From contig JAHDPO010000018.1 in the NCBI GenBank assembly GCA_018434325.1, positions 1 to 64,000 on the forward strand: a DNA stretch of 64,000 bases, given 5' to 3'. The translations under genes were made by a program, and so were the position numbers. Below the pieces are notes generated by a model. The model did not search any database. It saw nothing but the letters and a program-made list of their open reading frames with translations, and had not been told where the DNA came from. Positions 1 to 64,000 of the stretch are shown here, in pieces; position 1 is the first letter of the stretch; each line of letters starts with the position of its first letter. The stretch is from Clostridia bacterium (GTDB taxonomy: Bacteria; Bacillota; Peptococcia; DRI-13; UBA5745).

Positions 1-616
1 ACCGCTTCCCATTGGAACTGGACTGCGCTATGAAAGCAAAGTGTCCTATGGATATTTAAATAAATCATTTCAGAACGCCGTTGAAGAAGGTGTTCGATAT
101 GGTTGTGAGCAGGGGTTATATGGATGGGAAGTAACAGATCTCAAAGTCTGTTTTGAATATGGCGTATACTACAGTCCGGTAAGTACCCCTGCTGACTTTC
201 GGCATTTAGCTCCTATTGTATTTGAGCAAGCCCTAAAACAGTCAGGTACGGAGTTGTTAGAGCCCTGCCTGTCATTTGAGCTTTATGTCCCCCAAGATTG
301 CAATGCGCGTGTTTACAATGATCTGAAAAAATTTCATGCAGATATTGTATCAATAAAGACACAGCACAACGAAATCGTAGTATCAGGAAAAATTCCGGCT
401 CGCACATCACAATTTTATAAAGAGCAGCTTTCGGAGCTTACAAAAGGTCGCGGAGTCTTTTTAACAGAACGGGCAGGGTATCAGCAAAACACCGGTGAAA
501 TCTTTACTCAGGCCAGAAAACCGGATGATCGATTGGATAAAACTCGTCACTTGTTTGATAAGGCGTATGACGAGATAGGCAATGAGGGACATCAATCTGG
601 CATGAAATTCATGTAG
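1..616 (+). CDS. Tetracycline ribosomal protection protein, Tet(M)/Tet(O)/Tet(W)-like, 3' part
   Basis: This is the C-terminal end (204 codons, reading from base 2) of an EF-G-like GTPase that removes tetracycline from the ribosome. The 5' part, including the GTP-binding domain, lies outside the window. The segment [14 protein letters not shown] followed by [12 protein letters not shown] and later [11 protein letters not shown] matches what I know of domains IV-V of the Tet(M)/Tet(O) family, which are about 640 residues long. The last 15 residues (ending GMKFM) extend past the usual family terminus. The sequence is clearly diverged from Tet(M) and Tet(O) themselves, so I give no allele. The gene ends only 27 bp before a decayed conjugation-gene fragment. 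A chromosomal tet-like translation factor is possible, but the mobile context favours resistance cargo. Confidence 0.88.
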
Positions 617-639
617 CCAAAGGATGAGAGAGAAAGTGG

Positions 640-1035
640 ATAACTTAAGGCTGACCATAAAATATTTAGTCAAGTCTTCCTCGGGAAGTACAATAATCAG
701 CGCGGATTTTTCATTGCGAATTTCTCGGTATCAATGGTTGTTTCAATGCAGAGGATTTGCTCCATTTTCGAGTCAAGAAAGGCATTTAAATGGGACAACA
801 CGGTGGAGAGCACCGACACCATGGCCTGTCCCGCGGAGTTGAGATCGGCTCCCGCAAACCAGCGGGCCTTGTGGTCGGGCGGTAGCTTTTCCATGAGGAG
901 CTGGAACTGGCTTTTGCCCTTTACCTTGCTGGGGGCCAGCAAATCCTGCACCAGCTTGAACACGCTGATGATATGGCGGCAGTACACCTTATGCCCATCT
1001 TTTTCGGTGGGCGGCAGATATTCCGCAAATGGCTT
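640..1035 (-). pseudogene. Decayed internal fragment of a VirD4/TraG coupling-protein gene
   Basis: Read on the minus strand, this stretch encodes a piece that aligns with the middle of the intact VirD4 gene at 18169-19992, for example CRHIISVFKLVQDLLAPSKV and DHKARWFAGA. At DNA level it matches roughly 18894-19285 with many scattered substitutions. A one-base deletion near 713 shifts the frame after EKF, and the neighbouring frame resumes with the LTKYFMVSL motif. Both ends of the homology are abrupt: 27 bp after the tet stop and about 90 bp before the first efflux gene. It is therefore a relic of a related but different conjugative element, not a recent copy. Confidence 0.9.
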
Positions 1036-1041
1036 AGTTTC

Positions 1042-1085
1042 CTCCGTAACCCTGTATCATTGAAATGGTCTACGGAGCGTGGATT
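1042..1085 (+). promoter_or_regulatory. Hairpin with partial terminator repeat ahead of the first Mef-like gene
   Basis: CTCCGTA at 1042-1048 can pair with TACGGAG at 1071-1077. The last 18 bases (gtctacggagcgtggatt, 1068-1085) recur exactly at 2391-2408, in the terminator behind the same gene. The hairpin starts about 10 bp after the traG fragment ends. It may be a truncated leader or attenuator, or the terminator of a lost upstream gene. No short leader peptide was seen here. Confidence 0.4.
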
Positions 1086-1132
1086 GTTCTATATATCATA
1101 TCCTTTTACAATAAGTAAGGAGGTAAATGATT

Positions 1133-2371
1133 ATGGATAATTCAAAAATTGCCATGACAACAGAACAAAAGTGGAAATTACCATTTTTGCTGATTGTTAT
1201 TGGGCAGTCGATTTCACTAATTGGGAGTTCCGCTGTTCAGTTTGCATTAATTTGGTGGATTACCAGCGAAACAAATTCCGCATTGCTCTTGGGGTTATCT
1301 GGTATGGTAGCTTATGTTCCTGTAGTTTTATTCAGCCCAGCTGCCGGGGTTATAGCTGACCGGTATAATCGAAAGGTCATCTGTATTTGTGCTGACCTGT
1401 TTGTAGGACTGTCTGCCGCTGTATTTGCGTTTTTATTGTGGCTTTATGAGATGCCAATTTGGATTTCGTTGCTTGTACTTTTAATGCGAGCGATTGGGAA
1501 TACTTTTCATTCCCCGTCTATTCGCTCAATTATTCCCCAAATGGTTCCTGCAGAGCAACTTGTACGGGCAAACAGCTGGAATCAGATGATGCAGTCTGGT
1601 TCCTATATACTTGGGCCTATTTTAGGTGCTGCCATGTATGCAGCCTTCCCCATAAATGCCATATTGCTTACTGATCTTATGGGAGCTATTGTGGCTTGTT
1701 GTTTATTAGGTGTAGTAAAAGTTCCGAAGCTGATAGCAAAAAACAAAGTAAAGCAAAGCTTTAAAGACGATTTCAAGGAAGGATTATCGGTGTACGCCGC
1801 AGATAGAAAACTGCTTGTTATCATTATAGCCGAAACTTTGTGTTTGATTTTCTATATGCCTTTGACAACTTTTTTTCCGCTAATGATCAGCAGCTATTTT
1901 AATGCGGGTGCATGGTATGCCAGTGCAGGGTCTTTGAGCTGTGCGCTGGGTATGATGGCAAGTGCCATACTACTTAGCAGCAGATTGAGAGTAAAGAACA
2001 AACTGAAAACGGCTTATGTTGGTCTTGGGGTTATGGGAATTGCCGTTCTGTTCTGTGGCTTACTGCCATCTTCGCTTATTGCTTGCTGGCTTTTCATTTT
2101 TGCCTGTGCTTTTATTGGCGGAGGTGGTAATATCCATACCATACCATTAACGGCTTATATGCACGAAACCATTTCGCGCGAAAAAATGGGCAGAGCATTT
2201 TCTTTGCTATCAGTAACTTCATCTGTGACAATGCCGATTGGACTTGCCATAGCAAGCCCGGTAGCCGAGATTATCGGTATTAGTAAGTGGTTTTTCATTT
2301 CAGGCATTGGGATTTGCCTTATTACTTCTATTGCACTGCTTTTCCAAAAAAGGATCAAATGGGACTTTTGA
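1133..2371 (+). CDS. MFS drug efflux transporter, Mef-like (paralogue 1)
   Basis: A 412-residue, roughly 12-helix transporter of the DHA3 (macrolide efflux, Mef) branch of the major facilitator superfamily, predicted to export a drug by proton antiport at the cell membrane. Family signatures are GQSISLIGSSAVQFALIWW in helix 1, the A-motif-like GVIADRYNRK after helix 2, and IRSIIPQMVPAEQLVRANSW before helix 5. The start is the ATG at 1133, 9 bp after AAGGAGG at 1117-1123; an in-frame ATG at 1127 is too close to that site. A terminator follows. The gene is AT-rich, like the rest of the island. Two further paralogues lie at 6951 and 12325, at roughly half identity by eye. The substrate cannot be read from sequence. 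Confidence 0.88.
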   Translation: MDNSKIAMTTEQKWKLPFLLIVIGQSISLIGSSAVQFALIWWITSETNSALLLGLSGMVAYVPVVLFSPAAGVIADRYNRKVICICADLFVGLSAAVFAFLLWLYEMPIWISLLVLLMRAIGNTFHSPSIRSIIPQMVPAEQLVRANSWNQMMQSGSYILGPILGAAMYAAFPINAILLTDLMGAIVACCLLGVVKVPKLIAKNKVKQSFKDDFKEGLSVYAADRKLLVIIIAETLCLIFYMPLTTFFPLMISSYFNAGAWYASAGSLSCALGMMASAILLSSRLRVKNKLKTAYVGLGVMGIAVLFCGLLPSSLIACWLFIFACAFIGGGGNIHTIPLTAYMHETISREKMGRAFSLLSVTSSVTMPIGLAIASPVAEIIGISKWFFISGIGICLITSIALLFQKRIKWDF

Positions 2372-2415
2372 ATAACCCGCGCTCTGTTTTGTCTACGGAG
2401 CGTGGATTATTTTTT
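2372..2415 (+). terminator. Intrinsic terminator after Mef-like gene 1
   Basis: An imperfect stem pairs taacccgcgctctgt with acggagcgtggatta across a short loop and is followed by a run of T. It directly follows the stop codon of the efflux gene. Its 3' arm is the 18-bp repeat also found ahead of the gene. Confidence 0.65.
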
Positions 2416-2453
2416 AGAGCATATAAGTGTATACTAAAGTCGAGGTGAAAACA

Positions 2454-2798
2454 ATGGATATAAAAAGAAAAAAAGAACTTTTGGAATCCTATAAAAACAG
2501 GCATCCGGAAATGGGTGTAATTTCTTACTGCTGTAAAGAAACCGGCGAAATATTCTTAGGTATTTCCAAAGATACAAAGGCGGATTTTAACAGCACTAAT
2601 ATGAAATTGTCAGCCAACTGGCACCCTAATAAAAAATTACAGGAACTTTGGAACAAATATGGCCCGGAAGGCTTTGAACTATCAGTTATCAAAGTGTTAA
2701 AGTATGATGACCCAAGCGAAGATCATACAGCGAAATTAGAAAGTTTAAGAGAGCAGTGTCTCGCTGCTAATCCAAATGCAAGGAGGATATGGCGATGA
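2454..2798 (+). CDS. GIY-YIG-like nuclease family protein
   Basis: A 114-residue protein of the short GIY-YIG-like family common in Firmicutes. After a basic helix (KRKKELLESYK) it has MGVISYCCKETGEIFLGIS, in which the GIY and YIG elements are degenerate. Then come the conserved NxxKLSANWHPNKKLQELW and YGPEGFELSVIKVL blocks. The family is usually annotated as a nuclease, but its biological role is unknown and the catalytic motif here is weak. The start is the ATG at 2454, placed after GAGGTG; an in-frame GTG at 2427 has no such site. Its stop overlaps the ATG of the next gene, so the two are translationally coupled. Confidence 0.7.
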   Translation: MDIKRKKELLESYKNRHPEMGVISYCCKETGEIFLGISKDTKADFNSTNMKLSANWHPNKKLQELWNKYGPEGFELSVIKVLKYDDPSEDHTAKLESLREQCLAANPNARRIWR

Positions 2799-3259
2799 AT
2801 GAAAAAATTGTTATGGTGTCAAACGGTTATGACCTCATAGACGGCAGAAATGCTTATCAATCTGACATCAAAAGCTTAACATTGGGTGAACCTATGCTGG
2901 ATGAAAATAAAAAAATGCAGATTGCCGCACAGATCTGGAAAACCGGTAAAGATGGCGAATTGTTTTTGGCACAGGAGCTACCTATCCATCAAGTATTTGA
3001 CTTGATGATCTTTTTATCCAGAACATTGCTTTATTTTAAAGAGGCTTACCGGCTTCCGCTTTTATATGATCCGGAAAAGCCCCTCGTGGAACGGGTTGGA
3101 GTACAGGGTGGAGTACTACCCGTAGAGGTTTGCATTGACAATCAAAATATTAATGAGGACATCAAAACCTTTGCCCAGAGTCTGAATGATTTAGGGGAAT
3201 TGATTGGAGAACGTAAGCGAGTACTCAGCCGCATTTTAGAAGAATTGGAGTTATATTAA
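2795..3259 (+). CDS. Conserved hypothetical protein, DUF6530-like
   Basis: A 154-residue soluble protein. It resembles the uncharacterised clostridial family I recall as DUF6530, with the conserved opening NGYDLIDGRNAYQSDIKSL and an ELPIHQVFDL segment, and ends in an acidic helix. I know of no assigned function. The start at 2795 is 8 bp after AGGAGG and forms an ATGA overlap with the GIY-YIG gene. The stop lies one base before the start of the AAA-VWA gene. The three genes therefore form one operon, which suggests a shared task. Confidence 0.6.
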   Translation: MNEKIVMVSNGYDLIDGRNAYQSDIKSLTLGEPMLDENKKMQIAAQIWKTGKDGELFLAQELPIHQVFDLMIFLSRTLLYFKEAYRLPLLYDPEKPLVERVGVQGGVLPVEVCIDNQNINEDIKTFAQSLNDLGELIGERKRVLSRILEELELY

Positions 3260-3260
3260 T

Positions 3261-5294
3261 ATGAAACAGACTTGTGTTTTGTCACCTGCCAGACAGCTGA
3301 CAGAAGAGGAGCAATCCCTTGTCTGGCAAAAACCACCTTCGCATATTGAAAGTGAAGCAGAAAAACGTATATATCAAGAAGTAGTAAGGAATTGGAACCG
3401 CGGTGAAATGAAAATCAGTACAGTTTTACTGGAGGGCGATGCAGGTTCGGGGAAAACCCAGCTTGCCAAAGCCCTCTCTGCTGATTTTAACCTGCCTTAT
3501 ACGAAAGTAACCTGTTTTGCTGATATGGATAAATCCGACGTGTTAGGTTCTATTTTACCGGTATTATCTGAAAAGGATAAATCAGATACGATTGAATATC
3601 ACTATTATCCATCAGAAATTGTCCGTGCTTATGAAAATGGGTGGCTCTTGGAGATTCAGGAACCCACAGTGATTAGGGATGCTGCTGTTTTAATGGCTCT
3701 GAATTCTGCATTGGAACCGGATGGCAGTCTAAACTTACCTACCCGTATCGCACACCGGCATCCGGATTTTATTGCTGTTATTACAACAAACCGCGGCTAC
3801 AATGGCTACCGTCCTTTAAATGAGGCTTTGCGTGATAGAGTGCAGCATGCCGAAAAACTGGACTTACCACCTAAGGCAGTTATGATGGAACGAGCCAAAG
3901 CTAAGACCGGATATCAATCTGAAAATGTTCTTTCTCTTTTAGCCGAAACAATTATGCTGCTGGATGAAACAGCTCGGGCTAATGCAATTAAAGGTGTGGC
4001 TGGGATGCGCTCCTATATCTTTTGGGTTGATGCTGTCGCAAGTGGTGCACCAGTGCGAAGTACCCTATATCATAAGGTGCTCTATAAAATTACCACTGAC
4101 CCACAGGAGCTTGCCATTTTAGAGCAGGCACTGGTAAGCCACGGTTTGACAGATAAGCTTGAAGAATTAGATATTATCTGTCATTCTCATCCGGATGGGG
4201 AGAATTCGGAAGTAATGGAACTTCATATTTCAGGAAACGGAGAATACTCTGCAGAAACAGATAAAGCTGATAAAAATGCAATCCGTCTGAGAAAATCAGC
4301 AGACAGTGAGGGGCATTCGGATACGAGCAGCGATAAGAATTCTGATGTGTCAAGCAATGATAATGGAGAAAATGGCACTCCAGTTTACCATGAGCTGGAT
4401 AAACCCGTTTCAAATGAACAAAAAAGGGAATTTCGCAAACAATTAAACAAAGAAGTCCGGCAAAGTGTTCAAGGCAGCTGCCATGAAGATATTAAGCTTA
4501 TTGTCCACCGCCCGGAAGCTGCCGCTCAGGACAGAGAAGAATATAACAGCATGATTGCAACTTTGATGCCAGTTATTCGGGAACTAATCCGAAAAACAAA
4601 CCCGCTTTTAGAGCATGAAGTTTCCGCTGAATTTGCTAAATCTCAGCTTTATGGCACAAAATTCTGTGCGGATCAGGCTGCTTCTTTGGATTTCCGCGTA
4701 TTTGCCCGCAAGCACCCACCTGAGGAAGAACCCTCCCTTGCAGTTGCTCTCAGAATTGATGAATCAGCATCAATGTCAGCCTTTGGCCGTTTAGATGCAG
4801 CAAAACAGGCCGCAGTCGCTTTATATGAATTCTGCACCGGGTGCGGCATTCCGATCATGGTTTACGGGGATACAGCAGACCGCTCCAAGCTGGAGCAAAT
4901 GTCCGTCTACGCCTATGTAGACTTTGAAAGCAAAGATGCAGATGAAAAATATGCTCTTATGAACATTCAGGCTCGCAGCAACAATCGGGATGGTATGGCA
5001 CTACGGATTATTTCCGATAGGTTGTTTAAGGCACCGCAAAGAACCAAAGTAATAATCAGCATCAGCGACGGTCAGCCTAAGGCGATGCCCGATTATACAG
5101 GTGAAAAAGCAGCTCGTGATATGAAAGATACTTTGCAGGAATATAGGCGAAAAGGCATCCAGTTCCTTGCTGCAGCTATTGGGCAGGATAAAGAGGCTAT
5201 CCGTGAACTTTACGGTGCTGAAAACACATTGGATATTACCGATTTGAAGCAGCTCCCGGCAAGATTGGTACAAGTAATCGCAAGGTTCCTGTAG
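3261..5294 (+). CDS. MoxR-type AAA ATPase fused to a CobT/NorD-like VWA domain
   Basis: A 677-residue fusion. The N-terminal AAA+ module has Walker A GDAGSGKTQ (residues 59-67) and the MoxR-like ITTNRGYNGYRPLNEALRDR segment with a sensor Asn and arginine finger. A charged, low-complexity acidic linker (about 320-395) leads to a CobT-like C-terminal region ending in a VWA domain. The VWA MIDAS is DESAS near residue 500, and SDG follows downstream. Such pairs (CobS/CobT, NorQ/NorD) use ATP to insert metals or remodel a partner; here both halves sit in one chain. The partner is unknown; the DUF6530-like protein encoded immediately upstream is the obvious candidate. Confidence 0.8.
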   Translation: MKQTCVLSPARQLTEEEQSLVWQKPPSHIESEAEKRIYQEVVRNWNRGEMKISTVLLEGDAGSGKTQLAKALSADFNLPYTKVTCFADMDKSDVLGSILPVLSEKDKSDTIEYHYYPSEIVRAYENGWLLEIQEPTVIRDAAVLMALNSALEPDGSLNLPTRIAHRHPDFIAVITTNRGYNGYRPLNEALRDRVQHAEKLDLPPKAVMMERAKAKTGYQSENVLSLLAETIMLLDETARANAIKGVAGMRSYIFWVDAVASGAPVRSTLYHKVLYKITTDPQELAILEQALVSHGLTDKLEELDIICHSHPDGENSEVMELHISGNGEYSAETDKADKNAIRLRKSADSEGHSDTSSDKNSDVSSNDNGENGTPVYHELDKPVSNEQKREFRKQLNKEVRQSVQGSCHEDIKLIVHRPEAAAQDREEYNSMIATLMPVIRELIRKTNPLLEHEVSAEFAKSQLYGTKFCADQAASLDFRVFARKHPPEEEPSLAVALRIDESASMSAFGRLDAAKQAAVALYEFCTGCGIPIMVYGDTADRSKLEQMSVYAYVDFESKDADEKYALMNIQARSNNRDGMALRIISDRLFKAPQRTKVIISISDGQPKAMPDYTGEKAARDMKDTLQEYRRKGIQFLAAAIGQDKEAIRELYGAENTLDITDLKQLPARLVQVIARFL

Positions 5295-5327
5295 TATGGT
5301 ATACTAAGCAGAAATGGAGGTGGTGGC

Positions 5328-5924
5328 ATGGATTGTGTGAAAATAGGCAATTTAATAGCCAAGCTGCGAAAAGAAAAAAACCTTACTCAGAAAAATATTG
5401 CAGATGCGTTGGGTATTCAAAATAAAACGGTTTCTAAATGGGAATGTGGTTTAGGGTGTCCTGATCTATCGCTGTGGCCGGAACTGTCTGCTATTTTGGG
5501 CGTTGATATGAAACCGATGATGGAGGGTGAAATTACATCAAACAAGCCAGATAGCGGCAACATTGATAAAATACGTTTTTATGTATGTCCTTCCTGCGGA
5601 AATATTCTGGTTAGCACAGGAAGTGCCTCTATTTTCTGTTGCGGAAGAAAGTTAGAACGCATCCTCCCTACGGATGCGACTATTGCACCCAAAATCACAG
5701 TGGAGGAAATGGATACGGATTACTTTATCACCTTTGACCATCCAATGACCAAAGAACATTATATTTCCTTTATGGCCTTTGTTAAAAGTGACAGAGTATT
5801 TCTGAATCGCTTGTACCCGGAACAAAGTCCAAGTTGTAGGTTTCCTATAATTACTGGCGGTAAACTATATGTTTATTGTAATAAGCATGGATTGTTAGTA
5901 TATGCAGATTACCTAACAAATTGA
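5328..5924 (+). CDS. XRE-family regulator fused to a desulfoferrodoxin/superoxide reductase-like domain
   Basis: A 198-residue protein. Residues 6-60 form an XRE helix-turn-helix (KLRKEKNLTQKNIADALGI then VSKWECG). A CPSCGN element and a CCG pair follow, forming a small Cys site. The C-terminal part resembles the iron-binding fold of superoxide reductase: FDHPMTKEHY supplies two His, and YCNKHG supplies Cys and His. This suggests a DNA-binding sensor of superoxide, iron or redox state. The start ATG at 5328 has GGAGGTGG upstream. It follows the AAA-VWA gene by 33 bp and may regulate or belong to that operon. Whether metal is bound is inference. Confidence 0.7.
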   Translation: MDCVKIGNLIAKLRKEKNLTQKNIADALGIQNKTVSKWECGLGCPDLSLWPELSAILGVDMKPMMEGEITSNKPDSGNIDKIRFYVCPSCGNILVSTGSASIFCCGRKLERILPTDATIAPKITVEEMDTDYFITFDHPMTKEHYISFMAFVKSDRVFLNRLYPEQSPSCRFPIITGGKLYVYCNKHGLLVYADYLTN

Positions 5925-6126
5925 AAGACTCTGCAAGGAACAGCTGACATGGAGCGAGCAACTACCTCCGGTCATCGAAGAAATAATGCTTGGAAGCAAA
6001 ACTAACTTGAGGATAACTCGTTCGCAACAAGTCGCCAGTTGATGAATGTGTACGGAAAGCCCGAAAAGCGGTATGAAGTCCGCAGCGAGGATAACGCCGT
6101 AGACGTATAGATTCACGATTGAGAGG
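5925..6126. other. Gene-free stretch with short coding relics
   Basis: No intact gene is visible. Two short open stretches look like relics: one running RLCKEQLTWSEQLPPV onward for about 40 codons to a stop near 6042, and MNVYGKPEKRYEV onward to a stop near 6110. I cannot assign either to a family. Confidence 0.3.
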
Positions 6127-6211
6127 TTCACTTTTAACCATTACCCACTATCTTTTAACGGTTACTCTGAAAAATGCACCGCTACCCTGAAATTTAACGA
6201 TTACTTTTGTG
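6127..6211. repeat. Cluster of short imperfect direct repeats, possible IS21-type end
   Basis: Four variants of a roughly 20-bp unit occur in a row, each with a core like ttAACggTTACtcTGAAA: at 6130-6149, 6151-6171, 6172-6191 and 6192-6211. Multiple short terminal repeats of this kind are typical of IS21-family transposon ends, but no istA or istB gene is present. The assignment to an IS relic is inference. Confidence 0.35.
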
Positions 6212-6270
6212 TATCGGTCGAGGTGTTCCACACCAAGCCCCGAAATGCCCGATGTACTAAAACGCAAAAG

Positions 6271-6311
6271 GTCGTGAGAACCCAGTAATACTGGACTCTC
6301 ACGGCTTTTTT
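6271..6311 (+). terminator. Strong intrinsic terminator in relic region
   Basis: GTCGTGAGA pairs with TCTCACGGC, the inner CCAG-taata-CTGG extends the stem, and a TTTTTT tract follows. No intact gene precedes it, so it probably terminated a gene that has been lost. Confidence 0.75.
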
Positions 6312-6531
6312 ATGAACACAAAAAACGGCAGCAGTGCTGACGTTACCGCCACACTACCGCCGCCTAAAACTCACACGCCATGTGAATCTTTTTTTACGAA
6401 GATTTTAAACCATTATATGCACTGAGTTGCAATTTGCTCATAAAAAGACATTGAAAAAGGCATTCCAATTGTAATTACTCTGTGATAAAATATTATATGT
6501 ATGACTATGCACGATGAAGGAGGGGCTGAAA

Positions 6532-6738
6532 GTGCCAGACAAAAAACCGATAGAACCGATGGAACATCACAATATTGGTGATTTCTTGAAAGGTCAGTCA
6601 TCCAAGATACTGACCGCAATAGCTGACGGAGATAAAACTGCATTCGTTCTCAAGAATGGCAAGCCCATCGTGGTTGTTATGTCTAACGAGCGCTACGCAA
6701 GGCTGCTTAAAGCCGGGATTGATATCAATGATTATTAA
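6532..6738 (+). CDS. Phd/YefM-type antitoxin-like protein
   Basis: A 68-residue protein with the Phd/YefM fold pattern: a short N-terminal strand (NIGDFLKGQSSKILTAI), then DGDKTAFVLKNGKPIVVVM and SNERYARLLK. Phd-family proteins bind DNA and neutralise a toxin or, as stand-alone proteins, act as repressors. The start is the GTG at 6532, 6 bp after AAGGAGGGG; the upstream ATG at 6514 overlaps that site. No toxin gene follows. Instead the next reading frame is an hsdM stump, so the partner has been lost or the gene belonged to a restriction-modification operon. Confidence 0.65.
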   Translation: MPDKKPIEPMEHHNIGDFLKGQSSKILTAIADGDKTAFVLKNGKPIVVVMSNERYARLLKAGIDINDY

Positions 6739-6754
6739 TATGGAGGCCTTCAGA

Positions 6755-6856
6755 ATGGCTAAAGAATGAATTACCGACGTTGTGATGGATGACGCCAGCA
6801 TTAATGTCAGCAAAGAAGTCGATCTTGTATTCTCTATTGCTAACAGTTTGAGGGGT
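6755..6856 (+). pseudogene. N-terminal stump of a type I restriction-modification HsdM subunit
   Basis: The frame reads MAKE, a stop, then ITDVVMDDASINVSKEVDL followed by VFSIANSLRG. This matches the N-terminus I know for type I N6-adenine methylase subunits (HsdM), whose continuation would be a YQSDKYKDVI-like segment. Here homology stops abruptly after SLRG, and a premature TGA replaces codon 5. Only about 33 of some 500 codons remain. A good RBS (ATGGAGG) is still present. Confidence 0.65.
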
Positions 6857-6950
6857 CAGGTTAGATGTCAGAAGTTTACGAGTATCGGTTTTGATGTTTT
6901 TTTGATTTTTACAGGGTTGTGTGGTCAGGTTGGATAAGGAGAAAATATTT

Positions 6951-8192
6951 GTGAATCAATATAGTCAAAATAATTGGAAACGAAACTTTCTTACCATTGC
7001 CGGAGGGCAGACAGTGTCGCTGATAGGCAGCGCCGCTGTGCAGTTTTCTCTAATATGGTGGCTGGCAAGTGAAACGGGATCCCCTATTATGATGTCCATC
7101 GCGGGCGTGTTCGCCTTTTTACCTCAGCTTATTCTCGGTCCTTTTGTGGGAGTATGGGTTGACCGACTTAGCCGTAAAACCGTCATCATAGCAGCAGACC
7201 TTTTCATTGGATTAGTAGCCCTTGTTTTTGCTCTGGTATTTTTGTTTGATACGCCACCCTATTGGTCGGTTTGTGTGGTGCTGGGTATTAGAGCTATAGG
7301 CAATGTTTTTCACAGTCCAGCCATCCAGGCAGCGGTACCCATGCTGGTGCCGCAACAGGAGCTGGTGCGTGCCAACGGATGGAGTCAGTTTATGCAGTCG
7401 GGTGCTTTCCTGCTGGGGCCTGTACTTGGCGCAGCCATGTATGCTTCCCTACCCCTTTGGATCATTTTATTGTCTGATTTGGCAGGCGCGCTTGTAGCCA
7501 GTGCTACTGTAGCACTTGTAAAAATACCTGATCCGGAGAGGAAAACACAACAAATTCCGCATTTTTTCCATGAAATGAAGGAAGGTGCGGCAGCCATATG
7601 GCAGGATAAAAAACTCTTTATCGTGACGGCGGCCACCCTGCTCGGTATGGTGTTTTACGCACCTTTATCCACCTACTATCCGCTTATGACAAGTGATTAC
7701 TTCAAAGCTGACGCATGGCATGCGAGTATGGTCAACTTCGGTTACGCAGGCGGGATGATGCTCTGCGCGATAATCCTTGGGAAATTCGGTACCATCAGAA
7801 ATAAATTTCCAGTTATTCATCTGGGACTTTTAGGTATGGGAACATCCTCGTTGCTCTGCGGTCTATTGCCTGCAGAGATGTTCTGGTTTTGGATATTTGC
7901 AGCATTATGCACACTACTTGGGGCAAGCAGCAACTTGTATAATATCCCCTATATCGCCTATATGCAGGAAACCATCCCGCCTGAACGAATGGGGCGTGCC
8001 TTTTCCTTAATTGGAAGCCTCAGCTCAGCTACTATGCCTTTGGGATTGCTCATAGCAGGCCCAATTACCGAAAATCGCGGAGTATCGTTGTGGTTTTTTG
8101 TATCCGGAATCGCACTCCTCATACTTACGCTGATAAGTGCCCTGTTCGTTCTTCCACGAAAGGCGGATAAGGTAGGGAAAAGTAATAGTTGA
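6951..8192 (+). CDS. MFS drug efflux transporter, Mef-like (paralogue 2)
   Basis: A 413-residue DHA3-type transporter with GQTVSLIGSAAVQFSLIWW in helix 1, the loop GVWVDRLSRK after helix 2, and AAVPMLVPQQELVRANGW before helix 5. It is predicted to be a 12-helix inner-membrane drug/proton antiporter. The start is the GTG at 6951, 9 bp after AAGGAG; an in-frame GTG at 6921 lies upstream of that site. It is the closest of the three to paralogue 1, sharing AIGNxFHSP and LGAAMYA. It sits directly behind the hsdM stump, so its original promoter may have been lost. The substrate is unknown. Confidence 0.87.
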   Translation: MNQYSQNNWKRNFLTIAGGQTVSLIGSAAVQFSLIWWLASETGSPIMMSIAGVFAFLPQLILGPFVGVWVDRLSRKTVIIAADLFIGLVALVFALVFLFDTPPYWSVCVVLGIRAIGNVFHSPAIQAAVPMLVPQQELVRANGWSQFMQSGAFLLGPVLGAAMYASLPLWIILLSDLAGALVASATVALVKIPDPERKTQQIPHFFHEMKEGAAAIWQDKKLFIVTAATLLGMVFYAPLSTYYPLMTSDYFKADAWHASMVNFGYAGGMMLCAIILGKFGTIRNKFPVIHLGLLGMGTSSLLCGLLPAEMFWFWIFAALCTLLGASSNLYNIPYIAYMQETIPPERMGRAFSLIGSLSSATMPLGLLIAGPITENRGVSLWFFVSGIALLILTLISALFVLPRKADKVGKSNS

Positions 8193-8301
8193 TTGTTGTA
8201 ACAATAAATTGGAATATAACGTTAGGATAAAACACTTTGCAGTATAGTATGGAAATGGGAATTTTTTCAACAACAAAAAGTTATTTGGGAAAAGAAATTT
8301 T

Positions 8302-8370
8302 ATGAATAACAATGAAACAACAAGTAAAGAAAACCTATTTGGAACGGGTAAACTTATTAGGGATAAATAG
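8302..8370 (+). pseudogene. Truncated duplicate of the 5' end of the lincosamide nucleotidyltransferase gene
   Basis: Bases 8302-8340 are identical to the first 39 bases of the gene at 9453 (MNNNETTSKENLF), and the preceding 15-20 bases are similar. The frame then diverges to GTGKLIRDK and a stop. The two copies flank the APH gene, consistent with a duplication or recombination event that inserted it. Confidence 0.8.
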
Positions 8371-8404
8371 AAACTTATCATACAATTAAAACGAGGTATT
8401 TACA

Positions 8405-9361
8405 ATGTATAACAGTATGGAACAAATGCTTTATAATGAATATGGAATACAAGTGCAGTCATTACAGCAGATTCCTGCGGGCTGGTCAGCATCTGCATGG
8501 AAAGTTCATTCTGAGTGTGGCGATTATTTTTTGAAAGTTTATGACAAGCATAAGCCCTCCACAAGAAACTGGATTGCGCGAATCGACAGCTATATGCCGG
8601 TCGTTCTGTGGTTACATGAGAACACAAAACTTCAAAAGAAAATGACCGCACCGATTCTAACCAGAGATAGAACTTATAAAAAGGAAGATTCATCTTTTTT
8701 ATACATGGTATTTCCCTTTATAGAAGGCTCAACCATATGCGATGAAAAATTGAAGCCGGAGCAAATACGGGAAGTTGCGCAAATAATTTCCAAACTGCAT
8801 TTTCATGGTGCTGAAATACCTGCATCGACAAACAGCTTAATTGAAACCTTTGATGTTTCATTTTGTACGACTTTGTCCAATCGGCTTGGGAATATACATG
8901 CTTCCGCTTCCTTACAAGAGGTACTAAAACCCTATATGACATTACTTGCCCAAGCGACAGAATCGCTTCAAAGCATGGGTCTCTTACTGCAAAATTCTAA
9001 AATGCGTTATGTCATGTGCCATACAGATCTTCACGGCTGGAATCTGATACAATCTAAAAACCTTATCCTTATTGATTGGGAGGGATTGAAGCTTGCACCT
9101 GTTGAAGCCGACCTCTTTTCATTTACCGGAACATTCTTTTTTGATTACGCATGGGAGGATTTCATGTCCATTTACCAAACCACACACAAGGACTATCAGA
9201 TTAATGTCGAGGCGATGCGTTTTTACAGGCTGCGGCGCAGATTGGAAGATATCCATGAGTTTGTCGAAAGCATCCTGTTTGACAAGCTCACACAGGATGA
9301 TATGAACCAATCACTTCGTTATCTCAAACAAGAATGTGAATTACTGCATGTCATGTGTTGA
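8405..9361 (+). CDS. Aminoglycoside phosphotransferase family protein, APH(9)-like
   Basis: A 318-residue kinase-fold protein that would transfer phosphate from ATP to an aminoglycoside or similar small molecule. The N-lobe starts GWSASAWKVH with the Lys of YFLKVY. The catalytic loop is CHTDLHGWNLI, equivalent to HGDLHxxN, and the metal-binding motif is LIDWEGLKLAP. The overall pattern and length resemble the spectinomycin kinase APH(9)-Ia more than APH(3'). The start ATG has GAGGT upstream. It is bracketed by two copies of the lnu 5' end. The substrate is an inference from similarity; other small alcohols are possible. Confidence 0.8.
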   Translation: MYNSMEQMLYNEYGIQVQSLQQIPAGWSASAWKVHSECGDYFLKVYDKHKPSTRNWIARIDSYMPVVLWLHENTKLQKKMTAPILTRDRTYKKEDSSFLYMVFPFIEGSTICDEKLKPEQIREVAQIISKLHFHGAEIPASTNSLIETFDVSFCTTLSNRLGNIHASASLQEVLKPYMTLLAQATESLQSMGLLLQNSKMRYVMCHTDLHGWNLIQSKNLILIDWEGLKLAPVEADLFSFTGTFFFDYAWEDFMSIYQTTHKDYQINVEAMRFYRLRRRLEDIHEFVESILFDKLTQDDMNQSLRYLKQECELLHVMC

Positions 9362-9452
9362 AAAGAACAGCTTACCTTACAAATGCCTATTTATATGTAG
9401 GTTTTGTATGCCTAAAATTAACAATAAAAAAACCTTTGGGAAAGGAGATTTT

Positions 9453-10451
9453 ATGAATAACAATGAAACAACAAGTAAAGAAAACCTATTTGATGTTTTA
9501 AATCTGTTAGAAGATTTAAATATAAAATATTGGATTGATGGTGGTTGGGGTGTTGATATCCTGACCGAAAAGCAAAATAGGGATCATAGAGATATAGACG
9601 TTGATTTCGATGGGGAATCTGAGGAAACCTTATTGGCTGCACTAAAAGATAAGGGATATAAAATCACGACTGATTGGAGTCCTGCACGCATTGAGCTGCA
9701 TCACCCGGAACTTGGCTATATAGATATACACCCTTTAATAATAGATGAAGATGGAAGTGCCAGGCAGGCTGATCTGCAAGGCGGCTGGTATCATTTTGAA
9801 GCAAAATGGTTTTCTTCTTCAATATTTGAAGGTAGAGTGATTCCATGTATTTCGGCAGAGGCTCAGAAAATTTTTCATAGTGGATATGAATTGAGAGAAG
9901 TTGATCATATCGATCTGAAAAATCTTGAAGCGCTGAAGAGAGCAATCTATTTAATCACCGGGGTTATGGCGTCCGGAAAATCTACAGTCGCTCAATTGCT
10001 TGCCTTAAAAATGGAAAAAGGAGTGCATCTGCGGGGCGATATATTTCGTAAAATGATTGTTGCCGGACGGGCTGACATGTCCGTACAGCCCTCCGAAGAA
10101 GCTATCCGACAACTGCATCTGCGTTACCGCTTGGCAGCTGAAACGGCAAAAACCTATTATGACAGCGGTTTTTCCGTTGTTTTGCAGGACAATTATTACG
10201 GTGAGGAACTGCCCCGCATGTTGAAGATGCTAGAGAATTACCCTGTTCATGTAACAGTGTTGTGTCCGGATGTGGAGACAGTAAAAAGGCGTGAAAAGAT
10301 GCGAGGGAAAACTGGCTATACCGGTTTTTCACTAGAAGCTCTGCATGCGGATTTCATGAGAAAAACCCCAAGACTCGGATTCTGGCTGGACAACTCAGAG
10401 CTGACGCCGGAACAATCCGCTCGGGATATTCTATTGCACTTCGGTGAATAA
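9453..10451 (+). CDS. Lincosamide nucleotidyltransferase (Lnu) fused to an AAA_33 P-loop kinase
   Basis: A 332-residue two-domain protein. Residues 1-163 are a complete Lnu(A/C)-type nucleotidyltransferase: WIDGGWGVDIL (27-37), the metal-binding RDIDVDFD (46-53), and a third acidic site in LGYIDIHP. This family adenylylates lincosamides. Residues 164-332 are a P-loop kinase with GVMASGKST (170-178), HLRGDIFRKM and REKMRGKTGY. That part resembles chloramphenicol phosphotransferase-like or gluconate-kinase-like AAA_33 proteins that normally start at the IYLITG segment. The junction has no stop or internal ATG, so this is a true in-frame fusion. The start ATG at 9453 has AAAGGAG 6-7 bp upstream. 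The kinase substrate is unknown. Confidence 0.85.
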   Translation: MNNNETTSKENLFDVLNLLEDLNIKYWIDGGWGVDILTEKQNRDHRDIDVDFDGESEETLLAALKDKGYKITTDWSPARIELHHPELGYIDIHPLIIDEDGSARQADLQGGWYHFEAKWFSSSIFEGRVIPCISAEAQKIFHSGYELREVDHIDLKNLEALKRAIYLITGVMASGKSTVAQLLALKMEKGVHLRGDIFRKMIVAGRADMSVQPSEEAIRQLHLRYRLAAETAKTYYDSGFSVVLQDNYYGEELPRMLKMLENYPVHVTVLCPDVETVKRREKMRGKTGYTGFSLEALHADFMRKTPRLGFWLDNSELTPEQSARDILLHFGE

Positions 10452-10517
10452 CGGTGAATAAGTCACATTAGATTGAACACTATTGATAATTTTAATGTCC
10501 GAAAGGGAGTAACATAA

Positions 10518-10991
10518 ATGAATAATATACTGATTGTTTATTATTCACTTTTTCATAATACGGCGAATTTAGCATTGGAAATAGCAGTACAAACAGGTGG
10601 AACATTAAGAGAATTGATTCCCGATACGAATTATTCCTTTGAATATAATACTGCTGCTAAAGAAGTAAGAAATCAGATTTCTCGAGGCTTTTGTCCAAAA
10701 TTAATATCTGGAAATGAATCAATAGACGATTATCAAGCAATATTTATAGGATCACCCAACTGGTTCAAAACTTTAGCTCCGCCAGTTATGAGTTTCCTTA
10801 GACTGAATGATTTTACGGGTAAAACAATCATACCCTTTTGCACACACGGTGGTGGAGGATTCGGCCAAATTGCAAATGATATAGCAAAAGAGTGCCCGAA
10901 GTCGAAAATACTACCCGGTATTGCTGTAACTGGTACTGTCACATCGGAAGAAGTCACGAATTGGCTTAAGATGATAGAATATGAATTATAA
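10518..10991 (+). CDS. Flavodoxin family protein
   Basis: A 157-residue short-chain flavodoxin-like protein. The FMN phosphate loop is YYSLFHNTANLA at residues 8-19. GSPNWFKTLAPPV is the conserved loop near the isoalloxazine ring, and CTHGGGGFG is the third FMN contact. Proteins of this clostridial type bind FMN and act as small electron carriers or NAD(P)H-dependent reductases in the cytosol. A good RBS (AAAGGGAG) precedes the ATG. It lies between two drug-modification genes with no obvious functional link. Confidence 0.85.
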   Translation: MNNILIVYYSLFHNTANLALEIAVQTGGTLRELIPDTNYSFEYNTAAKEVRNQISRGFCPKLISGNESIDDYQAIFIGSPNWFKTLAPPVMSFLRLNDFTGKTIIPFCTHGGGGFGQIANDIAKECPKSKILPGIAVTGTVTSEEVTNWLKMIEYEL

Positions 10992-11017
10992 AATCCCGTT
11001 TCAAGGAGGAATCCTGT

Positions 11018-11653
11018 ATGCAGTATGGTCCCGACCCAAACGCCATTTATCCAAATGAAAAGATAAAGAGCGTATGCTACATCAAGAATATTATCACCCG
11101 CCCTAATATCATCGTCGGCGATTACACGTATTACGACGACAATAACGGAGCGGGGCGGTTTGAAGAGCACGTGACGCATCATTACGAGTTTTTAGGCGAC
11201 AAACTCATAATCGGAAAATTCTGCGCCATTGCCAAAGGTATCGAGTTTGTAATGAACGGTGCCAATCACAGGATGTGCAGTATCACCACATACCCATTTA
11301 ACATCATGGGCCACGGTTGGGAAAAGGTGACACCGACGCTGGAAGAACTACCGTTCAAAGGTGATACCGTTGTCGGAAATGATGTGTGGATTGGGCAGAG
11401 TGTCACGATTATGCCCGGAGTGCATATTGGGGATGGGGCGATCATTGCAGCTAATTCCGTTGTAACAAAGGACATACCGCCTTATCATATCGCCGGAGGC
11501 AATCCAATCAGAATCATTCGGAAGCGGTTTGATGACGACCTCATCCGCTATCTGCTGGAATTGAAGTGGTGGGATTGGTCTGCTCAAAAGGTTTTCGAGA
11601 ATCTTGAAATCCTATGCAGTGATGATCTGACAAAAATAAAGGAAATCAAGTAA
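11018..11653 (+). CDS. Vat-like streptogramin A / xenobiotic O-acetyltransferase
   Basis: A 211-residue left-handed beta-helix acetyltransferase. The pattern IIVGDYTYYDD, then KFCAIAKGIEFVMNGANHRM, and the hexapeptide-repeat core VGNDVWIGQSVTIMPGVHIG with PPYHIAGGNP is that of the Vat/XAT family. These enzymes acetylate virginiamycin M-type antibiotics or chloramphenicol using acetyl-CoA; the catalytic His is likely the one in GANH. The length matches Vat enzymes (about 210-220). The start ATG follows CAAGGAGG. Chromosomal xenobiotic acetyltransferases look alike, so streptogramin activity is inferred from the resistance context. Confidence 0.83.
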   Translation: MQYGPDPNAIYPNEKIKSVCYIKNIITRPNIIVGDYTYYDDNNGAGRFEEHVTHHYEFLGDKLIIGKFCAIAKGIEFVMNGANHRMCSITTYPFNIMGHGWEKVTPTLEELPFKGDTVVGNDVWIGQSVTIMPGVHIGDGAIIAANSVVTKDIPPYHIAGGNPIRIIRKRFDDDLIRYLLELKWWDWSAQKVFENLEILCSDDLTKIKEIK

Positions 11654-11702
11654 CCTGTTATGATAGCGCAATAAATCACACTTTTTAGGAGATAATTCAA
11701 TC

Positions 11703-12068
11703 ATGGATATAAAGAAGATTACGGCTAACGGCAATGAAATAGCTATTGTAAACAGCGATGAGGTTTGTATTTCAGATGTGCAGTCCGCACTGGATTTCAT
11801 GATGTCTGTAAATTATGAAACAGGAAGCCATTCCATTATATTGAACAAAGATGCGTTGACCCCGGACTTTTTTGTTTTGAGTACGAGGATTGCCGGTGAA
11901 ATTTTACAAAAGTTTATCAATTACCAGTTTAAGTTTGCGATTGTTGGCGACTTTTCCGGCTATACAAGCAAGCCGCTGAAAGATTTTATATATGAAAGCA
12001 ATAAAGGAAGAGATATCTTCTTTGTGTCTTCCGAAGAAGATGCTATTGAGAAATTGAGCAGAACATAA
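11703..12068 (+). CDS. DUF4180 domain protein
   Basis: A 121-residue cytosolic protein matching DUF4180, with the typical ALDFMMSVNYETGSHSIIL block, DALTPDFFVLSTRIAGEIL, and FAIVGDFSGYTSKPLKDFI. The family has a STAS-like alternating alpha/beta pattern. Its function is unknown to me. AGGAGATAATT precedes the ATG. The gene lies between the acetyltransferase and the regulated efflux gene as an independent unit. Confidence 0.8.
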   Translation: MDIKKITANGNEIAIVNSDEVCISDVQSALDFMMSVNYETGSHSIILNKDALTPDFFVLSTRIAGEILQKFINYQFKFAIVGDFSGYTSKPLKDFIYESNKGRDIFFVSSEEDAIEKLSRT

Positions 12069-12081
12069 TCCGTTTCATATC

Positions 12082-12110
12082 TTGAGGTTGCAGTTAAATT
12101 ATAGTATAAT
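12082..12110 (+). promoter_or_regulatory. Promoter of the third Mef-like gene
   Basis: TTGAGG at 12082-12087 and TATAAT at 12105-12110 are separated by exactly 17 bp, a good sigma-A promoter. Transcription would start about 15-20 bp ahead of the leader hexapeptide. Confidence 0.7.
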
Positions 12111-12134
12111 TTAAAGTGAAAGCGGGGTAGAAAT

Positions 12135-12155
12135 ATGTATTTGATATTCATGTAA
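12135..12155 (+). CDS. Leader peptide MYLIFM
   Basis: A six-codon frame, ATG TAT TTG ATA TTC ATG TAA, encodes MYLIFM. As I recall, this is identical to MsrDL, the regulatory leader peptide of the macrolide-resistance gene msr(D), on which the ribosome stalls in the presence of macrolides with a cladinose sugar. It lies just downstream of a strong promoter and upstream of a terminator and a sequestered RBS. A weak purine-rich site (AGCGGGG) precedes it. Drug-dependent stalling here is inferred from the identity. Confidence 0.75.
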   Translation: MYLIFM

Positions 12156-12162
12156 TTTAGTT

Positions 12163-12320
12163 TTTAAGCACTGCCCTTTTTAGGGTTTATTTGTTGTGCT
12201 TAAAGACATATTTACATGAGTATATCCTCGCTTTTGAAGATCTCCTTGTAAAATTATGTCTTTCTGCACGAACAACGCCTTAGGCAGTTGTTCGTTTTTA
12301 ATTTTATATAAGGAGATTTC
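12163..12320 (+). promoter_or_regulatory. Attenuator: leader hairpin, terminator and RBS-sequestering stem
   Basis: Three nested structures are visible. TTTAAGCAC (12163-12171) pairs perfectly with GTGCTTAAA (12196-12204). ACGAACAAC (12269-12277) pairs with GTTGTTCGT (12287-12295) and is followed by TTTTT, an intrinsic terminator. The segment gaagatctccttgtaaaatt (about 12235-12254) is nearly complementary to 12300-12320, which contains the AAGGAG ribosome-binding site of the efflux gene. This arrangement can block both read-through and translation until ribosome stalling on MYLIFM refolds the RNA. Confidence 0.72.
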
Positions 12321-12324
12321 TATA

Positions 12325-13554
12325 ATGAACAGAATAAAGAATTGGAAGAAACAATTTGCTGTAATATACACAGGGCAGGCTTTTTCAATCTTGGGTTCTG
12401 CCGCAGTGCAGTTCGCTGTTATCTGGTGGCTGACCATCCAGACTGAATCCGCAATAACCTTGACGATTGCATCCTTAGTTGCCTTTCTCCCCAATATGTT
12501 AATCGGACCCTTTGCCGGTGTGTGGATCGACCGATACAACCGCCGAACAGTAATGATTTTAGCTGACGGTCTGGTAGCTGTATCCAGCATCATCCTTGGC
12601 GCAGCATTTTTACTTGTGGAAACACCCCCTATTTGGTTTATCTACATTGTTTTATTTTTGCGTGGATTGGGGAATACCTTTCACGGTCCAGCTATGCAAG
12701 CGGCAATACCCATGTTTGTGCCAGCAGATATGTTGACCAAAGCAGGGGGCTGGGGAAATATGATCCAATCAATATCCAACATGATGGGGCCTGTGCTGGG
12801 TGCTGCGCTTATGTCATTTCTACCTATTTCCTCCATTATGATTGTGGATATACTGGGAGCCGCTTTTGCGATAGTTTGCCTCCTATTTGTTATAATTCCA
12901 GATATTCCGCAAACCAATGAGAAGATGAGTGTATTGTCTGACATGAAGCAGGGCTTTATCGCAATGAAAGCAAATAAGCCTTTAATGGCTGTGTTTTCCC
13001 CCATGCTGCTGATGACCATACTTTATATGCCCTTAGGTTCTCTGTTCCCTCTGCTGGTACGCAACCACTTTATGGGCGAAGCATGGCACAATAGCATTGT
13101 GGAATTTGTCTTTGCAGGCGGATTGCTTCTTTCATCTTTGGTTATTGGTGTATGGGGCGGCATGAAAAGGAGGTTTTTCATGGCATCCTTAGCTATTGGC
13201 TTAATGGGTCTGTCTACACTGATTAGCGGAGCGTTACCGACAAGCGGTTTTTGGATATTTGCTATATGCTGCTTCTTCTTGGGTGCCTCTGGCACATTTA
13301 TGAATGTTCCAGTTATGGCCTATGTTCAAGAAAGCATTGCACCTGAAATGATGGGCAAGGTGTTTTCCCTTTTGATGACCGCCATGACTCTTTCTATGCC
13401 GATAGGCTTACTTGTTGCGGGTCCGGTTGTTGAGGTGATAGGTGTAAACACATGGTTTTTCTGGTCAGGTGTTGTACTGATGGCAGATGCTATTCTCTGC
13501 CGCCTTTTGACACGACGCTATGACAAAGTAACAATGAAACCGCAAGTGGACTGA
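12325..13554 (+). CDS. MFS drug efflux transporter, Mef-like (paralogue 3), leader-regulated
   Basis: A 409-residue DHA3-type transporter: GQAFSILGSAAVQFAVIWW in helix 1, GVWIDRYNRR after helix 2, and AAIPMFVPADMLTKAGGW before helix 5. It is the paralogue closest in motif style to classical Mef (FHGPAMQAAIP). It should export macrolides or a related drug through the membrane. The start is the ATG at 12325, 8 bp after AAGGAG; an open frame extending upstream to 12256 runs through the terminator hairpin and is not the start. Expression is probably induced by drug through the MYLIFM leader. No msr-type ABC-F gene follows, unlike classical mef-msr operons. Confidence 0.87.
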   Translation: MNRIKNWKKQFAVIYTGQAFSILGSAAVQFAVIWWLTIQTESAITLTIASLVAFLPNMLIGPFAGVWIDRYNRRTVMILADGLVAVSSIILGAAFLLVETPPIWFIYIVLFLRGLGNTFHGPAMQAAIPMFVPADMLTKAGGWGNMIQSISNMMGPVLGAALMSFLPISSIMIVDILGAAFAIVCLLFVIIPDIPQTNEKMSVLSDMKQGFIAMKANKPLMAVFSPMLLMTILYMPLGSLFPLLVRNHFMGEAWHNSIVEFVFAGGLLLSSLVIGVWGGMKRRFFMASLAIGLMGLSTLISGALPTSGFWIFAICCFFLGASGTFMNVPVMAYVQESIAPEMMGKVFSLLMTAMTLSMPIGLLVAGPVVEVIGVNTWFFWSGVVLMADAILCRLLTRRYDKVTMKPQVD

Positions 13555-13698
13555 AAAAAGGACAGGGTTGATGATAATTTGGAGTGGTGGGCTTCTGGGA
13601 GTTCAAAACAAAGTGCTCAAAGTTGCTGGGTTCACAGCATTTAACAGTATTAATCTCAGGTTATAATAATCTTTCTAATATAGTAAAGGAGAATATCT

Positions 13699-14562
13699 AT
13701 GACACCTAATAGTGAAAATAAACGAGTATGGTTTATTACCGGAGCAAGCAAGGGGCTTGGCTATGCTTTTACATGCGCCGCCTTGAAAGCCGGGGATAAA
13801 GTTGTTGCAGTCGCAAGGACGATTGATAATTTGGCGAAACTAAAAGAAACATATCCAGAAACCTTGCTTCCATTAAGCCTCGATGTTACAGATAAGGAGG
13901 CTGTTTTTTCTACGGTTGAAACAGCAGTTAAACATTTCGGCAGGCTTGATATTGTTGTTAATAATGCGGGTATCATGACTTTGGGTATGATTGAAGAACT
14001 AAACGAATCCGATGCTCGGAAACTAATGGACACAAACTTTTTTGGAGCTCTTTGGGTTTGTCAGGCAGTGATGCCCTATTTGAGGTCGCAGCGTTCTGGA
14101 CATATCATACAGATTACAAGCATTGGCGCTATTATCTCGGGTCCGATGTCTGGTATTTACAGTGCAAGTAAATTTGCGCTGGAAGGAATGAGTGAAGCCT
14201 TAGCAAAAGAAGCGGAACATTTCGGAGTGAAACTCACTATGGTGGAACCAGGAGGATATTGGACAGACTTATACACTTCGATGAGTTACAGCAATCCATT
14301 AGATTCATACGGTACACTTTGCGATGAGCTGGCGAAACAGTATTCCGAAGATTCGGTCGATAGTGATCCTTCCTTGGCAGCGGAAGCCCTTATGAAATTA
14401 GTAGCCAGCAATAATCCGCCTTTGAGGCTTATCCTTGGCAGCATGGTATACGATTTGGCGATGGATACCTTAAAAGCACGGATGGTTACTTGGGAAGACT
14501 GGGAAGCTGTTAGCCGTGCATCAGAAAAGGCTATTCCTGCACCGGAGAGATATGGAGTATAA
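13699..14562 (+). CDS. Short-chain dehydrogenase/reductase
   Basis: A 287-residue classical SDR oxidoreductase. TGASKGLG (residues 15-22) binds NAD(P), NNAG stabilises the central sheet, ITSIGA supplies the catalytic Ser, and YSASK gives the catalytic Tyr and Lys. The Arg in VARTIDN after strand 2 favours NADPH. Similar proteins are common stand-alone genes in Firmicutes with unknown carbonyl substrates. AAAGGAG precedes the ATG. It is followed after 37 bp by grpB-like and acetyltransferase genes on the same strand. Confidence 0.88.
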   Translation: MTPNSENKRVWFITGASKGLGYAFTCAALKAGDKVVAVARTIDNLAKLKETYPETLLPLSLDVTDKEAVFSTVETAVKHFGRLDIVVNNAGIMTLGMIEELNESDARKLMDTNFFGALWVCQAVMPYLRSQRSGHIIQITSIGAIISGPMSGIYSASKFALEGMSEALAKEAEHFGVKLTMVEPGGYWTDLYTSMSYSNPLDSYGTLCDELAKQYSEDSVDSDPSLAAEALMKLVASNNPPLRLILGSMVYDLAMDTLKARMVTWEDWEAVSRASEKAIPAPERYGV

Positions 14563-14599
14563 TACCAAACAGGGGTTTTGAGGCAAGGACGAAACTATC

Positions 14600-15136
14600 A
14601 TGAAAATTGAAATTATGGAATATAACCCGGATTGGACAAAGAATTTTGAAGAAGAGAAAATAAAATTGCTCCGTTTTTTCGGTTCTCATGCCGTAGCCAT
14701 TGAACATATCGGAAGCACGGCGATACCCAATCAACGGGCGAAACCGGTTATAGATATATTTATTGGCGTTTCGCCTTTTGCGGAACTAACCTTTTATCAG
14801 CGCATTTTTAATGCAAAGGAGTATCACCACACTCCGACAGATATGACAAGCAGATATTTGTTTGCAAAATATACAAATGAAGTTTGGACCCATAATCTTC
14901 ATGTTTTACCGTACAACGATGGTTTTTATCTGCGCAACGAATTTCTGCTCAGGGATTATTTAAGGGAGCATCCCAAATTGGCCGATGAATATGGAGAAGT
15001 AAAAGAGAGAGCCGCCATGGAAAATGGCAGTACCATGGAGGCATATACACGCGCAAAGACAGAATTTATTCAAAAGGTAATCGATGCGGCAAGGAAGGAA
15101 AAAGGCTTGCCCTTGCAAAGCGTTTGGGAAAGTTAG
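14600..15136 (+). CDS. GrpB family (UPF0157) nucleotidyltransferase-fold protein
   Basis: A 178-residue GrpB/UPF0157 protein. The family signature is AIEHIGSTAIPNQRAKPVID, a polymerase-beta-like nucleotidyltransferase core with the acidic residues of VIDIFIGV. HNLHVLPYNDGFYLRNEFLLRD is also typical. The activity of stand-alone GrpB proteins is not established; some are linked to aminoglycoside or CoA chemistry only by fold. It probably shares a transcript with the SDR gene upstream and the GNAT gene 12 bp downstream. Confidence 0.82.
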   Translation: MKIEIMEYNPDWTKNFEEEKIKLLRFFGSHAVAIEHIGSTAIPNQRAKPVIDIFIGVSPFAELTFYQRIFNAKEYHHTPTDMTSRYLFAKYTNEVWTHNLHVLPYNDGFYLRNEFLLRDYLREHPKLADEYGEVKERAAMENGSTMEAYTRAKTEFIQKVIDAARKEKGLPLQSVWES

Positions 15137-15148
15137 GGTGATTTACAG

Positions 15149-15679
15149 TTGGATATCATGATACGGAAAGAAACGGGAAAAGACTATAAACTTACGGAAG
15201 CTGTTGTAGAAAAGGCATTTCAGAATGAAGAACACAGTGACCACAGGGAACAATTTTTGGTCGCCAGATTGCGAAAAAGCGATGTGTTTGTCCCTGAACT
15301 CAGCCTTGTCGCCGAAAGGAACAAGGCAATCGTCGGGCATCTTATGCTAACAAAGCTGCTTATTAAAAATGACGGGCAGAATTACGAAGCATTGGCATTG
15401 GCTCCGGTTTCGGTCTTGCCTGAATACCAGAACCAGGGTATCGGCAGCCAATTGATTATTCATGGGTTGAAGAAATCAAAGGAAATGGGCTTCAAATCAA
15501 TCGTTGTTCTCGGACATGAAGCCTACTATCCTCGATTTGGATTTAAGCCCGCAAGTACATGGGGAATTAAAGCACCATTTGATGTGCCAGATGAATCGTT
15601 TATGGCGTTGGAACTTGAAGATGGAATCCTTGGTGATGTTTCGGGAACCGTGGTTTATTGCAAAGAGTTTTTTGAATAA
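15149..15679 (+). CDS. GNAT family N-acetyltransferase (YhbS-like)
   Basis: A 176-residue GNAT acetyltransferase. The acetyl-CoA pyrophosphate loop is YQNQGIGSQL, and LAPVSVLPE precedes it as strand 4. The YPRFGFKPAS motif near residue 130 is typical of the YhbS-like group. The substrate is unknown. I take the TTG at 15149, which lies 8 bp after AGGGTGA; an ATG three codons later is the alternative. It sits 12 bp after the GrpB-family gene. Confidence 0.82.
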   Translation: MDIMIRKETGKDYKLTEAVVEKAFQNEEHSDHREQFLVARLRKSDVFVPELSLVAERNKAIVGHLMLTKLLIKNDGQNYEALALAPVSVLPEYQNQGIGSQLIIHGLKKSKEMGFKSIVVLGHEAYYPRFGFKPASTWGIKAPFDVPDESFMALELEDGILGDVSGTVVYCKEFFE

Positions 15680-15725
15680 TATATAACATTGAGAATTGCA
15701 AAATTACCATGCGGAGGTAAAGCAA

Positions 15726-15755
15726 ATGGCTAAAGCATATGACATACAGAATTAA
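15726..15755 (+). pseudogene. Nine-codon stump with intact RBS
   Basis: A strong site (GCGGAGGTAAAGCAA) precedes ATG GCT AAA GCA and a frame of only nine codons (MAKAYDIQN). This looks like the beginning of a gene whose body has been deleted. I cannot name the family. Confidence 0.3.
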
Positions 15756-15786
15756 AACACCTATGAGGTATCAATGGAGGTAATCA

Positions 15787-16281
15787 ATGTTTAAAGAGAA
15801 AATTATCAGAGAGATGAAAGTAGTTTTCAAAGAAATTCCTTTCGGCATAGATCATACTCTCAAAGTTTTGCAAAACGCAGAAGATATTATGAAAGGTGAA
15901 AATATCGGAGATCAAGAAAAAGAACTAATCTGTATTGTTGCTATACTACATGATATTGGTGCCGTTGAAGCACAAAAAAAGTACGGCTCAATTGACGGTG
16001 TCTATCAAGAAAAAGAAGGACCAGCAGTAGCCAGAGAAATATTACAAAAGGTAGGCTATGGCAAAAATATCGATCGAATATGCTTTATAATAGGCAATCA
16101 TCATACTCCATCTAAAATTGATGGACTTGATTTTCAAATACAATGGGAAGCTGATTTGCTTGAAAATTTAACGGTTATGGATAAAGAAAAAGAACAGGAA
16201 AAGATAAAAAAATGCATCAATGATAATTTTAAAACAGCTACTGGAAAAATGATAGCCTATGAACGTTTTACTTTATATTAG
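15787..16281 (+). CDS. HD domain metal-dependent phosphohydrolase
   Basis: A 164-residue HD-domain protein. His of DHTLKVL, the HD pair in ILHDIGA, the HH of GNHHTPS and the Asp of EADLLEN give the complete HD metal-binding set. Such proteins hydrolyse phosphate esters, often of nucleotides. It is AT-rich and Lys-rich, unlike the ICE backbone. TGGAGGT precedes the ATG. The substrate is unknown. Confidence 0.83.
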   Translation: MFKEKIIREMKVVFKEIPFGIDHTLKVLQNAEDIMKGENIGDQEKELICIVAILHDIGAVEAQKKYGSIDGVYQEKEGPAVAREILQKVGYGKNIDRICFIIGNHHTPSKIDGLDFQIQWEADLLENLTVMDKEKEQEKIKKCINDNFKTATGKMIAYERFTLY

Positions 16282-16335
16282 AATTTGTCGGATAGCTTGG
16301 ATTTTAAATTATTTATATAACAGGAGGTTGCGAGA

Positions 16336-16689
16336 ATGAGACCAAAAGAGGTTTTACAGAAGTTTGTTGATGCGTTCAATCAGGCTGATGCCGAAACATT
16401 ATCGTTACTTTATGCGGAGGATGCCGTCAATCATCAGGTTGCCAATGAGCCAGTACATGGTCGGGACAATATTAAAAGATTCCTGGAGGATGAATTTGCA
16501 CAAGCAAAGATGGTTTGTATTGTGGAGAATATATTTGAGGATGGTCAGTGGGCGATTATGGAGTGGCGCGACCCATTAGGACTCCGAGGTTGCGGTTTCT
16601 TCCAGATTGTGAATGATAGAATTGTTTTTCAACGGGGTTATTGGGATAAGCTCTCTTTCCTGAAACAACATGGTTTGCCGATTGAGTAA
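16336..16689 (+). CDS. SnoaL/NTF2-like protein
   Basis: A 117-residue NTF2-like fold protein: FVDAFNQADAETLSLLYAED opens the cone, followed by HGRDNIKRFLEDEF and a C-terminal strand pair ending RGYWDKLSFLKQHG. Family members (SnoaL-like, nuclear transport factor 2-like) are small hydrolases, isomerases or binding proteins. The substrate cannot be read from sequence. CAGGAGGT precedes the ATG. Confidence 0.82.
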   Translation: MRPKEVLQKFVDAFNQADAETLSLLYAEDAVNHQVANEPVHGRDNIKRFLEDEFAQAKMVCIVENIFEDGQWAIMEWRDPLGLRGCGFFQIVNDRIVFQRGYWDKLSFLKQHGLPIE

Positions 16690-16754
16690 CACAATTTGAG
16701 CATCGATCAGATTTTAATCAAGAATTATCTGTATTTTGTGAAGGAGGTTACTAA

Positions 16755-16988
16755 ATGAGGTCTAAAATTAAAAAAAATATTAATCCAAGAATTTTATTTA
16801 GAATTGGGATTGTACTATTAATGTGTTATTTCGGAGGGATATTTTATTTTTACAATATTCAAGAGTATAACCCCTATGCTTCTGCGGGGGCTGATCTTGA
16901 TGCTCTAATTCACAGCGTATTGTTTTTACCTCCAACTGCAATATGCTTGATATTATCTCTCATATTACATATAAAAGCCAAAAAGTGA
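16755..16988 (+). CDS. Small two-helix membrane protein
   Basis: A 77-residue protein with a basic N-terminus, a first membrane segment (IVLLMCYFGGIFYFY), an external acidic stretch, and a second segment (SVLFLPPTAICLILSLIL) ending in KAKK. The positive-inside pattern puts both termini in the cytoplasm. AAGGAGGT lies upstream of the ATG. I do not recognise a family. Confidence 0.6.
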   Translation: MRSKIKKNINPRILFRIGIVLLMCYFGGIFYFYNIQEYNPYASAGADLDALIHSVLFLPPTAICLILSLILHIKAKK

Positions 16989-17051
16989 ATCGCACTGTCT
17001 ATTGCGAGCATATATACGAGGCTACAAATTCCAATTTACCGATTTGAACCT

Positions 17052-17222
17052 ATGAACAACATTTTTGATAATACAATTTTTTGATGAGTATACGAAAATG
17101 TCACGAAGTCAGCAAGGCTTATCCGGTGCGGGCGAATGGCATCAGTTCAATGCCTTATTTCCTGACTTAAGCGGCAAAAGCGTACTCGATCTTGGATGCG
17201 GTTACGGTTGGTACTGCAAATA
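17052..17222 (+). pseudogene. N-terminal fragment of a SAM-dependent methyltransferase
   Basis: Starting MNNIFDNT, the frame shifts once in the run of T at about 17082 and then continues FFDEYTKMSRSQQGLSGAG to the SAM-binding motif VLDLGCGYGW. Homology ends right after this motif. About 55 codons remain of a class I methyltransferase that is normally near 240. Confidence 0.75.
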
Positions 17223-17521
17223 TCAATGCAACCTTAAAACAGAGGAACTTGGTAGATATTTATTGGGCGTTGGCCTTATTTAACATGTCAAATAAACATA
17301 ATGGATATTCAGCGGATGATTGCAGAATAAATGAAATAGAGGCTCCGGTACTGAGCTTTTGGAGTGAAAAGGATATAATAATACCAGAAGCTACAGTAAG
17401 AGAAACTGTTGAAGCTTTGGGAGACAAAGCTGAGTTGATTATTATTAAAGATAGTGGACACTCTCCTTTAGTTGATTGCCCTGATTTGCTGATGAAAAAG
17501 ATCAGCAATTTTAATATATAA
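17223..17521 (+). pseudogene. C-terminal fragment of an alpha/beta hydrolase, joined to the methyltransferase stump
   Basis: The frame carries IEAPVLSFWSEKDIIIP, which contains the acid of an alpha/beta hydrolase triad, and IIIKDSGHSPLVDCPDLL, the His region. The nucleophile elbow and the whole N-terminal half are missing. It begins within a few bases of the end of the methyltransferase fragment in a different frame, marking an illegitimate junction. Confidence 0.7.
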
Positions 17522-17890
17522 TTCAGCTCAGGCATATGTGAAATGCTAGAGCCTGTACCAAATTATTTATGGGGCTTGGTGTAGAAGTTGAAGTTATAAA
17601 GCCTTTGTAAATGCGGGAAAATATACGCAAGATGGCGCAGAATATACAAGAACAATATAAATAAATTACCTATATTCACTCCATCTTGTCCACAATAATT
17701 TGTAGTTTACAAATATAGCGTTTCTTGTGTTACACAAGAATATATAAAGCAACACTTTATTCTTTTTCTGTAATAAAATTTCTTAGAGTGAGAGGTTCTG
17801 GTGGGTTCACAGTGAACCGCACCTGGGTTCAGCAGAAGAGCGGAATACCTCCCTGGCGGGAAATCCGCCCTTTTGCTTTACCATCCCCTG
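17522..17890. other. AT-rich border between cargo island and transfer module
   Basis: No gene is visible. A short relic (AGKYTQDGAEYTRTI, ending near 17660) and a few small dyads occur. Base composition changes from AT-rich to GC-rich at about 17770-17830. This is the edge of the first cargo island; no direct repeat or att-like site was recognised. Confidence 0.5.
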
Positions 17891-18157
17891 CTATTTTCTT
17901 AAAGTGAGACGGTTGGAGCTGTTGCTTCCATTCTCCCGGTAGCGCGGCTCCTTTTCGATCAGCTCAGCTCTGACCAGATCATGGATTGCGCGTTTAACGG
18001 TACTGCGGGAAAGCTGCAAGTCGGAGGCAATCGTTTTTACCGCAGGCCAGCAGTCCTTACCTTTTCCTGCCCGGTCACAAAGGTATAGATAGACAGCTCT
18101 CGCCCGATGGGGAAGCTCATCGGGCGAGGCTGTATAAATGTGGTTGAAGTAGCTCAT
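17891..18157 (-). CDS. Winged helix-turn-helix protein (HTH_36-like)
   Basis: An 88-residue DNA-binding protein. ELPHRARAVYLYLCDRAGKG followed by CWPAVKTIASDLQLSRSTV and KRAIHDLVRAELIEKEPRY is a classic winged helix of the type found at the N-terminus of clostridial replication and phage regulatory proteins. A strong AAAGGAGG precedes the ATG at 18157, which lies 11 bp after the VirD4 stop. It is probably the last gene of the transfer operon and may regulate it. Its target is unknown. Confidence 0.75.
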   Translation of the reverse strand: MSYFNHIYTASPDELPHRARAVYLYLCDRAGKGKDCWPAVKTIASDLQLSRSTVKRAIHDLVRAELIEKEPRYRENGSNSSNRLTLRK

Positions 18158-18168
18158 GGGAACCTCCT

Positions 18169-19992
18169 TTACGTTTTGAGCACATTGCGGCGGCGCATGG
18201 TGTTTTCAGACGGTTCTGCCACCGGGGTATGAAGGGTTCCTCTTCCGGTGGTTGGTTCCAGCATCTCCCCGGTTTCTTCGTCCACCATAAGGCAGGCCGT
18301 GTGCTTGCGGACGATGTTTTCCTCCAGCATCTGCTTATCGGCGTAGACCACCTTTCGGTGCGCTTTTTCCTCCACAGTATAAGGCTCTCCAAAACGAATA
18401 CCCCAATCAAGGAACAGCCGCAATTTTGTCCTCATGGGATGGGTGCCGGTTTTCATCACAACAAAGTTACCCTTGGGAATGGATTTTAGTTCATCAGGCG
18501 TCATGAGGGGACGCTCCATCATCTGTAAGGACTGGCTGGGATCGTTCTTTCCGCGGCTTACGCTGCCACTCATGACGGTGCGGCTGCCCAATGCTTTACT
18601 CAGCACTTCGGCGGTTTGACTGTTGGGAGCGAATCCACCGAAGATGGTGTCCTGGCAGTTGTCCACGATGATTTCCGAACCCTCTTTGCCGTAATTCTTT
18701 TCGAGCTGACCGAAGGACTGGATGATCGGTACCATCGCAAGCCGGCGTGAGCGGCTGGCTGAAAAAATCAGCTCCAGTGACTCGATGGCTGGGAGCGTTC
18801 CGAGCTCATCGCAGTAGAACATCACGCGGTTTTTCAGTTTACCGCCGTTTTCATCCGCAACGGCAAGGATCTCCCGGTAGAGCTGTTGGATCATAAGGCT
18901 GACCATGAAATACTTGGTCAAATCTTCTTCGGGAAGTACGATAAACAGAGCGGATTTTTCATTACAGAATTTCTCCGCATCAATGGCTGTTTCAAAACAG
19001 AGAATCTGTTCCATTTCGGAGTCGAGAAAGGAATTCAACCGGGATAGCACAGTGGAGAGTACCGATGCCATGGCCTGCTCTGCGGAATTTAGGGCCGCTC
19101 CTGCAAACCAGCGAGCCTTGTGGTCGGAAGGCAGTTTGTCCATTAATAGCTGGAACTGGCTTTTCCCCTTTACCTTGCTGGGCGCCAGCAAGTCCTGAAC
19201 CAATTTGAACACGCTGATGATATGGCGGCAGTCCACCTTTTTCCCATCTGCCTCAGTGGGCGGCAGATACTCGGCAATCAGCAAAATCACTGAGGAGAGG
19301 AGTCCTTCAGCAGCATCATAAAAAAACTGATTTTGTCCGTAATTCTCCCCACTGGCGTTGATGATGGTTTTGGAGATAATCTTGGCGTATTTCTCTGCTT
19401 TCGCCTTTGCTACAAGGTTATTTTCGTCGGCAAGGTACGCATCCATGTAGGTGTTCACCAGATGGAGCATATTGTTGCCGTCTGAGCGAGTGGGATTTCG
19501 AAGATCGATAACCGCCACATGGTAGCCGTAGTAGTCGCGGGCGATGGCTCCGTAGTTCCGATACAGGTCGCCCTTGGTGTCGGTGGCCAGGAAACTCATA
19601 CCGGAGGCACAGGCATATTCCAGATTGGGGTATAAAAAGTATGCGGTTTTCCCGACGCCGGACGCACCGATCATGAGACAGTGGACATCGTCCTTGTCCA
19701 CCATTGCCGTGACTTTATTTTTTGCGCCTACGCTTCCGAGAATGATTCCCTGCTCGGCGGCAGTGGGGAGGCATTGCCCCTGCCTCCACAGCTCCGGCTG
19801 AAAGGGGATGTGCTGATAGGTATTTTTGATTTCCTGCTTAGAAGCGAACCGAGCCGTGCCATGCTGGCCATCGCCCACCGTGCGGGACTTGATCCCGTTC
19901 AAGGTATAATAGTGAGCCAAAAGAGAAAGGCCGCCGATGACGAGAAACATCACGGCGGCCACTGCGATTAGAATGTAGACTTGAGATTGCAT
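18169..19992 (-). CDS. VirD4/TraG-type type IV coupling protein
   Basis: A 607-residue conjugation coupling ATPase that recruits the relaxase-DNA complex to the secretion channel. One N-terminal membrane segment (residues 7-29) precedes the cytosolic motor. Walker A is GASGVGKTA (109-117), and the Walker B region is RVMFYCDELGTLP, where the usual hydrophobic-DE pattern is kept. SFLATDTKGDLYR and SRRLAMVPIIQSFGQLEKNYG are conserved family blocks. Only one TM helix is predicted, as in short Gram-positive forms. A diverged fragment of a second such gene lies at 640-1035. AAAGGAG precedes the ATG. Confidence 0.93.
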   Translation of the reverse strand: MQSQVYILIAVAAVMFLVIGGLSLLAHYYTLNGIKSRTVGDGQHGTARFASKQEIKNTYQHIPFQPELWRQGQCLPTAAEQGIILGSVGAKNKVTAMVDKDDVHCLMIGASGVGKTAYFLYPNLEYACASGMSFLATDTKGDLYRNYGAIARDYYGYHVAVIDLRNPTRSDGNNMLHLVNTYMDAYLADENNLVAKAKAEKYAKIISKTIINASGENYGQNQFFYDAAEGLLSSVILLIAEYLPPTEADGKKVDCRHIISVFKLVQDLLAPSKVKGKSQFQLLMDKLPSDHKARWFAGAALNSAEQAMASVLSTVLSRLNSFLDSEMEQILCFETAIDAEKFCNEKSALFIVLPEEDLTKYFMVSLMIQQLYREILAVADENGGKLKNRVMFYCDELGTLPAIESLELIFSASRSRRLAMVPIIQSFGQLEKNYGKEGSEIIVDNCQDTIFGGFAPNSQTAEVLSKALGSRTVMSGSVSRGKNDPSQSLQMMERPLMTPDELKSIPKGNFVVMKTGTHPMRTKLRLFLDWGIRFGEPYTVEEKAHRKVVYADKQMLEENIVRKHTACLMVDEETGEMLEPTTGRGTLHTPVAEPSENTMRRRNVLKT

Positions 19993-20114
19993 GGGGAACT
20001 CCTTTCGGTTTGGTATATTTTGTGGTACTATAAATCAAATGAGCTACATGAACAGAAATTTATCGGAGTGAGAAGCCAATTAGTACTTGCCAAATAGGAG
20101 GCATTTGAAATATT

Positions 20115-20690
20115 ATGGCCGAAAAAAATGTGCTAGATTTTAAGAGCCGCGAAAAATTTAGAGAATGGCTCATTCAAAATCATAATAGAGAAACCGAATG
20201 CTGGGTAGTTACCAAACGTGGTAAGGAAAAACCCAAAGACGCTATTTGGTATTTGGATTCTGTTGAAGAAGCTCTGTGCTTTGGATGGATTGACACCACA
20301 AATAAGAAAATAGATGGTGTTACCATGCAGAAATTTATGCCCCGCGCGAAGAAAAGCCCGTGGACCGAACTAAATAAAGAAAGATGCCGCAGGCTTGAAA
20401 AGTTAGGACTTATGACAACATCAGGAAAAGATGCACTTCCTGATATGTCGGATACAGGGTTTATCATTGATGATGATATAGTGCGGGCGTTTGAAGCAGT
20501 TCCTCCTGCGTGGGAATACTTTCGGAAATGCCCTATGCTGTATCAACGGGTTAGAATTGATTCCATCCAACGTGATAAGAAAAGGGATATAGAAGTTTAC
20601 CAAAAAAGACTCAAGAAGCTGATTGAAAACTCTAAGCAGAATAAAATGTTTGGAGATTGGAACGACTATGGCAGATTGCTGGAGTATTAG
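20115..20690 (+). CDS. YdeI/OmpD-associated family protein (cargo)
   Basis: A 191-residue protein of the YdeI family: FREWLIQNHNRETECWVV, then YLDSVEEALCFGWIDTTNKK, MPRAKKSPWTELNKERCRRL, and a C-terminal YQKRLKKLIENSKQ helix. Family members have been linked to envelope stress and peptide tolerance, but the biochemical role is unknown. It is AT-rich and on the plus strand within a minus-strand operon, so it is an insertion between virD4 and the toprim gene. AGGAGG lies upstream of the ATG, and a terminator follows. Confidence 0.82.
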   Translation: MAEKNVLDFKSREKFREWLIQNHNRETECWVVTKRGKEKPKDAIWYLDSVEEALCFGWIDTTNKKIDGVTMQKFMPRAKKSPWTELNKERCRRLEKLGLMTTSGKDALPDMSDTGFIIDDDIVRAFEAVPPAWEYFRKCPMLYQRVRIDSIQRDKKRDIEVYQKRLKKLIENSKQNKMFGDWNDYGRLLEY

Positions 20691-20780
20691 GATGCCCTTC
20701 AACAAATCTCTATTTGCGTGAGGGCATAAATAGAGCAGGCTTTCTTAGTGTGTCTATTCATTAAACCTTATAGAAAAGTA

Positions 20781-20812
20781 GGAGCAGTCAATAATCTTGA
20801 CCGCTCCTTTTT
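20781..20812 (+). terminator. Terminator after the YdeI-family gene
   Basis: GGAGCAGTCAA pairs with TTGACCGCTCC (one G-T pair) around a 5-base loop, followed by TTTTT. A weaker hairpin (ATGCCCT/AGGGCAT) lies just upstream at 20692-20727. Confidence 0.75.
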
Positions 20813-20814
20813 GC

Positions 20815-21759
20815 CTACACCATCTTCATCCCTAAGCCGCTATGCCTTTGCTGTGCTGCCGCTGTTAAATCGTCATTCCAGTCCTTTGTCTGTGAGATAA
20901 GCCGCTCAGAAACATATCCTTTTTCTGTAAGTTGACTTTTCAGCCGCCCGCTTGCCTTGTGCCCGGCTTCATCATTATCCAAACAGAACGAAACCTGTCG
21001 GAGCCGTGGGTGCTGCTCCAGCATCCATATCATCGCATGACCACCGACACCGCAGAGAGCCACATAGTTGTGTTCCTGCCAATCCTGGGGATGAAGGGTG
21101 ATATAGGACAGTAAGTCGATGGGAGCCTCAAACACATAGAGACGGTTGCTTGTGCCGATGTGGTGGAAGCTGTAGTTTGGATCGCAGCTATCCACATTTC
21201 CCTTGAAGCCGGTTCCCTCGGTATAGAGCCCGCGCTTGTGGGCATGGCGGGGAACGCCGTTCTCATCGTATCCTACAAAAACGGCGTTATGGTATTCCTT
21301 CATACCGTCCTTGGATTTTTCACAGCTCTCATACAGGAGCTTTGCCTTGGCAAAGTAACTGACCACTTCACGGTCGATGAGCCGGGTTTTCACCAAGTAA
21401 GCATAGACGCGGCGCATATCGCTGTGGGGATTCGGGAGGGCAAAGGGCTGTTTCCGTTCCTGCTTCTTTTGCGAAGCGGGCCGGTAAATTTCGTCTTGCT
21501 CACCGCCCAGTAGCATGGTCACGGCTTCGGGGAAGGTGAGACCATAGAAGTTCCGCACGAAGTCAATGGCATACCCGCCGCTCTCTACGGAGTGATCGTA
21601 CCACTCGTTCCCACGGACGGTGATGCTATGGTCGGCCTCCAGCCGCTTATCACGGCCGCTGGGGATCAGCTTCTCACCCTGCCGCTGGAGAAAGTCCACA
21701 AGGTCCACATTGTTAGCACGGTATTTCTGGTCATCCGTAAAATGCACATATACACCCAT
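20815..21759 (-). CDS. DUF3991/toprim primase-like mobilisation protein
   Basis: A 314-residue protein with an N-terminal DUF3991-type zinc-free primase leader (NVDLVDFLQRQGEKLIPSG) and the CHC2-like block NEWYDHSVESGGYAIDFV. The C-terminal toprim fold has its acidic motif in YVFEAPIDLLSY (Glu) and FCLDNDEAGHKA (DxD). ICE-encoded proteins of this kind are thought to prime complementary-strand synthesis in the recipient. The C-terminus is GLGMKMV, one of the Met-rich tails shared by several backbone proteins. It probably lay next to virD4 before the YdeI insertion. Confidence 0.85.
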   Translation of the reverse strand: MGVYVHFTDDQKYRANNVDLVDFLQRQGEKLIPSGRDKRLEADHSITVRGNEWYDHSVESGGYAIDFVRNFYGLTFPEAVTMLLGGEQDEIYRPASQKKQERKQPFALPNPHSDMRRVYAYLVKTRLIDREVVSYFAKAKLLYESCEKSKDGMKEYHNAVFVGYDENGVPRHAHKRGLYTEGTGFKGNVDSCDPNYSFHHIGTSNRLYVFEAPIDLLSYITLHPQDWQEHNYVALCGVGGHAMIWMLEQHPRLRQVSFCLDNDEAGHKASGRLKSQLTEKGYVSERLISQTKDWNDDLTAAAQQRHSGLGMKMV

Positions 21760-21797
21760 GGGCGTACCTCCTATCTATGGCGAGTGCCGATTCTATG

Positions 21798-21826
21798 AAA
21801 AAAAGCCGCCCTTTTCACAGGACGGC
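21798..21826 (-). terminator. Terminator after the relaxase gene
   Basis: On the minus strand GCCGTCC and GGGCGGC form a stem around TGTGAAAA, followed by TTTTTTT. It lies about 80 bp past the relaxase stop and ends just before the RBS of the toprim gene. Confidence 0.75.
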
Positions 21827-21906
21827 AATGGCTTTGAAGCAATTTTCCCTTGATGGGTGGCCGCTTGATTTTCTTTTTCTGTTTCTTCACGGTTATCCTC
21901 CAATCG

Positions 21907-24783
21907 TTATAATGACATGGTCTGTTCGTTGTCATCCCTCGCATGGCCCTGCGCCTGCTTTTTCTCACGGAGCTTGCGGAGAAGCTTCCGGTCGGTTCGC
22001 TGGCCGGGCGGTTTCAGCGGCGGGGCGTTGTCTGCAAAAACACGGCTCATGTGATGCAGGAGCCGTGTTCCCGCCAGCAGAACGGAGGGGTCTTTGAAAT
22101 CATCCATATGGTCGAGGAAAAATTGGGCATAAATGTTGCCCTGTGCTGCCGAGAGGGTAAACCAACGGACGGCAGTTTCCTTGTTTTTGGGGACATCTTT
22201 TCCCATCAGATACAGCTTGCCGAGAGTGTACTGTGCATACTGATTCCCCTGTTCTGCGGCAGCCGTCAGCAATTGCAGGGCAGTCTGAATATCCTTTGGC
22301 ACATCCTCGCCCATGAGGTAAATCTTGCCCAGCCGGTACTGTGCAAATTGATTGTCCTGACCGGCAGACCGTTTTAGATAATCCAGAGCTTTGGGGACAT
22401 CCTTCGGAACATCCTCCCCCTTGAAGTAGAGGACGCCGAGGGCATATTCAGCAAATTGGTTCTTTCTGTCGGCGGCAAAGGTCAGCCAGCGAATGGCGGA
22501 CTCCACATCTTTCAGTACGCCCTCACCGCCGAGATACAGCTTGCCGAGCCGGTATGCGGCAAAGTCATTGTCCTGTCCTGCCGACAGGGTATAGAGCCGT
22601 ATTGCCTCTGCGATATTCTGCGGAACGTGCTGTCCCTTTTCATAGAGCTTGCCGAGAAAATATGCGGCATAGGGATTCTCAGCCTCCACCGCTTTTCTGA
22701 GGTAGCCGAGGGCTTTCTCCACATCCTGCGGCGGTGCTTTTTCATCGGAGAGGATGAGTTTGGCAAGCTGATAGCAGGCAAAGGGGTTTCCCACGGATGC
22801 CGCCTTATCAAAGTATTCCTTTGCCCTGGCTTCATCCTTGTCGGTACCCACACCATTCAGAAGCATCCAGCCCAAGCGGTATTGGAGCTTATCGTCATGG
22901 CTCTGTTCCTCCAAGGCAACAAAACCGAGAAAGGCTTCCTTGAAACGGCGGTCAGAGTCCTGCTGATTTTTTACACAGCCGATTCCGTCCCGCAGCATTT
23001 TACCAAGTTCAAAACTTGCATAGGGGAAGTCCTGGTCTGCGGAGCGGGTATAAAGGGTAAAGGCTGTTTCATGATCCTGATCCACACCCTTGCCATGGTA
23101 ATACAGACCGCCGAGGGAATACTGTGCGTACTTATAATTCTCATCTGCGGACGGGGTGAGCCAGTCTGCCGCCTGCAGATAGTCCTGCTCCGTGCCAAGT
23201 CCTGCGGCATACATTTTTCCTATGCGGTACTCGGTGTACTTCCATGCCTTTTCTTCCTCGGCCCCATGGAAAACAGCGAGAGCCTTTTCGTACCAACGAT
23301 AGGCTTCATCGACATCCGCTTCGCAGCCAAGACCATCGGCAGACATTCTGCCAAGGTCATATAGGGCAAGGGGGTTATCTGCCTCCGCTTCCGTGAGGAA
23401 GAGCTCACGGGCTTTTTCAAAATCCTGCGATATCCCGGCATCCTCATCGCCGTACAAATATTGCTTTGCCTGTTTGTAGCCATCTGTCCACCATGAGCCG
23501 GAAGATTCCTTATTGGCAGAGGTTTCATCGCTGGAGGGCTGCCCTCCGGAATCATCTATCGGTTCCTGATCTTCTTCATCTGCCATATCGGAGAGGGGCA
23601 TCTCCAGATCGTTCTCCGGCTCCGGCAGGGCTGTTTCCAAGGATGCCGGTTCCTCAAAGGTCATGCTCTCCATCAGCAGGGCTTCCTGGATGACCATGTT
23701 GCGGATGGGCTTAAAATCATCACAGCGGGAAAGGGGCGGCGGCTCAGATGGGGTTTCTGTGTAGATGGATTCGATTCGGCCCCTGGCTTCCCACCACAGA
23801 TGGTAGGCTTCCGAGACACGGCTGTCCTGTGCCAGCTCATCCACAATTTCGTCCACGATATTTTTCAGGTCCGGCTTGAGGTAGCCGTACTGTTTTTTGC
23901 CACTGACCGTTTGCAGTCGCTCGGCAAGGAGTGTGAGGAGCTGCTCCATGCGGTCGCTTTGTAAAACGCCGCCTTTCATCTGACGGATCATCTCCCGCAT
24001 GGACTCGGCCGCCTGTTTCTTGAGGTCGTCCCGCCGCTGTGTCTTTTCTCCATAAAGCGGTATAAGCTCTTGACGGAAAATCTCATTTGCCAGAGAGGAC
24101 TTCATTTTTTTAATGCCCTGTTTGGTGAGATAGCCCTCTCCCTGGTCGGTGCTATAGCAGACCATGTGGATGTGGGGATGGTGGGACTCGTTGTGGAAAG
24201 CGGCGTACCATTTGAGGTGGTCCGGATGGATTTTTAGGTTCTCCGCAATCTCCACAGCCTTTTCGGAAAGCAGAGCCTTCCATGCAAGTGCATTGTCATA
24301 TCCCATCTGAGCGGCATCCTCACGGCGCAGGGAAATAATCGGAGTCCACACATTTCCGGTGTGACCGGCTACTTCATCAGCGACCTGTGATAAAACCAGC
24401 GGCTCGTCACCCGCTGTGAATAAGCCATGTCTGTCAAACTTTTCGACACGGGGACGGTTTGCAATGTAGTCCAGATATTTCTCCCGGCCGCTGATTTTAT
24501 CAAGATGCTGTTCCAATGCAATGGTGATGAATTCAGAGGCGTTTCCCCGGTTGGGATTTTCGAGGTAATCCTCATATTCAAACAGTTCCTTGGCATCGGG
24601 AAACTCCCGTAGTATCTGTGCAATCAAATCTTTTTGTTTTTTGGTGGAGTGCCAGAGCTTATGACCGCTATCCATTTTTTCTACGCCGTCGCGGGTGGCG
24701 ATGTATTTGACGAGGTTACTTAAATGGGCGGCAGTCTTTTCCCCGCCTTTGAGATAGGGGCACTTGAGAATGATGCGGGCCAT
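21907..24783 (-). CDS. MobP-type relaxase with a C-terminal Sel1 repeat array
   Basis: A 958-residue protein. Residues 1-300 form a MobP/MobL-like relaxase that should nick oriT and lead the strand into the recipient. It starts ARIILKCPYLKGG and contains the metal-binding HPHIHMVCYS motif with an upstream ESHH. An acidic, Ser/Pro-rich linker (about 390-435) follows. About eleven Sel1-like repeats (YxLGxxYxxGxxV..D...A..) occupy roughly 440-900, ending in a basic tail and EQTMSL. Sel1 arrays are protein-interaction solenoids and are unusual on a relaxase. The start ATG overlaps the MobC stop (TAATG). The catalytic Tyr cannot be fixed by eye. Confidence 0.85.
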   Translation of the reverse strand: MARIILKCPYLKGGEKTAAHLSNLVKYIATRDGVEKMDSGHKLWHSTKKQKDLIAQILREFPDAKELFEYEDYLENPNRGNASEFITIALEQHLDKISGREKYLDYIANRPRVEKFDRHGLFTAGDEPLVLSQVADEVAGHTGNVWTPIISLRREDAAQMGYDNALAWKALLSEKAVEIAENLKIHPDHLKWYAAFHNESHHPHIHMVCYSTDQGEGYLTKQGIKKMKSSLANEIFRQELIPLYGEKTQRRDDLKKQAAESMREMIRQMKGGVLQSDRMEQLLTLLAERLQTVSGKKQYGYLKPDLKNIVDEIVDELAQDSRVSEAYHLWWEARGRIESIYTETPSEPPPLSRCDDFKPIRNMVIQEALLMESMTFEEPASLETALPEPENDLEMPLSDMADEEDQEPIDDSGGQPSSDETSANKESSGSWWTDGYKQAKQYLYGDEDAGISQDFEKARELFLTEAEADNPLALYDLGRMSADGLGCEADVDEAYRWYEKALAVFHGAEEEKAWKYTEYRIGKMYAAGLGTEQDYLQAADWLTPSADENYKYAQYSLGGLYYHGKGVDQDHETAFTLYTRSADQDFPYASFELGKMLRDGIGCVKNQQDSDRRFKEAFLGFVALEEQSHDDKLQYRLGWMLLNGVGTDKDEARAKEYFDKAASVGNPFACYQLAKLILSDEKAPPQDVEKALGYLRKAVEAENPYAAYFLGKLYEKGQHVPQNIAEAIRLYTLSAGQDNDFAAYRLGKLYLGGEGVLKDVESAIRWLTFAADRKNQFAEYALGVLYFKGEDVPKDVPKALDYLKRSAGQDNQFAQYRLGKIYLMGEDVPKDIQTALQLLTAAAEQGNQYAQYTLGKLYLMGKDVPKNKETAVRWFTLSAAQGNIYAQFFLDHMDDFKDPSVLLAGTRLLHHMSRVFADNAPPLKPPGQRTDRKLLRKLREKKQAQGHARDDNEQTMSL

Positions 24784-25199
24784 TATTCTTCCGCCTCAGG
24801 GCTGCTCTGGAAATCCACCGCATCGTCCAGACGGATTTTTCCTCTGGTCCGTTTTACCTCGGTAACACACCGACCGCGGAGCCGGTGCAGTTCCTCATCC
24901 GTAATATCCAGCGTAGTTGCCAGCAGATGCATCATCATGCTGATTTCCACAGAAAGCCGAAACAGGTTGTTTGCCACCCGGTTCTCGGTCTTTTGCAATG
25001 TACCCTGGATGGATGCAAGCAAAGCCTTGGAGAGATAGGAGGAGATGTCCTCCGTCCCAAGGTAGCCCATATAAAAGCTAAGTGCCTTTTCAATAAACTC
25101 GCTGCGGCTCTTGCAGTTATCCTTTGGCAGCCAGCCATCCAGCCGTTCCATGGTTTCGGGGTACAGCCAGACCGCCGTCCGTTCCTTATTATTTTTCAT
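24783..25199 (-). CDS. MobC-like relaxosome accessory protein
   Basis: A 138-residue DNA-binding accessory protein. It starts with a ribbon-helix-helix-like segment (KERTAVWLYPETMERLDGW, then CKSRSEFIEKALSFYMGYL) and continues with a helical bundle typical of Gram-positive MobC proteins. It would bind oriT and help the relaxase open the strands. The start is the ATG at 25199 preceded by AAAGGTCGG. Upstream in-frame codons fall in the GC-rich intergenic region. Its stop overlaps the relaxase start, so the two are made together. Confidence 0.75.
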   Translation of the reverse strand: MKNNKERTAVWLYPETMERLDGWLPKDNCKSRSEFIEKALSFYMGYLGTEDISSYLSKALLASIQGTLQKTENRVANNLFRLSVEISMMMHLLATTLDITDEELHRLRGRCVTEVKRTRGKIRLDDAVDFQSSPEAEE

Positions 25200-25582
25200 G
25201 TGAAATCCGACCTTTCTTGGGGGTCCACCTATGAGGTGACCGTGCAAATTCCTTTGTTTGCTTACGTTTTCGTAGATTTCGACCACCCCCGCTGTGACAA
25301 AGCCGCAATCCGACCACCTCATGTGGAAGTGCGAAAAACGCCCAGCACTGCTGGGCGAAGTGGGCGGCGGGAGGGCGCTTGCGACCACCCGCCTTTATCC
25401 TGCTCTTTTTTCGACCGTGGGGAGAGCTGCCGGATTCGGGGTGCAGAGAGCCTTTTCCCAACGCTCGGCACAAAGCCCTCACGTTGTCGTTTGGGGCGGG
25501 ATGGGTGCATGGATGCCACCCCGCCTGTCAAAGCGGCACACAGGGGCGAACAGGGGGCAACGCTGGGGAGCAGGCGGGCGCC
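25200..25582. other. Candidate origin of transfer (oriT) region
   Basis: A 383-bp GC-rich spacer without a convincing gene, directly upstream of mobC and the relaxase, where oriT is expected. It holds a perfect 19-nt palindrome, cgcccagcactgctgggcg (25339-25357), and a further interrupted dyad around gggtgcatggatgccaccc near 25503-25521. It also holds several G- or C-rich runs. No nick-site consensus can be asserted for this relaxase type, so the call rests on position and structure. Confidence 0.5.
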
Positions 25583-25849
25583 TTAATGTGCCACCCTGTC
25601 CTGTGCATCGTCAGCGGCAGCAGCGGCTTTCTCTTTTTCCTTCTGCTTTTTGGACGAAGCGGTGGCGGGAGCATTCTCGCAGCCCTCGTCAATATATTCC
25701 CGGACGGAAGACGGAACGTATTTTTCATAGAGCTTTTGCAGAGAATCGCAAAGCTCCTGCTCCAAATCTGCATCCTTTTTCTCCATGTAGCGCTTCACCG
25801 CACGAAGCTTTTCGCCGTCCATTTGAACGGTAATGCTTTCTTTTTTCAT
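25583..25849 (-). CDS. Small ICE protein, DUF6103-like
   Basis: An 88-residue protein. An N-terminal strand-helix (ESITVQMDGEKLRAVKRYM) resembles a ribbon-helix-helix regulator. It is followed by KKDADLEQELCDSLQKLYEK and a Lys/Ala-rich C-terminal tail. I recall this pattern as the clostridial family DUF6103, function unknown. The start ATG at 25849 follows AAGGAGGG. It borders the oriT spacer, which fits a small DNA-binding accessory role, but this is inference. Confidence 0.65.
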   Translation of the reverse strand: MKKESITVQMDGEKLRAVKRYMEKKDADLEQELCDSLQKLYEKYVPSSVREYIDEGCENAPATASSKKQKEKEKAAAAADDAQDRVAH

Positions 25850-25862
25850 CTGATTGCCCTCC

Positions 25863-26249
25863 TTAAAATCGAAATCCCATAAAGGTAAAGCCGGGGTCCA
25901 GCTCCGGGTCCAGCTCCGGTTCCAGCCCGGTGAATTCGGGAATGTCAGCAAAAAGCTGGCTGTATTCCGCGATTTTACTCTTGCCCAGCGAGGTGAAGTT
26001 ACCGTTACGGGTGGTGTCGCAGATAAAAAACGGACCGCAGATAATGTCCGCGCCCAGCCGCCTGTTGGGCGGCATTCCGTTTAATTTTCCTTCCTCATTG
26101 CAGACGGCAACGCAGCCGTTTGGAAAGCTGATGCATTCAATCAGGCCGCCCACCTCCGCCTGCAGGCTGGCAAGGTCATTTTGAATTTCCTTGACCTGGG
26201 GCGCCTGCCCCGGCTCAATTTTGAGTACCTTAATCTTCTTTTCGCTCAT
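25863..26249 (-). CDS. DUF3846 domain protein
   Basis: A 128-residue protein of the DUF3846 type common on plasmids, phages and ICEs. It has KVLKIEPGQAPQVKEIQNDL, then VGGLIECISFPNGCVAVCNEEGK and the conserved NRRLGADIICGPFFICDT. The C-terminus contains a short ELDP repeat and ends FTFMGFRF. The family function is unknown; many occur with ArdA-like genes. GAAGGAATG precedes the ATG. Confidence 0.8.
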   Translation of the reverse strand: MSEKKIKVLKIEPGQAPQVKEIQNDLASLQAEVGGLIECISFPNGCVAVCNEEGKLNGMPPNRRLGADIICGPFFICDTTRNGNFTSLGKSKIAEYSQLFADIPEFTGLEPELDPELDPGFTFMGFRF

Positions 26250-26273
26250 AAAACCATTCCTTCCTTCTTAAAT

Positions 26274-27782
26274 TCATGGCAGATAACTTCTCGGATTCTG
26301 CTTTACACCGTTCACCCGCACCTCAAAGTGCAGATGGTTTCCGGTGCTGCGCCCGGTGGAACCCACCTTGGCAACGGTTTCCCCGGCTTTCACGGTTTGC
26401 CCCTCACGGACAAGGATTTGGGAGCAGTGACCGTATAAGGTGACCAGCCCGCCGCCGTGGTCAATGGTGAGATAATAGCCGTAGCCGGTGCTGCCATAGA
26501 CCACGGTTTTCACTGTTCCCGCCTGTGCCGCACGGATGGAGGTGCCCTTGGATGCGCCGAGATCAATACCGGAATGCCCTGCCCACGCGCCGGTGATGGG
26601 GTCTGTCCTGCCGCCGAATTCAGAGGTCACCATGGAGCGCCAGTTCTTACCCAGCGGAGAAATCAAGCCGGAGGCGGAGGCTTCCGGCACTTCCGCGTAG
26701 GGTCTTGCATACAGAACCTGCTTGCCGGAATCAAACAAATCCCGGTAGACGACCTGTCCTTTCGAGGAGGATGCGTCCACCACCTTGCCGTCCCCGGCGT
26801 AGATGCCAACGTGGGTAATGTTCATGAAGCGGCCGTTGGGCTTGTGGCTCCAGAACACCAAATCACCGGGAGCAAGGCTGGATTTTGGAATCGTCAGCCC
26901 GTTGTCCACGCAGTATTTGCCCTGCGCCGCAGCCGTGCCAGGCAGATTTACCCCCAGCTTTTTGTACACCCACTGCACAAGATAGCTGCAGTCGGTGTAG
27001 CTGCCCTGTCCGCGAAGCTCCTGCGAATAAGGGTCGCCAAGGCGGGAAAGCCCCAGCCGGACAGCCTGTGCACCCGCTTCTCCGACAGGCAAATCAGAAT
27101 AAAAACCGTCCATCTGATCCGGCGTCCAGTCCTCCCACAGCCCGGAATTGTCATCTTCCATGGGCGCGCCAGTGCCGTATCGGGCGCGGTAATAGATTTC
27201 ATTGGCGTTGGCCTGATCCTCATAAGTGACGGCTCTGCCGAACAGCGCGCGGATGTTGTTGTAGACAGCGGGCAGAGAGGTGATGGGTACGGCTACGGTA
27301 TAGGTTTCTTCCGAGGTGGTGCCGTCGCCGTTCTCCACGGTGCGGGTGCGTTCCTCATACGTCACAAAGCAGTCCACATAGCGCCGGTGTTCCAGTCGGG
27401 AGGGGGACGCTGCGCCGAAGAACAGAGAATAAAAAATTGCCTTGACCCGGTAATTGTCAAGGCTGTCGCCGTCCTCCATCTCTGCGTTCACGTTATCGAT
27501 GGCATTGTCTATGAGGGTGAAGCTCTGGCGCATATCCCCGATGTATTCCCGGTACTCCGCAGGCATACTCGCCGGAATGACACCGCCGTGAAAGCACAGC
27601 TCCACGGCGGTGTTGTTGTGGTTGGTAGTGCCAGAAAGCAAGGAGCAGACCAGCACGACAACCAAAATCAGCGGGGACAGGACGGCGGCAATGATCCAGC
27701 CGATGGTTTTTCGGGTGCGTTCATCCGAGAGCGCGGTAGCGGCGGCTTTTACAACAGCTGCGATGGTTGCGGGATCTGCCAT
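26274..27782 (-). CDS. Bifunctional cell-wall hydrolase, NlpC/P60 plus M23 (VirB1-like)
   Basis: A 502-residue transfer-associated wall hydrolase. A membrane segment (residues 28-50) anchors it. A domain of about 200 residues without a recognised family follows. Then comes an NlpC/P60 cysteine peptidase (YTDCSYLVQWVYKKLG with the catalytic Cys, and ITHVGIYAG with the His) and a C-terminal LytM/M23 metallopeptidase (HSGIDLGASKGT, then LYGHCSQI and NHLHFEVRV). It would open peptidoglycan for the mating channel. It sits between VirB4-side genes and the mobilisation genes, as in related ICEs. All M23 zinc ligands look intact. Confidence 0.9.
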   Translation of the reverse strand: MADPATIAAVVKAAATALSDERTRKTIGWIIAAVLSPLILVVVLVCSLLSGTTNHNNTAVELCFHGGVIPASMPAEYREYIGDMRQSFTLIDNAIDNVNAEMEDGDSLDNYRVKAIFYSLFFGAASPSRLEHRRYVDCFVTYEERTRTVENGDGTTSEETYTVAVPITSLPAVYNNIRALFGRAVTYEDQANANEIYYRARYGTGAPMEDDNSGLWEDWTPDQMDGFYSDLPVGEAGAQAVRLGLSRLGDPYSQELRGQGSYTDCSYLVQWVYKKLGVNLPGTAAAQGKYCVDNGLTIPKSSLAPGDLVFWSHKPNGRFMNITHVGIYAGDGKVVDASSSKGQVVYRDLFDSGKQVLYARPYAEVPEASASGLISPLGKNWRSMVTSEFGGRTDPITGAWAGHSGIDLGASKGTSIRAAQAGTVKTVVYGSTGYGYYLTIDHGGGLVTLYGHCSQILVREGQTVKAGETVAKVGSTGRSTGNHLHFEVRVNGVKQNPRSYLP

Positions 27783-27786
27783 GCCG

Positions 27787-28290
27787 TCACCACCATTTCA
27801 GACCGCCAAAGCCGAATAGACTCTGCTGTTCCGGCTCCGGCTCACTCTCCATGAGCTGCTCGGTATAGTCCACCGCCTGCTCCAGAACAGCGGGATCAAA
27901 GCCCGCGGTTTCGTAGCCCTCACGGATGGTGTTGTAGTAATAGTCCGAGGGGTAGCCCAAGCGATGCCCCGGCGTCATGACATAGACCATGGCGGACACC
28001 GTCTGGCCATCCAGCGGCAGCTCCATGGTTTCCTTGTCGTAGAACCGGGGAAAGCCCTCGTAAAGATCCAGCGTCGCCTCGTCCTTTGGCGTAATTTTCC
28101 AAAGCAGAACAGGGACAGAGGAGCCCTCGCAGGGCTCAATGGTGGCGACGGCTCCGTTTCGGCCGCCCCGGAACACAAGGGCATAATTCTTGATTTCGGA
28201 TGCTCCCACCACCTTGGCGGAGGGGCACCGGTGCGCCATCTGCGGCAGATTGAGGTTGCTGCCATAGGCAATATACAGTTTATTTTTCAT
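27787..28290 (-). CDS. Gamma-glutamylcyclotransferase-like (AIG2/GGCT) protein
   Basis: A 167-residue protein with the GGCT fold signature YIAYGSNLNLPQM at the N-terminus and the catalytic Glu expected in LDLYEGFP, followed by YDKETMEL and AMVYVM. GGCT enzymes cleave gamma-glutamyl amides with release of 5-oxoproline. The start is the ATG at 28290 after GGGAG. The gene lies 13 bp downstream of an amidoligase, a pairing known from amidoligase neighbourhoods. The tail EQQSLFGFGGLKWW contains a QxSLF element resembling a sliding-clamp-binding peptide. Confidence 0.82.
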   Translation of the reverse strand: MKNKLYIAYGSNLNLPQMAHRCPSAKVVGASEIKNYALVFRGGRNGAVATIEPCEGSSVPVLLWKITPKDEATLDLYEGFPRFYDKETMELPLDGQTVSAMVYVMTPGHRLGYPSDYYYNTIREGYETAGFDPAVLEQAVDYTEQLMESEPEPEQQSLFGFGGLKWW

Positions 28291-28303
28291 ACGCTTCTCC
28301 CTT

Positions 28304-29341
28304 CTACATGGACATAGTAAAAGCGGGGGACTGTTCGTCCTCCGCTTCCATAATAGGTTCCGGCACCGCTTCTTCCAGGGGAGCCTGTGTCTGTTGACGC
28401 TCCGCCTCACGTTTCTCCCGCAGCCGTTCCTTTTGCCTTTGAGCCTGTGCCGGGTCTTTCCACGCAATGCAGCCCTCCAGATGATCCAGCAGATGCTTAC
28501 GGGCAGTTTTGAACTCATCCCCGATCATACCGAGGCGCAGAAGCCACACCCGGAAGGTGTATTTTTCATTGCTGGACTGTGTTTTCGTAGGACTTGCCGA
28601 CCGCTGGTTGAGCGCCTGCGCAGTTATGGCAAGACAGAACTGGATGTATGCCTTGATTTTTCCGGCGTGTAAATCTCCGTTGAACGCCCGGAACTCCACC
28701 GTGCCCTTCTGGAACACGCTGTGCAGATTCAGGCAGTGGTAGCGGCTGTGGTGGTAATGCTCCCGGCTGCCGTCCCCGCCGTTATACCAGAGACTTTTCA
28801 GCCGGTCGAGGGTGGCGGGCTTCTGCCGGTTGAGCTGCTCCAAAAAAGCGGGGTCAATTTTCTGGCAGTAGTGGCTTTCCCTCCCACGCGAAACCTTTAA
28901 CGCCTTGTAAATCATATCCTCCTTGGCCGCCATGATGTTGACCAGATTGCGGAGGTGGGGTGCGTCAAAGGGCGCGGTGTTGATGTGAATGTGGATGCCA
29001 CAGGAGGAATTTACAAACGCCCCGGCCTCCCGGAGCCTGCGGATCAGCTCCTGCACCGTTTCGATATCCCCATACTGGCAGATGGGGCTGACCACCTCCA
29101 CGCTGTAGTTCCTATCGGCGCTGACCTTTCTGCGCCCCTCCTTCCGCTGGCAGTCCAGACTGCCGTCGCTCATGACCTTCCATTTGCGCCCTGTGGTATC
29201 CCTTGCGAAATAGGTGTCATAGAAGCTGCCCTCATATTCTTTTGTGGTGCCGAAATATTCGGCAATGACCTCGGCAGCGCGGCTTCTGGTAAGCCCGGTC
29301 ATTTCAATTTCAATTCCGAAATCCTGACCCTGTATCTCCAT
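28304..29341 (-). CDS. Amidoligase family enzyme (GCS/glutamine-synthetase-like fold)
   Basis: A 345-residue putative amidoligase that would form an amide or gamma-glutamyl bond using ATP. FGIEIEMTG carries the first acidic metal-binding pair. CGIHIHINT is the central His motif, TVEFRAFNGDLH the C-terminal Glu/Arg motif, and SVEVVSPIC lies between them. A charged helical tail ends in EQSPAFTMSM, one of the shared Met-rich tails. GAGGTGAG precedes the ATG. It pairs with the GGCT gene, which could reverse or trim its product. The substrate, peptide or metabolite, is unknown. Confidence 0.83.
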   Translation of the reverse strand: MEIQGQDFGIEIEMTGLTRSRAAEVIAEYFGTTKEYEGSFYDTYFARDTTGRKWKVMSDGSLDCQRKEGRRKVSADRNYSVEVVSPICQYGDIETVQELIRRLREAGAFVNSSCGIHIHINTAPFDAPHLRNLVNIMAAKEDMIYKALKVSRGRESHYCQKIDPAFLEQLNRQKPATLDRLKSLWYNGGDGSREHYHHSRYHCLNLHSVFQKGTVEFRAFNGDLHAGKIKAYIQFCLAITAQALNQRSASPTKTQSSNEKYTFRVWLLRLGMIGDEFKTARKHLLDHLEGCIAWKDPAQAQRQKERLREKREAERQQTQAPLEEAVPEPIMEAEDEQSPAFTMSM

Positions 29342-29354
29342 TTACTCACCTCCT

Positions 29355-29834
29355 TTACCACATCCTGTGCTGCAGGGTCAGGTCTTTTTCCTGAGACAGC
29401 CCCGCCAGCTCTGCAGCGGAATTGATGAAGCCGCACAGCCGTTCCCTGCGCCATGTGTCAATGAGATACCGTCCGCATTCCTCGTTGAGCGCATTGATTT
29501 TCAGCACCGCATCCCGCACACACTCTGAAACGGCAGCAGGATCGCCCTGTGCCAAGGTGAGATCGTCAATGTAGTCATCCAGAATCTGCCCCATGAGAGA
29601 CACATCCTCCGGGGTATAGTGGTAGCTCCCGGCGTAGGGATCGGGGTATTCCTTGCCGTCCATGCAGCACCGGAGCTGCTCCAAAATGGCGGGGCGTTCG
29701 TCACAGTCCGCTTTCTGGTACTTCTCCATAAACGCTAAAAGATCCGCTTCCCGGTTGGGTGTGTAGCGGATAAAGGACAGCATATCTTCGAGGAGTCCTG
29801 ATTTGTTTTCTTTCTGCTGTTGCAGTCTGTTCAT
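29355..29834 (-). CDS. Hypothetical helical ICE protein
   Basis: A 159-residue soluble, acidic, largely helical protein of no family known to me. It has a leading NRLQQQKENKSGLLEDML helix, a CDERPAILEQLRCCMDGKE segment with a Cys pair, and a long C-terminal helix bundle ending HRMW. The start is the ATG at 29834, 7 bp after AAAGGAG. It lies 13 bp ahead of the amidoligase gene and 19 bp behind virB4, so it is co-transcribed with them. Confidence 0.6.
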   Translation of the reverse strand: MNRLQQQKENKSGLLEDMLSFIRYTPNREADLLAFMEKYQKADCDERPAILEQLRCCMDGKEYPDPYAGSYHYTPEDVSLMGQILDDYIDDLTLAQGDPAAVSECVRDAVLKINALNEECGRYLIDTWRRERLCGFINSAAELAGLSQEKDLTLQHRMW

Positions 29835-29853
29835 GATTTTTCTCCTTTCCATG

Positions 29854-31686
29854 TTATCTGCCGCCCGCCGTTCCGAACAATTTCTCCTTATATGCCGGAG
29901 CGTGAACCGCGAGGTTATACCGCTCAATGCCGCATTTGTAGAGGCAGACACCGCGCTGGGGAAAGCGGATCAGGTTGTATTCGCTTTCTTCCAGCTGGAG
30001 GGAGTCGATATAGAACCGCTTGTCGATGTTGCCTGCGTTGAACAGAAACGCATGAGACGGAATGGAAAACAGCGGCTTGGTCAATTCGCGGATGTGCTCA
30101 ATATTGAAGTCCTCCAAGTTCTGTGACGAAAGAATAACCGCCGATTCCTTCTTGCGCACACGCTTCATGAAATTGCGGATGTATTCAATGGCTGTCAGGT
30201 TCGTGAGGAACAGATACAACTCGTCAATGGAGGCGGCGGTGTTCCCCTCGGTCAGAAGCTTGTCGCTCATGAAGGACAGAACATTGAACAGCAGGGCGTT
30301 TTTCACGTTCCGACTGGCCTGGAGCAAGCCTTTTACTCCGAACACAATAAAGCGGTCGGAGGTTACGTTGGTGTGGCCGTTGAAAAACTGACTTTCCGCG
30401 CCCATGCACATGGAGTGAAGCCCCAGCAGGATTTCCTGCAAAAGCTCCGGCGGGTAGAGCTGGTATTTGGTTTTGTCGTAGCCCTTGTACTCGGCTTCAA
30501 TCAGGGCATAGAGGTCGGACAAAATGGGGTAGTCCGTGGCGGCAAGGCTCTTGAAATCGGTGCGGTCGCTGATTCCGAACTGTTCGTACAGCTTGCCCAG
30601 CATGATTTCAATGGCGTCAATGTGGCGGTCGGAAAAATCTTTGTAGCACCGGAAGAAATCCTTGAGAAAGCTGATGTGCTGACTGAGCTTGGTGGACTGG
30701 CGGAACGCCTGGGGCGCGTCGGTGTCCTCCGGGCTGCCGCCCTCGTCCCATGTTTTCGGCTCCAGCGGGTTGATCCGGTACCGGCCCGACATGAGATCAA
30801 TGAAACAGCCGCCGAGGTTTTCCGCCAGCTCCACATATTCGTGCTCTGGATCAAGGCACAGAACCGACTTGCCCGATTCGAGGATATTGCAGAGAATGAG
30901 CTTTAACAGGTAGCTCTTGCCTTGGCCGGAGTTACCGAGTATCAGGACATTGGCGTTGGTTTTGTCATCGTCGCGCTTGTCAAAATCCGCAATGATATTG
31001 GAGCCGAACTTATCCCTGCCGAGGTAAAAGCCGTGAGGGTCGGTCTTACCGCTGTAGTTGAAAGGATAGAGGTTTGCCACGGAGCTTGCGGGCAGCACCC
31101 GTTCAAACTGGCTGGCGAACACATTCCAGCCAGCGGGGCCTACGGCGAGAAAACCCTCCCGCTGGCGCAGCATGAGCCGGTCCACATTGAGCTTGGAGCG
31201 CACCAGCTCGGTGAGCACATCGGTCTGGAGCAGCTTCAGCGCATCGGAATCGTGAGCGGTCAGCTCGATAAAAACAGCGCAGTGCAGAAGCGGCTCCCGA
31301 TTCCGGTGCATGGAGGAGACCAGCGTCACTACATCCTGCAGATTGCTTTCGGCGGTGACGGTCTGCTGGAGATCGTTGGTACTGCTCTTATCCATGCGAT
31401 TTTTGTTGGCGGCATTGTGGATGATCTTCTTTTCCTCGGCCGCCGTTACCTGACGGGTGTAGATGCGCAGGGTCACGCCGTCCTTTTCTCCGAGGTGGCG
31501 CAGGATGGCCTGTTCCTCGGTAGCTGTGGGATATTCCCGCAGCACCCACACACAGCGGTAGGTGTTGCCGCATATGAAGTGGTCGGTGTTGAATTTGATG
31601 ATGCCCGGAGCGATCATGTCAAGGAAATCCTTGATTTTTGCATCCTCCTGCGGCACTGATTTTTCTCTTTTTCTGTTTTTACTCAC
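29854..31686 (-). CDS. VirB4/TraE-type conjugation ATPase
   Basis: A 610-residue T4SS motor ATPase acting at the base of the channel. Walker A is GNSGQGKSY near residue 250. Walker B is within SVLCLDPEHEYVEL or the later acidic strand, and VILSSQNLEDFN is a conserved C-terminal block. It is shorter than many VirB4 proteins (about 780), and part of the usual N-terminal region may be supplied by the 195-residue product encoded just upstream. The GTG start at 31686 overlaps the end of that gene (GGTGAGTAA). Membrane anchoring probably comes from PrgI. Confidence 0.9.
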   Translation of the reverse strand: MSKNRKREKSVPQEDAKIKDFLDMIAPGIIKFNTDHFICGNTYRCVWVLREYPTATEEQAILRHLGEKDGVTLRIYTRQVTAAEEKKIIHNAANKNRMDKSSTNDLQQTVTAESNLQDVVTLVSSMHRNREPLLHCAVFIELTAHDSDALKLLQTDVLTELVRSKLNVDRLMLRQREGFLAVGPAGWNVFASQFERVLPASSVANLYPFNYSGKTDPHGFYLGRDKFGSNIIADFDKRDDDKTNANVLILGNSGQGKSYLLKLILCNILESGKSVLCLDPEHEYVELAENLGGCFIDLMSGRYRINPLEPKTWDEGGSPEDTDAPQAFRQSTKLSQHISFLKDFFRCYKDFSDRHIDAIEIMLGKLYEQFGISDRTDFKSLAATDYPILSDLYALIEAEYKGYDKTKYQLYPPELLQEILLGLHSMCMGAESQFFNGHTNVTSDRFIVFGVKGLLQASRNVKNALLFNVLSFMSDKLLTEGNTAASIDELYLFLTNLTAIEYIRNFMKRVRKKESAVILSSQNLEDFNIEHIRELTKPLFSIPSHAFLFNAGNIDKRFYIDSLQLEESEYNLIRFPQRGVCLYKCGIERYNLAVHAPAYKEKLFGTAGGR

Positions 31687-32266
31687 CGAAAATCACCCAC
31701 CTTTCTCCGTCATAATCCTCGTATTGTTCCGTTGTGACATTCTGCTCATAATAGACACCCAGCAGGCGCTTGATGTCCGATTCACCCGCCTTGCGCACCG
31801 TGAAGCCCTGATCCTTAAGGCTCTTTTCGATGCGGGAGAGGTAGGGCTGAACATCGCGTTCCTTTTCATTTCTCAGCCGGATGATGATTAGAAATTCCCT
31901 TGCCGTTGCCATCTGCACCTGCATACGGTCAAGGGCGGTCTGATCCTGTGCCAGCAGTTTTCGGATGACAGGATTCTGCTCGGCATCCATTCTTGCTTTG
32001 AGATAACTCTTATTGTCCTCGAAGTTTTCCCGGCTGTTCAGGCACAGCATTTCAATTTCAGCAATGCCCTTGAGAACATTCATAAGAGCGTAGATTCTTG
32101 CCCCCACGCTGCTCTCAGACAAAACACTGATATTGGTCGGTTTAATCATAAAAAACACCAGCTCACCGTGGGGCGTTACAAGGCTGTGGGCGGTGATGCC
32201 ATCAATGCCCATGAGCTGGCGGGTGGAGGCTTTTTCTCTGGCCTCCTGTTTCTTTTTTCTGTTCAT
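31679..32266 (-). CDS. Hypothetical VirB4-associated transfer protein
   Basis: A 195-residue soluble protein with a Lys-rich start, TAHSLVTPHGELVFFMIKPTN, and a long helix pair (SYLKARMDAEQNPVIRKLL). The strand LVFFMIKP and the helical arrangement resemble the N-terminal domain of VirB4 proteins, but I could not match it firmly. The start is the ATG at 32266, preceded by GGAGGGG; the gene begins 2 bp after the PrgI stop and overlaps virB4 by 8 bp. Order PrgI - this protein - VirB4 suggests a role at the inner-membrane platform. Confidence 0.6.
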   Translation of the reverse strand: MNRKKKQEAREKASTRQLMGIDGITAHSLVTPHGELVFFMIKPTNISVLSESSVGARIYALMNVLKGIAEIEMLCLNSRENFEDNKSYLKARMDAEQNPVIRKLLAQDQTALDRMQVQMATAREFLIIIRLRNEKERDVQPYLSRIEKSLKDQGFTVRKAGESDIKRLLGVYYEQNVTTEQYEDYDGERWVIFGE

Positions 32267-32268
32267 AT

Positions 32269-32526
32269 TCATCCCCTCCATTCGTAGGTCTGCTGCTTGC
32301 CAAAGAAGAAAGCGACGGCGTAGCGGATAAAGTCAAGGATGCTCACATCCTCGAAGCGGATGGATAAAAAGGCATAGACCGCCGTCAGAACAATGGGCGG
32401 CAGCCAGCCCAGCCGGGAGAGGGCAAAGACAGAAATCAGGCATTCGATGCCGATGATTCCGATGTCCCGCAGATCCCACAGCCACAGGGTCGCCTTTGAT
32501 TTTAAGTTGTCGGGGTAGATGTACAT
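32269..32526 (-). CDS. PrgI family (VirB3-like) membrane protein
   Basis: An 85-residue membrane protein with two adjacent hydrophobic segments (GIIGIECLISVFAL and PPIVLTAVYAFLSI) followed by an aromatic C-terminal helix and QTYEWRG. Length, topology and its position directly before virB4 match the PrgI/VirB3 proteins of Gram-positive T4SS, which anchor VirB4. GGAGGGATC precedes the ATG. Its first 25 bp overlap the 3' end of the methylase gene. Confidence 0.82.
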   Translation of the reverse strand: MYIYPDNLKSKATLWLWDLRDIGIIGIECLISVFALSRLGWLPPIVLTAVYAFLSIRFEDVSILDFIRYAVAFFFGKQQTYEWRG

Positions 32527-34898
32527 CGGGGTGATCCCTCCTGTTCCTCATAGATTTTTCGTAAAAAATAAGCGATGCCTCGGAGGACAAAGTCCACGCA
32601 GGGTATCGCCACACTATTTCCAAGAGCTTTATACCGGGCGCTGTCAGATGCCCCCGGAATTAGCGTCCAGCCATCGGGAAAACCTTGGAGCCGTTCACAT
32701 TCCAGAGGGGTAAGCCTGCGGATGAGGTTGCGCCTTTCCACAATGCATTTGTTCTGACTGACATACTGGCTGCCGATGCCTTTCTCATCTCCACGGCAAA
32801 GCGCGCCCACCACCTCTTGGTATGGCTCACACACTGCGTGCCGGTCGCTGGTTGTAATGGTGTAGCTGATGTCCGGCTGACAGCCGAGGCCGTTGCCGCC
32901 GTTTTCCGGCTCCCGGTCGATGGTGTTTCCGGCAATGCAGATGGTTTCCTGCAAAATAGCAATGCCGCCTTGGTTCTTGCTGGGATCGGGGCTGGTTGTG
33001 TCAATGGTTCTGGCAACCTCCGTTTCCCGGCATCCCGAATGGGGATTTGCTGATTTCATGCTGTTGGATTCCTTGGAATCCAGCGAAAAGGCAACGGCAC
33101 TGCCCACCAGCGGAACATTATTGCCGCCTGTTCCCATCCGGGCGGACATGGTGGGCGCTACTGCATGGGGGCCGGTGTAGCGGCTGTCAATGCCGTGATT
33201 TTCAAATAATACCGGCTGATTATTGCCACTCATCCCGGCACTTGCCGTAATGGTCGGGCAGATGCCCTCGCCAATTTCAGCGCCGCCCTGCTGGGTCGCC
33301 ATGACCAGCGGCTGATTGTTCCCGCCCTGCCCGAAGCCTGCGGATACTGTCTGCGACACATCCAACGGTCCGGTAAAGCGGGAATCTTGTGCGTGGTTGT
33401 CAAACACCAGCGGCTGGTGTCCATGCTCCTGTGCGCGGAGGGTGCCGGTGATATCCTCGGTACAGTGCATCTGACTGCCGCCCTGATCGTTGAGGCACAG
33501 TACCGATGGGGCCGTGCCGGTTTTAATGGTGGGTGAGCACTCCGCCTGATAGCCGATTCCTCTCGCATCGGCGCTGGCATTTCCGCAGAAGCCCGCGGTA
33601 AGCACACAGGGATAGCCCTGTCCGGCCTGCCCACCGCCGCCGGTAATAGAGGTGTGTACCTCCGGTGAGAGAAAGCAGTCGCCGTCACCCTTGCTGACAA
33701 CGCCTGCCGCAAACAGAAGCCCTGCCGGGTTTCTTCCCCCGCCGCCGTCCGCACCGGCAAGAGTCGGCGCCACACCCTCCGGCGTGAACACACGGCTTTG
33801 CTGGGTATCCCAGCCGTTCAGACAGTTTGGCTGAGATACAAGGGGAGGATGCCCGCCCATACCGGCGCGCAGCGTGGACGCCACATCCTCGGTGACATCC
33901 ATCCGTTCGCCGCCCTGATCGTTTAAGCACAACAGCGGTTCTGCCACAAAGGTCTGCTGTTTCATCCCCGGCTGAGCCTGTACTGCCCCTGCAATATCGT
34001 GCAAATCCCGCACTTCATCACGTTGGTTGGCGGCGAAAGCAATGGGTATTCTTTCTTCTGTCTGAATATATCCGTGCCCACCGCCTTCACCACTATAGAG
34101 GGCGGGCCATGTTCCGGTTTCTTCAAAAATGCGGCGGCTCTGTACATCCCATGGGGTCAGGCAAGCCCCGCCTGTATCATCAGTGCGTCCCTGAGCTGGG
34201 GCGGCAGCTCCTTGCCGCGGGCCTCCGCTCTGCGCAATATCCCCAAACAGGCTGTCTTGCTTAAATAGTATTTCGGGTGCGGTCGTGCCTCCAAAATCTG
34301 CGACAAGGAAGATGCGACGGCGGCGCTGGGCGACTCCCCAGAATTGAGCGTCCATGACTCTCCAAGCCAGGCTGAATTCATTTCCCAAAAGGACAGCCCC
34401 AGCAGATTCCCAGCGCCCGGACTCAGGTCGAGGCACATCACAGGCACTGTACTTAATGCGGACGATCTCCTCAATGACCGCCCGGAAGTCCTCCCCCTCT
34501 GCGGAGCTGAAGGCTCCGGGGACATTCTCCCAAACGAGGTATCGAGGTCGAACAAGGTGAGCTGGTACGTTTCGTTGCTCATCGGATTTTCTCATCTCCT
34601 TCGCAATGCGTGTCTGCTCCATAAACAGGCCGGAACGCTCACCCGCCAAGCCCCGGCGCTGGCCAGCGACCGATAAATCTTGACACGGGCTGCCGCCGCA
34701 AATGACGTCCACAGGCGGCAATTTCGCTCCGTCCAGCTTTGTAATATCCCCGACATGGAGCATTTCGGGGAATCGGATTTTCGTCACTTCAATGGGAAAG
34801 GCTTCGATTTCACTGGCCCATACGGGAGTGATACCGTTGCGGATAGCCGCCAATGGAAAACCTCCGATCCCATCGAAGAGGCTCCCCATCGTCATCAT
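32502..34898 (-). CDS. C5-cytosine DNA methyltransferase with a large repeat insertion
   Basis: A 798-residue Dcm-type enzyme. Motif I is GSLFDGIGGF (5-14), motif IV GGSPCQDLS with the catalytic Cys72, motif VI ENVPG (124-128), and motif VIII QRRRRIF (191-197). Motif IX (RRLTPLECERLQGFPDGW) and motif X (ALGNSVA) come only after residue 735. The region between, about 530 residues, takes the place of a target-recognition domain. It is built from imperfect repeats of the kind V-x-x-T-[LMI]-x-A with Gly/Asn-rich turns and recurring NNQPLV and CLNDQGG blocks. All catalytic motifs are intact, so it may protect the ICE from restriction. The insertion's role is unknown. Confidence 0.88.
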   Translation of the reverse strand: MMTMGSLFDGIGGFPLAAIRNGITPVWASEIEAFPIEVTKIRFPEMLHVGDITKLDGAKLPPVDVICGGSPCQDLSVAGQRRGLAGERSGLFMEQTRIAKEMRKSDEQRNVPAHLVRPRYLVWENVPGAFSSAEGEDFRAVIEEIVRIKYSACDVPRPESGRWESAGAVLLGNEFSLAWRVMDAQFWGVAQRRRRIFLVADFGGTTAPEILFKQDSLFGDIAQSGGPRQGAAAPAQGRTDDTGGACLTPWDVQSRRIFEETGTWPALYSGEGGGHGYIQTEERIPIAFAANQRDEVRDLHDIAGAVQAQPGMKQQTFVAEPLLCLNDQGGERMDVTEDVASTLRAGMGGHPPLVSQPNCLNGWDTQQSRVFTPEGVAPTLAGADGGGGRNPAGLLFAAGVVSKGDGDCFLSPEVHTSITGGGGQAGQGYPCVLTAGFCGNASADARGIGYQAECSPTIKTGTAPSVLCLNDQGGSQMHCTEDITGTLRAQEHGHQPLVFDNHAQDSRFTGPLDVSQTVSAGFGQGGNNQPLVMATQQGGAEIGEGICPTITASAGMSGNNQPVLFENHGIDSRYTGPHAVAPTMSARMGTGGNNVPLVGSAVAFSLDSKESNSMKSANPHSGCRETEVARTIDTTSPDPSKNQGGIAILQETICIAGNTIDREPENGGNGLGCQPDISYTITTSDRHAVCEPYQEVVGALCRGDEKGIGSQYVSQNKCIVERRNLIRRLTPLECERLQGFPDGWTLIPGASDSARYKALGNSVAIPCVDFVLRGIAYFLRKIYEEQEGSPRCTSTPTT

Positions 34899-35281
34899 CA
34901 GGCCATCCTCATCGCCTGCTGGGGAGCTTCGGCCGGTTCGGTGCCTTTGGCTCTGCCGATGGCAAAGCCGTTTTCCTGTTCCATCACCCGGCGAACCGGG
35001 ATTCCGATTCTGACCGCTTCCTCGATTTCAAGGTGCATTCCATAGGAGATGCGGTCGCCGTAGCACCACAACTCGTCACAGCGGGGCAGCATGGCAAGTC
35101 CCATATCCAGACCCGCCTGACGCTCCTGCGGATTGGAATCATCAAGGAGCTGCGGATATAACAGATGGGGCGCAAAAAAAGCGTGCCCCTCGTTCATCAC
35201 ATGGCGGCACGCTTTCCTGGCAAATGCGGTGTTCTGTTCGATGTCCCCGGCATAAGGGGACGCCACATAGATTAATTTCAT
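34898..35281 (-). CDS. DUF4406 / nucleoside deoxyribosyltransferase-like protein
   Basis: A 127-residue protein with the DUF4406 pattern: KLIYVASPYAGDIEQNTAFA, the FFAPHLLYPQLLDD loop, GLAMLPRCDELWCYG and SYGMHLEIEEAVRIGIPVRR. The fold is that of nucleoside 2-deoxyribosyltransferases, and the Glu in HLEIEEA may be catalytic. Such proteins are common on phages and ICEs. The tail APQQAMRMA belongs to the shared Met-rich set. Its stop overlaps the methylase start, linking the two in translation. Confidence 0.8.
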   Translation of the reverse strand: MKLIYVASPYAGDIEQNTAFARKACRHVMNEGHAFFAPHLLYPQLLDDSNPQERQAGLDMGLAMLPRCDELWCYGDRISYGMHLEIEEAVRIGIPVRRVMEQENGFAIGRAKGTEPAEAPQQAMRMA

Positions 35282-35300
35282 AGGCTTTTCCTTTCTGTGC

Positions 35301-36206
35301 TTATTTCGGCGCTACCGCCTGTACGATGGTGCGGGTGGTGTTGACGGCAGCCTGTGCGGTATACACGGCGCTCATCACGTTGGCCTTTGTACTGGTATCC
35401 AGCCCGAAGGCTCCGGCAATTCGCGGTACTTCTCCTGCGGCCAGCATCAGACCAAGCCCCAGCAGAGCGTGGGTTCGCAGCACCATAAGCCCCGCCGCAA
35501 GGATGGTTGCCTGCAAAAATGTGGTGAGGCACAGACCGATGATCTGCTTGCACCACTGTGTAAAACCGTCGATGTAGCCGCGGGGAACGGAAAACATATA
35601 CAGGCTGCCCACGGCAATCTGTATGAGCAGGATGCCGCCGCGCTTCAGGTTGGCAAAGAACACCTTAATGACCGCGTACCCCATCATGATGATCATAAAG
35701 AGCAGCAGGATGGGGCTTGTAATGACAGCCAGCCCTCCGAACACGCCGGAGCCCATGGCGCCAACCATATCCGGTGAGCTGCCAAGCTCGGAAATGATGT
35801 TCCCGGCAAGGTCGCCAAAGCTGGTTCCATAGCCGGTGATCCCCGCCGTGAGGCTGCTCTGGAGATTGACCGAGAGCTTGAACAGCTCCACCGGCACGAT
35901 GGTAAAAAGGGACACCGCCATAAAGCCCTTAATGGCGTTTAAGGCGGTGTCCTTGATGCTGCCCCGGCCGTGCTGGTACTCGATGCCGGTTTCAAACGCC
36001 GACACCACCAGCCCGGTTCCATACAGCGCCCAAGCCAGATAGGAAAAAAACAGGACGATGGACTGCACCCAGCTCATTTCGAACAGCTCCACGCCCATAT
36101 TTCCCATCTGTGCAAAAAAATCGGCCAGAAAACCGACCACCTGTCCGTAGAGCCATTCGATGATCTGATCCATCACGGTTCCAAGGACAAAGTCCCATAT
36201 GAACAT
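35301..36206 (-). CDS. TrbL/VirB6-like T4SS channel protein
   Basis: A 301-residue polytopic membrane protein with about six hydrophobic segments. It matches the clostridial VirB6/TrbL family: VMDQIIEWLYGQVVGFLADF at the start, a long periplasm-equivalent loop, SVPRGYIDGFTQWCKQIIGL, and a C-terminal AAGEVPRIAGAFGLDTS block. It forms the inner-membrane channel of the secretion system. GAAAGGGGTGAG precedes the ATG. The second cargo block separates it from the DUF3852 gene that probably once lay just upstream. Confidence 0.88.
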   Translation of the reverse strand: MFIWDFVLGTVMDQIIEWLYGQVVGFLADFFAQMGNMGVELFEMSWVQSIVLFFSYLAWALYGTGLVVSAFETGIEYQHGRGSIKDTALNAIKGFMAVSLFTIVPVELFKLSVNLQSSLTAGITGYGTSFGDLAGNIISELGSSPDMVGAMGSGVFGGLAVITSPILLLFMIIMMGYAVIKVFFANLKRGGILLIQIAVGSLYMFSVPRGYIDGFTQWCKQIIGLCLTTFLQATILAAGLMVLRTHALLGLGLMLAAGEVPRIAGAFGLDTSTKANVMSAVYTAQAAVNTTRTIVQAVAPK

Positions 36207-36237
36207 TGGATTCTCACCCCTTTCTGTGGAAATAAAA

Positions 36238-36272
36238 AAGGCACACCATGCAATAAAATGCGGTGTGCCTGC
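36238..36272 (-). terminator. Hairpin with U-tract upstream of the trbL-like gene
   Basis: AGGCACACC and GGTGTGCCT form a perfect 9-bp stem with an inner GCAT/ATGC extension, followed on the minus strand by TTTTTT. It could end transcripts coming from upstream or act as an attenuator before trbL. A similar hairpin occurs at 38183-38218. Confidence 0.65.
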
Positions 36273-36406
36273 ATATCTGTCTGAACGGATTTCTGACAGG
36301 GTGCTAACATTTAGAAAACTTCAGAAACGACTTGACAATCCGTCCGGTCAGAGCTTCAATACCACACAACGGTGGCCGCCGAAATAAGGAAAAGGAGGTC
36401 TATTGT

Positions 36407-36574
36407 GTGGCAGATTACAAAAAAATGTATGATTCGCTGTTTAACGATGTGACGGATGCCATCTCGCTGCTTCAGCGTGCGCAGCAAAAGACGGAGGAGC
36501 TTTTTATCTCCGGTGATGACGGCGTTATTGTGGAACTCAAAAGAGATTCAGAGCCCGACGGCAACGATAAATAG
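36407..36574 (+). CDS. Small hypothetical protein, plus strand
   Basis: A 55-residue helical protein (VADYKKMYDSLFNDVTDAIS followed by LLQRAQQKTEELF) with an acidic tail. I recall near-identical small proteins scattered through clostridial genomes and prophages, function unknown. The GTG start at 36407 has AAGGAGG 8 bp upstream, and a perfect terminator follows. It is therefore a complete transcription unit, opposite in direction to the transfer operon. Confidence 0.6.
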   Translation: MADYKKMYDSLFNDVTDAISLLQRAQQKTEELFISGDDGVIVELKRDSEPDGNDK

Positions 36575-36593
36575 CATAGCCCGTTTACAAAAA

Positions 36594-36630
36594 GCAAGGA
36601 GAGCGGTTCTGCCGCCCTCCTTGTTTTGCT
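36594..36630 (+). terminator. Terminator after the 55-residue gene
   Basis: CAAGGAGAGCGG pairs with CCGCCCTCCTTG (one mismatch) around TTCTG, followed by TTTT. Confidence 0.8.
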
Positions 36631-36800
36631 GCTGCAAACGTCTTTTGGGGGAAATAAAAAAGGCTCTATAATAAATGTTGTGGTGTTTAAGAGATTAAAT
36701 GCTACAACATTTTTTAATTCAGGCAAAAAAAGATAGAGCATAAAGCAGATCTCAAGTAGAATGAAGTTGCAACACACACATTCGAAAGGAGATCAAACTC

Positions 36801-37985
36801 ATGCTCTATCCTAATTGTACAGCAGACCTGCTGGGATTGAAAGATGTAATTGTGACCAAAGTCGAAAATTTAAACAATCAAGTCCATGTATGGCTGGAGC
36901 CAGTACTTCAAATGCAAGTCTGCCCGGCCTGCCGTCATGAAACGAAAAGGACGCATTCCTATCGGGAGCAACTTGTAAAAGATCTGCCGCTTCAGGGCCT
37001 AAGCTGCACCCTTCATCTGCGGAAACGGCGCTACTTTTGCCCCCACTGCGGAACTGTTTTTCAGGAGAAGCTTTCCTTTCTTGCACGGTACCAACGTAAT
37101 ACAAACCGGCTTCATTCGAAAATTTTGCATGATTACGGCTGTGAATATTCCACAGCTTCTATTGCAAAGAGAAACGGTGTTTCTGTCGCAACCGCAGTAA
37201 GAATCTTCGATAGGGTCTCCTATCCGCTGCCAAATCTGCCCAGAGTTCTTTCCATTGACGAATTCAAGGGAAACGCCGGCGGCCGCAAGTTTCAATGCAT
37301 CCTCACTGATCCTGTAAAACATAGGGTCCTGGACATCCTTCCTTCCAAGAAAAGCAAGGATTTGATCGCCTACTTCCTTCAGTTTCCTCCGGAAAAGCGC
37401 AAACAGGTTCAATATCTTGTGATGGACATGAGCCTTCAGTTCCGGGATGTCATGACACTCTGTTTTCCACAGGCCAGTGTAATCACCGACAAGTTTCACG
37501 TCTGCAGGTATGTGACCTGGGCATTAGAAAACGTTAGAAAATCAGAACAGAAAAAATTTAGCGATGAACGGCGGAAATACTTTAAGAGAAGCCGTTGGTT
37601 GCTCCTGTCCCGACAGCAAAAGCTTACTGAAGAACAGTGTCAGCAACTTGAAAATATGCTCTGTGTATCTGAGAAACTCCGCAAGGCATATTGGCTGAAA
37701 GAAAACTTTTATGCATTTATGGACAGCAAAGATATCTATGAAGCAAAAAAGAACCTAAAAAACTGGAATCTGTGTGTAGGGGTTGCACAGCTTGAAGAGT
37801 TTCAGAAATGCTTCGAGATCATCAACAAATGGCAACCATACATACTCAGAGCATTCAGCTTGGGTTATACAAACGGATTTACGGAAGGCTGCAATAATCG
37901 GATCAAAGTCCTGAAGCGAAACTGTTATGGAGTCCGGAACTTTACCCGTTTCCGAAATCGAATCCTTCACATGATGGCAGCTTGA
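36801..37985 (+). CDS. ISL3 family transposase
   Basis: A 394-residue transposase. An N-terminal zinc-finger pair (CPACRHETKRTHSY and CPHCGTVFQEK) and a helix-turn-helix (STASIAKRNGVSVATAVRIF) bind the ends. The DDE catalytic core begins RVLSIDEFKGNAGGRKF and continues VQYLVMDMSLQFRDV and ITDKFHVCRYV, and the final Glu is probably in GFTEGCNNRIKVLKR. Length and motifs fit ISL3. No frameshift was seen, so it may be active. AAAGGAGAT precedes the ATG. Confidence 0.93.
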   Translation: MLYPNCTADLLGLKDVIVTKVENLNNQVHVWLEPVLQMQVCPACRHETKRTHSYREQLVKDLPLQGLSCTLHLRKRRYFCPHCGTVFQEKLSFLARYQRNTNRLHSKILHDYGCEYSTASIAKRNGVSVATAVRIFDRVSYPLPNLPRVLSIDEFKGNAGGRKFQCILTDPVKHRVLDILPSKKSKDLIAYFLQFPPEKRKQVQYLVMDMSLQFRDVMTLCFPQASVITDKFHVCRYVTWALENVRKSEQKKFSDERRKYFKRSRWLLLSRQQKLTEEQCQQLENMLCVSEKLRKAYWLKENFYAFMDSKDIYEAKKNLKNWNLCVGVAQLEEFQKCFEIINKWQPYILRAFSLGYTNGFTEGCNNRIKVLKRNCYGVRNFTRFRNRILHMMAA

Positions 37986-38079
37986 TTGCCATAAATGAAT
38001 CTTTCCATTGTTTTAACTCCTGGCTTGCATACAAAGCAGCCGATTTTATGATGTCCTTTTTTGCTTCCCCTTCATAAAA

Positions 38080-38112
38080 CAATCTGGCGATGGAAAATCC
38101 ATCGCCAGATTG
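38080..38112 (+). terminator. Terminator inside the IS after the transposase
   Basis: A perfect 14-bp stem, CAATCTGGCGATGG with its complement, around AAAAT lies about 95 bp after the transposase stop; a T-rich tract follows at 38118 onward. Confidence 0.75.
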
Positions 38113-38182
38113 AAATACATTTTTTCTTGTTTTTTTATTTTACTTGAGAGCTCCACCACAACATTTGACATAGAGCCAATAA

Positions 38183-38218
38183 AAAAGGCACACCGTGGGT
38201 TCATTCACAGTGCGCCTT
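38183..38218 (-). terminator. Terminator of the WYL-GyrI-VOC-PNPOx operon
   Basis: On the minus strand AAGGCGCACTGTG pairs with CACGGTGTGCCTT (with mismatches), and the stem is followed by TTTTTTATT. It lies about 40 bp after the PNPOx stop. Confidence 0.65.
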
Positions 38219-38257
38219 GGAGAATAGTTGCAACTCGCTGCCGACAGGGGTTTCAGA

Positions 38258-38677
38258 CTATACCGCAATCGTTTCCATGTGTTCAAAGTCAATGACCACA
38301 TCCGCTTGGTCAAAGGTGATTTCGAACAGGATAAGCGCAGGAAGTACATCAGGGATGCTCATAATGTATTCCGGCAGCTTCAATAGAAACTGATCCTTGA
38401 TGGCTTCCACCGAAACAGAGCTTTTCCGAACAATCCCATTCCTGACCCGAACGTGTTCTTCTCCACTTTCCGGAATCGTTGTGAATGCAGCATGAGGATT
38501 TTTCTCAAACTCCGCAACCTTTTGGTTGTCGCTAAAGGTGGAGAAATACAGGGCTTTCGTCTCTGCATCATAATAAAAATTGACGATGCGTACATTGGGC
38601 GCTCCGTCTGCCGCTGTAGCCAGCGCCATGGCTGTTTGTGTTTGCATCATGCGCTCAAATTCTTTTCTATAATCCAT
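38258..38677 (-). CDS. Pyridoxamine 5'-phosphate oxidase family (FMN-binding split barrel) protein
   Basis: A 139-residue FMN-binding split-barrel protein: ALATAADGAPNVRIVNFYYD, then LYFSTFSDNQKVAEFEKNPH, AAFTTIPESGEEHVRVRNG, and a C-terminal LILFEITFDQADVV strand. This pattern is typical of stand-alone PNPOx-like flavin proteins. It probably binds FMN or F420-like cofactors and reduces or senses a small molecule. It is the last gene of a four-gene minus-strand cargo operon. AAGGAGACGAAATAAC precedes the ATG. Confidence 0.83.
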   Translation of the reverse strand: MDYRKEFERMMQTQTAMALATAADGAPNVRIVNFYYDAETKALYFSTFSDNQKVAEFEKNPHAAFTTIPESGEEHVRVRNGIVRKSSVSVEAIKDQFLLKLPEYIMSIPDVLPALILFEITFDQADVVIDFEHMETIAV

Positions 38678-38725
38678 TTGTTATTTCGTCTCCTTCTTTT
38701 TAGGCATAGGCAATTGTGTAGCTGC

Positions 38726-39115
38726 TTATTTGGTAAAGGAACCAATTTCAATTAAGTTGCCCTCTGGATCTGCAACATAGCAAGTCCGCTGTCCCCACGG
38801 CTCTGTTGTAGGTTCTAAGACCGGCACGGCACCGTTTGACACAACCCGCTTAAAGGTATCATCTACTGCGGCATAGTTTTCTACACCCATCGCAATTTCA
38901 TAATGGCCATGGATGCCATTCGCATAAGAAAACGACCTTTTTGCCATCTGCTCAAAATCTGTTCTGCGATAAAGTAAAAACAAAGTGCCATCTTTCACCA
39001 GATAGACATTGCTGGAATCTTCTTCCTCCTTGATTTCAAACCCAAGAACATCACGGTAAAAACGCACCATAGTCGGCATATCTTTCACGAAAATTCCGAA
39101 GCCTTCTAATTTCAT
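38726..39115 (-). CDS. VOC family (glyoxalase/bleomycin resistance-like) protein
   Basis: A 129-residue vicinal-oxygen-chelate protein with two beta-alpha-beta-beta-beta units: EGFGIFVKDMPTMVRFYRDV opens the first, and GHYEIAMGVENYAAVDDTFK the second. WGQRTCYVADPEGNLIEI carries the C-terminal metal-binding Glu. Proteins of this kind bind or modify small molecules such as antibiotics or glutathione adducts. The substrate is unknown. It lies 13 bp downstream of the GyrI-like gene and is surely co-transcribed. Confidence 0.85.
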   Translation of the reverse strand: MKLEGFGIFVKDMPTMVRFYRDVLGFEIKEEEDSSNVYLVKDGTLFLLYRRTDFEQMAKRSFSYANGIHGHYEIAMGVENYAAVDDTFKRVVSNGAVPVLEPTTEPWGQRTCYVADPEGNLIEIGSFTK

Positions 39116-39128
39116 ACGTTTCCCCCCC

Positions 39129-39569
39129 TTACTTCAGAGCAATGTAGATATCAATATCACAGTTTTCCGGGTCGGCATTTCGGTATTCCTCGAAATCGCC
39201 TGTAAAGCTGCGGTCTAAATCCGTCTGCCAAATCTCTCCCCATGAGTCAGAGACGGCCTTTTCCATATGCCCATGCACAGAGAATTTTGCGTATTTTCCG
39301 GCAGGGATTGTTTTTACGGTCAGTTCAGGATTTTCTGCCTTGGAAACCTCATTACCCGCTGTTACACAGTACCCATCGGCCGTATAATCGGAATACAGCC
39401 CAATGGCGTACTCGTTTACCTTGTTTTTTATCACGGCATTGATGCCGCCTTGGTATAACTTCTCCCAAAGCCCGCCAATGATTTTCCCCATTTCAGGGTC
39501 GCTGTTGCTGGTCGCAGCACTTACCCCAACAATAATCTTTTCCTCTAAATGCACAACTTCGTAGTTCAT
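39129..39569 (-). CDS. GyrI-like / AraC-type effector-binding domain protein
   Basis: A 146-residue stand-alone GyrI-like (SOUL-type) small-molecule-binding domain: VHLEEKIIVGVSAATSNSDP, then GKIIGGLWEKLYQGG, YAIGLYSDYTADGYCVTAG, and KTIPAGKYAKFSVHGHMEKA. These domains bind hydrophobic or cationic ligands and are often fused to regulators. Here the domain is encoded directly downstream of a WYL regulator. AAGGAGGACGATC precedes the ATG. The ligand is unknown. Confidence 0.83.
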   Translation of the reverse strand: MNYEVVHLEEKIIVGVSAATSNSDPEMGKIIGGLWEKLYQGGINAVIKNKVNEYAIGLYSDYTADGYCVTAGNEVSKAENPELTVKTIPAGKYAKFSVHGHMEKAVSDSWGEIWQTDLDRSFTGDFEEYRNADPENCDIDIYIALK

Positions 39570-39635
39570 TTGATCGTCCTCCTTGTCTTTGATACTATCA
39601 TCATAGCAAAGACCAATTGACAGCAGCGTGTCATA

Positions 39636-40529
39636 TTATAAATATTGTGCCAGTGTTTTTTGCAGCTTATCCTTGATTTGCAGGCGGATATCCTCCGGTT
39701 CTATGATCTCACAATCCTCACCAAAGGTCGCAAGATATTGATAGACCCAATCGCCTCTGGGCATGGTGAGCGTCGCAATGAAATCACCGCTGGGAAGCGT
39801 TTTGTATTGTGAAAATTCATCATAGACACGATACGCCATTTTCTTTGACAGCTTCAGTGTGATTGTCACGAAATCATCTTGAAATATTTTTGTGCCTTCA
39901 AATATCTTCGCGGAGGCAGTGCGTTCAAAGCGCTCGTCAAGCAGCTTCAATTCTTTCATGCGCCGCAGTTTGAAAAACCGATAATCTTGACGCACTGTGC
40001 AGAAAGCATAAAGATACCAGCTCTGTCCCTTAAAGCAGAGTTTCATGGGTTCTGCTGTGCGCTGCGTGCTGCCCTCACTGCTGTGATACTGAAACGCCAC
40101 TTTTTTCTTTCCGAGAATGGCGCTTTTCAGCAGGCTGAACAGCTGCGCTTCCTCATCGGCGTTTGCCCAGCCGGAGAAATCAACTTCAACCCAATCGGCG
40201 CTGGTGTTTCCAAATAGGGAGGACAGCTTTTGCACCGCAGTATTGGTTTGCTCCAAGTTGACCGCATCTACTGCGTGAAGTGCAGCGAGAATATCTGACT
40301 TTTCGCCATCGGTCAGGACAGTTTTATTGAGAACGAAGTCAGGGAGCAGTGAAATTCCACCACCCTTGCCCTTGGTCATATAAATGGGTATTCCCGCCGA
40401 GGATAGAAGCTCTACATCCCGGTAAATCGTGCGGGGTGAAACCTCAAAGTGTGTTGCGAGCTCCCCGGCGGTCATACTTTTTTTGTTCAGCAATAGATAA
40501 ACCATTTCGAATAGCCTGTTAATCTGCAT
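39636..40529 (-). CDS. YafY-type HTH-11/WYL transcriptional regulator
   Basis: A 297-residue ligand-responsive regulator. The N-terminal HTH-11 domain (MTAGELATHFEVSPRTIYRD) binds DNA. The WYL domain carries the signature in FKGQSWYLYAFCTVRQDYRF. A C-terminal WCX extension ends the protein. It heads an operon with GyrI-like, VOC and PNPOx proteins and is likely its regulator. Its promoter region faces the first of three plus-strand cassettes. GAGGTGATAAT precedes the ATG. Confidence 0.88.
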   Translation of the reverse strand: MQINRLFEMVYLLLNKKSMTAGELATHFEVSPRTIYRDVELLSSAGIPIYMTKGKGGGISLLPDFVLNKTVLTDGEKSDILAALHAVDAVNLEQTNTAVQKLSSLFGNTSADWVEVDFSGWANADEEAQLFSLLKSAILGKKKVAFQYHSSEGSTQRTAEPMKLCFKGQSWYLYAFCTVRQDYRFFKLRRMKELKLLDERFERTASAKIFEGTKIFQDDFVTITLKLSKKMAYRVYDEFSQYKTLPSGDFIATLTMPRGDWVYQYLATFGEDCEIIEPEDIRLQIKDKLQKTLAQYL

Positions 40530-40613
40530 ATTATCACCTCTACTGCTTTTATTATAAGATGATAATATGACATCTACAAGACATATTAAAGCAACGAAAC
40601 ATTATTTGTTCCA

Positions 40614-40667
40614 CTACATCCCCAAAATCGTCCAGAGTATCCTTGCAAAAGGATGGCGAACGGACTT
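40614..40667 (-). pseudogene. Remnant of a DUF3852-like gene 3' end (copy 1)
   Basis: On the minus strand the last codons read VRHPFARILWTILGM and a stop. The ending WTILGM-stop is almost that of the intact DUF3852 gene at 44838 (IWTILGL-stop). The upstream part of the gene is missing. The copy marks the left edge of the monooxygenase cassette. Confidence 0.6.
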
Positions 40668-40710
40668 TTTCATAGTATCTGTGTCCTTTCCATTGTTCAT
40701 ATTTGTTTAA

Positions 40711-40739
40711 TTGAAAGTTCCGCTTTACTATGGTAAACT
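40711..40739 (+). promoter_or_regulatory. Promoter of the monooxygenase gene
   Basis: TTGAAA (40711-40716) and TAAACT (40734-40739) are 17 bp apart. The same boxes and surrounding 170 bp recur at 41409-41437 ahead of the AraC gene, so the promoter and leader are duplicated. Confidence 0.7.
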
Positions 40740-40848
40740 CACTTTATATATCTGCCGTGTAAAACTTTTGTGAAACGGTAGCATGGGAAATTAACGCTCG
40801 GTGAGCAAGTTTTATATAATTTATATAATGTGTGAGGTGGTGCAATAA

Positions 40849-41196
40849 ATGTTTAATGAAATTTGTATCTATGAGGCAAAGATTGAAAAGCAAGAGGAAA
40901 TTGAGCAACTTATGAAAGAGGTTGCCGCCTTTTATATGGAGCAGGATGGTGTTATTGAAGTTAGATATATCAAACGCACCCACCGCCAAACAGATTTTAA
41001 TGCCGTTAAAGAAGGGGCATTGCCTGTTCGCCTCACACGCAATGTAGGCAAAGTCACTTATGTTTTACATTGGACTGTTAGAGATGAAGAAACTCACGCA
41101 AGGGTGTCAAAGTTAGGGTTAGAGCATTTTTACAAGCGATGGAACAGATGCTTAACCACTATGCCAAAAATTATTTTGGGTGAAAACATTGTGTAA
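40849..41196 (+). CDS. Antibiotic biosynthesis monooxygenase-like (ABM) protein
   Basis: A 115-residue dimeric alpha/beta-barrel (ABM) type protein: EICIYEAKIEKQEEIEQLMK, then AFYMEQDGVIEVRYIKRTHR, and YVLHWTVRDEETHARVSKLG. ABM proteins oxidise quinol-like substrates without a cofactor or degrade haem; no specific active-site set is clear here. GAGGTGG precedes the ATG, and a perfect terminator follows. It forms a one-gene cassette between two copies of the gene-end remnant. Confidence 0.65.
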   Translation: MFNEICIYEAKIEKQEEIEQLMKEVAAFYMEQDGVIEVRYIKRTHRQTDFNAVKEGALPVRLTRNVGKVTYVLHWTVRDEETHARVSKLGLEHFYKRWNRCLTTMPKIILGENIV

Positions 41197-41266
41197 GGGT
41201 ATGAGAACACCATCTGTTAGTGGTTTAACTTCACCTACACAATAAAATCTGACTTATCACGAATTT

Positions 41267-41298
41267 GAGCCGTTGCATCTTACTTGACGCAACGGCTC
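41267..41298 (+). terminator. Terminator of the monooxygenase cassette
   Basis: GAGCCGTTGC pairs with GCAACGGCTC around an 11-12 base loop, followed by TTGCTTTG. It ends 10 bp before the next gene-end remnant. Confidence 0.8.
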
Positions 41299-41307
41299 TT
41301 GCTTTGT

Positions 41308-41365
41308 CTACATGCCAAGAATAGTCCAGTCAATGCTTGCATATAGACGGTGAACGGATTTTAAT
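41308..41365 (-). pseudogene. Remnant of a DUF3852-like gene 3' end (copy 2)
   Basis: On the minus strand it reads VHRLYASIDWTILGM and a stop. It is very similar to copies 1 and 3 and shares WTILG-x-stop with the intact gene at 44838. It lies between the terminator of one cassette and the promoter of the next. Confidence 0.65.
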
Positions 41366-41408
41366 TTTCATAGCACCGAACCCCTCCCTGTTGTCTATAT
41401 TTAATTAA

Positions 41409-41437
41409 TTGAAACTTCCATTTTGCTATGGTAAACT
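41409..41437 (+). promoter_or_regulatory. Promoter of the AraC-VOC operon
   Basis: TTGAAA (41409-41414) and TAAACT (41432-41437), 17 bp apart, are identical in sequence and spacing to the boxes at 40711-40739. A small ccccgaagggg hairpin lies in the leader near 41495. Confidence 0.7.
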
Positions 41438-41581
41438 TATTTTATATATTTACCGAGTAAAACTTTTTTGAAACGGTAGTGAGGAAAAATTTGCCCCGAA
41501 GGGGTGTATTTATATTTGCTTGATTCGCATTAGGCGGATAAACATAATGAAAACTTTACTTTGAAGATGAGGGGGAATAAT

Positions 41582-42403
41582 TTGATTATAAAAGATAACA
41601 AGCAATTCAATATATTCCCCTCGCATGTGGGGCTGAGAAAATATATTCAATATTACAACGTCGTATTTCCATCGAATAATACATTTACCGCACAATATAC
41701 GCTTATGCCTAACGCTTGCGGAACATTGTCGCTTGCTTTTGACGGAAACGCAGTCATTGCTGAACTGTGGGGAGCATCTTTAACCCCGGTATTGTTAGGA
41801 ATGGAACCAAATAGTTATCATGTCCTATTGCTTGTACAACTTTCTCCCTATGGTTTGTATCAAATTACTCGTCAAAGCCAAGCGGAGTTTGCAGATAAAC
41901 GACTGACGCTTGAGGATATTGACAATGAGCTGTTTTATTCGCTGCATCAGGCTTTTGTAGCATCAAAAACTGTATCCGATTTGGTGAATACTTGTGAGGA
42001 AATTTTATACCGACGCATGGAAAAGCATGTTGTTTCGGACTCTTTGGTGTTGGCAACCAAAGTGATTTCTGATAATTATGGACAAATACAAGTGAAAGAA
42101 GTTGCCAGACAATCCCATTATAGTGGGCGACAGCTAAACCGCTTGTTTCTTGTGCAAATTGGGATGAATGTTAAGGACTTTATACGCTTAACTCGCTTTA
42201 ATTATGTATTAAAGCACATTCAAAAATCGCCTTGCTTTTTTGCGGCATTGTCGCAACAAGCTGGATATTTCGACCAAGCCCATTTTGATAAAGATTTCAA
42301 GGCTATCAGTGGCGTTACCCCACAAAAGTATCTGAAAACAATGTCGGATTTTTACTATGACGGCACAGAGATATACGATACACTATCCTCAAAGGGGGAT
42401 TGA
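41582..42403 (+). CDS. AraC family transcriptional regulator
   Basis: A 273-residue regulator. An N-terminal effector domain (FPSHVGLRKYIQYYNVVFPS, with the LSPYGLYQITR segment that resembles other clostridial AraC sensors) precedes a double helix-turn-helix: IQVKEVARQSHYSGRQLNRL and then LSQQAGYFDQAHFDKDFKAI. GVTPQKYLKTM ends the domain. I take the TTG at 41582 after GAGGGGG; an alternative TTG lies 7 codons upstream. It probably activates the VOC gene 3 bp downstream. Confidence 0.87.
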   Translation: MIIKDNKQFNIFPSHVGLRKYIQYYNVVFPSNNTFTAQYTLMPNACGTLSLAFDGNAVIAELWGASLTPVLLGMEPNSYHVLLLVQLSPYGLYQITRQSQAEFADKRLTLEDIDNELFYSLHQAFVASKTVSDLVNTCEEILYRRMEKHVVSDSLVLATKVISDNYGQIQVKEVARQSHYSGRQLNRLFLVQIGMNVKDFIRLTRFNYVLKHIQKSPCFFAALSQQAGYFDQAHFDKDFKAISGVTPQKYLKTMSDFYYDGTEIYDTLSSKGD

Positions 42404-42406
42404 AAA

Positions 42407-42877
42407 ATGAAATATCAAGGTTGTCTTTTAGCGGTTAAGGATATAGCCGCATCGAAACATTTTTATGAAAAGGTGCTTCATCAAAACGCGGTAATGGATA
42501 TTGGCGTACATGTGACCTTTGAGGGGTTTTCTCTGCAACAAGGATATGCCGAACTCGTTGGCATATCAGTCGATAGCGTGAAAGAGCAATCGCACAACTT
42601 TCAAGTTTATTTTGAAGTGGAAGATTTAGACAAGGTATACGCCAAACTAAAAAGCATATCCAGTTTGCAGTGGGTACACGAAATCAAAGAATACCCGTGG
42701 GGGCAGCGTGATATTCGGGTATATGACCCCGACAAGCACATTGTAGAAATTGCAGAGGATATGACCACGGTTATCAAACGCTTTTTTAATCAAGGCATGT
42801 CGGCAGAAGAAGTTGCTACACGCACAATGTTCCCTCTTGAGGTTGTAAAACAGTATGCGTTAGGCTTTAGTATGTGA
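42407..42877 (+). CDS. VOC family protein with a C-terminal helical extension
   Basis: A 156-residue vicinal-oxygen-chelate protein. The first unit is CLLAVKDIAASKHFYEKVLH, the second VYFEVEDLDKVYAKLKSISS, and the metal-site strand is PWGQRDIRVYDPDKHIVEIA. Unusually, it ends with about 35 extra residues, partly helical (MSAEEVATRTMFPLEVVKQY), that resemble a small HTH. It is coupled to the AraC regulator upstream and may be its effector gene. A hairpin terminator follows within 10 bp. Confidence 0.83.
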   Translation: MKYQGCLLAVKDIAASKHFYEKVLHQNAVMDIGVHVTFEGFSLQQGYAELVGISVDSVKEQSHNFQVYFEVEDLDKVYAKLKSISSLQWVHEIKEYPWGQRDIRVYDPDKHIVEIAEDMTTVIKRFFNQGMSAEEVATRTMFPLEVVKQYALGFSM

Positions 42878-42883
42878 TACACG

Positions 42884-42907
42884 GCGGCTTTGGTAAACCA
42901 AAGCCGC
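42884..42907 (+). terminator. Terminator of the AraC-VOC operon
   Basis: An 11-bp perfect stem, GCGGCTTTGGT with ACCAAAGCCGC, around AA is followed by TATTTTATT. Confidence 0.8.
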
Positions 42908-42942
42908 TATTTTATTCCAAACAAGATTGGAGGAGACGGACA

Positions 42943-43149
42943 ATGAGTAAATATGAGCCGCTTTGGAAGGCGATAGGTCAACGCACGGAGAACAGCTTCG
43001 CGCTGACCTATGCCGAGATTGAACAGATTCTGGGCTTTCCCATCGACCACGCCTTTTTAACCTTCAAGAAGGAGCTGCCCGTCTACGGCTATGAGGTGGA
43101 TAAGATCTCCATGAAGGCACAGACGGTGACGTTCAAACGCTGCACTTGA
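42943..43149 (+). CDS. Small conserved protein (DUF7662-like)
   Basis: A 68-residue protein: KYEPLWKAIGQRTENSFAL, then TYAEIEQILGFPIDHAFL and VYGYEVDKISMKAQTVTFKR. This compact pattern resembles a clostridial family I recall as DUF7662, apparently a small helix-plus-beta domain of unknown role. The start is the ATG at 42943 after TTGGAGGAG. It is followed by the DUF5131 gene 54 bp downstream and may be co-transcribed with it. Confidence 0.65.
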   Translation: MSKYEPLWKAIGQRTENSFALTYAEIEQILGFPIDHAFLTFKKELPVYGYEVDKISMKAQTVTFKRCT

Positions 43150-43203
43150 CAAGCGGTGCGTTTCTGCCATCATCGGCTTCACCCATCCAAGAGGAGGAAT
43201 ACT

Positions 43204-43926
43204 ATGAACTGGGAGCCATGGACAGGCTGTTACAAGATAAGTGATGGCTGTACAAATTGCTATTTTTATGGGCCGTATGCAAAACGCTATGGTCAAAGCA
43301 CAATACAAAAAACAGATAAATTTGATTGGCCCGCAAGGAAAAATGCAAAGGGAGAATACAATATCAAAGGCAACAAAATTCTTCCAACCTGTTTTGCGAC
43401 TGACTTTTTCCTGCCAGAAGCAGACGAGTGGCGTAAAGACATTTGGGCTATCATCAAGGAAAGAACAGATATTGATTTCTTGATTTTAACAAAGCGAATT
43501 GACCGTTTCCCCCAATCGCTTCCGTCTGATTGGGGTACAGGCTATGACAATGTGAATATTGGCTGTACTGCCGAAAATCAAACACTCGCCGATTACAGGC
43601 TTCCGCTCTTTTTATCCTATCCGATAAAGCGGCGCTTTATTGCCTGCGCCCCACTTTTAGAAGCGATAGATTTAACACCATATCTTGATGGCATAGACCA
43701 TGTTACCGTTGGCGGCGAAACAGGACGAGAAGCCCGTATGTGCGATTATGATTGGGTACTTAATATCCGTGAACAATGCGTAACAGCAGATGTAACCTTT
43801 TGGTTCAAGAATACAGGCTCACTTTTCAAACGTGACGGTGTAGTGGAAAAAATAAATCCATTTAAGCAAAACAGTGTGGCAAAAGAGCTCGATATTGATA
43901 TTTCAGATGGGAAAAGGTTGTTCTGA
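43204..43926 (+). CDS. DUF5131 (phage Gp37/Gp68-like) protein
   Basis: A 240-residue protein of the DUF5131 family. It starts NWEPWTGCYKISDGCTNCYF, where the three-Cys cluster resembles a radical-SAM-type iron-sulfur site. It then has DFLILTKRIDRFPQSLP, NIGCTAENQTLADYRLP and RRFIACAPLLEAIDL. In phages and islands these genes often neighbour a three-Cys-motif partner (TcmP), which is not seen here. The activity is unknown. GAGGAGGAATACT precedes the ATG at 43204. Confidence 0.82.
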   Translation: MNWEPWTGCYKISDGCTNCYFYGPYAKRYGQSTIQKTDKFDWPARKNAKGEYNIKGNKILPTCFATDFFLPEADEWRKDIWAIIKERTDIDFLILTKRIDRFPQSLPSDWGTGYDNVNIGCTAENQTLADYRLPLFLSYPIKRRFIACAPLLEAIDLTPYLDGIDHVTVGGETGREARMCDYDWVLNIREQCVTADVTFWFKNTGSLFKRDGVVEKINPFKQNSVAKELDIDISDGKRLF

Positions 43927-44103
43927 TCAAATCAATGGAGTAAAGCATTATTGCCTATTTTGTTTAACAAATATTCTGTATGAACCAAATGAGCAGACAG
44001 CTTATTGAGACTAAATCGGTTCTACCAAAACTAATCACGATTACTATGAAAATATGGGCAAACCTTGCTATCAGGCTCGGGTTGCCTACTTTTTGTTTTA
44101 CAG
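43927..44103. other. Gene-free spacer with terminator-like dyad
   Basis: No gene seen. GGGCAAACC near 44055 and GGGTTGCCT near 44080 can pair and are followed by ACTTTTTGTTTT, probably the end of the DUF5131 transcript. The dyad ends about 10 bp before the third gene-end remnant. Confidence 0.5.
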
Positions 44104-44155
44104 TCACATCCCGAGTATAGTCCAGTCAATACTTGCACAAGGATGGTGGACTTCA
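44104..44155 (-). pseudogene. Remnant of a DUF3852-like gene 3' end (copy 3)
   Basis: On the minus strand it reads VHHPCASIDWTILGM and a stop. It is nearly the same as copy 2 and sits between a terminator-like dyad and the DUF1697 gene. Confidence 0.65.
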
Positions 44156-44213
44156 CATTCGCTAAATGGTATTATATAATTATAAATCATAATTTGTAGA
44201 AGAGGTATTGTCC

Positions 44214-44753
44214 TTGAAAAGATATATTGCCTTATTAAGGGGCATTAACATAAGCGGCAAAAATAAAATCGCTATGGCAGAACTAAAATCGGGTTTTATG
44301 AAGCTTGGTTATGACGATGTTCTTACACACCTTAACAGTGGAAATGTTGTTTTTTCAATTGATAAGAATGATGAAACTGTTCTTGCAAATAAAATCAAGC
44401 ATATGATACAAGAACAATTTAGTTTAGATATTCCTGTTTTCGTCATCTTACAAGAAAAATTACAAGATATATTATGCAATGCTCCTGATTGGTGGGGAAC
44501 AGATAACAAAGAGATATATGATAATCTGATTTTTGTAATACCTAATTTTACTGCCGAAACCATAGCAGAGAAAATCGGTAAGCCAACAAAAGAATTGGAA
44601 CAGATATACATTTATAATAATGTCATTTTCTGGTCTTTTGATAAGGCTAAATACGCAAAGGCTAACTGGTGGAAAAAAACAGCAAGCATAGGTATTGGAG
44701 AAGTTATTACAATCAGAACTGCTAATACTTTGAGAAAGATCGCAAAAATATGA
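44214..44753 (+). CDS. DUF1697 domain protein
   Basis: A 179-residue protein of the DUF1697 family: YIALLRGINISGKNKIAMAE, then GYDDVLTHLNSGNVVFS, and NWWKKTASIGIGEVITIRTA near the C-terminus, replacing the usual WNTVTKL. The family is widespread and uncharacterised. I take the TTG at 44214, 7 bp after AGAGGT; a second TTG at 44208 is possible. It is the only gene of the third cassette, and its terminator abuts the DUF3852 gene. Confidence 0.82.
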   Translation: MKRYIALLRGINISGKNKIAMAELKSGFMKLGYDDVLTHLNSGNVVFSIDKNDETVLANKIKHMIQEQFSLDIPVFVILQEKLQDILCNAPDWWGTDNKEIYDNLIFVIPNFTAETIAEKIGKPTKELEQIYIYNNVIFWSFDKAKYAKANWWKKTASIGIGEVITIRTANTLRKIAKI

Positions 44754-44792
44754 TAACTCTATAAATTGTATCTTGTGAAGCTGCTTGGAATT

Positions 44793-44835
44793 AAGGCAAC
44801 AGTACTATTGTTGATTTTAGTACTGTGCCTTTTTA
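44793..44835 (+). terminator. Terminator of the DUF1697 cassette
   Basis: AAGGCAACAGTACT pairs with AGTACTGTGCCTT around ATTGTTGATTTT and is followed by TTTTTA. It ends two bases before the stop codon of the converging DUF3852 gene. Confidence 0.8.
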
Positions 44836-44837
44836 CA

Positions 44838-45176
44838 TCATAATCCGAGTATCGTCCAGATATAGGTCGGCGCCGTGAGAGTGAACACCAAGCAGGCGAA
44901 CAGAATGGCGGGCGCCGCCCACTCAAACTGCCCATGTTTGCGATAATCGAAGTACGCCATCCCAAGTTTGGCAAAGAAAAACACCGCCAGAATCAAGTCG
45001 ATTGCAGGGAACACCACCTTGTTGACCACCGTCTTGATTTGCCCGGAGGCATCGTTCCACGTTCCCTCAATCGCCCCGGCCACGTCGCCGTTTGCCGCAA
45101 AAGCGGTTGTGCCAAACAGCAGGCTTACCATGAGAACGAGCGTGAGTGCCAGCGCGATTTTTTTATATCTTTTCAT
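44838..45176 (-). CDS. DUF3852-type small membrane protein (VirB2/TrbC position)
   Basis: A 112-residue protein. A signal-like first segment (KIALALTLVLMVSLLFGTTA followed by FAA) is followed by a short loop. Two membrane helices (VFPAIDLILAVFFFAKLGMA and PAILFACLVFTLTAP) come next, with a basic cytosolic turn between them. Small size, signal and paired helices match VirB2/TrbC-type pilins or channel subunits; I recall the clostridial version as DUF3852. The start ATG at 45176 follows AAAGGTGG. The last codons (IWTILGL-stop) are the sequence copied in three remnants at 40614, 41308 and 44104. Confidence 0.72.
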   Translation of the reverse strand: MKRYKKIALALTLVLMVSLLFGTTAFAANGDVAGAIEGTWNDASGQIKTVVNKVVFPAIDLILAVFFFAKLGMAYFDYRKHGQFEWAAPAILFACLVFTLTAPTYIWTILGL

Positions 45177-45246
45177 AAAGACCACCTTTCCGAAATGAGG
45201 AACAAGGCCGCAGGATCGCTCCCGCCGCCTTGTTCTTTTTCTGTTT

Positions 45247-45717
45247 TTATAGCTGCATGGTCATGTCCATGCCCGGAGTCTGTTCCTCCAAAAGCGGAGC
45301 TACCGCAAGCACTTGCGGGTTTTGGTAAAACTTCAGGTCGCCCCGAAATCCTTTTTTCAGCGCACTGAATTCCTTCGCTTGTGCAAGGAGCTCAGCGGAA
45401 CAGCCGGGCGGCAGCTCCTGATTCCAGCGCACCCAATCGCCGTTCTGATAGCGCGGCTCCAGCTGGAGAATCACATAATCCTCCGGCACAAAAGCGGGGT
45501 ATTTCCGCCAGAAGCCCTGCACATCCACGTAAGGATGCCCCTCCTGCATGACGGTCATTTCCATAAGCCGCAGGGTATCTGCAAGAGAGGTGCAGAACCA
45601 GCACTCCCGATCTCCGAACCGCCGGATGCGGCCATCCTTGAGAATTGCCTCCAGCCGATCCGTTTTTGTGTAGTGGTACACGCTGCCTTTTGGAGCCTCA
45701 ATGCGTTCATATGCCAT
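45247..45717 (-). CDS. Hypothetical protein with ART/DarT-like N-terminus
   Basis: A 156-residue soluble protein. The opening VYHYTKTDRLEAILKDGRIR, then CWFCTSLADTLRLM, resembles the NAD-binding start of ADP-ribosyltransferase-like folds (YHxT...IL..G), and VPEDYVILQLEP could be the next strand. I could not find a convincing catalytic Glu, so the assignment is tentative. The C-terminus is EEQTPGMDMTMQL, the clearest of the Gln/Met-rich tails. It lies between the DUF3852 gene and a secreted protein in the transfer operon. Confidence 0.5.
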   Translation of the reverse strand: MAYERIEAPKGSVYHYTKTDRLEAILKDGRIRRFGDRECWFCTSLADTLRLMEMTVMQEGHPYVDVQGFWRKYPAFVPEDYVILQLEPRYQNGDWVRWNQELPPGCSAELLAQAKEFSALKKGFRGDLKFYQNPQVLAVAPLLEEQTPGMDMTMQL

Positions 45718-45730
45718 CCTCGTCCCTCCT

Positions 45731-47416
45731 TTACGGCTGGATGGGACCGGCGTGCCAATCCTGCCACAGATTGCCGCGGATAGTCAGGCTGTCGGTCAGG
45801 TTGGCGGACAGCATCCCATCGGGCGTCCACGCATCTATGAGCCATGTGTTGACGGTATAGGCGCCGTCCAGCATCCAGATGGGGCTGAAATGAGTCCGAT
45901 TCTTGTAGGTGGAATAGGGATTTTTCTGAAATTCAAACCGCCCCGATCCCATACGATCCAAGAGCCGCCAGTAGGCTTCGTAGCCGAATTCAGGGAAATA
46001 GCTGACCGCATTCTGCGGCTGGGTAACCGCCGAGCTTTGGCTGGAGCTGACACTCCCGGTGACGGTCTGGTTGATACCGTATCCTGACTTCATAACTCTT
46101 CCGCTGGCGGTGGGATTTTTATCATCGCACTGGATGCTCATGGCTGCGGTTAGACTGGCGCTGTAGCGATCCAGATCAAATTCCCACCATCCATGGTCAC
46201 ACCAGTATCCGTCCTCATCATCCCCATGCCATACCCAATATTCCTGCCACCACGGGCGCCAGACACTCCAGCTTGCCGTGCTTTTCACCGCTCTGCTTGG
46301 AACAGAAGTGCGGGAGAAGCTGTCATTGCGGTCATCGGCTACGGGATTGGGCGGCGGGTTCTTATCAAGGTCAACGATTTTTACGTTGAGGGTCGTTTTC
46401 GCCGTGCTGCCGGGGCCGGACACCGTCACTTCAATGGTCATGTTCTGCTCGGTATCAGGGGTTCTCCATTTCACCCACGCAAGCTGGCTGTCGCCTTCAG
46501 GGTAATAAACATTGCCCACGTTGTAGGTCTGGCCGCCAATGTTGAAGCTGACACGGGTGGGGCTGTCAGGGTCGGACTGGCCACCGCTGATGCGCACCGC
46601 CGTGATGACGTCGGTGTTGACCCGGTACTCATAATCGTAGGCGTCAATCTGCGGTTCCTCCGGCTTTTCCTCAAAGCGGACGATGCCAAGCCCAAGGCTG
46701 GACTTGATATCCGCATTGGTGGCGGCGCTGGTTTTGCTGCCTCCCCATGCGGGATAGCCGAGATCGCTTACCTCCAGGAACATGGCCAGCGGCAGATTCT
46801 TGTGGGTTAGGGATACCATGCGCCGCCTTAACAGGCCGCTGGTCTGCTCATCATAGAGCGCCGCTTCAGTAGCGGTGGTGGCAAACATATTGCCCTCAAA
46901 TTTATAAAAGGCAAAGGGTTCAAGGAGCAACTTGTACTCACCGCCAATCAGAACATCGTAGTCCATGCCAGTGTGATTTGCGATGAGTTGCACCAAAAAC
47001 TCAGAGCAAAAGTATTTCTTGAGTGCATCAATATTATTGCTGCCATTGGTACTGATAACTTTTGGAATTGCCTGAGGTGGTTTTATGGTGGTATAACCGC
47101 CTTGGACAGCTTGCAAGTTCCTGCCATTGTTGTACTGTATTTTGCTGACCTTTCCGAAATGATAAATCGAAGATGATGGGGACTTATTGCTTAAATCAAT
47201 GGGAGTAGTAACTACCGCATGGTCGCTTGCGCGAACCACCGTGACACGTACACCTTCATTACCGGGACTCCATGAATTGGTGCTGGTTCCCTGACCCATC
47301 CCGCCGCCACCGCCGTCAATGTTTCCGCTGCCGCCGGTGTCGGCAAGCGCAGTCATCGGGCAGAGCAGACACAAAACGAGGAACAGCGGCAGGGCTCTCA
47401 AAAGTAATTTTTTCAT
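45731..47416 (-). CDS. Secreted protein of unknown function in the transfer/Tad operon
   Basis: A 561-residue protein with a clear signal peptide (KKLLLRALPLFLVLCLLCPM then TALA) and a Gly-rich mature start. The middle resembles an Ig-like beta domain (MTIEVTVSGPGSTAKTTLNV). The C-terminal third is rich in Trp and Tyr (WRPWWQEYWVWHGDDEDGYW). No membrane anchor or sorting signal was seen. Position next to the pilus genes suggests an exported pilus- or mating-surface component. I recall similar proteins in clostridial ICEs but no tested function. Confidence 0.6.
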   Translation of the reverse strand: MKKLLLRALPLFLVLCLLCPMTALADTGGSGNIDGGGGGMGQGTSTNSWSPGNEGVRVTVVRASDHAVVTTPIDLSNKSPSSSIYHFGKVSKIQYNNGRNLQAVQGGYTTIKPPQAIPKVISTNGSNNIDALKKYFCSEFLVQLIANHTGMDYDVLIGGEYKLLLEPFAFYKFEGNMFATTATEAALYDEQTSGLLRRRMVSLTHKNLPLAMFLEVSDLGYPAWGGSKTSAATNADIKSSLGLGIVRFEEKPEEPQIDAYDYEYRVNTDVITAVRISGGQSDPDSPTRVSFNIGGQTYNVGNVYYPEGDSQLAWVKWRTPDTEQNMTIEVTVSGPGSTAKTTLNVKIVDLDKNPPPNPVADDRNDSFSRTSVPSRAVKSTASWSVWRPWWQEYWVWHGDDEDGYWCDHGWWEFDLDRYSASLTAAMSIQCDDKNPTASGRVMKSGYGINQTVTGSVSSSQSSAVTQPQNAVSYFPEFGYEAYWRLLDRMGSGRFEFQKNPYSTYKNRTHFSPIWMLDGAYTVNTWLIDAWTPDGMLSANLTDSLTIRGNLWQDWHAGPIQP

Positions 47417-47492
47417 TTTGCCCTCCTGTGTTTTTGCAAAATAAAAGCACGGTATTTTTCAACCGTGCTCTTGGGATATATTGTATTAAGTT

Positions 47493-48050
47493 TTAGTCCA
47501 TCGTACCGACTTGCTTGTTGATGTCGCCATCGCTTTTTCCCTCAATCACTTGATTTTCGCCCAAGTTTGGCACGTTATCAAAGCCAGGAATGCTGTTTCC
47601 GCCATTGCTGGGTTTAGAGGAGGATTCCTGTTTCGGGGTTTCCTTCGGCTGTTCCACCTTGTCATGGTCGACTGCCGCGGGAGGCTCGGTGACCTTTTCG
47701 CCGTTGGGCTTCTGTGTGGGGTCTTGAAGCTGTTCCTCGGTATATTCCGGCTTGCTCACATCGCCCTGAATGGTCTGCTCCGTGCCGCTGGAAACCGCGC
47801 CGTTGTCGGTGCTCACCGGCTGGGTGGTATCGGGCGGAGTTACGGTGACCTCTTTTTCTTTCTCTGTGCTGTCCGGCCCGGACGGGTCTACCGTCACATC
47901 GCTCACCTCGGAGCTTTGGGACGGGAGGGGCGCATCCACCGGATTGGGTGTCTGGAACCGCTGCCCGATCAGCACCACCAGTATCACGCAGAGGGCAAGT
48001 CCCCCGGCGACAGCCAGCCACTTCTTCATTTTGGGATTCATATTTTTCAT
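47493..48050 (-). CDS. Membrane-anchored Pro/Thr-rich protein, DUF6550-like
   Basis: A 185-residue protein with a short cytosolic start, one membrane helix (WLAVAGGLALCVILVVLIGQ), and a long low-complexity extracytoplasmic part. That part is rich in Pro, Glu, Ser and Thr with repeated acidic stretches. I recall this as DUF6550, a family tied to ICE-borne Tad-like loci. It may span the cell wall as a stalk. AGGAGGATGCTCTT precedes the ATG. Confidence 0.65.
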   Translation of the reverse strand: MKNMNPKMKKWLAVAGGLALCVILVVLIGQRFQTPNPVDAPLPSQSSEVSDVTVDPSGPDSTEKEKEVTVTPPDTTQPVSTDNGAVSSGTEQTIQGDVSKPEYTEEQLQDPTQKPNGEKVTEPPAAVDHDKVEQPKETPKQESSSKPSNGGNSIPGFDNVPNLGENQVIEGKSDGDINKQVGTMD

Positions 48051-48159
48051 AAGAGCATCCTCCTATTTACCATATTTTGATAAGCCTCTTGTTATTTCAC
48101 ACCCTACCATGAACGTTTCCGGAAGTCTACTGTTATTATAGAAAACTTTTTGATAACAG

Positions 48160-48708
48160 TCAAAATTTAGGCGTGTATCCGGCGCTGGTCTTGACCTTGA
48201 TGGTCATGGGCGGCAGCAGCTTCCCGCCAAAGGATACGGGAACCTCCAGCAGAATGGTGCTGTCCGCTTCAAAACGGGCGGAAGCTTGGTCACCCGATGC
48301 AAGAGGCGCGTTTCGGATGTCCACCTCCAGATTCCAGACCTTAAACTCCAGCTTGCCGTCCGGCGTGCGCTTTTCATGGTATCCGCTGCTATAAGAGAGT
48401 CCAAGGATGTTGTCCAGCCGGTCATAAATATCGCCGTAATCGAGACTTTCCTCGAAATCTCCGGCATAGGGCTGGTAAGCGCCCGAATAGCCCTCCCGCA
48501 CACCGTGGTACACATCATCGTAATTCTCCACCACGGTGGAGATGACGGCGGCCTGCACTGCATCCCGCACACCCTGCGCCACAATCATCAGACGGAAGTA
48601 TTCTGAAATGCCCGTGAAGATCATGACCAGCGACAGGGTAATTGCGATAATGAGAGGAAAGCCCGCACCGTCTTTTCTCCGTAAAATTTGCTTGATTTTA
48701 TCCGTCAT
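48160..48708 (-). CDS. TadE-like minor pseudopilin
   Basis: A 182-residue protein with a basic start, KDGAGFPLIIAITLSLVMIF as a pilin-like hydrophobic helix right after a Gly cleavage-type position, and a beta-rich extracellular domain. This is the arrangement of TadE/TadG minor pilins. It overlaps the upstream DUF4320 gene by 4 bp (ATGA). It is likely inserted by the prepilin peptidase or Sec pathway and joins the Flp pilus base. Confidence 0.75.
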   Translation of the reverse strand: MTDKIKQILRRKDGAGFPLIIAITLSLVMIFTGISEYFRLMIVAQGVRDAVQAAVISTVVENYDDVYHGVREGYSGAYQPYAGDFEESLDYGDIYDRLDNILGLSYSSGYHEKRTPDGKLEFKVWNLEVDIRNAPLASGDQASARFEADSTILLEVPVSFGGKLLPPMTIKVKTSAGYTPKF

Positions 48709-49103
48709 TTCCAGTAAACCTCGCTCTTTCCCGCCGCATCTGCTCTCAGCGTAATCGGGAACGAGCCGAAGCCGCCAAACAGCCCGATGTTGGTTTGGTA
48801 GGTGACCGTTACCGTGACTTCCTCATTGAGCTGGATTCTGCCGGTTTCAGACCATTCCACGCTGGGAGAAAGCCCTGTCTTTTCCCGCAGAAGCTGCTCA
48901 CGGCGGCTGGTTTCGCTGCCCACCTGTCCGGCAATTTCGGCCTCCCGGATGAGCTCCGTGGCGAAGGTGTCCAGCTGCTGCTTTTGGATGTAGACGGGGA
49001 ACACCTTCACGGCAAGGGCAATAACCAGCATGGCGCACAGCACCAGCACGGCCACGTCGATATAGCCCTCGCCGCGCTTGTTTTTCAGGATTTTTCTCAG
49101 CAC
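48705..49103 (-). CDS. DUF4320 family TadE/TadF-like minor pilin
   Basis: A 132-residue protein. KNKRGEGYIDVAVLVLCAML is a type IV pilin-like leader: a basic start, Gly-Glu-Gly, then a hydrophobic helix. It is followed by an amphipathic helix (QLDTFATELIREAEIAGQVG) and beta strands. I recall the family as DUF4320. The same GEGYID/GDGYID motif opens the mature part of the two Flp-like pilins at 55550 and 60399, so the three may be processed alike. The start is the GTG at 49103, overlapping the upstream gene by 7 bp. Confidence 0.77.
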   Translation of the reverse strand: MLRKILKNKRGEGYIDVAVLVLCAMLVIALAVKVFPVYIQKQQLDTFATELIREAEIAGQVGSETSRREQLLREKTGLSPSVEWSETGRIQLNEEVTVTVTYQTNIGLFGGFGSFPITLRADAAGKSEVYWK

Positions 49104-49753
49104 ATGGTCACCCCCCGCTCAAAGGGCCCCTGCTCCTGCCGGGGTTCCGGGTTGTGGTCACTTAAGATACGCCATGCGCCCTTGCTGAAATCAGCAGTGC
49201 AAATCTCCTGCTCCAGCAGTTCATCCGCGGGGACATCTCTGGCAAATTCAGCGCTGCCGGGGTTTCCTTTCACACTCTGGCCGGAGAGCAGAAGCTGTGC
49301 AGTTTCCGGCGTCAGGTACACATAACCGCCGGGCGTCATCATGTCAAACGCTGCGTTCGGGTGCGCTTCAATAAATTCCCGCACCGTGATTCTCACTTCC
49401 TCCGCAGAAACAGGCGCATATTCCGGGTCGAGGGTATACTCTGCTTCCGATTCGCCCTTGTCCCACAGCGTCCAAAGGGCATGGGTGAGTTCCTCGCTGA
49501 AATCCACGGTCTGCTCGGATATCCACTGATCCTTTACCACCTCCAGCGGGTTTTCGAAGCGCAGGAGGTATTCCATATAGTCAGCCGAATAGCTGCTGCC
49601 GGATAATTCTCCGTACACAAACTTCACAGCGGCAATTTCACTCGCCAACTCTACCAGCTCAGAGGCCGGTTTCTGCTGCCATTCCTTTCGATACTGCGCC
49701 ATGCCTCTGTCCAGCTTTTTCCGCAGAAGCGTCATCATTTCCTGTTCTGTCAT
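49097..49753 (-). CDS. DUF3848-like accessory protein
   Basis: A 218-residue acidic cytosolic protein. The N-terminal half (LLRKKLDRGMAQYRKEWQQK, then LEVVKDQW) resembles the DUF3848 pattern found in phage and ICE accessory proteins; the second half is not recognised. No membrane segment or signal. It is translated from inside the Tad pilus operon: 18 bp after tadC and overlapping DUF4320. Its role in the pilus is therefore unclear. GGGAGGTGTAAACC precedes the ATG. Confidence 0.6.
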   Translation of the reverse strand: MTEQEMMTLLRKKLDRGMAQYRKEWQQKPASELVELASEIAAVKFVYGELSGSSYSADYMEYLLRFENPLEVVKDQWISEQTVDFSEELTHALWTLWDKGESEAEYTLDPEYAPVSAEEVRITVREFIEAHPNAAFDMMTPGGYVYLTPETAQLLLSGQSVKGNPGSAEFARDVPADELLEQEICTADFSKGAWRILSDHNPEPRQEQGPFERGVTMC

Positions 49754-49771
49754 CTGGTTTACACCTCCCTG

Positions 49772-50644
49772 TTAGAACATCCCGGAAAGGGATGTGATGA
49801 TTTCATAGACAATAATCGCCATGTAGGTCATGAGAAAGCACATGAGCATGGCAAAGGAGAACACCCGGATTTTCGGCGGGATCTTCATGGCCTGCGCTTT
49901 CAGCCGCTGAAGCTCCAGCTGTTTCATATCGTGGGCCAGCATCTGAAAATACATCCCGCCGTCGTCCCCGCGCAGTACGCCGATCAGCCCTCTGGTAATA
50001 TCCGAGAGCATGGGCGAATTGAACCTTGCCTCAAAGCGGGTTAACGCCGCCTCATAGCTGGAGGAACGCATATCCGCCGTGAGGATGTCCAGCTCCGCCG
50101 CAAAGTCCTCGCCTGCGTTTTTCTTGAAATTCTCCAGCATGGACAGCACATCCCGGCTGGCTTTCAACTCCTGAGTGACGGTCTCAACGAAACGGGGCAG
50201 CTCCTGTTCGATTTTTCCGCGCTTGGCTGCCAGCGCCTCGTCCGCCTTGCGGATTTCCTTGAAATAGACCAGCACGGCGGTAAACAGTACAATGGGCGCC
50301 AGCAATGGCAGAACCATCAGGCAGGGAATGATACACAGCCCGATAGCCGCCGCCTTCACAATAGCCGTTGCGGTGAACAGCTCCGGTGAGTCGGAAAGCC
50401 CCGCCGCCGACAGCACATTTGTCATCCGGCTTCTCTTGTACGCATCCATGCGGATATACCGGGAGAGCCGGACGGCGGCGTTCCGCAGCAGGGCATCGGT
50501 GGTTTTGGGCTTGGCCTTGGCCTGCTTTCCTGCTGACAGCATCGCCTTTTGGGTTGCAAGGGTGGGCAGATGCAGCAGATCGGCGGCAATGAAAAAGAGT
50601 CCCGCCGACAGGAGGACTCCAAATAAAAACAGATAGATTGTCAT
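49772..50644 (-). CDS. TadC-like type II secretion F-domain protein
   Basis: A 290-residue inner-membrane platform protein of the Tad system. It has an N-terminal membrane helix, a helix pair near the centre (LCIIPCLMVLPLLAPIVLFT), the T2SSF domain core (ELPRFVETVTQELKASRDVL, ALTRFEARFNSPMLSDITRG, and DDGGMYFQMLAHDMKQLELQ), and a final helix. It would couple the CpaF ATPase to pilin extrusion. AAGGAGGAACCC precedes the ATG. It lies 10 bp after tadB. Confidence 0.88.
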   Translation of the reverse strand: MTIYLFLFGVLLSAGLFFIAADLLHLPTLATQKAMLSAGKQAKAKPKTTDALLRNAAVRLSRYIRMDAYKRSRMTNVLSAAGLSDSPELFTATAIVKAAAIGLCIIPCLMVLPLLAPIVLFTAVLVYFKEIRKADEALAAKRGKIEQELPRFVETVTQELKASRDVLSMLENFKKNAGEDFAAELDILTADMRSSSYEAALTRFEARFNSPMLSDITRGLIGVLRGDDGGMYFQMLAHDMKQLELQRLKAQAMKIPPKIRVFSFAMLMCFLMTYMAIIVYEIITSLSGMF

Positions 50645-50654
50645 GGGTTCCTCC

Positions 50655-51584
50655 TTATCTTCGATATTCGATGGGCTGGGTGAGCTTGATCACAAACGCC
50701 GTGGAAATGAAAATCACGGCAGCGCAGATGGTCAGGATTACCTGCCCCAGCGGGGTATGCATCAGGGTGTGGTACCAGTCCTGATTCAAAAAATACAGGA
50801 GCGGAATGTTGCCTATGACAAGGACCACCATGGTGATGAATTCCTTTCTCGGTTCGAACACCATGGTTTCCAGCTCACCGTTGACCACCCGCATATCACT
50901 AAGCTTGCTGACAATAGGCGTCAGGGTGGTTTTCAGGCTGCGGTCGTGCTGACAGGCAATGAGGGCGTCGCACCATTCCTGAAACACCGTGTTGTCAATT
51001 CTCATTTTCACATCATGGAGCGCCGCCGTCACATCGGGGTCAACCAGCCGCACACGGGACACAAAGCTCTGAAATACCGACAGCACCGGCGGGTTCAGGT
51101 ACGGGAGATTTTCCTCCACCGCCGTCAGAATGTCCTCGTTTCGGAGGTAGGCCGTGGTGATGATACTGAGCGCCGTTTCCAGCTCCGCCGCAATGTCCTT
51201 TTTGAAGTGGCTGGCCGTGAGCTTCACCCACCAGAACGGCAGGAGCATACAGCCCGCCGCCATGACAGGAACCAGAAAAAAGTTCGAGAGCATCACGGCC
51301 ACGGACGCGCCCACGGCAAAGAACAGCAGGGACAAGGCACAGAGCATGGGAAAGCGTGCCGATCTGCCGGTGACCTTGAGGATAGACTGCACCTCGGCAA
51401 GCTCCCGGCGCAGATAGGATTTCTTTTTCCTGCGGATGGTTTCATTGACCTCATCCCGGAGGGCTTTGGGCTGATCAGTCAGCCTGCCGAAGATGGCGGT
51501 TGTAAACGCCATGGGTGTCAGCCCAAGCAAAATAAAAGAGCCTGCAATCATTCCAATGCAGGCGATTAACAGTACCGTCATCAT
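50655..51584 (-). CDS. TadB-like type II secretion F-domain protein
   Basis: A 309-residue membrane platform protein, the second T2SSF partner. It has two N-terminal helices, a basic linker (NETIRRKKKSYLRRELAEVQ), a central helix pair, then ELETALSIITTAYLRNEDIL and FQEWCDALIACQHDRSLKTT, and a C-terminal helix pair. It probably forms a heteromeric platform with TadC above the CpaF ATPase. Its ATG overlaps the cpaF stop (ATGA), giving tight coupling. Confidence 0.87.
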   Translation of the reverse strand: MMTVLLIACIGMIAGSFILLGLTPMAFTTAIFGRLTDQPKALRDEVNETIRRKKKSYLRRELAEVQSILKVTGRSARFPMLCALSLLFFAVGASVAVMLSNFFLVPVMAAGCMLLPFWWVKLTASHFKKDIAAELETALSIITTAYLRNEDILTAVEENLPYLNPPVLSVFQSFVSRVRLVDPDVTAALHDVKMRIDNTVFQEWCDALIACQHDRSLKTTLTPIVSKLSDMRVVNGELETMVFEPRKEFITMVVLVIGNIPLLYFLNQDWYHTLMHTPLGQVILTICAAVIFISTAFVIKLTQPIEYRR

Positions 51585-53158
51585 GCGATTTGTGCCTCCT
51601 TTCTCCTCAGGCTCTCAATGACCGCCTGCGGCATACCGTTTTCCAGAAGCCGCTTGGCAAGGCTGTCCGAGATGGTATTGACTTGCTCGTGGTGCCCCTC
51701 AATGATGAATTTGCCGTCCTCCATGCGGTTTTCGGTGATGACATACTGGAACAGCGGGCGGAAACGCCTTGTGCCGTCGGGCAGGATTTCGCATTCCTGA
51801 ATCTCCATCATGCGGCGCTGCTTGTTTTCCAGCTGCTTGCAGAACACCACAATGGGATAGGCTTCGGTGACATAGTCCATGAGGGTCGCATCGGACATAT
51901 CCACGGCGCGCTTGCACAGGGACACCATGCGGCGATAGGTGGCTTCGCAGGAATTGGAGTGGATGGTGGTCAGCACCGCCACGCCGGTTCGGGCGGCCTC
52001 CTGCGCCGCGTTTGCCTCCGCGCCGCGCATCTCGCCCACCACGATGATGTCCGGGTTGAAACGGAGGGCATAGTCTAAAAGGTTGGTCTGGTCGATGCGC
52101 TGGCGGTCATTGTCGCTGTCACGAGTCAGGGTGTGGATGACCGAATTGACCACCTTTCCGTCCTTTTCTCTGACGAGAGCCAGCTCACGGGAGCCGTTTT
52201 CAATGGTATAGATTCTCTTGTTGTCCGGTACGGTGGTCAGCACCCAGCCTGCCACGGTGGTTTTACCGGAGCTGGTGGCGCCCGCCACGCAGACCGAGAT
52301 GCCGTAACGGACACAAAGGGATAAAAAGTCCAGCATAGGGTCTGTCGCCGTGCCGCTTCGGACAAAGTCCTCTTTTTTCATGCTCTGCGGGTTTACGATA
52401 CGGATGGAGGCCGCCACACCCACATCCTCGTCCACAATGGGGCTTTTCAAGACGGCAATACGGATATTTTTACTGAGATGCCCCAACACGATGGGGCTGG
52501 CGTTATCCAAAACCATGCCGCTGATGTGGAGCATCCTTCGAATCACATTGACAGCGTGCTGGGGGCTTTCAAAGCGTTCCTCCAGCTTGACGGTGCGGCC
52601 GTCGGAATACTGCACCTCAATGTCTTTCCACGAATTGATGTCAATTTCCTCAATGCCGCTCCCGAAGATGTATTTGGTCAGAAATCCAAACTCCGCCATT
52701 TCGGTGTAGAGGGCGTCCGCCAGCTTGCCGCCGCTCATGCCGTTTACCGAGACACGGCGGTCCTGGACGTACTTGGTGATGTAGCGTTTGAGCTGCGCCT
52801 TGGCATCCTCGCCGCCTGCGGTGATGAGGGTGCTGTAATGTTCGGAGATGTACTCCTGCACCTCGGCAAGCACCGAGGAGAAATCCTTTCCCTCCGTTTC
52901 CGGGGTAAAGAACAGACCATGCGCACGCAGCGTGCGGTTGTCACGCAACGGCGCGGCTTCCTGCTCATCCGGCGGATTCAAAACATCCACATCGGAACCG
53001 AACTGCAAGTTTGCAAACCTCTCAGCCGTGGGTTCGGAGGTATTTCCGACTTCGGTGATCAGCTCTGGTTCTGTGGATAACGGATGACTGCCGTTTTTTT
53101 CTGTGCGTGCCGCCTTATTCTGAAATGCCGGTGCGCTTCGTTTTTTGCCCAACTTCAT
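51581..53158 (-). CDS. CpaF/TadA-type secretion ATPase
   Basis: A 525-residue hexameric ATPase that powers Flp pilus assembly. A disordered N-terminus of about 90 residues precedes the N-domain. The C-terminal core has Walker A GATSSGKTT, the Asp box near IYTIENGSRELAL, Walker B PDIIVVGEMRGAEA and the His box TIHSNS. The start is the ATG at 53158, 8 bp after AAAGGAGGTG; upstream in-frame codons lie within the 49-codon gene described next. All catalytic elements are intact. Confidence 0.92.
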   Translation of the reverse strand: MKLGKKRSAPAFQNKAARTEKNGSHPLSTEPELITEVGNTSEPTAERFANLQFGSDVDVLNPPDEQEAAPLRDNRTLRAHGLFFTPETEGKDFSSVLAEVQEYISEHYSTLITAGGEDAKAQLKRYITKYVQDRRVSVNGMSGGKLADALYTEMAEFGFLTKYIFGSGIEEIDINSWKDIEVQYSDGRTVKLEERFESPQHAVNVIRRMLHISGMVLDNASPIVLGHLSKNIRIAVLKSPIVDEDVGVAASIRIVNPQSMKKEDFVRSGTATDPMLDFLSLCVRYGISVCVAGATSSGKTTVAGWVLTTVPDNKRIYTIENGSRELALVREKDGKVVNSVIHTLTRDSDNDRQRIDQTNLLDYALRFNPDIIVVGEMRGAEANAAQEAARTGVAVLTTIHSNSCEATYRRMVSLCKRAVDMSDATLMDYVTEAYPIVVFCKQLENKQRRMMEIQECEILPDGTRRFRPLFQYVITENRMEDGKFIIEGHHEQVNTISDSLAKRLLENGMPQAVIESLRRKEAQIA

Positions 53159-53304
53159 ATGCCGAACACCTCCTTTTGGCGCGCGCAGCTTTTGCGAAAG
53201 CTGCATGGTTCGCTTTGCTCACAGTGCGCCTCACGGGTGGGAACCAGTTCCCCCCGTGTGCCCCCCATGCTCTCCGAGGGGGATTTGGAACGATAGCTTT
53301 TCAT
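53155..53304 (-). CDS. Possible 49-residue protein between cpaE and cpaF
   Basis: A 49-codon frame starting KSYRSKSPSESMGGTRG and ending RQKEVFGI. It overlaps cpaE at its start (ATGA at 53301-53304) and cpaF at its end (ATGA at 53155-53158). It has its own GGGAGG site. Both it and CpaE end in EVFGI because the same RBS-bearing tail (gaggt-tt-gg-atATGA) precedes each following start. The overlap pattern supports translation. The protein is basic, has two Cys and matches nothing I know. Confidence 0.45.
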   Translation of the reverse strand: MKSYRSKSPSESMGGTRGELVPTREAHCEQSEPCSFRKSCARQKEVFGI

Positions 53305-54116
53305 ATACCAAATACCTCCCTTGTAATTTTTTCTATTTCCTTGCGGAATTGGCGGCTGTCCTTTAAGGACAAATCTGCCAGCAGATTCCCGGCAAGGTAC
53401 TGTTCCTCCAGCTCCGGCGAGTGGGTCAGGGTAAAGGCTACGGAGCCCAGCGCCTGTCCGATCTGCTCCCCGGCCTGCCGGGGCTTCACGTTCCCGGCAA
53501 CCTTGTACTGCTTCTCCGCATCCCATTTGGAATCCCGGAGCAATGGGAGCTGACTGGAAAGATAGCTTACGGATTTCAGATCGGCGTTTGCAAGGCGCAG
53601 GACGCTGTCGGCCTCCATGAGCGCCACGGCGGAAAGGATGTCGTTGGCGATATAGCTGCCGCAGTCCGCCACCACGAAAGGGGCGATTTTTCGCAGATTA
53701 TCCAGAAGTTCTTGTGCCTGAGTCTGCTCATAGGGCGGGTAGGTGTACTCGTTCTCACCCTTTTTCATGCCGAGGACGGTGAGGTATTTGTGCTTTTTCA
53801 GCGTCACCAGATTGTGCTTGATGAGCGGCTCCGTCACATGGGCGGCGGCAAGAATACTGCCCAGCGAATGCTCGCCCTGAAGCTCCGAGGGCGGGCAGAT
53901 GCAGGGCAGCATGGGGGCGGTCATATCGCAGAGAAGAAGCACCACGTTTTTCTTCCGGTCGGCAAGGTGCTTTGCAAGCTTCACGGCAGTGACGGTCTTT
54001 CCGCTGCCGGGGGAGCCCCAAACGGCAAGGATTCCTTCCTGCGGCTCCTGCTCCGGCGAGGCATCCTCCTTTGGCACTTGGCGGGTGAAGATGCCCTTTT
54101 TCTTAAAGTTCAGCAT
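53301..54116 (-). CDS. CpaE/TadZ-like P-loop ATPase
   Basis: A 271-residue MinD/ParA-type ATPase that positions the Tad machine. Walker A is GSPGSGKTV, in which the signature Lys of the deviant Walker motif is replaced by Ser. VVLLLCDMTAPMLPC follows as the switch I region, and the Walker B-like VVADCGSY lies near residue 150. There is no receiver domain, as in short Gram-positive versions. I take the ATG at 54116, which overlaps the cpaB stop (TGATG); a GTG one codon earlier is possible. Confidence 0.82.
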   Translation of the reverse strand: MLNFKKKGIFTRQVPKEDASPEQEPQEGILAVWGSPGSGKTVTAVKLAKHLADRKKNVVLLLCDMTAPMLPCICPPSELQGEHSLGSILAAAHVTEPLIKHNLVTLKKHKYLTVLGMKKGENEYTYPPYEQTQAQELLDNLRKIAPFVVADCGSYIANDILSAVALMEADSVLRLANADLKSVSYLSSQLPLLRDSKWDAEKQYKVAGNVKPRQAGEQIGQALGSVAFTLTHSPELEEQYLAGNLLADLSLKDSRQFRKEIEKITREVFGI

Positions 54117-54946
54117 CACTGCACCTCGCTTTCCGCAGGCGCTTCGGATGCAGTGCTTTCCTCCGGTTCCTGAGATTCAGGAGCGCTGTCCTGCACCGGC
54201 TCCGCGGGATACAGTGCCGCAACGACCTTGTCCTGCGCCTCGATAAACTTGGCGCTGTTGGCGGGTGTGCCGCGGTAAACAAGGGACAGGTGGAGCTTGC
54301 CGTCCGATTCCAGCTCTGCCAGCACCTTGCTCTGTTCGGGGGATACCAGCAGGGTCACGGTTGCAGGAAGTTCTTTTTCATTCTCCGCCGAAGGCGAATC
54401 GGGTCCAGCGTCACGCTGGTTGGCGTCATAGCCGCTGCCTGCGGTGACGGCGATGACCTCCACATATTTCAGCTCGGCGGGGATCACGGTGGAGCCCTGC
54501 TTTTTGTAATCCGGGGCGATCACCGACACAATATCGCCGCTTTCCAGCTTGCCGGACAGTCCGTTGGCAAAGCTCTTGATGGTGACCGACATGGCCTGCT
54601 TGGTGCCGTCCAGGTTGTACAGGTAGGTATTTTCTGCCGCCGGGGTGTCGGATAGCTTGGTGTTTAAGATATAGTCACCAACGGAAAGATCGGCGGTGGC
54701 GTACTTGCCCACAACGGATTCGCTCTGGCGAAGAACATTTTCGGGCAGTCCGAAGCCGCCCACTTCCGCGGTCTGCACCATCTCCTTGGTGATTTCCTCG
54801 CCTGCCTTGATTTCCTTCACGACGCGGACGATTTCGGTTTTCTGGCTGACCGACTGGTTAAACAGCGGCGTCACGCCGAAGCAGATAAGCAGGGACAAAA
54901 GAATGCAGATCACTCCGACCACCGTGCGGTTTTTGAAAAGGCTCAT
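54116..54946 (-). CDS. CpaB/RcpC-like SAF-domain pilus protein
   Basis: A 276-residue membrane-anchored protein. One N-terminal helix (TVVGVICILLSLLICFGVTP) is followed by a SAF domain (VRVVKEIKAGEEITKEMVQT) and the RcpC/CpaB core (FANGLSGKLESGDIVSVIAP). A Glu/Ser/Pro-rich tail ends the protein. In diderms CpaB works with a secretin; here, in a monoderm, it may bind the wall or guide the pilus. AAGGAGGAAAAATCT precedes the ATG. Confidence 0.87.
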   Translation of the reverse strand: MSLFKNRTVVGVICILLSLLICFGVTPLFNQSVSQKTEIVRVVKEIKAGEEITKEMVQTAEVGGFGLPENVLRQSESVVGKYATADLSVGDYILNTKLSDTPAAENTYLYNLDGTKQAMSVTIKSFANGLSGKLESGDIVSVIAPDYKKQGSTVIPAELKYVEVIAVTAGSGYDANQRDAGPDSPSAENEKELPATVTLLVSPEQSKVLAELESDGKLHLSLVYRGTPANSAKFIEAQDKVVAALYPAEPVQDSAPESQEPEESTASEAPAESEVQ

Positions 54947-54976
54947 AGATTTTTCCTCCTTGATTTCATGGTGATT

Positions 54977-55108
54977 TTAGAAACTGGAGCTGTATCTGCG
55001 GTGTTTCACTGCTTTCACAGCCTTGGGGATCAGGGCGGCGGCCAGCGTAACGGCGGCGATACCGGCAGCGACGAGGGCCTTTTTTCTGCTGATATGGATT
55101 TTTTTCAT
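54977..55108 (-). CDS. Small membrane peptide in the Tad operon
   Basis: A 43-residue protein with a Lys/Arg-rich start (KKIHISRKK), a single Ala-rich membrane helix (ALVAAGIAAVTLAAALIP) and a basic tail (KAVKHRRYSSSF). Positive charge at both ends leaves the topology open. AGGAGGAATTGTCTC precedes the ATG at 55108, which overlaps the prepilin peptidase stop by 4 bp. This coupling supports a real gene. No family recognised. Confidence 0.65.
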   Translation of the reverse strand: MKKIHISRKKALVAAGIAAVTLAAALIPKAVKAVKHRRYSSSF

Positions 55109-55560
55109 GAGACAATTCCTCCTAAAATTTTTGAAATGGTTACGGCAAGAAAGCCGAGGGACAAAAACGGCGCCATAGGCAGAGATGCCTGTGACGCTTT
55201 CTGCGGCTCCAGCTTGCGAAGCCGTCTGATGAGCTGGTTTATGAGATAAAAAAAGAGGGATGCCGTCAGGCCGAGCAGCAGCCCGGCCGTGCATCCCACA
55301 AAGCCCAGCACCATGCCTGCGGCGGCTGTGAGCTTGATATCCCCGCCACCGATGCCCTCCGGCTTGTACAGGGCGGCAAGCAGCAGGGGCAGTGCCGCAA
55401 GGACGCCTAAAAGATTGACGGGGCTGAAATCAATCAGCCCCGTCAGTGCAATCAGGAGGCAGATGCTGTCCGGGATAATCCGCTTGCGGAGATCCCACAC
55501 AGAAGCCGCCAGCAGCAGACAGAAAAAAAGCACCGCCTGAAGGGTGCTATCAGCCTGCAT
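55105..55560 (-). CDS. Type IV prepilin peptidase (A24, TadV/CpaA-like)
   Basis: A 151-residue aspartic membrane protease that would cleave the leader of the Flp-like pilins. The first catalytic Asp is in AASVWDLRKRIIPD, the second in GIGGGDIKLTAA (the GxGD motif). Five to six hydrophobic segments fill the rest. The length fits the short TadV form without the N-methylation domain. The ATG at 55560 overlaps the pilin gene by 11 bp, so peptidase and substrate are coupled. Confidence 0.88.
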   Translation of the reverse strand: MQADSTLQAVLFFCLLLAASVWDLRKRIIPDSICLLIALTGLIDFSPVNLLGVLAALPLLLAALYKPEGIGGGDIKLTAAAGMVLGFVGCTAGLLLGLTASLFFYLINQLIRRLRKLEPQKASQASLPMAPFLSLGFLAVTISKILGGIVS

Positions 55561-55780
55561 AGTTGAACATTTCCTTAATGCGCTGCACAAGGGTGGGCAG
55601 CACCGTTTCCCCGAACAGAGCATACAGCCCCGCAAGGAGCAGAGCGCCCAAGACCACGGCAATCAGGATTTTGATGGCGGTGTCAATGTATCCGTCCCCG
55701 CGGCTGCCGGAAAGGACGCGGCGGGTTCTGGCGGCGGTCATGACCGCCTTGCTTTTCAGCTTGCAAATGAGATGCTTCAT
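55550..55780 (-). CDS. Flp-like pilin (DUF6133-type), copy 1
   Basis: A 76-residue pilin-like protein. A basic leader of about 28 residues (KSKAVMTAARTRRVLSGSRG) is followed by GDGYIDTAIKILIAVVLGAL, a membrane helix, and LFGETVLPTLVQRIKEMFNY. The Gly-rich junction before a hydrophobic helix is what a prepilin peptidase would cut, though the usual Glu at position +5 is Asp here. I recall the family as DUF6133. A near twin lies at 60399. It is presumably the major pilus subunit. Confidence 0.78.
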   Translation of the reverse strand: MKHLICKLKSKAVMTAARTRRVLSGSRGDGYIDTAIKILIAVVLGALLLAGLYALFGETVLPTLVQRIKEMFNYAG

Positions 55781-55792
55781 GGATGTTCCCCC

Positions 55793-58700
55793 TTATTCAA
55801 AGTGGTACGTCACCGAGTAGGTGATGTTGGATTTGTTGTACATGCACGAGTGGTTGGTATAATAATAAAACTCCAGCTGCGTGTATACGCCTGCGCCGAG
55901 GGTACGGGTGAAGGTGATGCCGTTGGAGGTGGTGCCGTAGTCCAGCTGATCCCACTGGCCGGTCAGCTTGTTGTAGCCGCGCACCCTGCCGAAGTCGGAG
56001 CCGCTGTGCCCGCTGACGGGCGGCACCGTAAAGGTGTATTCGGTGATGGTGGCGCCTTCGATGCCGTTTTCCATGATCACGGAATCCGGGCCTGTGAGCG
56101 TCATGCCACCGCCGCCGTTGGAATCCGCCACAAAGAAAACGATAGCGGCCCACGGGGACTCGGCGCCTGCGGAATCCACCGCCTTGACACGCACCACGTT
56201 CTTTCCGCGGGGGTAGGTCTGGGTTTCGGCGTTTCTGCCCTCCCAAATCAGGGTGACTGGGTCGCCGTCCGGGTCGGAGCTGGCTGCCGTGATGGTGACC
56301 GGCGTTCCCGGTGCCACACTGTTGCCGTTCGGCGTTCGGGTAATCATCGGCGCTGTCGGGGCGGAGTTTGCCACGGTAAAGGTCTTGGATACCCAATCGG
56401 AATACAGCCCGGTAGCATCTTTGGCGCGAACACGGACGGTGTGCGTGCCAACGGCATAGTAGCCGTCCGCCGCCTTGTTGTCCCATTCCAGTGTAGTGGG
56501 ATCGCCATCCGAGTCAGAGGCTGTTGCGCTGATATTCACAAGGAATTTGCCGCTTTGGGCTGTACGGGTCGGAGTGGCAGTCAAGGTAACCGTAGGCGCG
56601 GAGCTGGTGATGGTGAAGGTCTTTTCCGTCCAAGGGGAATATGCTCCGGCAATGTCCTTGGCACGGACTTTTACGGTATGGGTGCCGGGCGCATAGTAGT
56701 TGTCTGCCGCCTTGTTATCCCATTCCAGCATGGTGGTATCGCCGTCCGCATCCGCTGCCTTTGCACTGATATTGACGAGGAATTTGCCATCTTTCACCGT
56801 GCGGGTCGGCTCGACAGTCAGGGTTACGGTGGGCGCGGCATTGGTCACGGTGAAGGTCTTTTCCGTCCATGGGGAATACGCCCCGGCGATATCCTTGGCA
56901 CGAACTTTTACGGTATGGGTACCGGGCGCATAGTAGCCATCCGCCGCCTTGTTGTCCCATTCCAGCGTGGTGGCGTCACCGTCCGTATCCGCTGCCTTTG
57001 CACTGATATTGACGAGGAATTTGCCATCTTTCGCCGTGCGGGTCGGCTCGGCGGTCAGGATAACGGTTGGCGCGGCATTGGTCACGGTGAAGGTCTTTTC
57101 CGTCCACGCAGAATACGCCCCGGCAATGTCTTTGGCACGAACTTTTATGGTGTGAGTACCCGGCGCATAATAGCTGTCGGCCGCAGTATCCGCATACTCC
57201 AAGGTCACCGCATCCCCATCGGGGTCTGTGGCACTGGCGGTGATGTTCACAAGAAACTTGCCGGCCTTGGCGGTACGGGTGGGTACGGCTTCTACCACAG
57301 GGACATTCGGCGCGGTGTTGGTGACCGTGATGCGTTCCGAATGGGTGGTGACACGCGCTTCGCTGTCGGTGATAGAGGCGGTCAGGGTAAATGTGCCGGT
57401 GTCATGGATAGCGATTTTGCCGCCGTCATTGCCGAGGGTGCCCTGATACTGTGAGGGATTGCCGTCCTTTTGTAGTGTCCATACAACGGAATAGCTGCCG
57501 AGGTGCCGGACATCCTTTGCGGCAACTTCAAACTCCGTGCCGTAGTGAACAGCCTGCGGCATGGTAAATGCATATTGCACCACAGGGTGGATGCGAATGT
57601 TTTCGCTGTGGGAATATCTGCGTTTCAGGTAATCGGTCATGGCAGCGGTGAGAACATACTCGCCGTCGCCCTTAAAGGTAATCTTGCCGCCCTGGGGGGT
57701 GAGGCTGCCGTCAAACGCCTCGGAGAGCGGAATGCTCTTGCCGTCCTTGCTGACGGACCACTCCACCGGCAGAACCTGATTGTTGCCGTGGGTTCTGAGG
57801 TCGATGGCGGTATCGGTATAGGCAAATTCGGGAAGCTCAAAGCCGATGGTCAGCACAGGCAGAACCTCGCATTTGTCATGGCTTTCGTACAGAAATACAC
57901 GGCCGGTTTCATCGGTGACTCTGGCTGCCAGCTCATAGACACCGGCCCGTTTGAAGCGGATCGTGCCGCCGCCGTTTGTGAGCGTTCCGTCCACATAGGT
58001 CGGCCAGTCCTGAAATCCGTAGGTGTTGTCCACCAGCCATTCGACGGTGAGGCCGTCCAAATCAGTGGTTTCGGTTTTGACCGCAATATCCGTATCGGTG
58101 TGAACATACTCCGGCAGGCTGTAGCTGACGGCAGGCACAGGATACACCTTGAAGCCCTGCTCGTAGCGGTAGGTTCTGCCACCGTCGTCGGTGAATTCCG
58201 CTTTCAGAACATAGCTGCCCTTGGCATGAAACTTCAGCTCACCGCCGCTGTTGCCCAGCGTACCCTCCACCGCATCGGTGAGGGATACTTCTTTTCCGTC
58301 ACGGAGCAGCGTCCAATTTGCGGTATGGCTGCCGATTTCCCCGAACACTGCCTCCACCATCACGGTGCTGTCGGTGTGGAAGATTTCCGGCAGATAGAAG
58401 CCCGCCGAACCTACCGGGTAGACGGTAATATGGGCGGTATCGGAAAACACTCTGCCGGTATCGTCGGTGACAGAGGCGGTCAGCGCATACACACCTTTTT
58501 CCTTGAATCGGATGCTACCGTCAGCAGGATTTCCTTCGATCCATGTGTCGGTTTCGGCAGGCTCGCCGTTCCGGGTCAGGGTGTAGGCCACTGTGAGGCC
58601 GTCCGTTTCTTTTGTTTCTGTCTTGAGCGCCACGGTTTTATCCGTATGAGAAACGGTTGGGAGTGTCAGCTTGACCTCCGCTACCGGGTAGACCGTGATG

Positions 58701-59998
58701 CTATCCTGTGCGGTGATAACCTTGCCCAGCTCATCCGTAATCGAGGCGGTCAGCTTGTATACGCCCTTTTCCTTGAACAGCACCGTGCCGCCGGTGGAAT
58801 CCAGCGTTCCGGTGAGAGCCGTTTCGATATCGACGGCAGTGCCATCCTTTTCGAGCGACCATACCACCGCATTGGTACCGAGGTTTTCGGTCATCAGCTT
58901 CACCGCCACGGATTTGTCGGTATGGGTGGTTTCGGGCAGAGCGAACGCCGCCGTCACAACCGGGTAGATGCTGATGGTCTGCTCATGGGTCACCGTGACG
59001 CCCCGGCTGTTTTTGGCCGTGGCAATCAGGGTGATGCTGCCGGTCTGCATAAATTTCACTTTACCGCCGTTGTGGTCAAGGGTACCGTCTGTCAGCTCTG
59101 AAAGCTCGGCAGGCAGATCGTTTTTCAGGGCTGACCATGTCAAATCGCTTACATACCGGCTTTCCGGCTTGATTTCAATTTCATCGGCAGTATACGCGGT
59201 TTTGGGCAGTGTAAATGAAAACTGCGGGGCGGGAACATAGGAAGAACCGCCACCGGAACTGCTGCCGCCAGAACTGCCCCCGCCGGAATTCCCATCGGAG
59301 GGCTTATCCTCCGGCTTGGTGGGAACAGTCGGCTTGGGCGGTTCTTCCTTCTTGATTTTTTCTTTGGCCTTTTCCGTATCCACCAGCATTTCAAAGGCTT
59401 CGGCGCGGGTGGCCTTTCCGTCCGGCTTGACCGTGCCGTCCGGGTAGCCGTCTACGATACCGTATTCCTTGCCGGTGCAGATGCTGGATTTGTCCGATTC
59501 GGAAAGCGTATCGTCGTCGGAAAAGCCGGTGACGCAGGAGCAGGAGGCGTCATGCTCGCCCTTGCCGATGGCACGCACCAGCATGCGGATCATCTCCATG
59601 CGGGTGATGGGCTGATCCGGTAAAAACTTCGTGCCGAAATCGTCCTTTTGGATGATTCCCGCAATAATGAGCGCCTCAACATCCTGCTCCGACCAATGTC
59701 CGGCAATGTCGGTGAAGCGAAGGGTGACCTCGCTTTCCTCCGGCTCCGGCAGCTCCATGGTTCTGGCAACCAAGGCGGCGAATTCCCCTCTGGTGATGAT
59801 TTCATCCGGGTGCGCCAGCCCGTCGGGGTAGCCGCTGATGACGCCTTTTTCCGTCAGGATCTGAATGGCTTCCTCCGCCCAATGCCCCTTGGCATCCTCA
59901 AAATACCGGTTTACCGCATAGGCGCTGCCCGCAAGCAGGGAAAGCACAAGGCAGACAGTGAGGGCAAGGCACAGCGGCCGTTTCATTTTCTTATTCAT
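55793..59998 (-). CDS. Giant S-layer-homology surface protein with Ig-like repeats
   Basis: A 1401-residue surface protein. Signal peptide (residues 1 to about 28, ending SAYA), then three SLH domains (HWAEEAIQILTEKGVISGYP; HWSEQDVEALIIAGII; a third ending KATRAEAFEML) that bind wall polysaccharide. A Gly/Ser linker follows. About seven Ig-like modules each start F-x-LP-x-x-x-HTD and end YPV. Then come four highly similar modules of about 79 residues (PTRTAKDGKFLVNISAKAAD and on to YYAPGTHTVKVRAKD), a fifth divergent one, and a C-terminal adhesin-like domain. It likely projects from the cell and may mediate contact during mating. GGAGG precedes the ATG. Confidence 0.88.
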   Translation of the reverse strand: MNKKMKRPLCLALTVCLVLSLLAGSAYAVNRYFEDAKGHWAEEAIQILTEKGVISGYPDGLAHPDEIITRGEFAALVARTMELPEPEESEVTLRFTDIAGHWSEQDVEALIIAGIIQKDDFGTKFLPDQPITRMEMIRMLVRAIGKGEHDASCSCVTGFSDDDTLSESDKSSICTGKEYGIVDGYPDGTVKPDGKATRAEAFEMLVDTEKAKEKIKKEEPPKPTVPTKPEDKPSDGNSGGGSSGGSSSGGGSSYVPAPQFSFTLPKTAYTADEIEIKPESRYVSDLTWSALKNDLPAELSELTDGTLDHNGGKVKFMQTGSITLIATAKNSRGVTVTHEQTISIYPVVTAAFALPETTHTDKSVAVKLMTENLGTNAVVWSLEKDGTAVDIETALTGTLDSTGGTVLFKEKGVYKLTASITDELGKVITAQDSITVYPVAEVKLTLPTVSHTDKTVALKTETKETDGLTVAYTLTRNGEPAETDTWIEGNPADGSIRFKEKGVYALTASVTDDTGRVFSDTAHITVYPVGSAGFYLPEIFHTDSTVMVEAVFGEIGSHTANWTLLRDGKEVSLTDAVEGTLGNSGGELKFHAKGSYVLKAEFTDDGGRTYRYEQGFKVYPVPAVSYSLPEYVHTDTDIAVKTETTDLDGLTVEWLVDNTYGFQDWPTYVDGTLTNGGGTIRFKRAGVYELAARVTDETGRVFLYESHDKCEVLPVLTIGFELPEFAYTDTAIDLRTHGNNQVLPVEWSVSKDGKSIPLSEAFDGSLTPQGGKITFKGDGEYVLTAAMTDYLKRRYSHSENIRIHPVVQYAFTMPQAVHYGTEFEVAAKDVRHLGSYSVVWTLQKDGNPSQYQGTLGNDGGKIAIHDTGTFTLTASITDSEARVTTHSERITVTNTAPNVPVVEAVPTRTAKAGKFLVNITASATDPDGDAVTLEYADTAADSYYAPGTHTIKVRAKDIAGAYSAWTEKTFTVTNAAPTVILTAEPTRTAKDGKFLVNISAKAADTDGDATTLEWDNKAADGYYAPGTHTVKVRAKDIAGAYSPWTEKTFTVTNAAPTVTLTVEPTRTVKDGKFLVNISAKAADADGDTTMLEWDNKAADNYYAPGTHTVKVRAKDIAGAYSPWTEKTFTITSSAPTVTLTATPTRTAQSGKFLVNISATASDSDGDPTTLEWDNKAADGYYAVGTHTVRVRAKDATGLYSDWVSKTFTVANSAPTAPMITRTPNGNSVAPGTPVTITAASSDPDGDPVTLIWEGRNAETQTYPRGKNVVRVKAVDSAGAESPWAAIVFFVADSNGGGGMTLTGPDSVIMENGIEGATITEYTFTVPPVSGHSGSDFGRVRGYNKLTGQWDQLDYGTTSNGITFTRTLGAGVYTQLEFYYYTNHSCMYNKSNITYSVTYHFE
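56360..57310 (-). repeat. Four tandem repeats of about 237 bp within the SLH protein gene
   Basis: Four consecutive units encode nearly identical 79-residue Ig/PKD-like modules; the two middle ones differ at only a few positions. The DNA is correspondingly repetitive, which suggests recent duplication or gene conversion, and copy number may vary between strains. Long antisense open frames across this region are a by-product of the repeats. Confidence 0.8.
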
Positions 59999-60007
59999 AA
60001 GCGCCTC

Positions 60008-60364
60008 CTACATTCCGCCCATGACGGGCTGACCTTGCTCCTGCTGGGCGGAGGATTCCTGTTTCTGCGCGGCGGTCTGCCCCTGGGTCAGCGTCTGCTG
60101 ATAAGCGCCGAGGACCGCCTTGTCAAACTCTGCCTTGGCCTCCTTGGTGCAGGGAAAGCAGATATCCTTGTACTCGCCGTTTCCGGCCTTATAGCTTGGC
60201 ATGGAGATAAACAGCCCTTTAGAGCCCTCCATAATTTTGATGCCCCGCACGGCAAAATCGCCGTAGACATTGACCGAGGCGGTGGCCTTGCAGCTGCCCT
60301 CCGGACGGATGGAGTGGATTTTCACATCGTACTTGGGTGCGGCCGGTGTCGTGTTCTTAGGCAT
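60008..60364 (-). CDS. SpoVG family protein with a Gln-rich tail
   Basis: A 118-residue protein. The SpoVG core reads YDVKIHSIRPEGSCKATASV, then AVRGIKIMEGSKGLFISMPS and the strand KDICFPCTKEAKAEFDKAVL. SpoVG binds nucleic acid and regulates gene expression. A Gln-rich C-terminal tail not found in chromosomal SpoVG ends EQGQPVMGGM, one of the shared Met tails. The start is the ATG at 60364 after AAGGAGG. It lies just ahead of the SLH gene. Confidence 0.87.
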   Translation of the reverse strand: MPKNTTPAAPKYDVKIHSIRPEGSCKATASVNVYGDFAVRGIKIMEGSKGLFISMPSYKAGNGEYKDICFPCTKEAKAEFDKAVLGAYQQTLTQGQTAAQKQESSAQQEQGQPVMGGM

Positions 60365-60398
60365 GGTTTTTTCCTCCTTCACAAGATTTCCGGCACAG

Positions 60399-60629
60399 TT
60401 AACCGGCGTAGTTGAACATCTCCTTGATGCGCTCGGTCAGGGTGGGGAGCACCGTTTCCCCGAACAGGGCATACAGCCCCGCGAGGAGCAAAGCGCCCAA
60501 AACCACTGCAATCAGGATTTTGATCGCGGTGTCAATGTAGCCGTCCCCGGCATTCCCTGCGAGAATGGAGCGGCTTTTCACAGCAGCCGCACCGAGCTTG
60601 TTCTTCAGCTTGCAAAATAGACTTTTCAT
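60399..60629 (-). CDS. Flp-like pilin (DUF6133-type), copy 2
   Basis: A 76-residue paralogue of the pilin at 55550. The region from GDGYIDTAIKILIAVVLGAL to KEMFNYAG is almost identical (LTERIKEMFN instead of LVQRIKEMFN), while the basic leader differs (KSLFCKLKNKLGAAAVKSRS). The DNA of the shared part is also highly similar. It is separated from the other pilin by the SLH and SpoVG genes. AAGGAGGCCAAA precedes the ATG at 60629. Confidence 0.78.
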   Translation of the reverse strand: MKSLFCKLKNKLGAAAVKSRSILAGNAGDGYIDTAIKILIAVVLGALLLAGLYALFGETVLPTLTERIKEMFNYAG

Positions 60630-60679
60630 TTTGGCCTCCTTCATAAAATGAGGGCATGAAAAAAACAGCTTCTGGCTGT

Positions 60680-61237
60680 CTACATGCTCATGCCCATGGT
60701 TTGGGTTTGCTCCGGTTCCCCGAAGCTGATTTGTTGAAATCCGAAGCGGTCACAGTAGTGGAATTCGCTGCCCTCTGCGTCATACAGCTCCACCACATCG
60801 GACATGGACAGGGAGTGTCCGTCATAGCCAGGCGGGTGATTCACGTTGCACCTTGTGTAGATGGCTTCGAGATCGTTGGTGTCAAGCTGCCCGTCATAGG
60901 CGACCCGGTAATGCTCCCGGGACGGCTCTCCAAACTGCCGCACCGTTTCCTCATAAGAGATAAACTTCCTATACACATCCGTTTCCGGCTTCAGCTGCCA
61001 GACGCGCACATTTTTCAGCGGTGCGGCGGACTCATTCATGCCGCCCATTCGTTCCCCCGCGGCAAGCCGTTCCATCACGCCGTCCGTCCACTGCGGGGTC
61101 AGGCTGCGGCTTTTGAGCCATGCGGTCAGCTCGTCATTTTGAAAGATGCTGTCCACCACCGCTTTTTCTTTTTCTGTATATCCGGCCGGGTTTCCGTAGT
61201 AGGAAATGAGGCCGTTCTTCAGGGTGATTCCCGGCAT
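60680..61237 (-). CDS. YodL-domain protein
   Basis: A 185-residue cytosolic protein. The first 75 residues (KNGLISYYGNPAGYTEKEKA) are unassigned. The rest matches the YodL domain: NVRVWQLKPETDVYRKFISY, then DTNDLEAIYTRCNVNHPPGY, and DGHSLSMSDVVELYDAEG ending with DRFGFQQI. YodL domains are common in large polyvalent phage and ICE proteins; the function is unknown. The C-terminus EPEQTQTMGMSM is a clear example of the shared tail. GGGAGGTGAGC precedes the ATG. Confidence 0.75.
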   Translation of the reverse strand: MPGITLKNGLISYYGNPAGYTEKEKAVVDSIFQNDELTAWLKSRSLTPQWTDGVMERLAAGERMGGMNESAAPLKNVRVWQLKPETDVYRKFISYEETVRQFGEPSREHYRVAYDGQLDTNDLEAIYTRCNVNHPPGYDGHSLSMSDVVELYDAEGSEFHYCDRFGFQQISFGEPEQTQTMGMSM

Positions 61238-61278
61238 ATGCTCACCTCCCGGATTGTGTGTTGGGAATCCAAGACAGG

Positions 61279-61815
61279 TTAGTTGCCGTAGATGATGCTG
61301 TCCAGCATAATCAGCTCATCCAGCTCCGCAAGGCACACGCCGCTTTGGGCCAGCACGGCGAGAATACCGGGCGGCACATCGGTAATATCCTGCTGGATAT
61401 CGGCCTCCACCACCGTGATTTCGCCGCTGTCCTCGTCCGTATAGGCTTCCAGCTTGGCGTCGGCGGGGATACCCGCTTCCTCCAGCAGATAGCCGGGGAT
61501 GCGGACAGTCTGGCTTTCATCCAGCAGATCATGGCAGAGAGAGCAAGCGGAAACGCATCCGGCAGGGCAGTCATCTGCGCAGCCCTCGCCGCAGTTGTCG
61601 CACAGTCCGCAGGCGGAGGCGAGAACGACGGTCAGATCGGCGGCAAGGGCGCTGAGACTCTGGATGGCGTTCGCCACCTCCAGCGCCGTCATTTTGTCCT
61701 TCATAAATACAAGGGCGTTCTGTCCGGCATGAAGCTCCAGCGTATCCTTGTCGGTGAAGCCGGACCGTTCACAGGCATCGGCCGGTAGGCCGATTTGGGG
61801 CATTTGATTCTTTTT
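61279..61815 (-). CDS. Cys-rich putative metal-binding protein
   Basis: A 178-residue acidic protein. Near its centre is a dense cluster of nine Cys: CGLCDNCGEGCADDCPAG then CVSACSLC. This could bind zinc or an iron-sulfur cluster. The flanks have an AbrB-like feel (VRIPGYLLEEAGIPADAKLE, a strand-turn-helix), suggesting a DNA-binding swapped-hairpin element. No firm family. The start is the ATG at 61815 with GGAGG upstream; a TTG seven codons earlier overlaps that site. Confidence 0.6.
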   Translation of the reverse strand, partial: KKNQMPQIGLPADACERSGFTDKDTLELHAGQNALVFMKDKMTALEVANAIQSLSALAADLTVVLASACGLCDNCGEGCADDCPAGCVSACSLCHDLLDESQTVRIPGYLLEEAGIPADAKLEAYTDEDSGEITVVEADIQQDITDVPPGILAVLAQSGVCLAELDELIMLDSIIYGN

Positions 61816-61886
61816 CATAAAAAAGGGTTCCTCCAATCAAGTATTAATTTTGTTTTTCACGCAAGGCTGTGCCAAGGGCGCTTTTT

Positions 61887-62729
61887 CTACTCCATGAAGC
61901 CTCCTTCCCCAAACAGATTCAGCTGTGATGGGGCGTTTTTCTCACGCTCATGCAGATCGTAGTTGGCAATGAGGATTTCAGGAAACTGCGCCCCATTGTC
62001 ATAACGCTGCTTGATGTTGTTAATGCGGGTAAAGGCTTCCGTCTGGATGCCCGGTGCGTCATAGAGGCTGCGGATAAATTCACAGTCGTTGTAGGACAGC
62101 AGAAATTTGCCGCCGATCTGCAGCAGGGCATCCCGCAGGCGGATATGGTCTTTTTCCGTGAAGCCGTCCTCGCCCACGTTTTTGTAATAGCTTTCGGTTT
62201 CAAAATACGGCGGGTCGCAGTAGAAAAAGCTGACAGGGCGGTCATACTGCCCGATGAGCTTCTCAAAGTCCTTGTTTTCGATGACCACCTTGGCAAGCCG
62301 CCGGTGGGCTTGCTCGATGAGAGGGAAATTGCTGCGGATATCATGGGGCTGGCTACCGTAGCTGGTTAGCCCCGACGCATAGCTGTAGCGGATAAGCTGG
62401 TAAACCCACGCCGCTTTTTGCACATCCGATGCGGGAGAATCGCGGGCGAGGGCGTTTTTCACAAGCTCGAAATCCGCGCGGGAGTTGAGGCAGTAGGCAA
62501 GCGCCGCCATTAGCTCCTGCGGCTTCTCCCGCACACAGCGGTAGAGGTTCACCAGCAGACCGTTGAAGTCATTGTAGACCTCAAAATCGTTGCCGGGCAG
62601 CTTGTGGAAAAGCACCCAGCCGCCTCCGCCGAACACCTCAATGTACCGCTCATAATAGAGGGGAAACAGGGTGACAATCAGCTCACGCAAGGATTTCTTG
62701 CCGCCGATCCAGGACATGAAGCTGTTCAG
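61887..62729 (-). CDS. Dam-type (D12 class) N6-adenine DNA methyltransferase
   Basis: A 280-residue methylase. SWIGGKKSLRELI binds SAM (motif X/I), EVFGGGGWVLFHK and YNDFNGLLVNLYRCV follow, and FFYCDPPYFETESYY is the catalytic DPPY motif. I place the start at CTG 62729: it is 7-8 bp after AAGGAGGTG, gives NSFMSWIGGK as in many relatives, and overlaps the upstream stop in a CTGA arrangement. The ATG at 62717 has no site of its own. The tail SQLNLFGEGG contains QLNLF, close to the beta-clamp-binding consensus. It probably protects ICE DNA. Confidence 0.88.
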   Translation of the reverse strand: MNSFMSWIGGKKSLRELIVTLFPLYYERYIEVFGGGGWVLFHKLPGNDFEVYNDFNGLLVNLYRCVREKPQELMAALAYCLNSRADFELVKNALARDSPASDVQKAAWVYQLIRYSYASGLTSYGSQPHDIRSNFPLIEQAHRRLAKVVIENKDFEKLIGQYDRPVSFFYCDPPYFETESYYKNVGEDGFTEKDHIRLRDALLQIGGKFLLSYNDCEFIRSLYDAPGIQTEAFTRINNIKQRYDNGAQFPEILIANYDLHEREKNAPSQLNLFGEGGFME

Positions 62730-63058
62730 GAGTCATCACCTCCTTCCAGCGGCAGACGTATCTGCGTATCGTCAAAGGCTGCAAGGGAACGCCGAAGGCC
62801 GGTGATGGCAGCACTGATTCCGCTGATGCGGTTTCTCATATGCCGGATGGTCAGGCGTACCTCGGCTTCGGTTTTCGCGTAAAAGTACCCGTTCTGGTCG
62901 CTGGCAATGGGAACACCCTCCCGGCGCAGGGCATTGACCTGATCCCGCAGCTCCTTGCCGGAAACGTGGAAGGTACATTCCAGCTCACGGCTGATGACCG
63001 CGTTTTCCGCACCGCGGTGATACCGGCGCAGATGCTCTGCAAGCTGTTCTTTCTGCAT
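62726..63058 (-). CDS. Small winged-helix-like accessory protein
   Basis: A 110-residue protein. AEHLRRYHRGAENAVISREL then FHVSGKELRDQVNALRREGV followed by PIASDQNGYFYAKTEAEVR is a winged-helix pattern like the HTH of phage DNA-modification accessory proteins. A helical C-terminus ends TQIRLPLEGG. It may control or load the methylase encoded next, to which it is coupled by a CTGA overlap. The start ATG at 63058 follows AAAGGAGG. Family uncertain. Confidence 0.65.
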   Translation of the reverse strand: MQKEQLAEHLRRYHRGAENAVISRELECTFHVSGKELRDQVNALRREGVPIASDQNGYFYAKTEAEVRLTIRHMRNRISGISAAITGLRRSLAAFDDTQIRLPLEGGDDS

Positions 63059-63104
63059 GGGTCCTCCTTTCCGGCCGTTTCCCCAGAAAGGCAAAAAAGG
63101 GCGC

Positions 63105-63143
63105 AAAAAAACAGGGCCGCCTCCTGTTGGGGAAACGGCCCTG
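63105..63143 (-). terminator. Strong terminator between two transfer-operon segments
   Basis: ACAGGGCCG pairs perfectly with CGGCCCTGT, with further partial pairing of the loop, followed on the minus strand by TTTTTT. It ends the transcript of the upstream 96-residue gene, so the genes below 63058 need their own promoter or read-through. Confidence 0.8.
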
Positions 63144-63186
63144 TTTTAATGTGGGGTCTAAAAAAGCGCAGGCGTCTCTGCCTGCG

Positions 63187-63477
63187 CTACTTGATTACGC
63201 CAAGCTCTCTTAACACTGCCACGCAGTCCTTGGCGCCCTGAATGTACAGATGCTTTTGAAACGTTACCTCTAAATCCGAATTTTGACTCAGATAATACTC
63301 AATTCTGTCTTTTATACCTTGACTGATTTCAAAGCTGTTCTGGATGCTGTCACTGAGCGAAATTAGTTCCTGTGCCAGTTTCTCCGCCTGAGGGTCTGAT
63401 TCACGCAGGGCGGAATATACAAGCTGAAACCGCTCCGCCAGAGCCATATCCAGCAAGTCCATGAGCTTCTCGTCCAT
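63187..63477 (-). CDS. Hypothetical helical protein (DUF6664-like)
   Basis: A 96-residue helical protein: DEKLMDLLDMALAERFQLVY, then KLAQELISLSDSIQNSFEIS and LYIQGAKDCVAVLRELGV. I recall small clostridial ICE proteins of this type as DUF6664, function unknown. GGGAGGCGAAGAAG precedes the ATG. A perfect terminator follows within 45 bp. Confidence 0.6.
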   Translation of the reverse strand: MDEKLMDLLDMALAERFQLVYSALRESDPQAEKLAQELISLSDSIQNSFEISQGIKDRIEYYLSQNSDLEVTFQKHLYIQGAKDCVAVLRELGVIK

Positions 63478-63554
63478 CTTCTTCGCCTCCCTTCAGCACA
63501 ACACAATGCCACAGCTTCATGAGAATAGCTATACCAAAACCCAACAAAGATTTG

Positions 63555-64000
63555 CTATTTCATTTCCATGCCAAGACTCTGTCCGGGGCGGTTGAGGCAT
63601 TGGTCCACCGTCATGCCGTTCTGCGGCTCCAGCAGCCCGTATTCGGTTTCGGCAGTGGCACGCTGCTCCAAAAGATACCGCCCGTAGTTATCCAGATTAC
63701 AGAACAGGCTCAGTCCGTTATCACCTGCCAAAGAAAGCATTCGCTGGATTTCCACTTTTGCGTACTCAGCGGGAGAGGCAGTATCAGTCAAAAGCTCAAA
63801 TTCCTCTGTCATAAACGCAAGGTCAAGGGCTTCTTCCAAAGATATATCACCGGGAGCTTCCGCCAGCATTGCCTTGTAGGTCAGCAGATGGTTGTCCGTT
63901 TCAAGCTGCCGGAGCTGCTCTGCCAGCTCATTCACCAGCCCATAGCAGTCGCCCTCAGATGCATACAGAACGTCGCTGATTTTTTCAGTGAGGCTTGGCG
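63555..64000 (-). CDS. ICE accessory protein, 5' part outside the window (possibly ArdA-like)
   Basis: An open frame runs from the right edge of the window, with no stop up to base 64000, so the protein is truncated here; 147 codons are visible. It is acidic and helical, with DISLEEALDLAFMTEEFELL and LFCNLDNYGRYLLEQRAT, the latter resembling the C-terminal region of ArdA-type antirestriction proteins. It ends NRPGQSLGMEMK, one of the shared Met-rich tails. An internal GTG at 63935 is not needed as a start. Confidence 0.55.
   Translation of the reverse strand, partial: PSLTEKISDVLYASEGDCYGLVNELAEQLRQLETDNHLLTYKAMLAEAPGDISLEEALDLAFMTEEFELLTDTASPAEYAKVEIQRMLSLAGDNGLSLFCNLDNYGRYLLEQRATAETEYGLLEPQNGMTVDQCLNRPGQSLGMEMK

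Follow-up and report, generated by a model that had tools for sequence, protein, structure and literature searches.

A MYLIFM leader peptide and a predicted ribosome-mediated attenuator upstream of the macrolide efflux gene mef(B)

The window analysed here is a stretch of 64,000 nucleotides of a Clostridia bacterium (contig JAHDPO010000018.1 of assembly GCA_018434325.1), and it carries between 6921 and 13554 a cluster of genes of the types that give resistance to ribosome-targeting drugs. The genes of this cluster, along with the features of the leader region in front of the last of them, are listed in Table 1. A preliminary description of the DNA had called this last gene Mef-like; it does encode an MFS macrolide pump, and as its score against the NCBIfam model lies above the curated cut-off (924 against 800 bits), we assign it to mef(B) itself, with the start at 12325. 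The same description had remarked that the pump has no ABC-F gene nearby, and this holds, as there is no msrD-like gene in the window and the ABC proteins encoded in the genome are only distant from msrD (26-45% over parts).

Table 1. Genes of the resistance cluster and features of the mef(B) leader region
Feature	Position	Strand	Basis or remark
Mef-type MFS gene	6921-8192		
APH-type kinase gene	8405-9361		
Lnu(A)/Lnu(AN2)-type nucleotidyltransferase gene, fused to AAA/chloramphenicol-phosphotransferase-like kinase domain	9336-10451		
Flavodoxin gene	10518-10991		
Vat-family acetyltransferase gene	11018-11653		
Sigma-70-type promoter, TTGAGG-17-TATAAT	12082-12110	+	sequence match; 17-nt spacer common to all leader variants
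Attenuator fold (predicted, without stalled ribosome)	12118-12235	+	RNA folding; z -6.93; 98% of cells paired in five variants
Leader Shine-Dalgarno (SD), GGGG	12124-12127	+	7 nt 5' of leader ATG; GAGG in L035 and L041
Leader ORF, MYLIFM-UAA	12135-12155	+	peptide same as MsrDL (PMC10314930)
Small terminator-like hairpin T1, GCCCU-UUUU-AGGGU + UUAUUUG	12173-12192	+	sequence; similar hairpin equally placed after MQSLFL leaders
Antiterminator (predicted)	12191-12275	+	predicted when a stalled ribosome covers 12117-12165
Anti-SD segment	12238-12256	+	pairs with 12299-12319; overlaps 3' half of antiterminator; z -6.78 together with T2
Intrinsic terminator T2, 9-bp + 3-bp stem, U5	12268-12299	+	-15.3 kcal/mol; z -4.32
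mef(B) SD, AAGGAGAT	12310-12317	+	sequence and folding
mef(B), macrolide efflux MFS transporter, 409 aa	12325-13554	+	NCBIfam NF000051.1, 924.2 bits (cut-off 800); Pfam MFS_1 and MFS_3

The cluster adjoins conjugation-like ORFs (from 18169 onward; judged from sequence only). Part of a large ORF on the minus strand (18169-19992, VirD4/TraG-like by eye) is repeated with 83-89% identity at 646-1017 and 18894-19266, the former copy lying 5' of the first Mef-type gene, so that a copy lies on either side of the resistance segment. Likewise, the first 73 nt or so of the lnu-type gene, comprising the SD, the start and the first codons, are present twice (8269-8341 and 9420-9492), and the upstream copy runs into a short broken frame ahead of the APH-type gene, as if a gene had been inserted there by recombination. 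No convincing leader precedes either of the window's two other Mef-type genes (at 1127 and 6921).

Upstream of mef(B), the leader ORF ATGTATTTGATATTCATGTAA encodes MYLIFM with UAA directly after it. As stated in the preliminary description, this is the peptide published as MsrDL (Fostier et al., 2023; PMC10314930), which is also mentioned in PMC8005064; in the literature searched, MYLIFM is described only for msrD. The frame is the sole match to the peptide with its stop codon in the window, even when three mismatches are allowed (0.06 expected), and the only exact match in its own 3.83-Mb genome. We found the same leader in front of mef(B) in Oscillibacter ruminantium (L110), a Clostridia MAG (L055), a Treponema MAG (L035, in which Mef(B) is 90% identical at the amino-acid level) and enterobacterial plasmids. 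All 21 nt of the leader ORF are identical across these mef(B) variants, against 86% identity over the first 650 nt of mef(B) in L035.

A promoter had also been proposed in front of the leader, and it can be seen in Table 1 that one is present. Taken alone, the single match to TTGAGG-17-TATAAT is within chance expectation (38 promoter-like sites observed against 30 expected in 11 kb). Every locus variant, however, has a TTNANN-17-TANNAT promoter (9-11 of 12 matches) at the equivalent place, despite differing upstream DNA: 5' of about 12112 the window, L035 and the Escherichia coli plasmids are mutually unrelated, and yet in each of them a -35 and a -10 element, spaced by 17 nt, lie at a similar distance. 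We conclude that the leader and mef(B) have been joined to different promoters, and that one was retained every time. The GGGG that serves as the leader SD in the window is weak, which counts against the regulatory model set out below.

The leader transcript (12117-12300, 184 nt) folds with a minimum free energy of -61.6 kcal/mol, well below dinucleotide shuffles (z = -6.93); a scan of the window with Rfam gave no family. The predicted attenuator consists of three nested helices, of which 12118-12127/12226-12235 covers the leader SD and 12144-12155/12212-12223 covers the last leader codons and the stop, while the innermost is the 9-bp hairpin noted earlier (12163-12171/12196-12204), lengthened by folding to 12 bp (12160-12171/12196-12207). 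This fold also sequesters the 5' half of an alternative structure, the antiterminator, in which 12191-12199 and 12202-12216 pair with 12247-12252, 12255-12263, 12266-12269 and 12271-12275. The antiterminator helix (12191-12216/12247-12275) thus competes for bases with three elements, namely the attenuator, the base of T2 and the anti-SD segment. Of the antiterminator cells, 98.7% are paired in five variants, and the segment 12196-12273 alone has a z of -6.24. The intrinsic terminator T2 is formed by 12268-12276 pairing with 12287-12295, followed by the U tract, and among the variants its outer stem is invariant and its loop varies. The complementarity of the leader to the SD of the pump was likewise borne out: ATCTCCTT (12240-12247) is complementary to AAGGAGAT, within a 19-bp helix (12238-12256/12299-12319) that has mismatches in L035 and in the E. 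coli copies. Of the pairs of either alternative fold, 98-99% are preserved across five distinct variants, compared with 35-56% when the partners are slid. Only one-sided changes were seen among these five variants, with no compensatory double changes, the variation being too low for covariation.

To place a stalled ribosome on this RNA we relied on MsrDL: erythromycin or azithromycin arrests the ribosome there when M6 occupies the P site and the UAA comes next, and the toeprint falls at +31 to +33, counted from the first base of the leader (PMC10314930). On the mef(B) leader this would put the 3' edge of the ribosome at 12165-12167, and the stalled state was accordingly modelled by barring bases up to about 12166 from pairing, in six sequences. 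We found that the modelled stall turns the fold over. With polymerase just past T2, the antiterminator formed in all six sequences (the window, L035, L055, L110 and the two E. coli copies) with P = 0.99-1.00, and the probability of the basal pair of T2 fell from 0.98-0.99 to 0.13-0.23. In silico, therefore, attenuator and antiterminator exclude each other according to the position of the ribosome, and T2 is disrupted at its base only. The middle of T2 still forms at equilibrium in the stalled fold (P 0.58-1.0), which counts against the model; as the antiterminator removes only the basal pairs, antitermination would depend on the order of folding or be partial. The openness of the mef(B) SD rose on modelled stalling from 0.05 to 0.51 in the window and from 0.05 to about 0.5 in the E. 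coli copies; in L035 it went from 0.49 to 0.59, and in the full-length fold of L110 it stayed at 0.00. The SD is thus predicted to be sequestered in the window, in L055 and in the E. coli copies and less strongly so in L035, and for L110 no relief by the stall is predicted, which makes the translational half of the model the less secure. The preliminary suggestion that the leader may control both termination and translation therefore agrees with what folding predicts, with the reservations that only the base of T2 is disrupted and that the translational part is weak in L035 and unrelieved in L110.

We consider it likely that the mef(B) leader is a macrolide-inducible, ribosome-mediated attenuator, which would act primarily on transcription and probably on translation too. 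Without drug, MYLIFM would be translated and released, the leader RNA would adopt the attenuator fold, T2 would form, and most transcripts would end at about 12300; those that read through would carry a sequestered mef(B) SD. With a cladinose macrolide in the tunnel, the nascent MYLIFM would halt the ribosome once codon 6 is in the P site and the UAA has entered the A site, a step that we infer from the biochemistry of MsrDL. The stalled ribosome would cover the RNA to about 12165-12167 and open the attenuator helices, freeing 12191-12216 for pairing with 12247-12275. Since the antiterminator helix so formed draws on bases at the foot of T2 and within the anti-SD segment, transcription would continue and the mef(B) SD would be opened. 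The sequence elements, the identity of the peptide, the folds with their conservation and the family of the gene are what the analysis shows; antitermination in vivo, control of translation and the specificity for the drug are likewise inferred.

The strongest competing explanation, which we nevertheless regard as unlikely, is a purely translational attenuator of the ermC kind, in which the stall frees only the SD of mef(B), T2 being a minor or a constitutive partial terminator. This would fit the 19-bp helix between SD and anti-SD (z of -6.78 with T2), the survival of the middle of T2 in the stalled fold, and the chromosomal MQSLFL relatives described below, in which pairing of the leader ORF with the SD of the pump points to a translational design. 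However, T2 is strong and has a U tract, its outer stem is invariant where its loop is variable, and the SD helix is mismatched in L035 and in the E. coli copies. Moreover, it is on transcription that MsrDL and the mef(E) leader act (PMC10314930, PMC4335068).

The mef(B) leader shares with the MsrDL/msrD attenuator of the Streptococcus Mega element an identical MYLIFM-UAA, a downstream intrinsic terminator and, as predicted for mef(B), a ribosome-mediated control of macrolide resistance. The differences are considerable: the mef(B) leader would control an MFS pump and not an ABC-F protein; it has its own promoter and a predicted helix that sequesters the SD; and it is 170 nt long with nested alternative helices, whereas that of msrD has a single compact terminator and a competing hairpin. 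T2 lies more than 100 nt 3' of the stop codon, whereas in msrD an arm of the terminator lies under the stalled ribosome. The 21-nt ORFs of the two leaders differ only synonymously, in Leu codons (TTG/CTT/TTA) and Ile codons (ATA/ATT), a pattern that speaks for selection on MYLIFM itself. Homology to msrD was also sought in the RNA after the stop codon and was rejected (score 14, with 716 of 1000 shuffles as good), so that the msrD attenuator has not been moved as a whole. It had been proposed that the sensor was joined here to a different resistance gene; MYLIFM does stand before mef(B) without msrD, but only the 21-nt ORF is shared, which does not agree with a transplanted msrD sensor.

In the mef(E)/mel attenuator the leader peptide is MTASMRLR (Chancey et al., 2015; PMC4335068). 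Like the mef(B) leader as modelled, the attenuators of mef(E)/mel and of mef(A)/msr(D) control a mef gene; in all of them the leader is long, with a hairpin early on, an intrinsic terminator near its end and an anti-attenuator built from distant segments. In contrast to mef(E)/mel, the mef(B) leader encodes MYLIFM and not the +x+ motif peptide MTASMRLR, its terminator and anti-attenuator sequences differ, and no msrD follows. We found MTASMRLR before Mef(A)-type genes (L123, L124) and not before mef(B). A 22-nt stretch of the mef(B) leader matches these two MTASMRLR leaders (0 and 3 of 1000 shuffles as good), and the sequences suggest that MYLIFM was either grafted onto a mef-type attenuator or arose there. 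The ermC-type translational attenuators are similar in that the SD of the resistance gene is sequestered and predicted to open when the leader stalls; mef(B) differs from them in having an intrinsic terminator inside the sequestering helix and a leader that is expected to stall at termination. As modelled, the mef(B) attenuator works like those of MsrDL and mef(E) and belongs wholly to neither. The stalling peptide MYLIFM and the gene mef(B) were already known; the switch that joins them may be new, as no link between mef(B) and a leader peptide was found in the literature searched, which did not extend to subscription papers, the original description of mef(B) among them.

The same gene and leader are carried by sul3-linked plasmids of Enterobacteriaceae, with DNA 97% identical from 12112 to past 13560. 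The region just 5' of the mef(B) start was found in 101 PLSDB records, all from Enterobacteriaceae (hosts include E. coli, Klebsiella and Salmonella), and in 76 of them one match spans at least 80% of the 261-nt leader query. The plasmid order is IS26 - promoter - leader - mef(B) - SDR - GrpB - sul3, and the order mef(B)-SDR-GrpB is found in the window too. The match begins at 12112/12113, directly after the native -10, and at this point the plasmids have another promoter, TTGAAA-17-TACAAT. In L119 and L120 the replacement promoter lies on DNA of mixed origin, parts of which occur in 1381 plasmid records. Around 20 of the 68 E. coli genomes with the segment have a partial match only. In the one that was inspected, the plasmid pNT1F10-tetX4 (L160:2440-2580), IS26 abuts 12249, so that promoter, leader and anti-SD are gone and T2 and mef(B) are left; no clear hybrid promoter was seen in this truncated form. 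About 20 E. coli genomes seem to have it, and this counts against the attenuator model. That leader-removing IS26 truncations are tolerated in some plasmids would suit a leader that is a relic and no longer regulates, mef(B) being expressed at a constantly low level by readthrough, as would the absence of any report of mef(B) induction from the literature searched. We hold this to be quite improbable, since the leader ORF and the alternative helices have been conserved in the window, in Oscillibacter, in the Treponema MAG and in the enterobacterial plasmids while the promoter was exchanged.

The occurrence of MYLIFM leaders was assessed by scanning a species-level genome collection, viral contigs and one further genome for the peptide with its stop codon, the counts being lower bounds. 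There were at least 130 places, at least 75 of them preceded by an SD. Among the matches listed, 64 of the 75 SD-preceded leaders stand before msrD, two before a truncated msrD (L024, L109) and four before mef(B), and one (L041) is of the mef(B) type but lacks the gene. SD-preceded MYLIFM does occur before a gene that is not of the ABC-F class, and otherwise almost only before msrD, with no third gene class behind it among the matches listed. The remaining four (L002, L007, L038, L059) were considered as leaders and rejected, as they look like chance. None of the 55 matches listed that have no SD stands before msrD or mef(B), and the viral contigs gave 11 pattern matches, mostly without SD and before unrelated DNA, and no relative of mef(B). 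Beyond the window, mef(B) is preceded by the leader in the Oscillibacter genome, the Clostridia MAG, the Treponema MAG and most of the 101 enterobacterial plasmid records. A random six-codon ORF is practically excluded as the origin of the mef(B) leader by its conservation at five variant loci: the SD-less matches before unrelated genes (55 of the 130 listed) show that random matches do occur genome-wide, but only 0.06 were expected in the window at three mismatches and this one adjoins a macrolide pump. In L041 (6173-6330) the mef(B)-type leader is conserved up to the anti-SD and is followed by another terminator-like hairpin and then by an apparent small heat-shock protein gene, mef(B) being absent from that genome.

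A second hexapeptide was found before two relatives of mef(B), one 72% identical and encoded in the same genome (L126; contig C6:175999-177195, leader at 177280-177300, minus strand), the other 70% identical and in a genome of the same genus (L122). Both have a good SD followed by MQSLFL-UAA, and their leader ORFs differ by three synonymous changes only. The MQSLFL ORF pairs with the SD region of the pump itself (z of -3.9 in L122 and -1.8 in L126), and a modelled stalled ribosome would remove this pairing, which gives the leader the look of a translational attenuator built on another peptide. In MsrDL, all induction is lost on the substitution L3A or I4A (PMC10314930); as MQSLFL has a serine at position 3, the drug or the contact may differ. 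It is conceivable, though we would lean slightly against it, that short hexapeptides that stall at termination serve the mef(B) lineage as interchangeable macrolide sensors, MYLIFM being coupled to an RNA switch that is unrelated to the one of msrD and would control termination and translation, and MQSLFL-UAA, which has no L3, to pairing of the ORF with the pump SD.

On multiresistance plasmids of Escherichia, Klebsiella and Salmonella, which come from pigs, from meat and from people, mef(B) is widespread; to our knowledge, resistance databases record its coding sequence only. If the leader works as modelled, resistance by mef(B) would be inducible by cladinose macrolides, so that tests without induction may underestimate it, and its regulation would be altered wherever an IS26 rearrangement cuts the leader. 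One stalling peptide would then have been reused in an unrelated RNA switch, and MQSLFL offers a ready test of which residues let a chain of six sense a macrolide.

More divergent mef relatives (L144, L145, L158 and L159, 48-53%; L157, 64%) have neither a MYLIFM nor an MQSLFL leader. In L144, L145 and L159 the Mef-type gene, 48% identical to Mef(B), comes directly after a glycosyltransferase-like ORF, with no leader peptide, and the two genes are possibly a pair for the modification and export of a macrolide.
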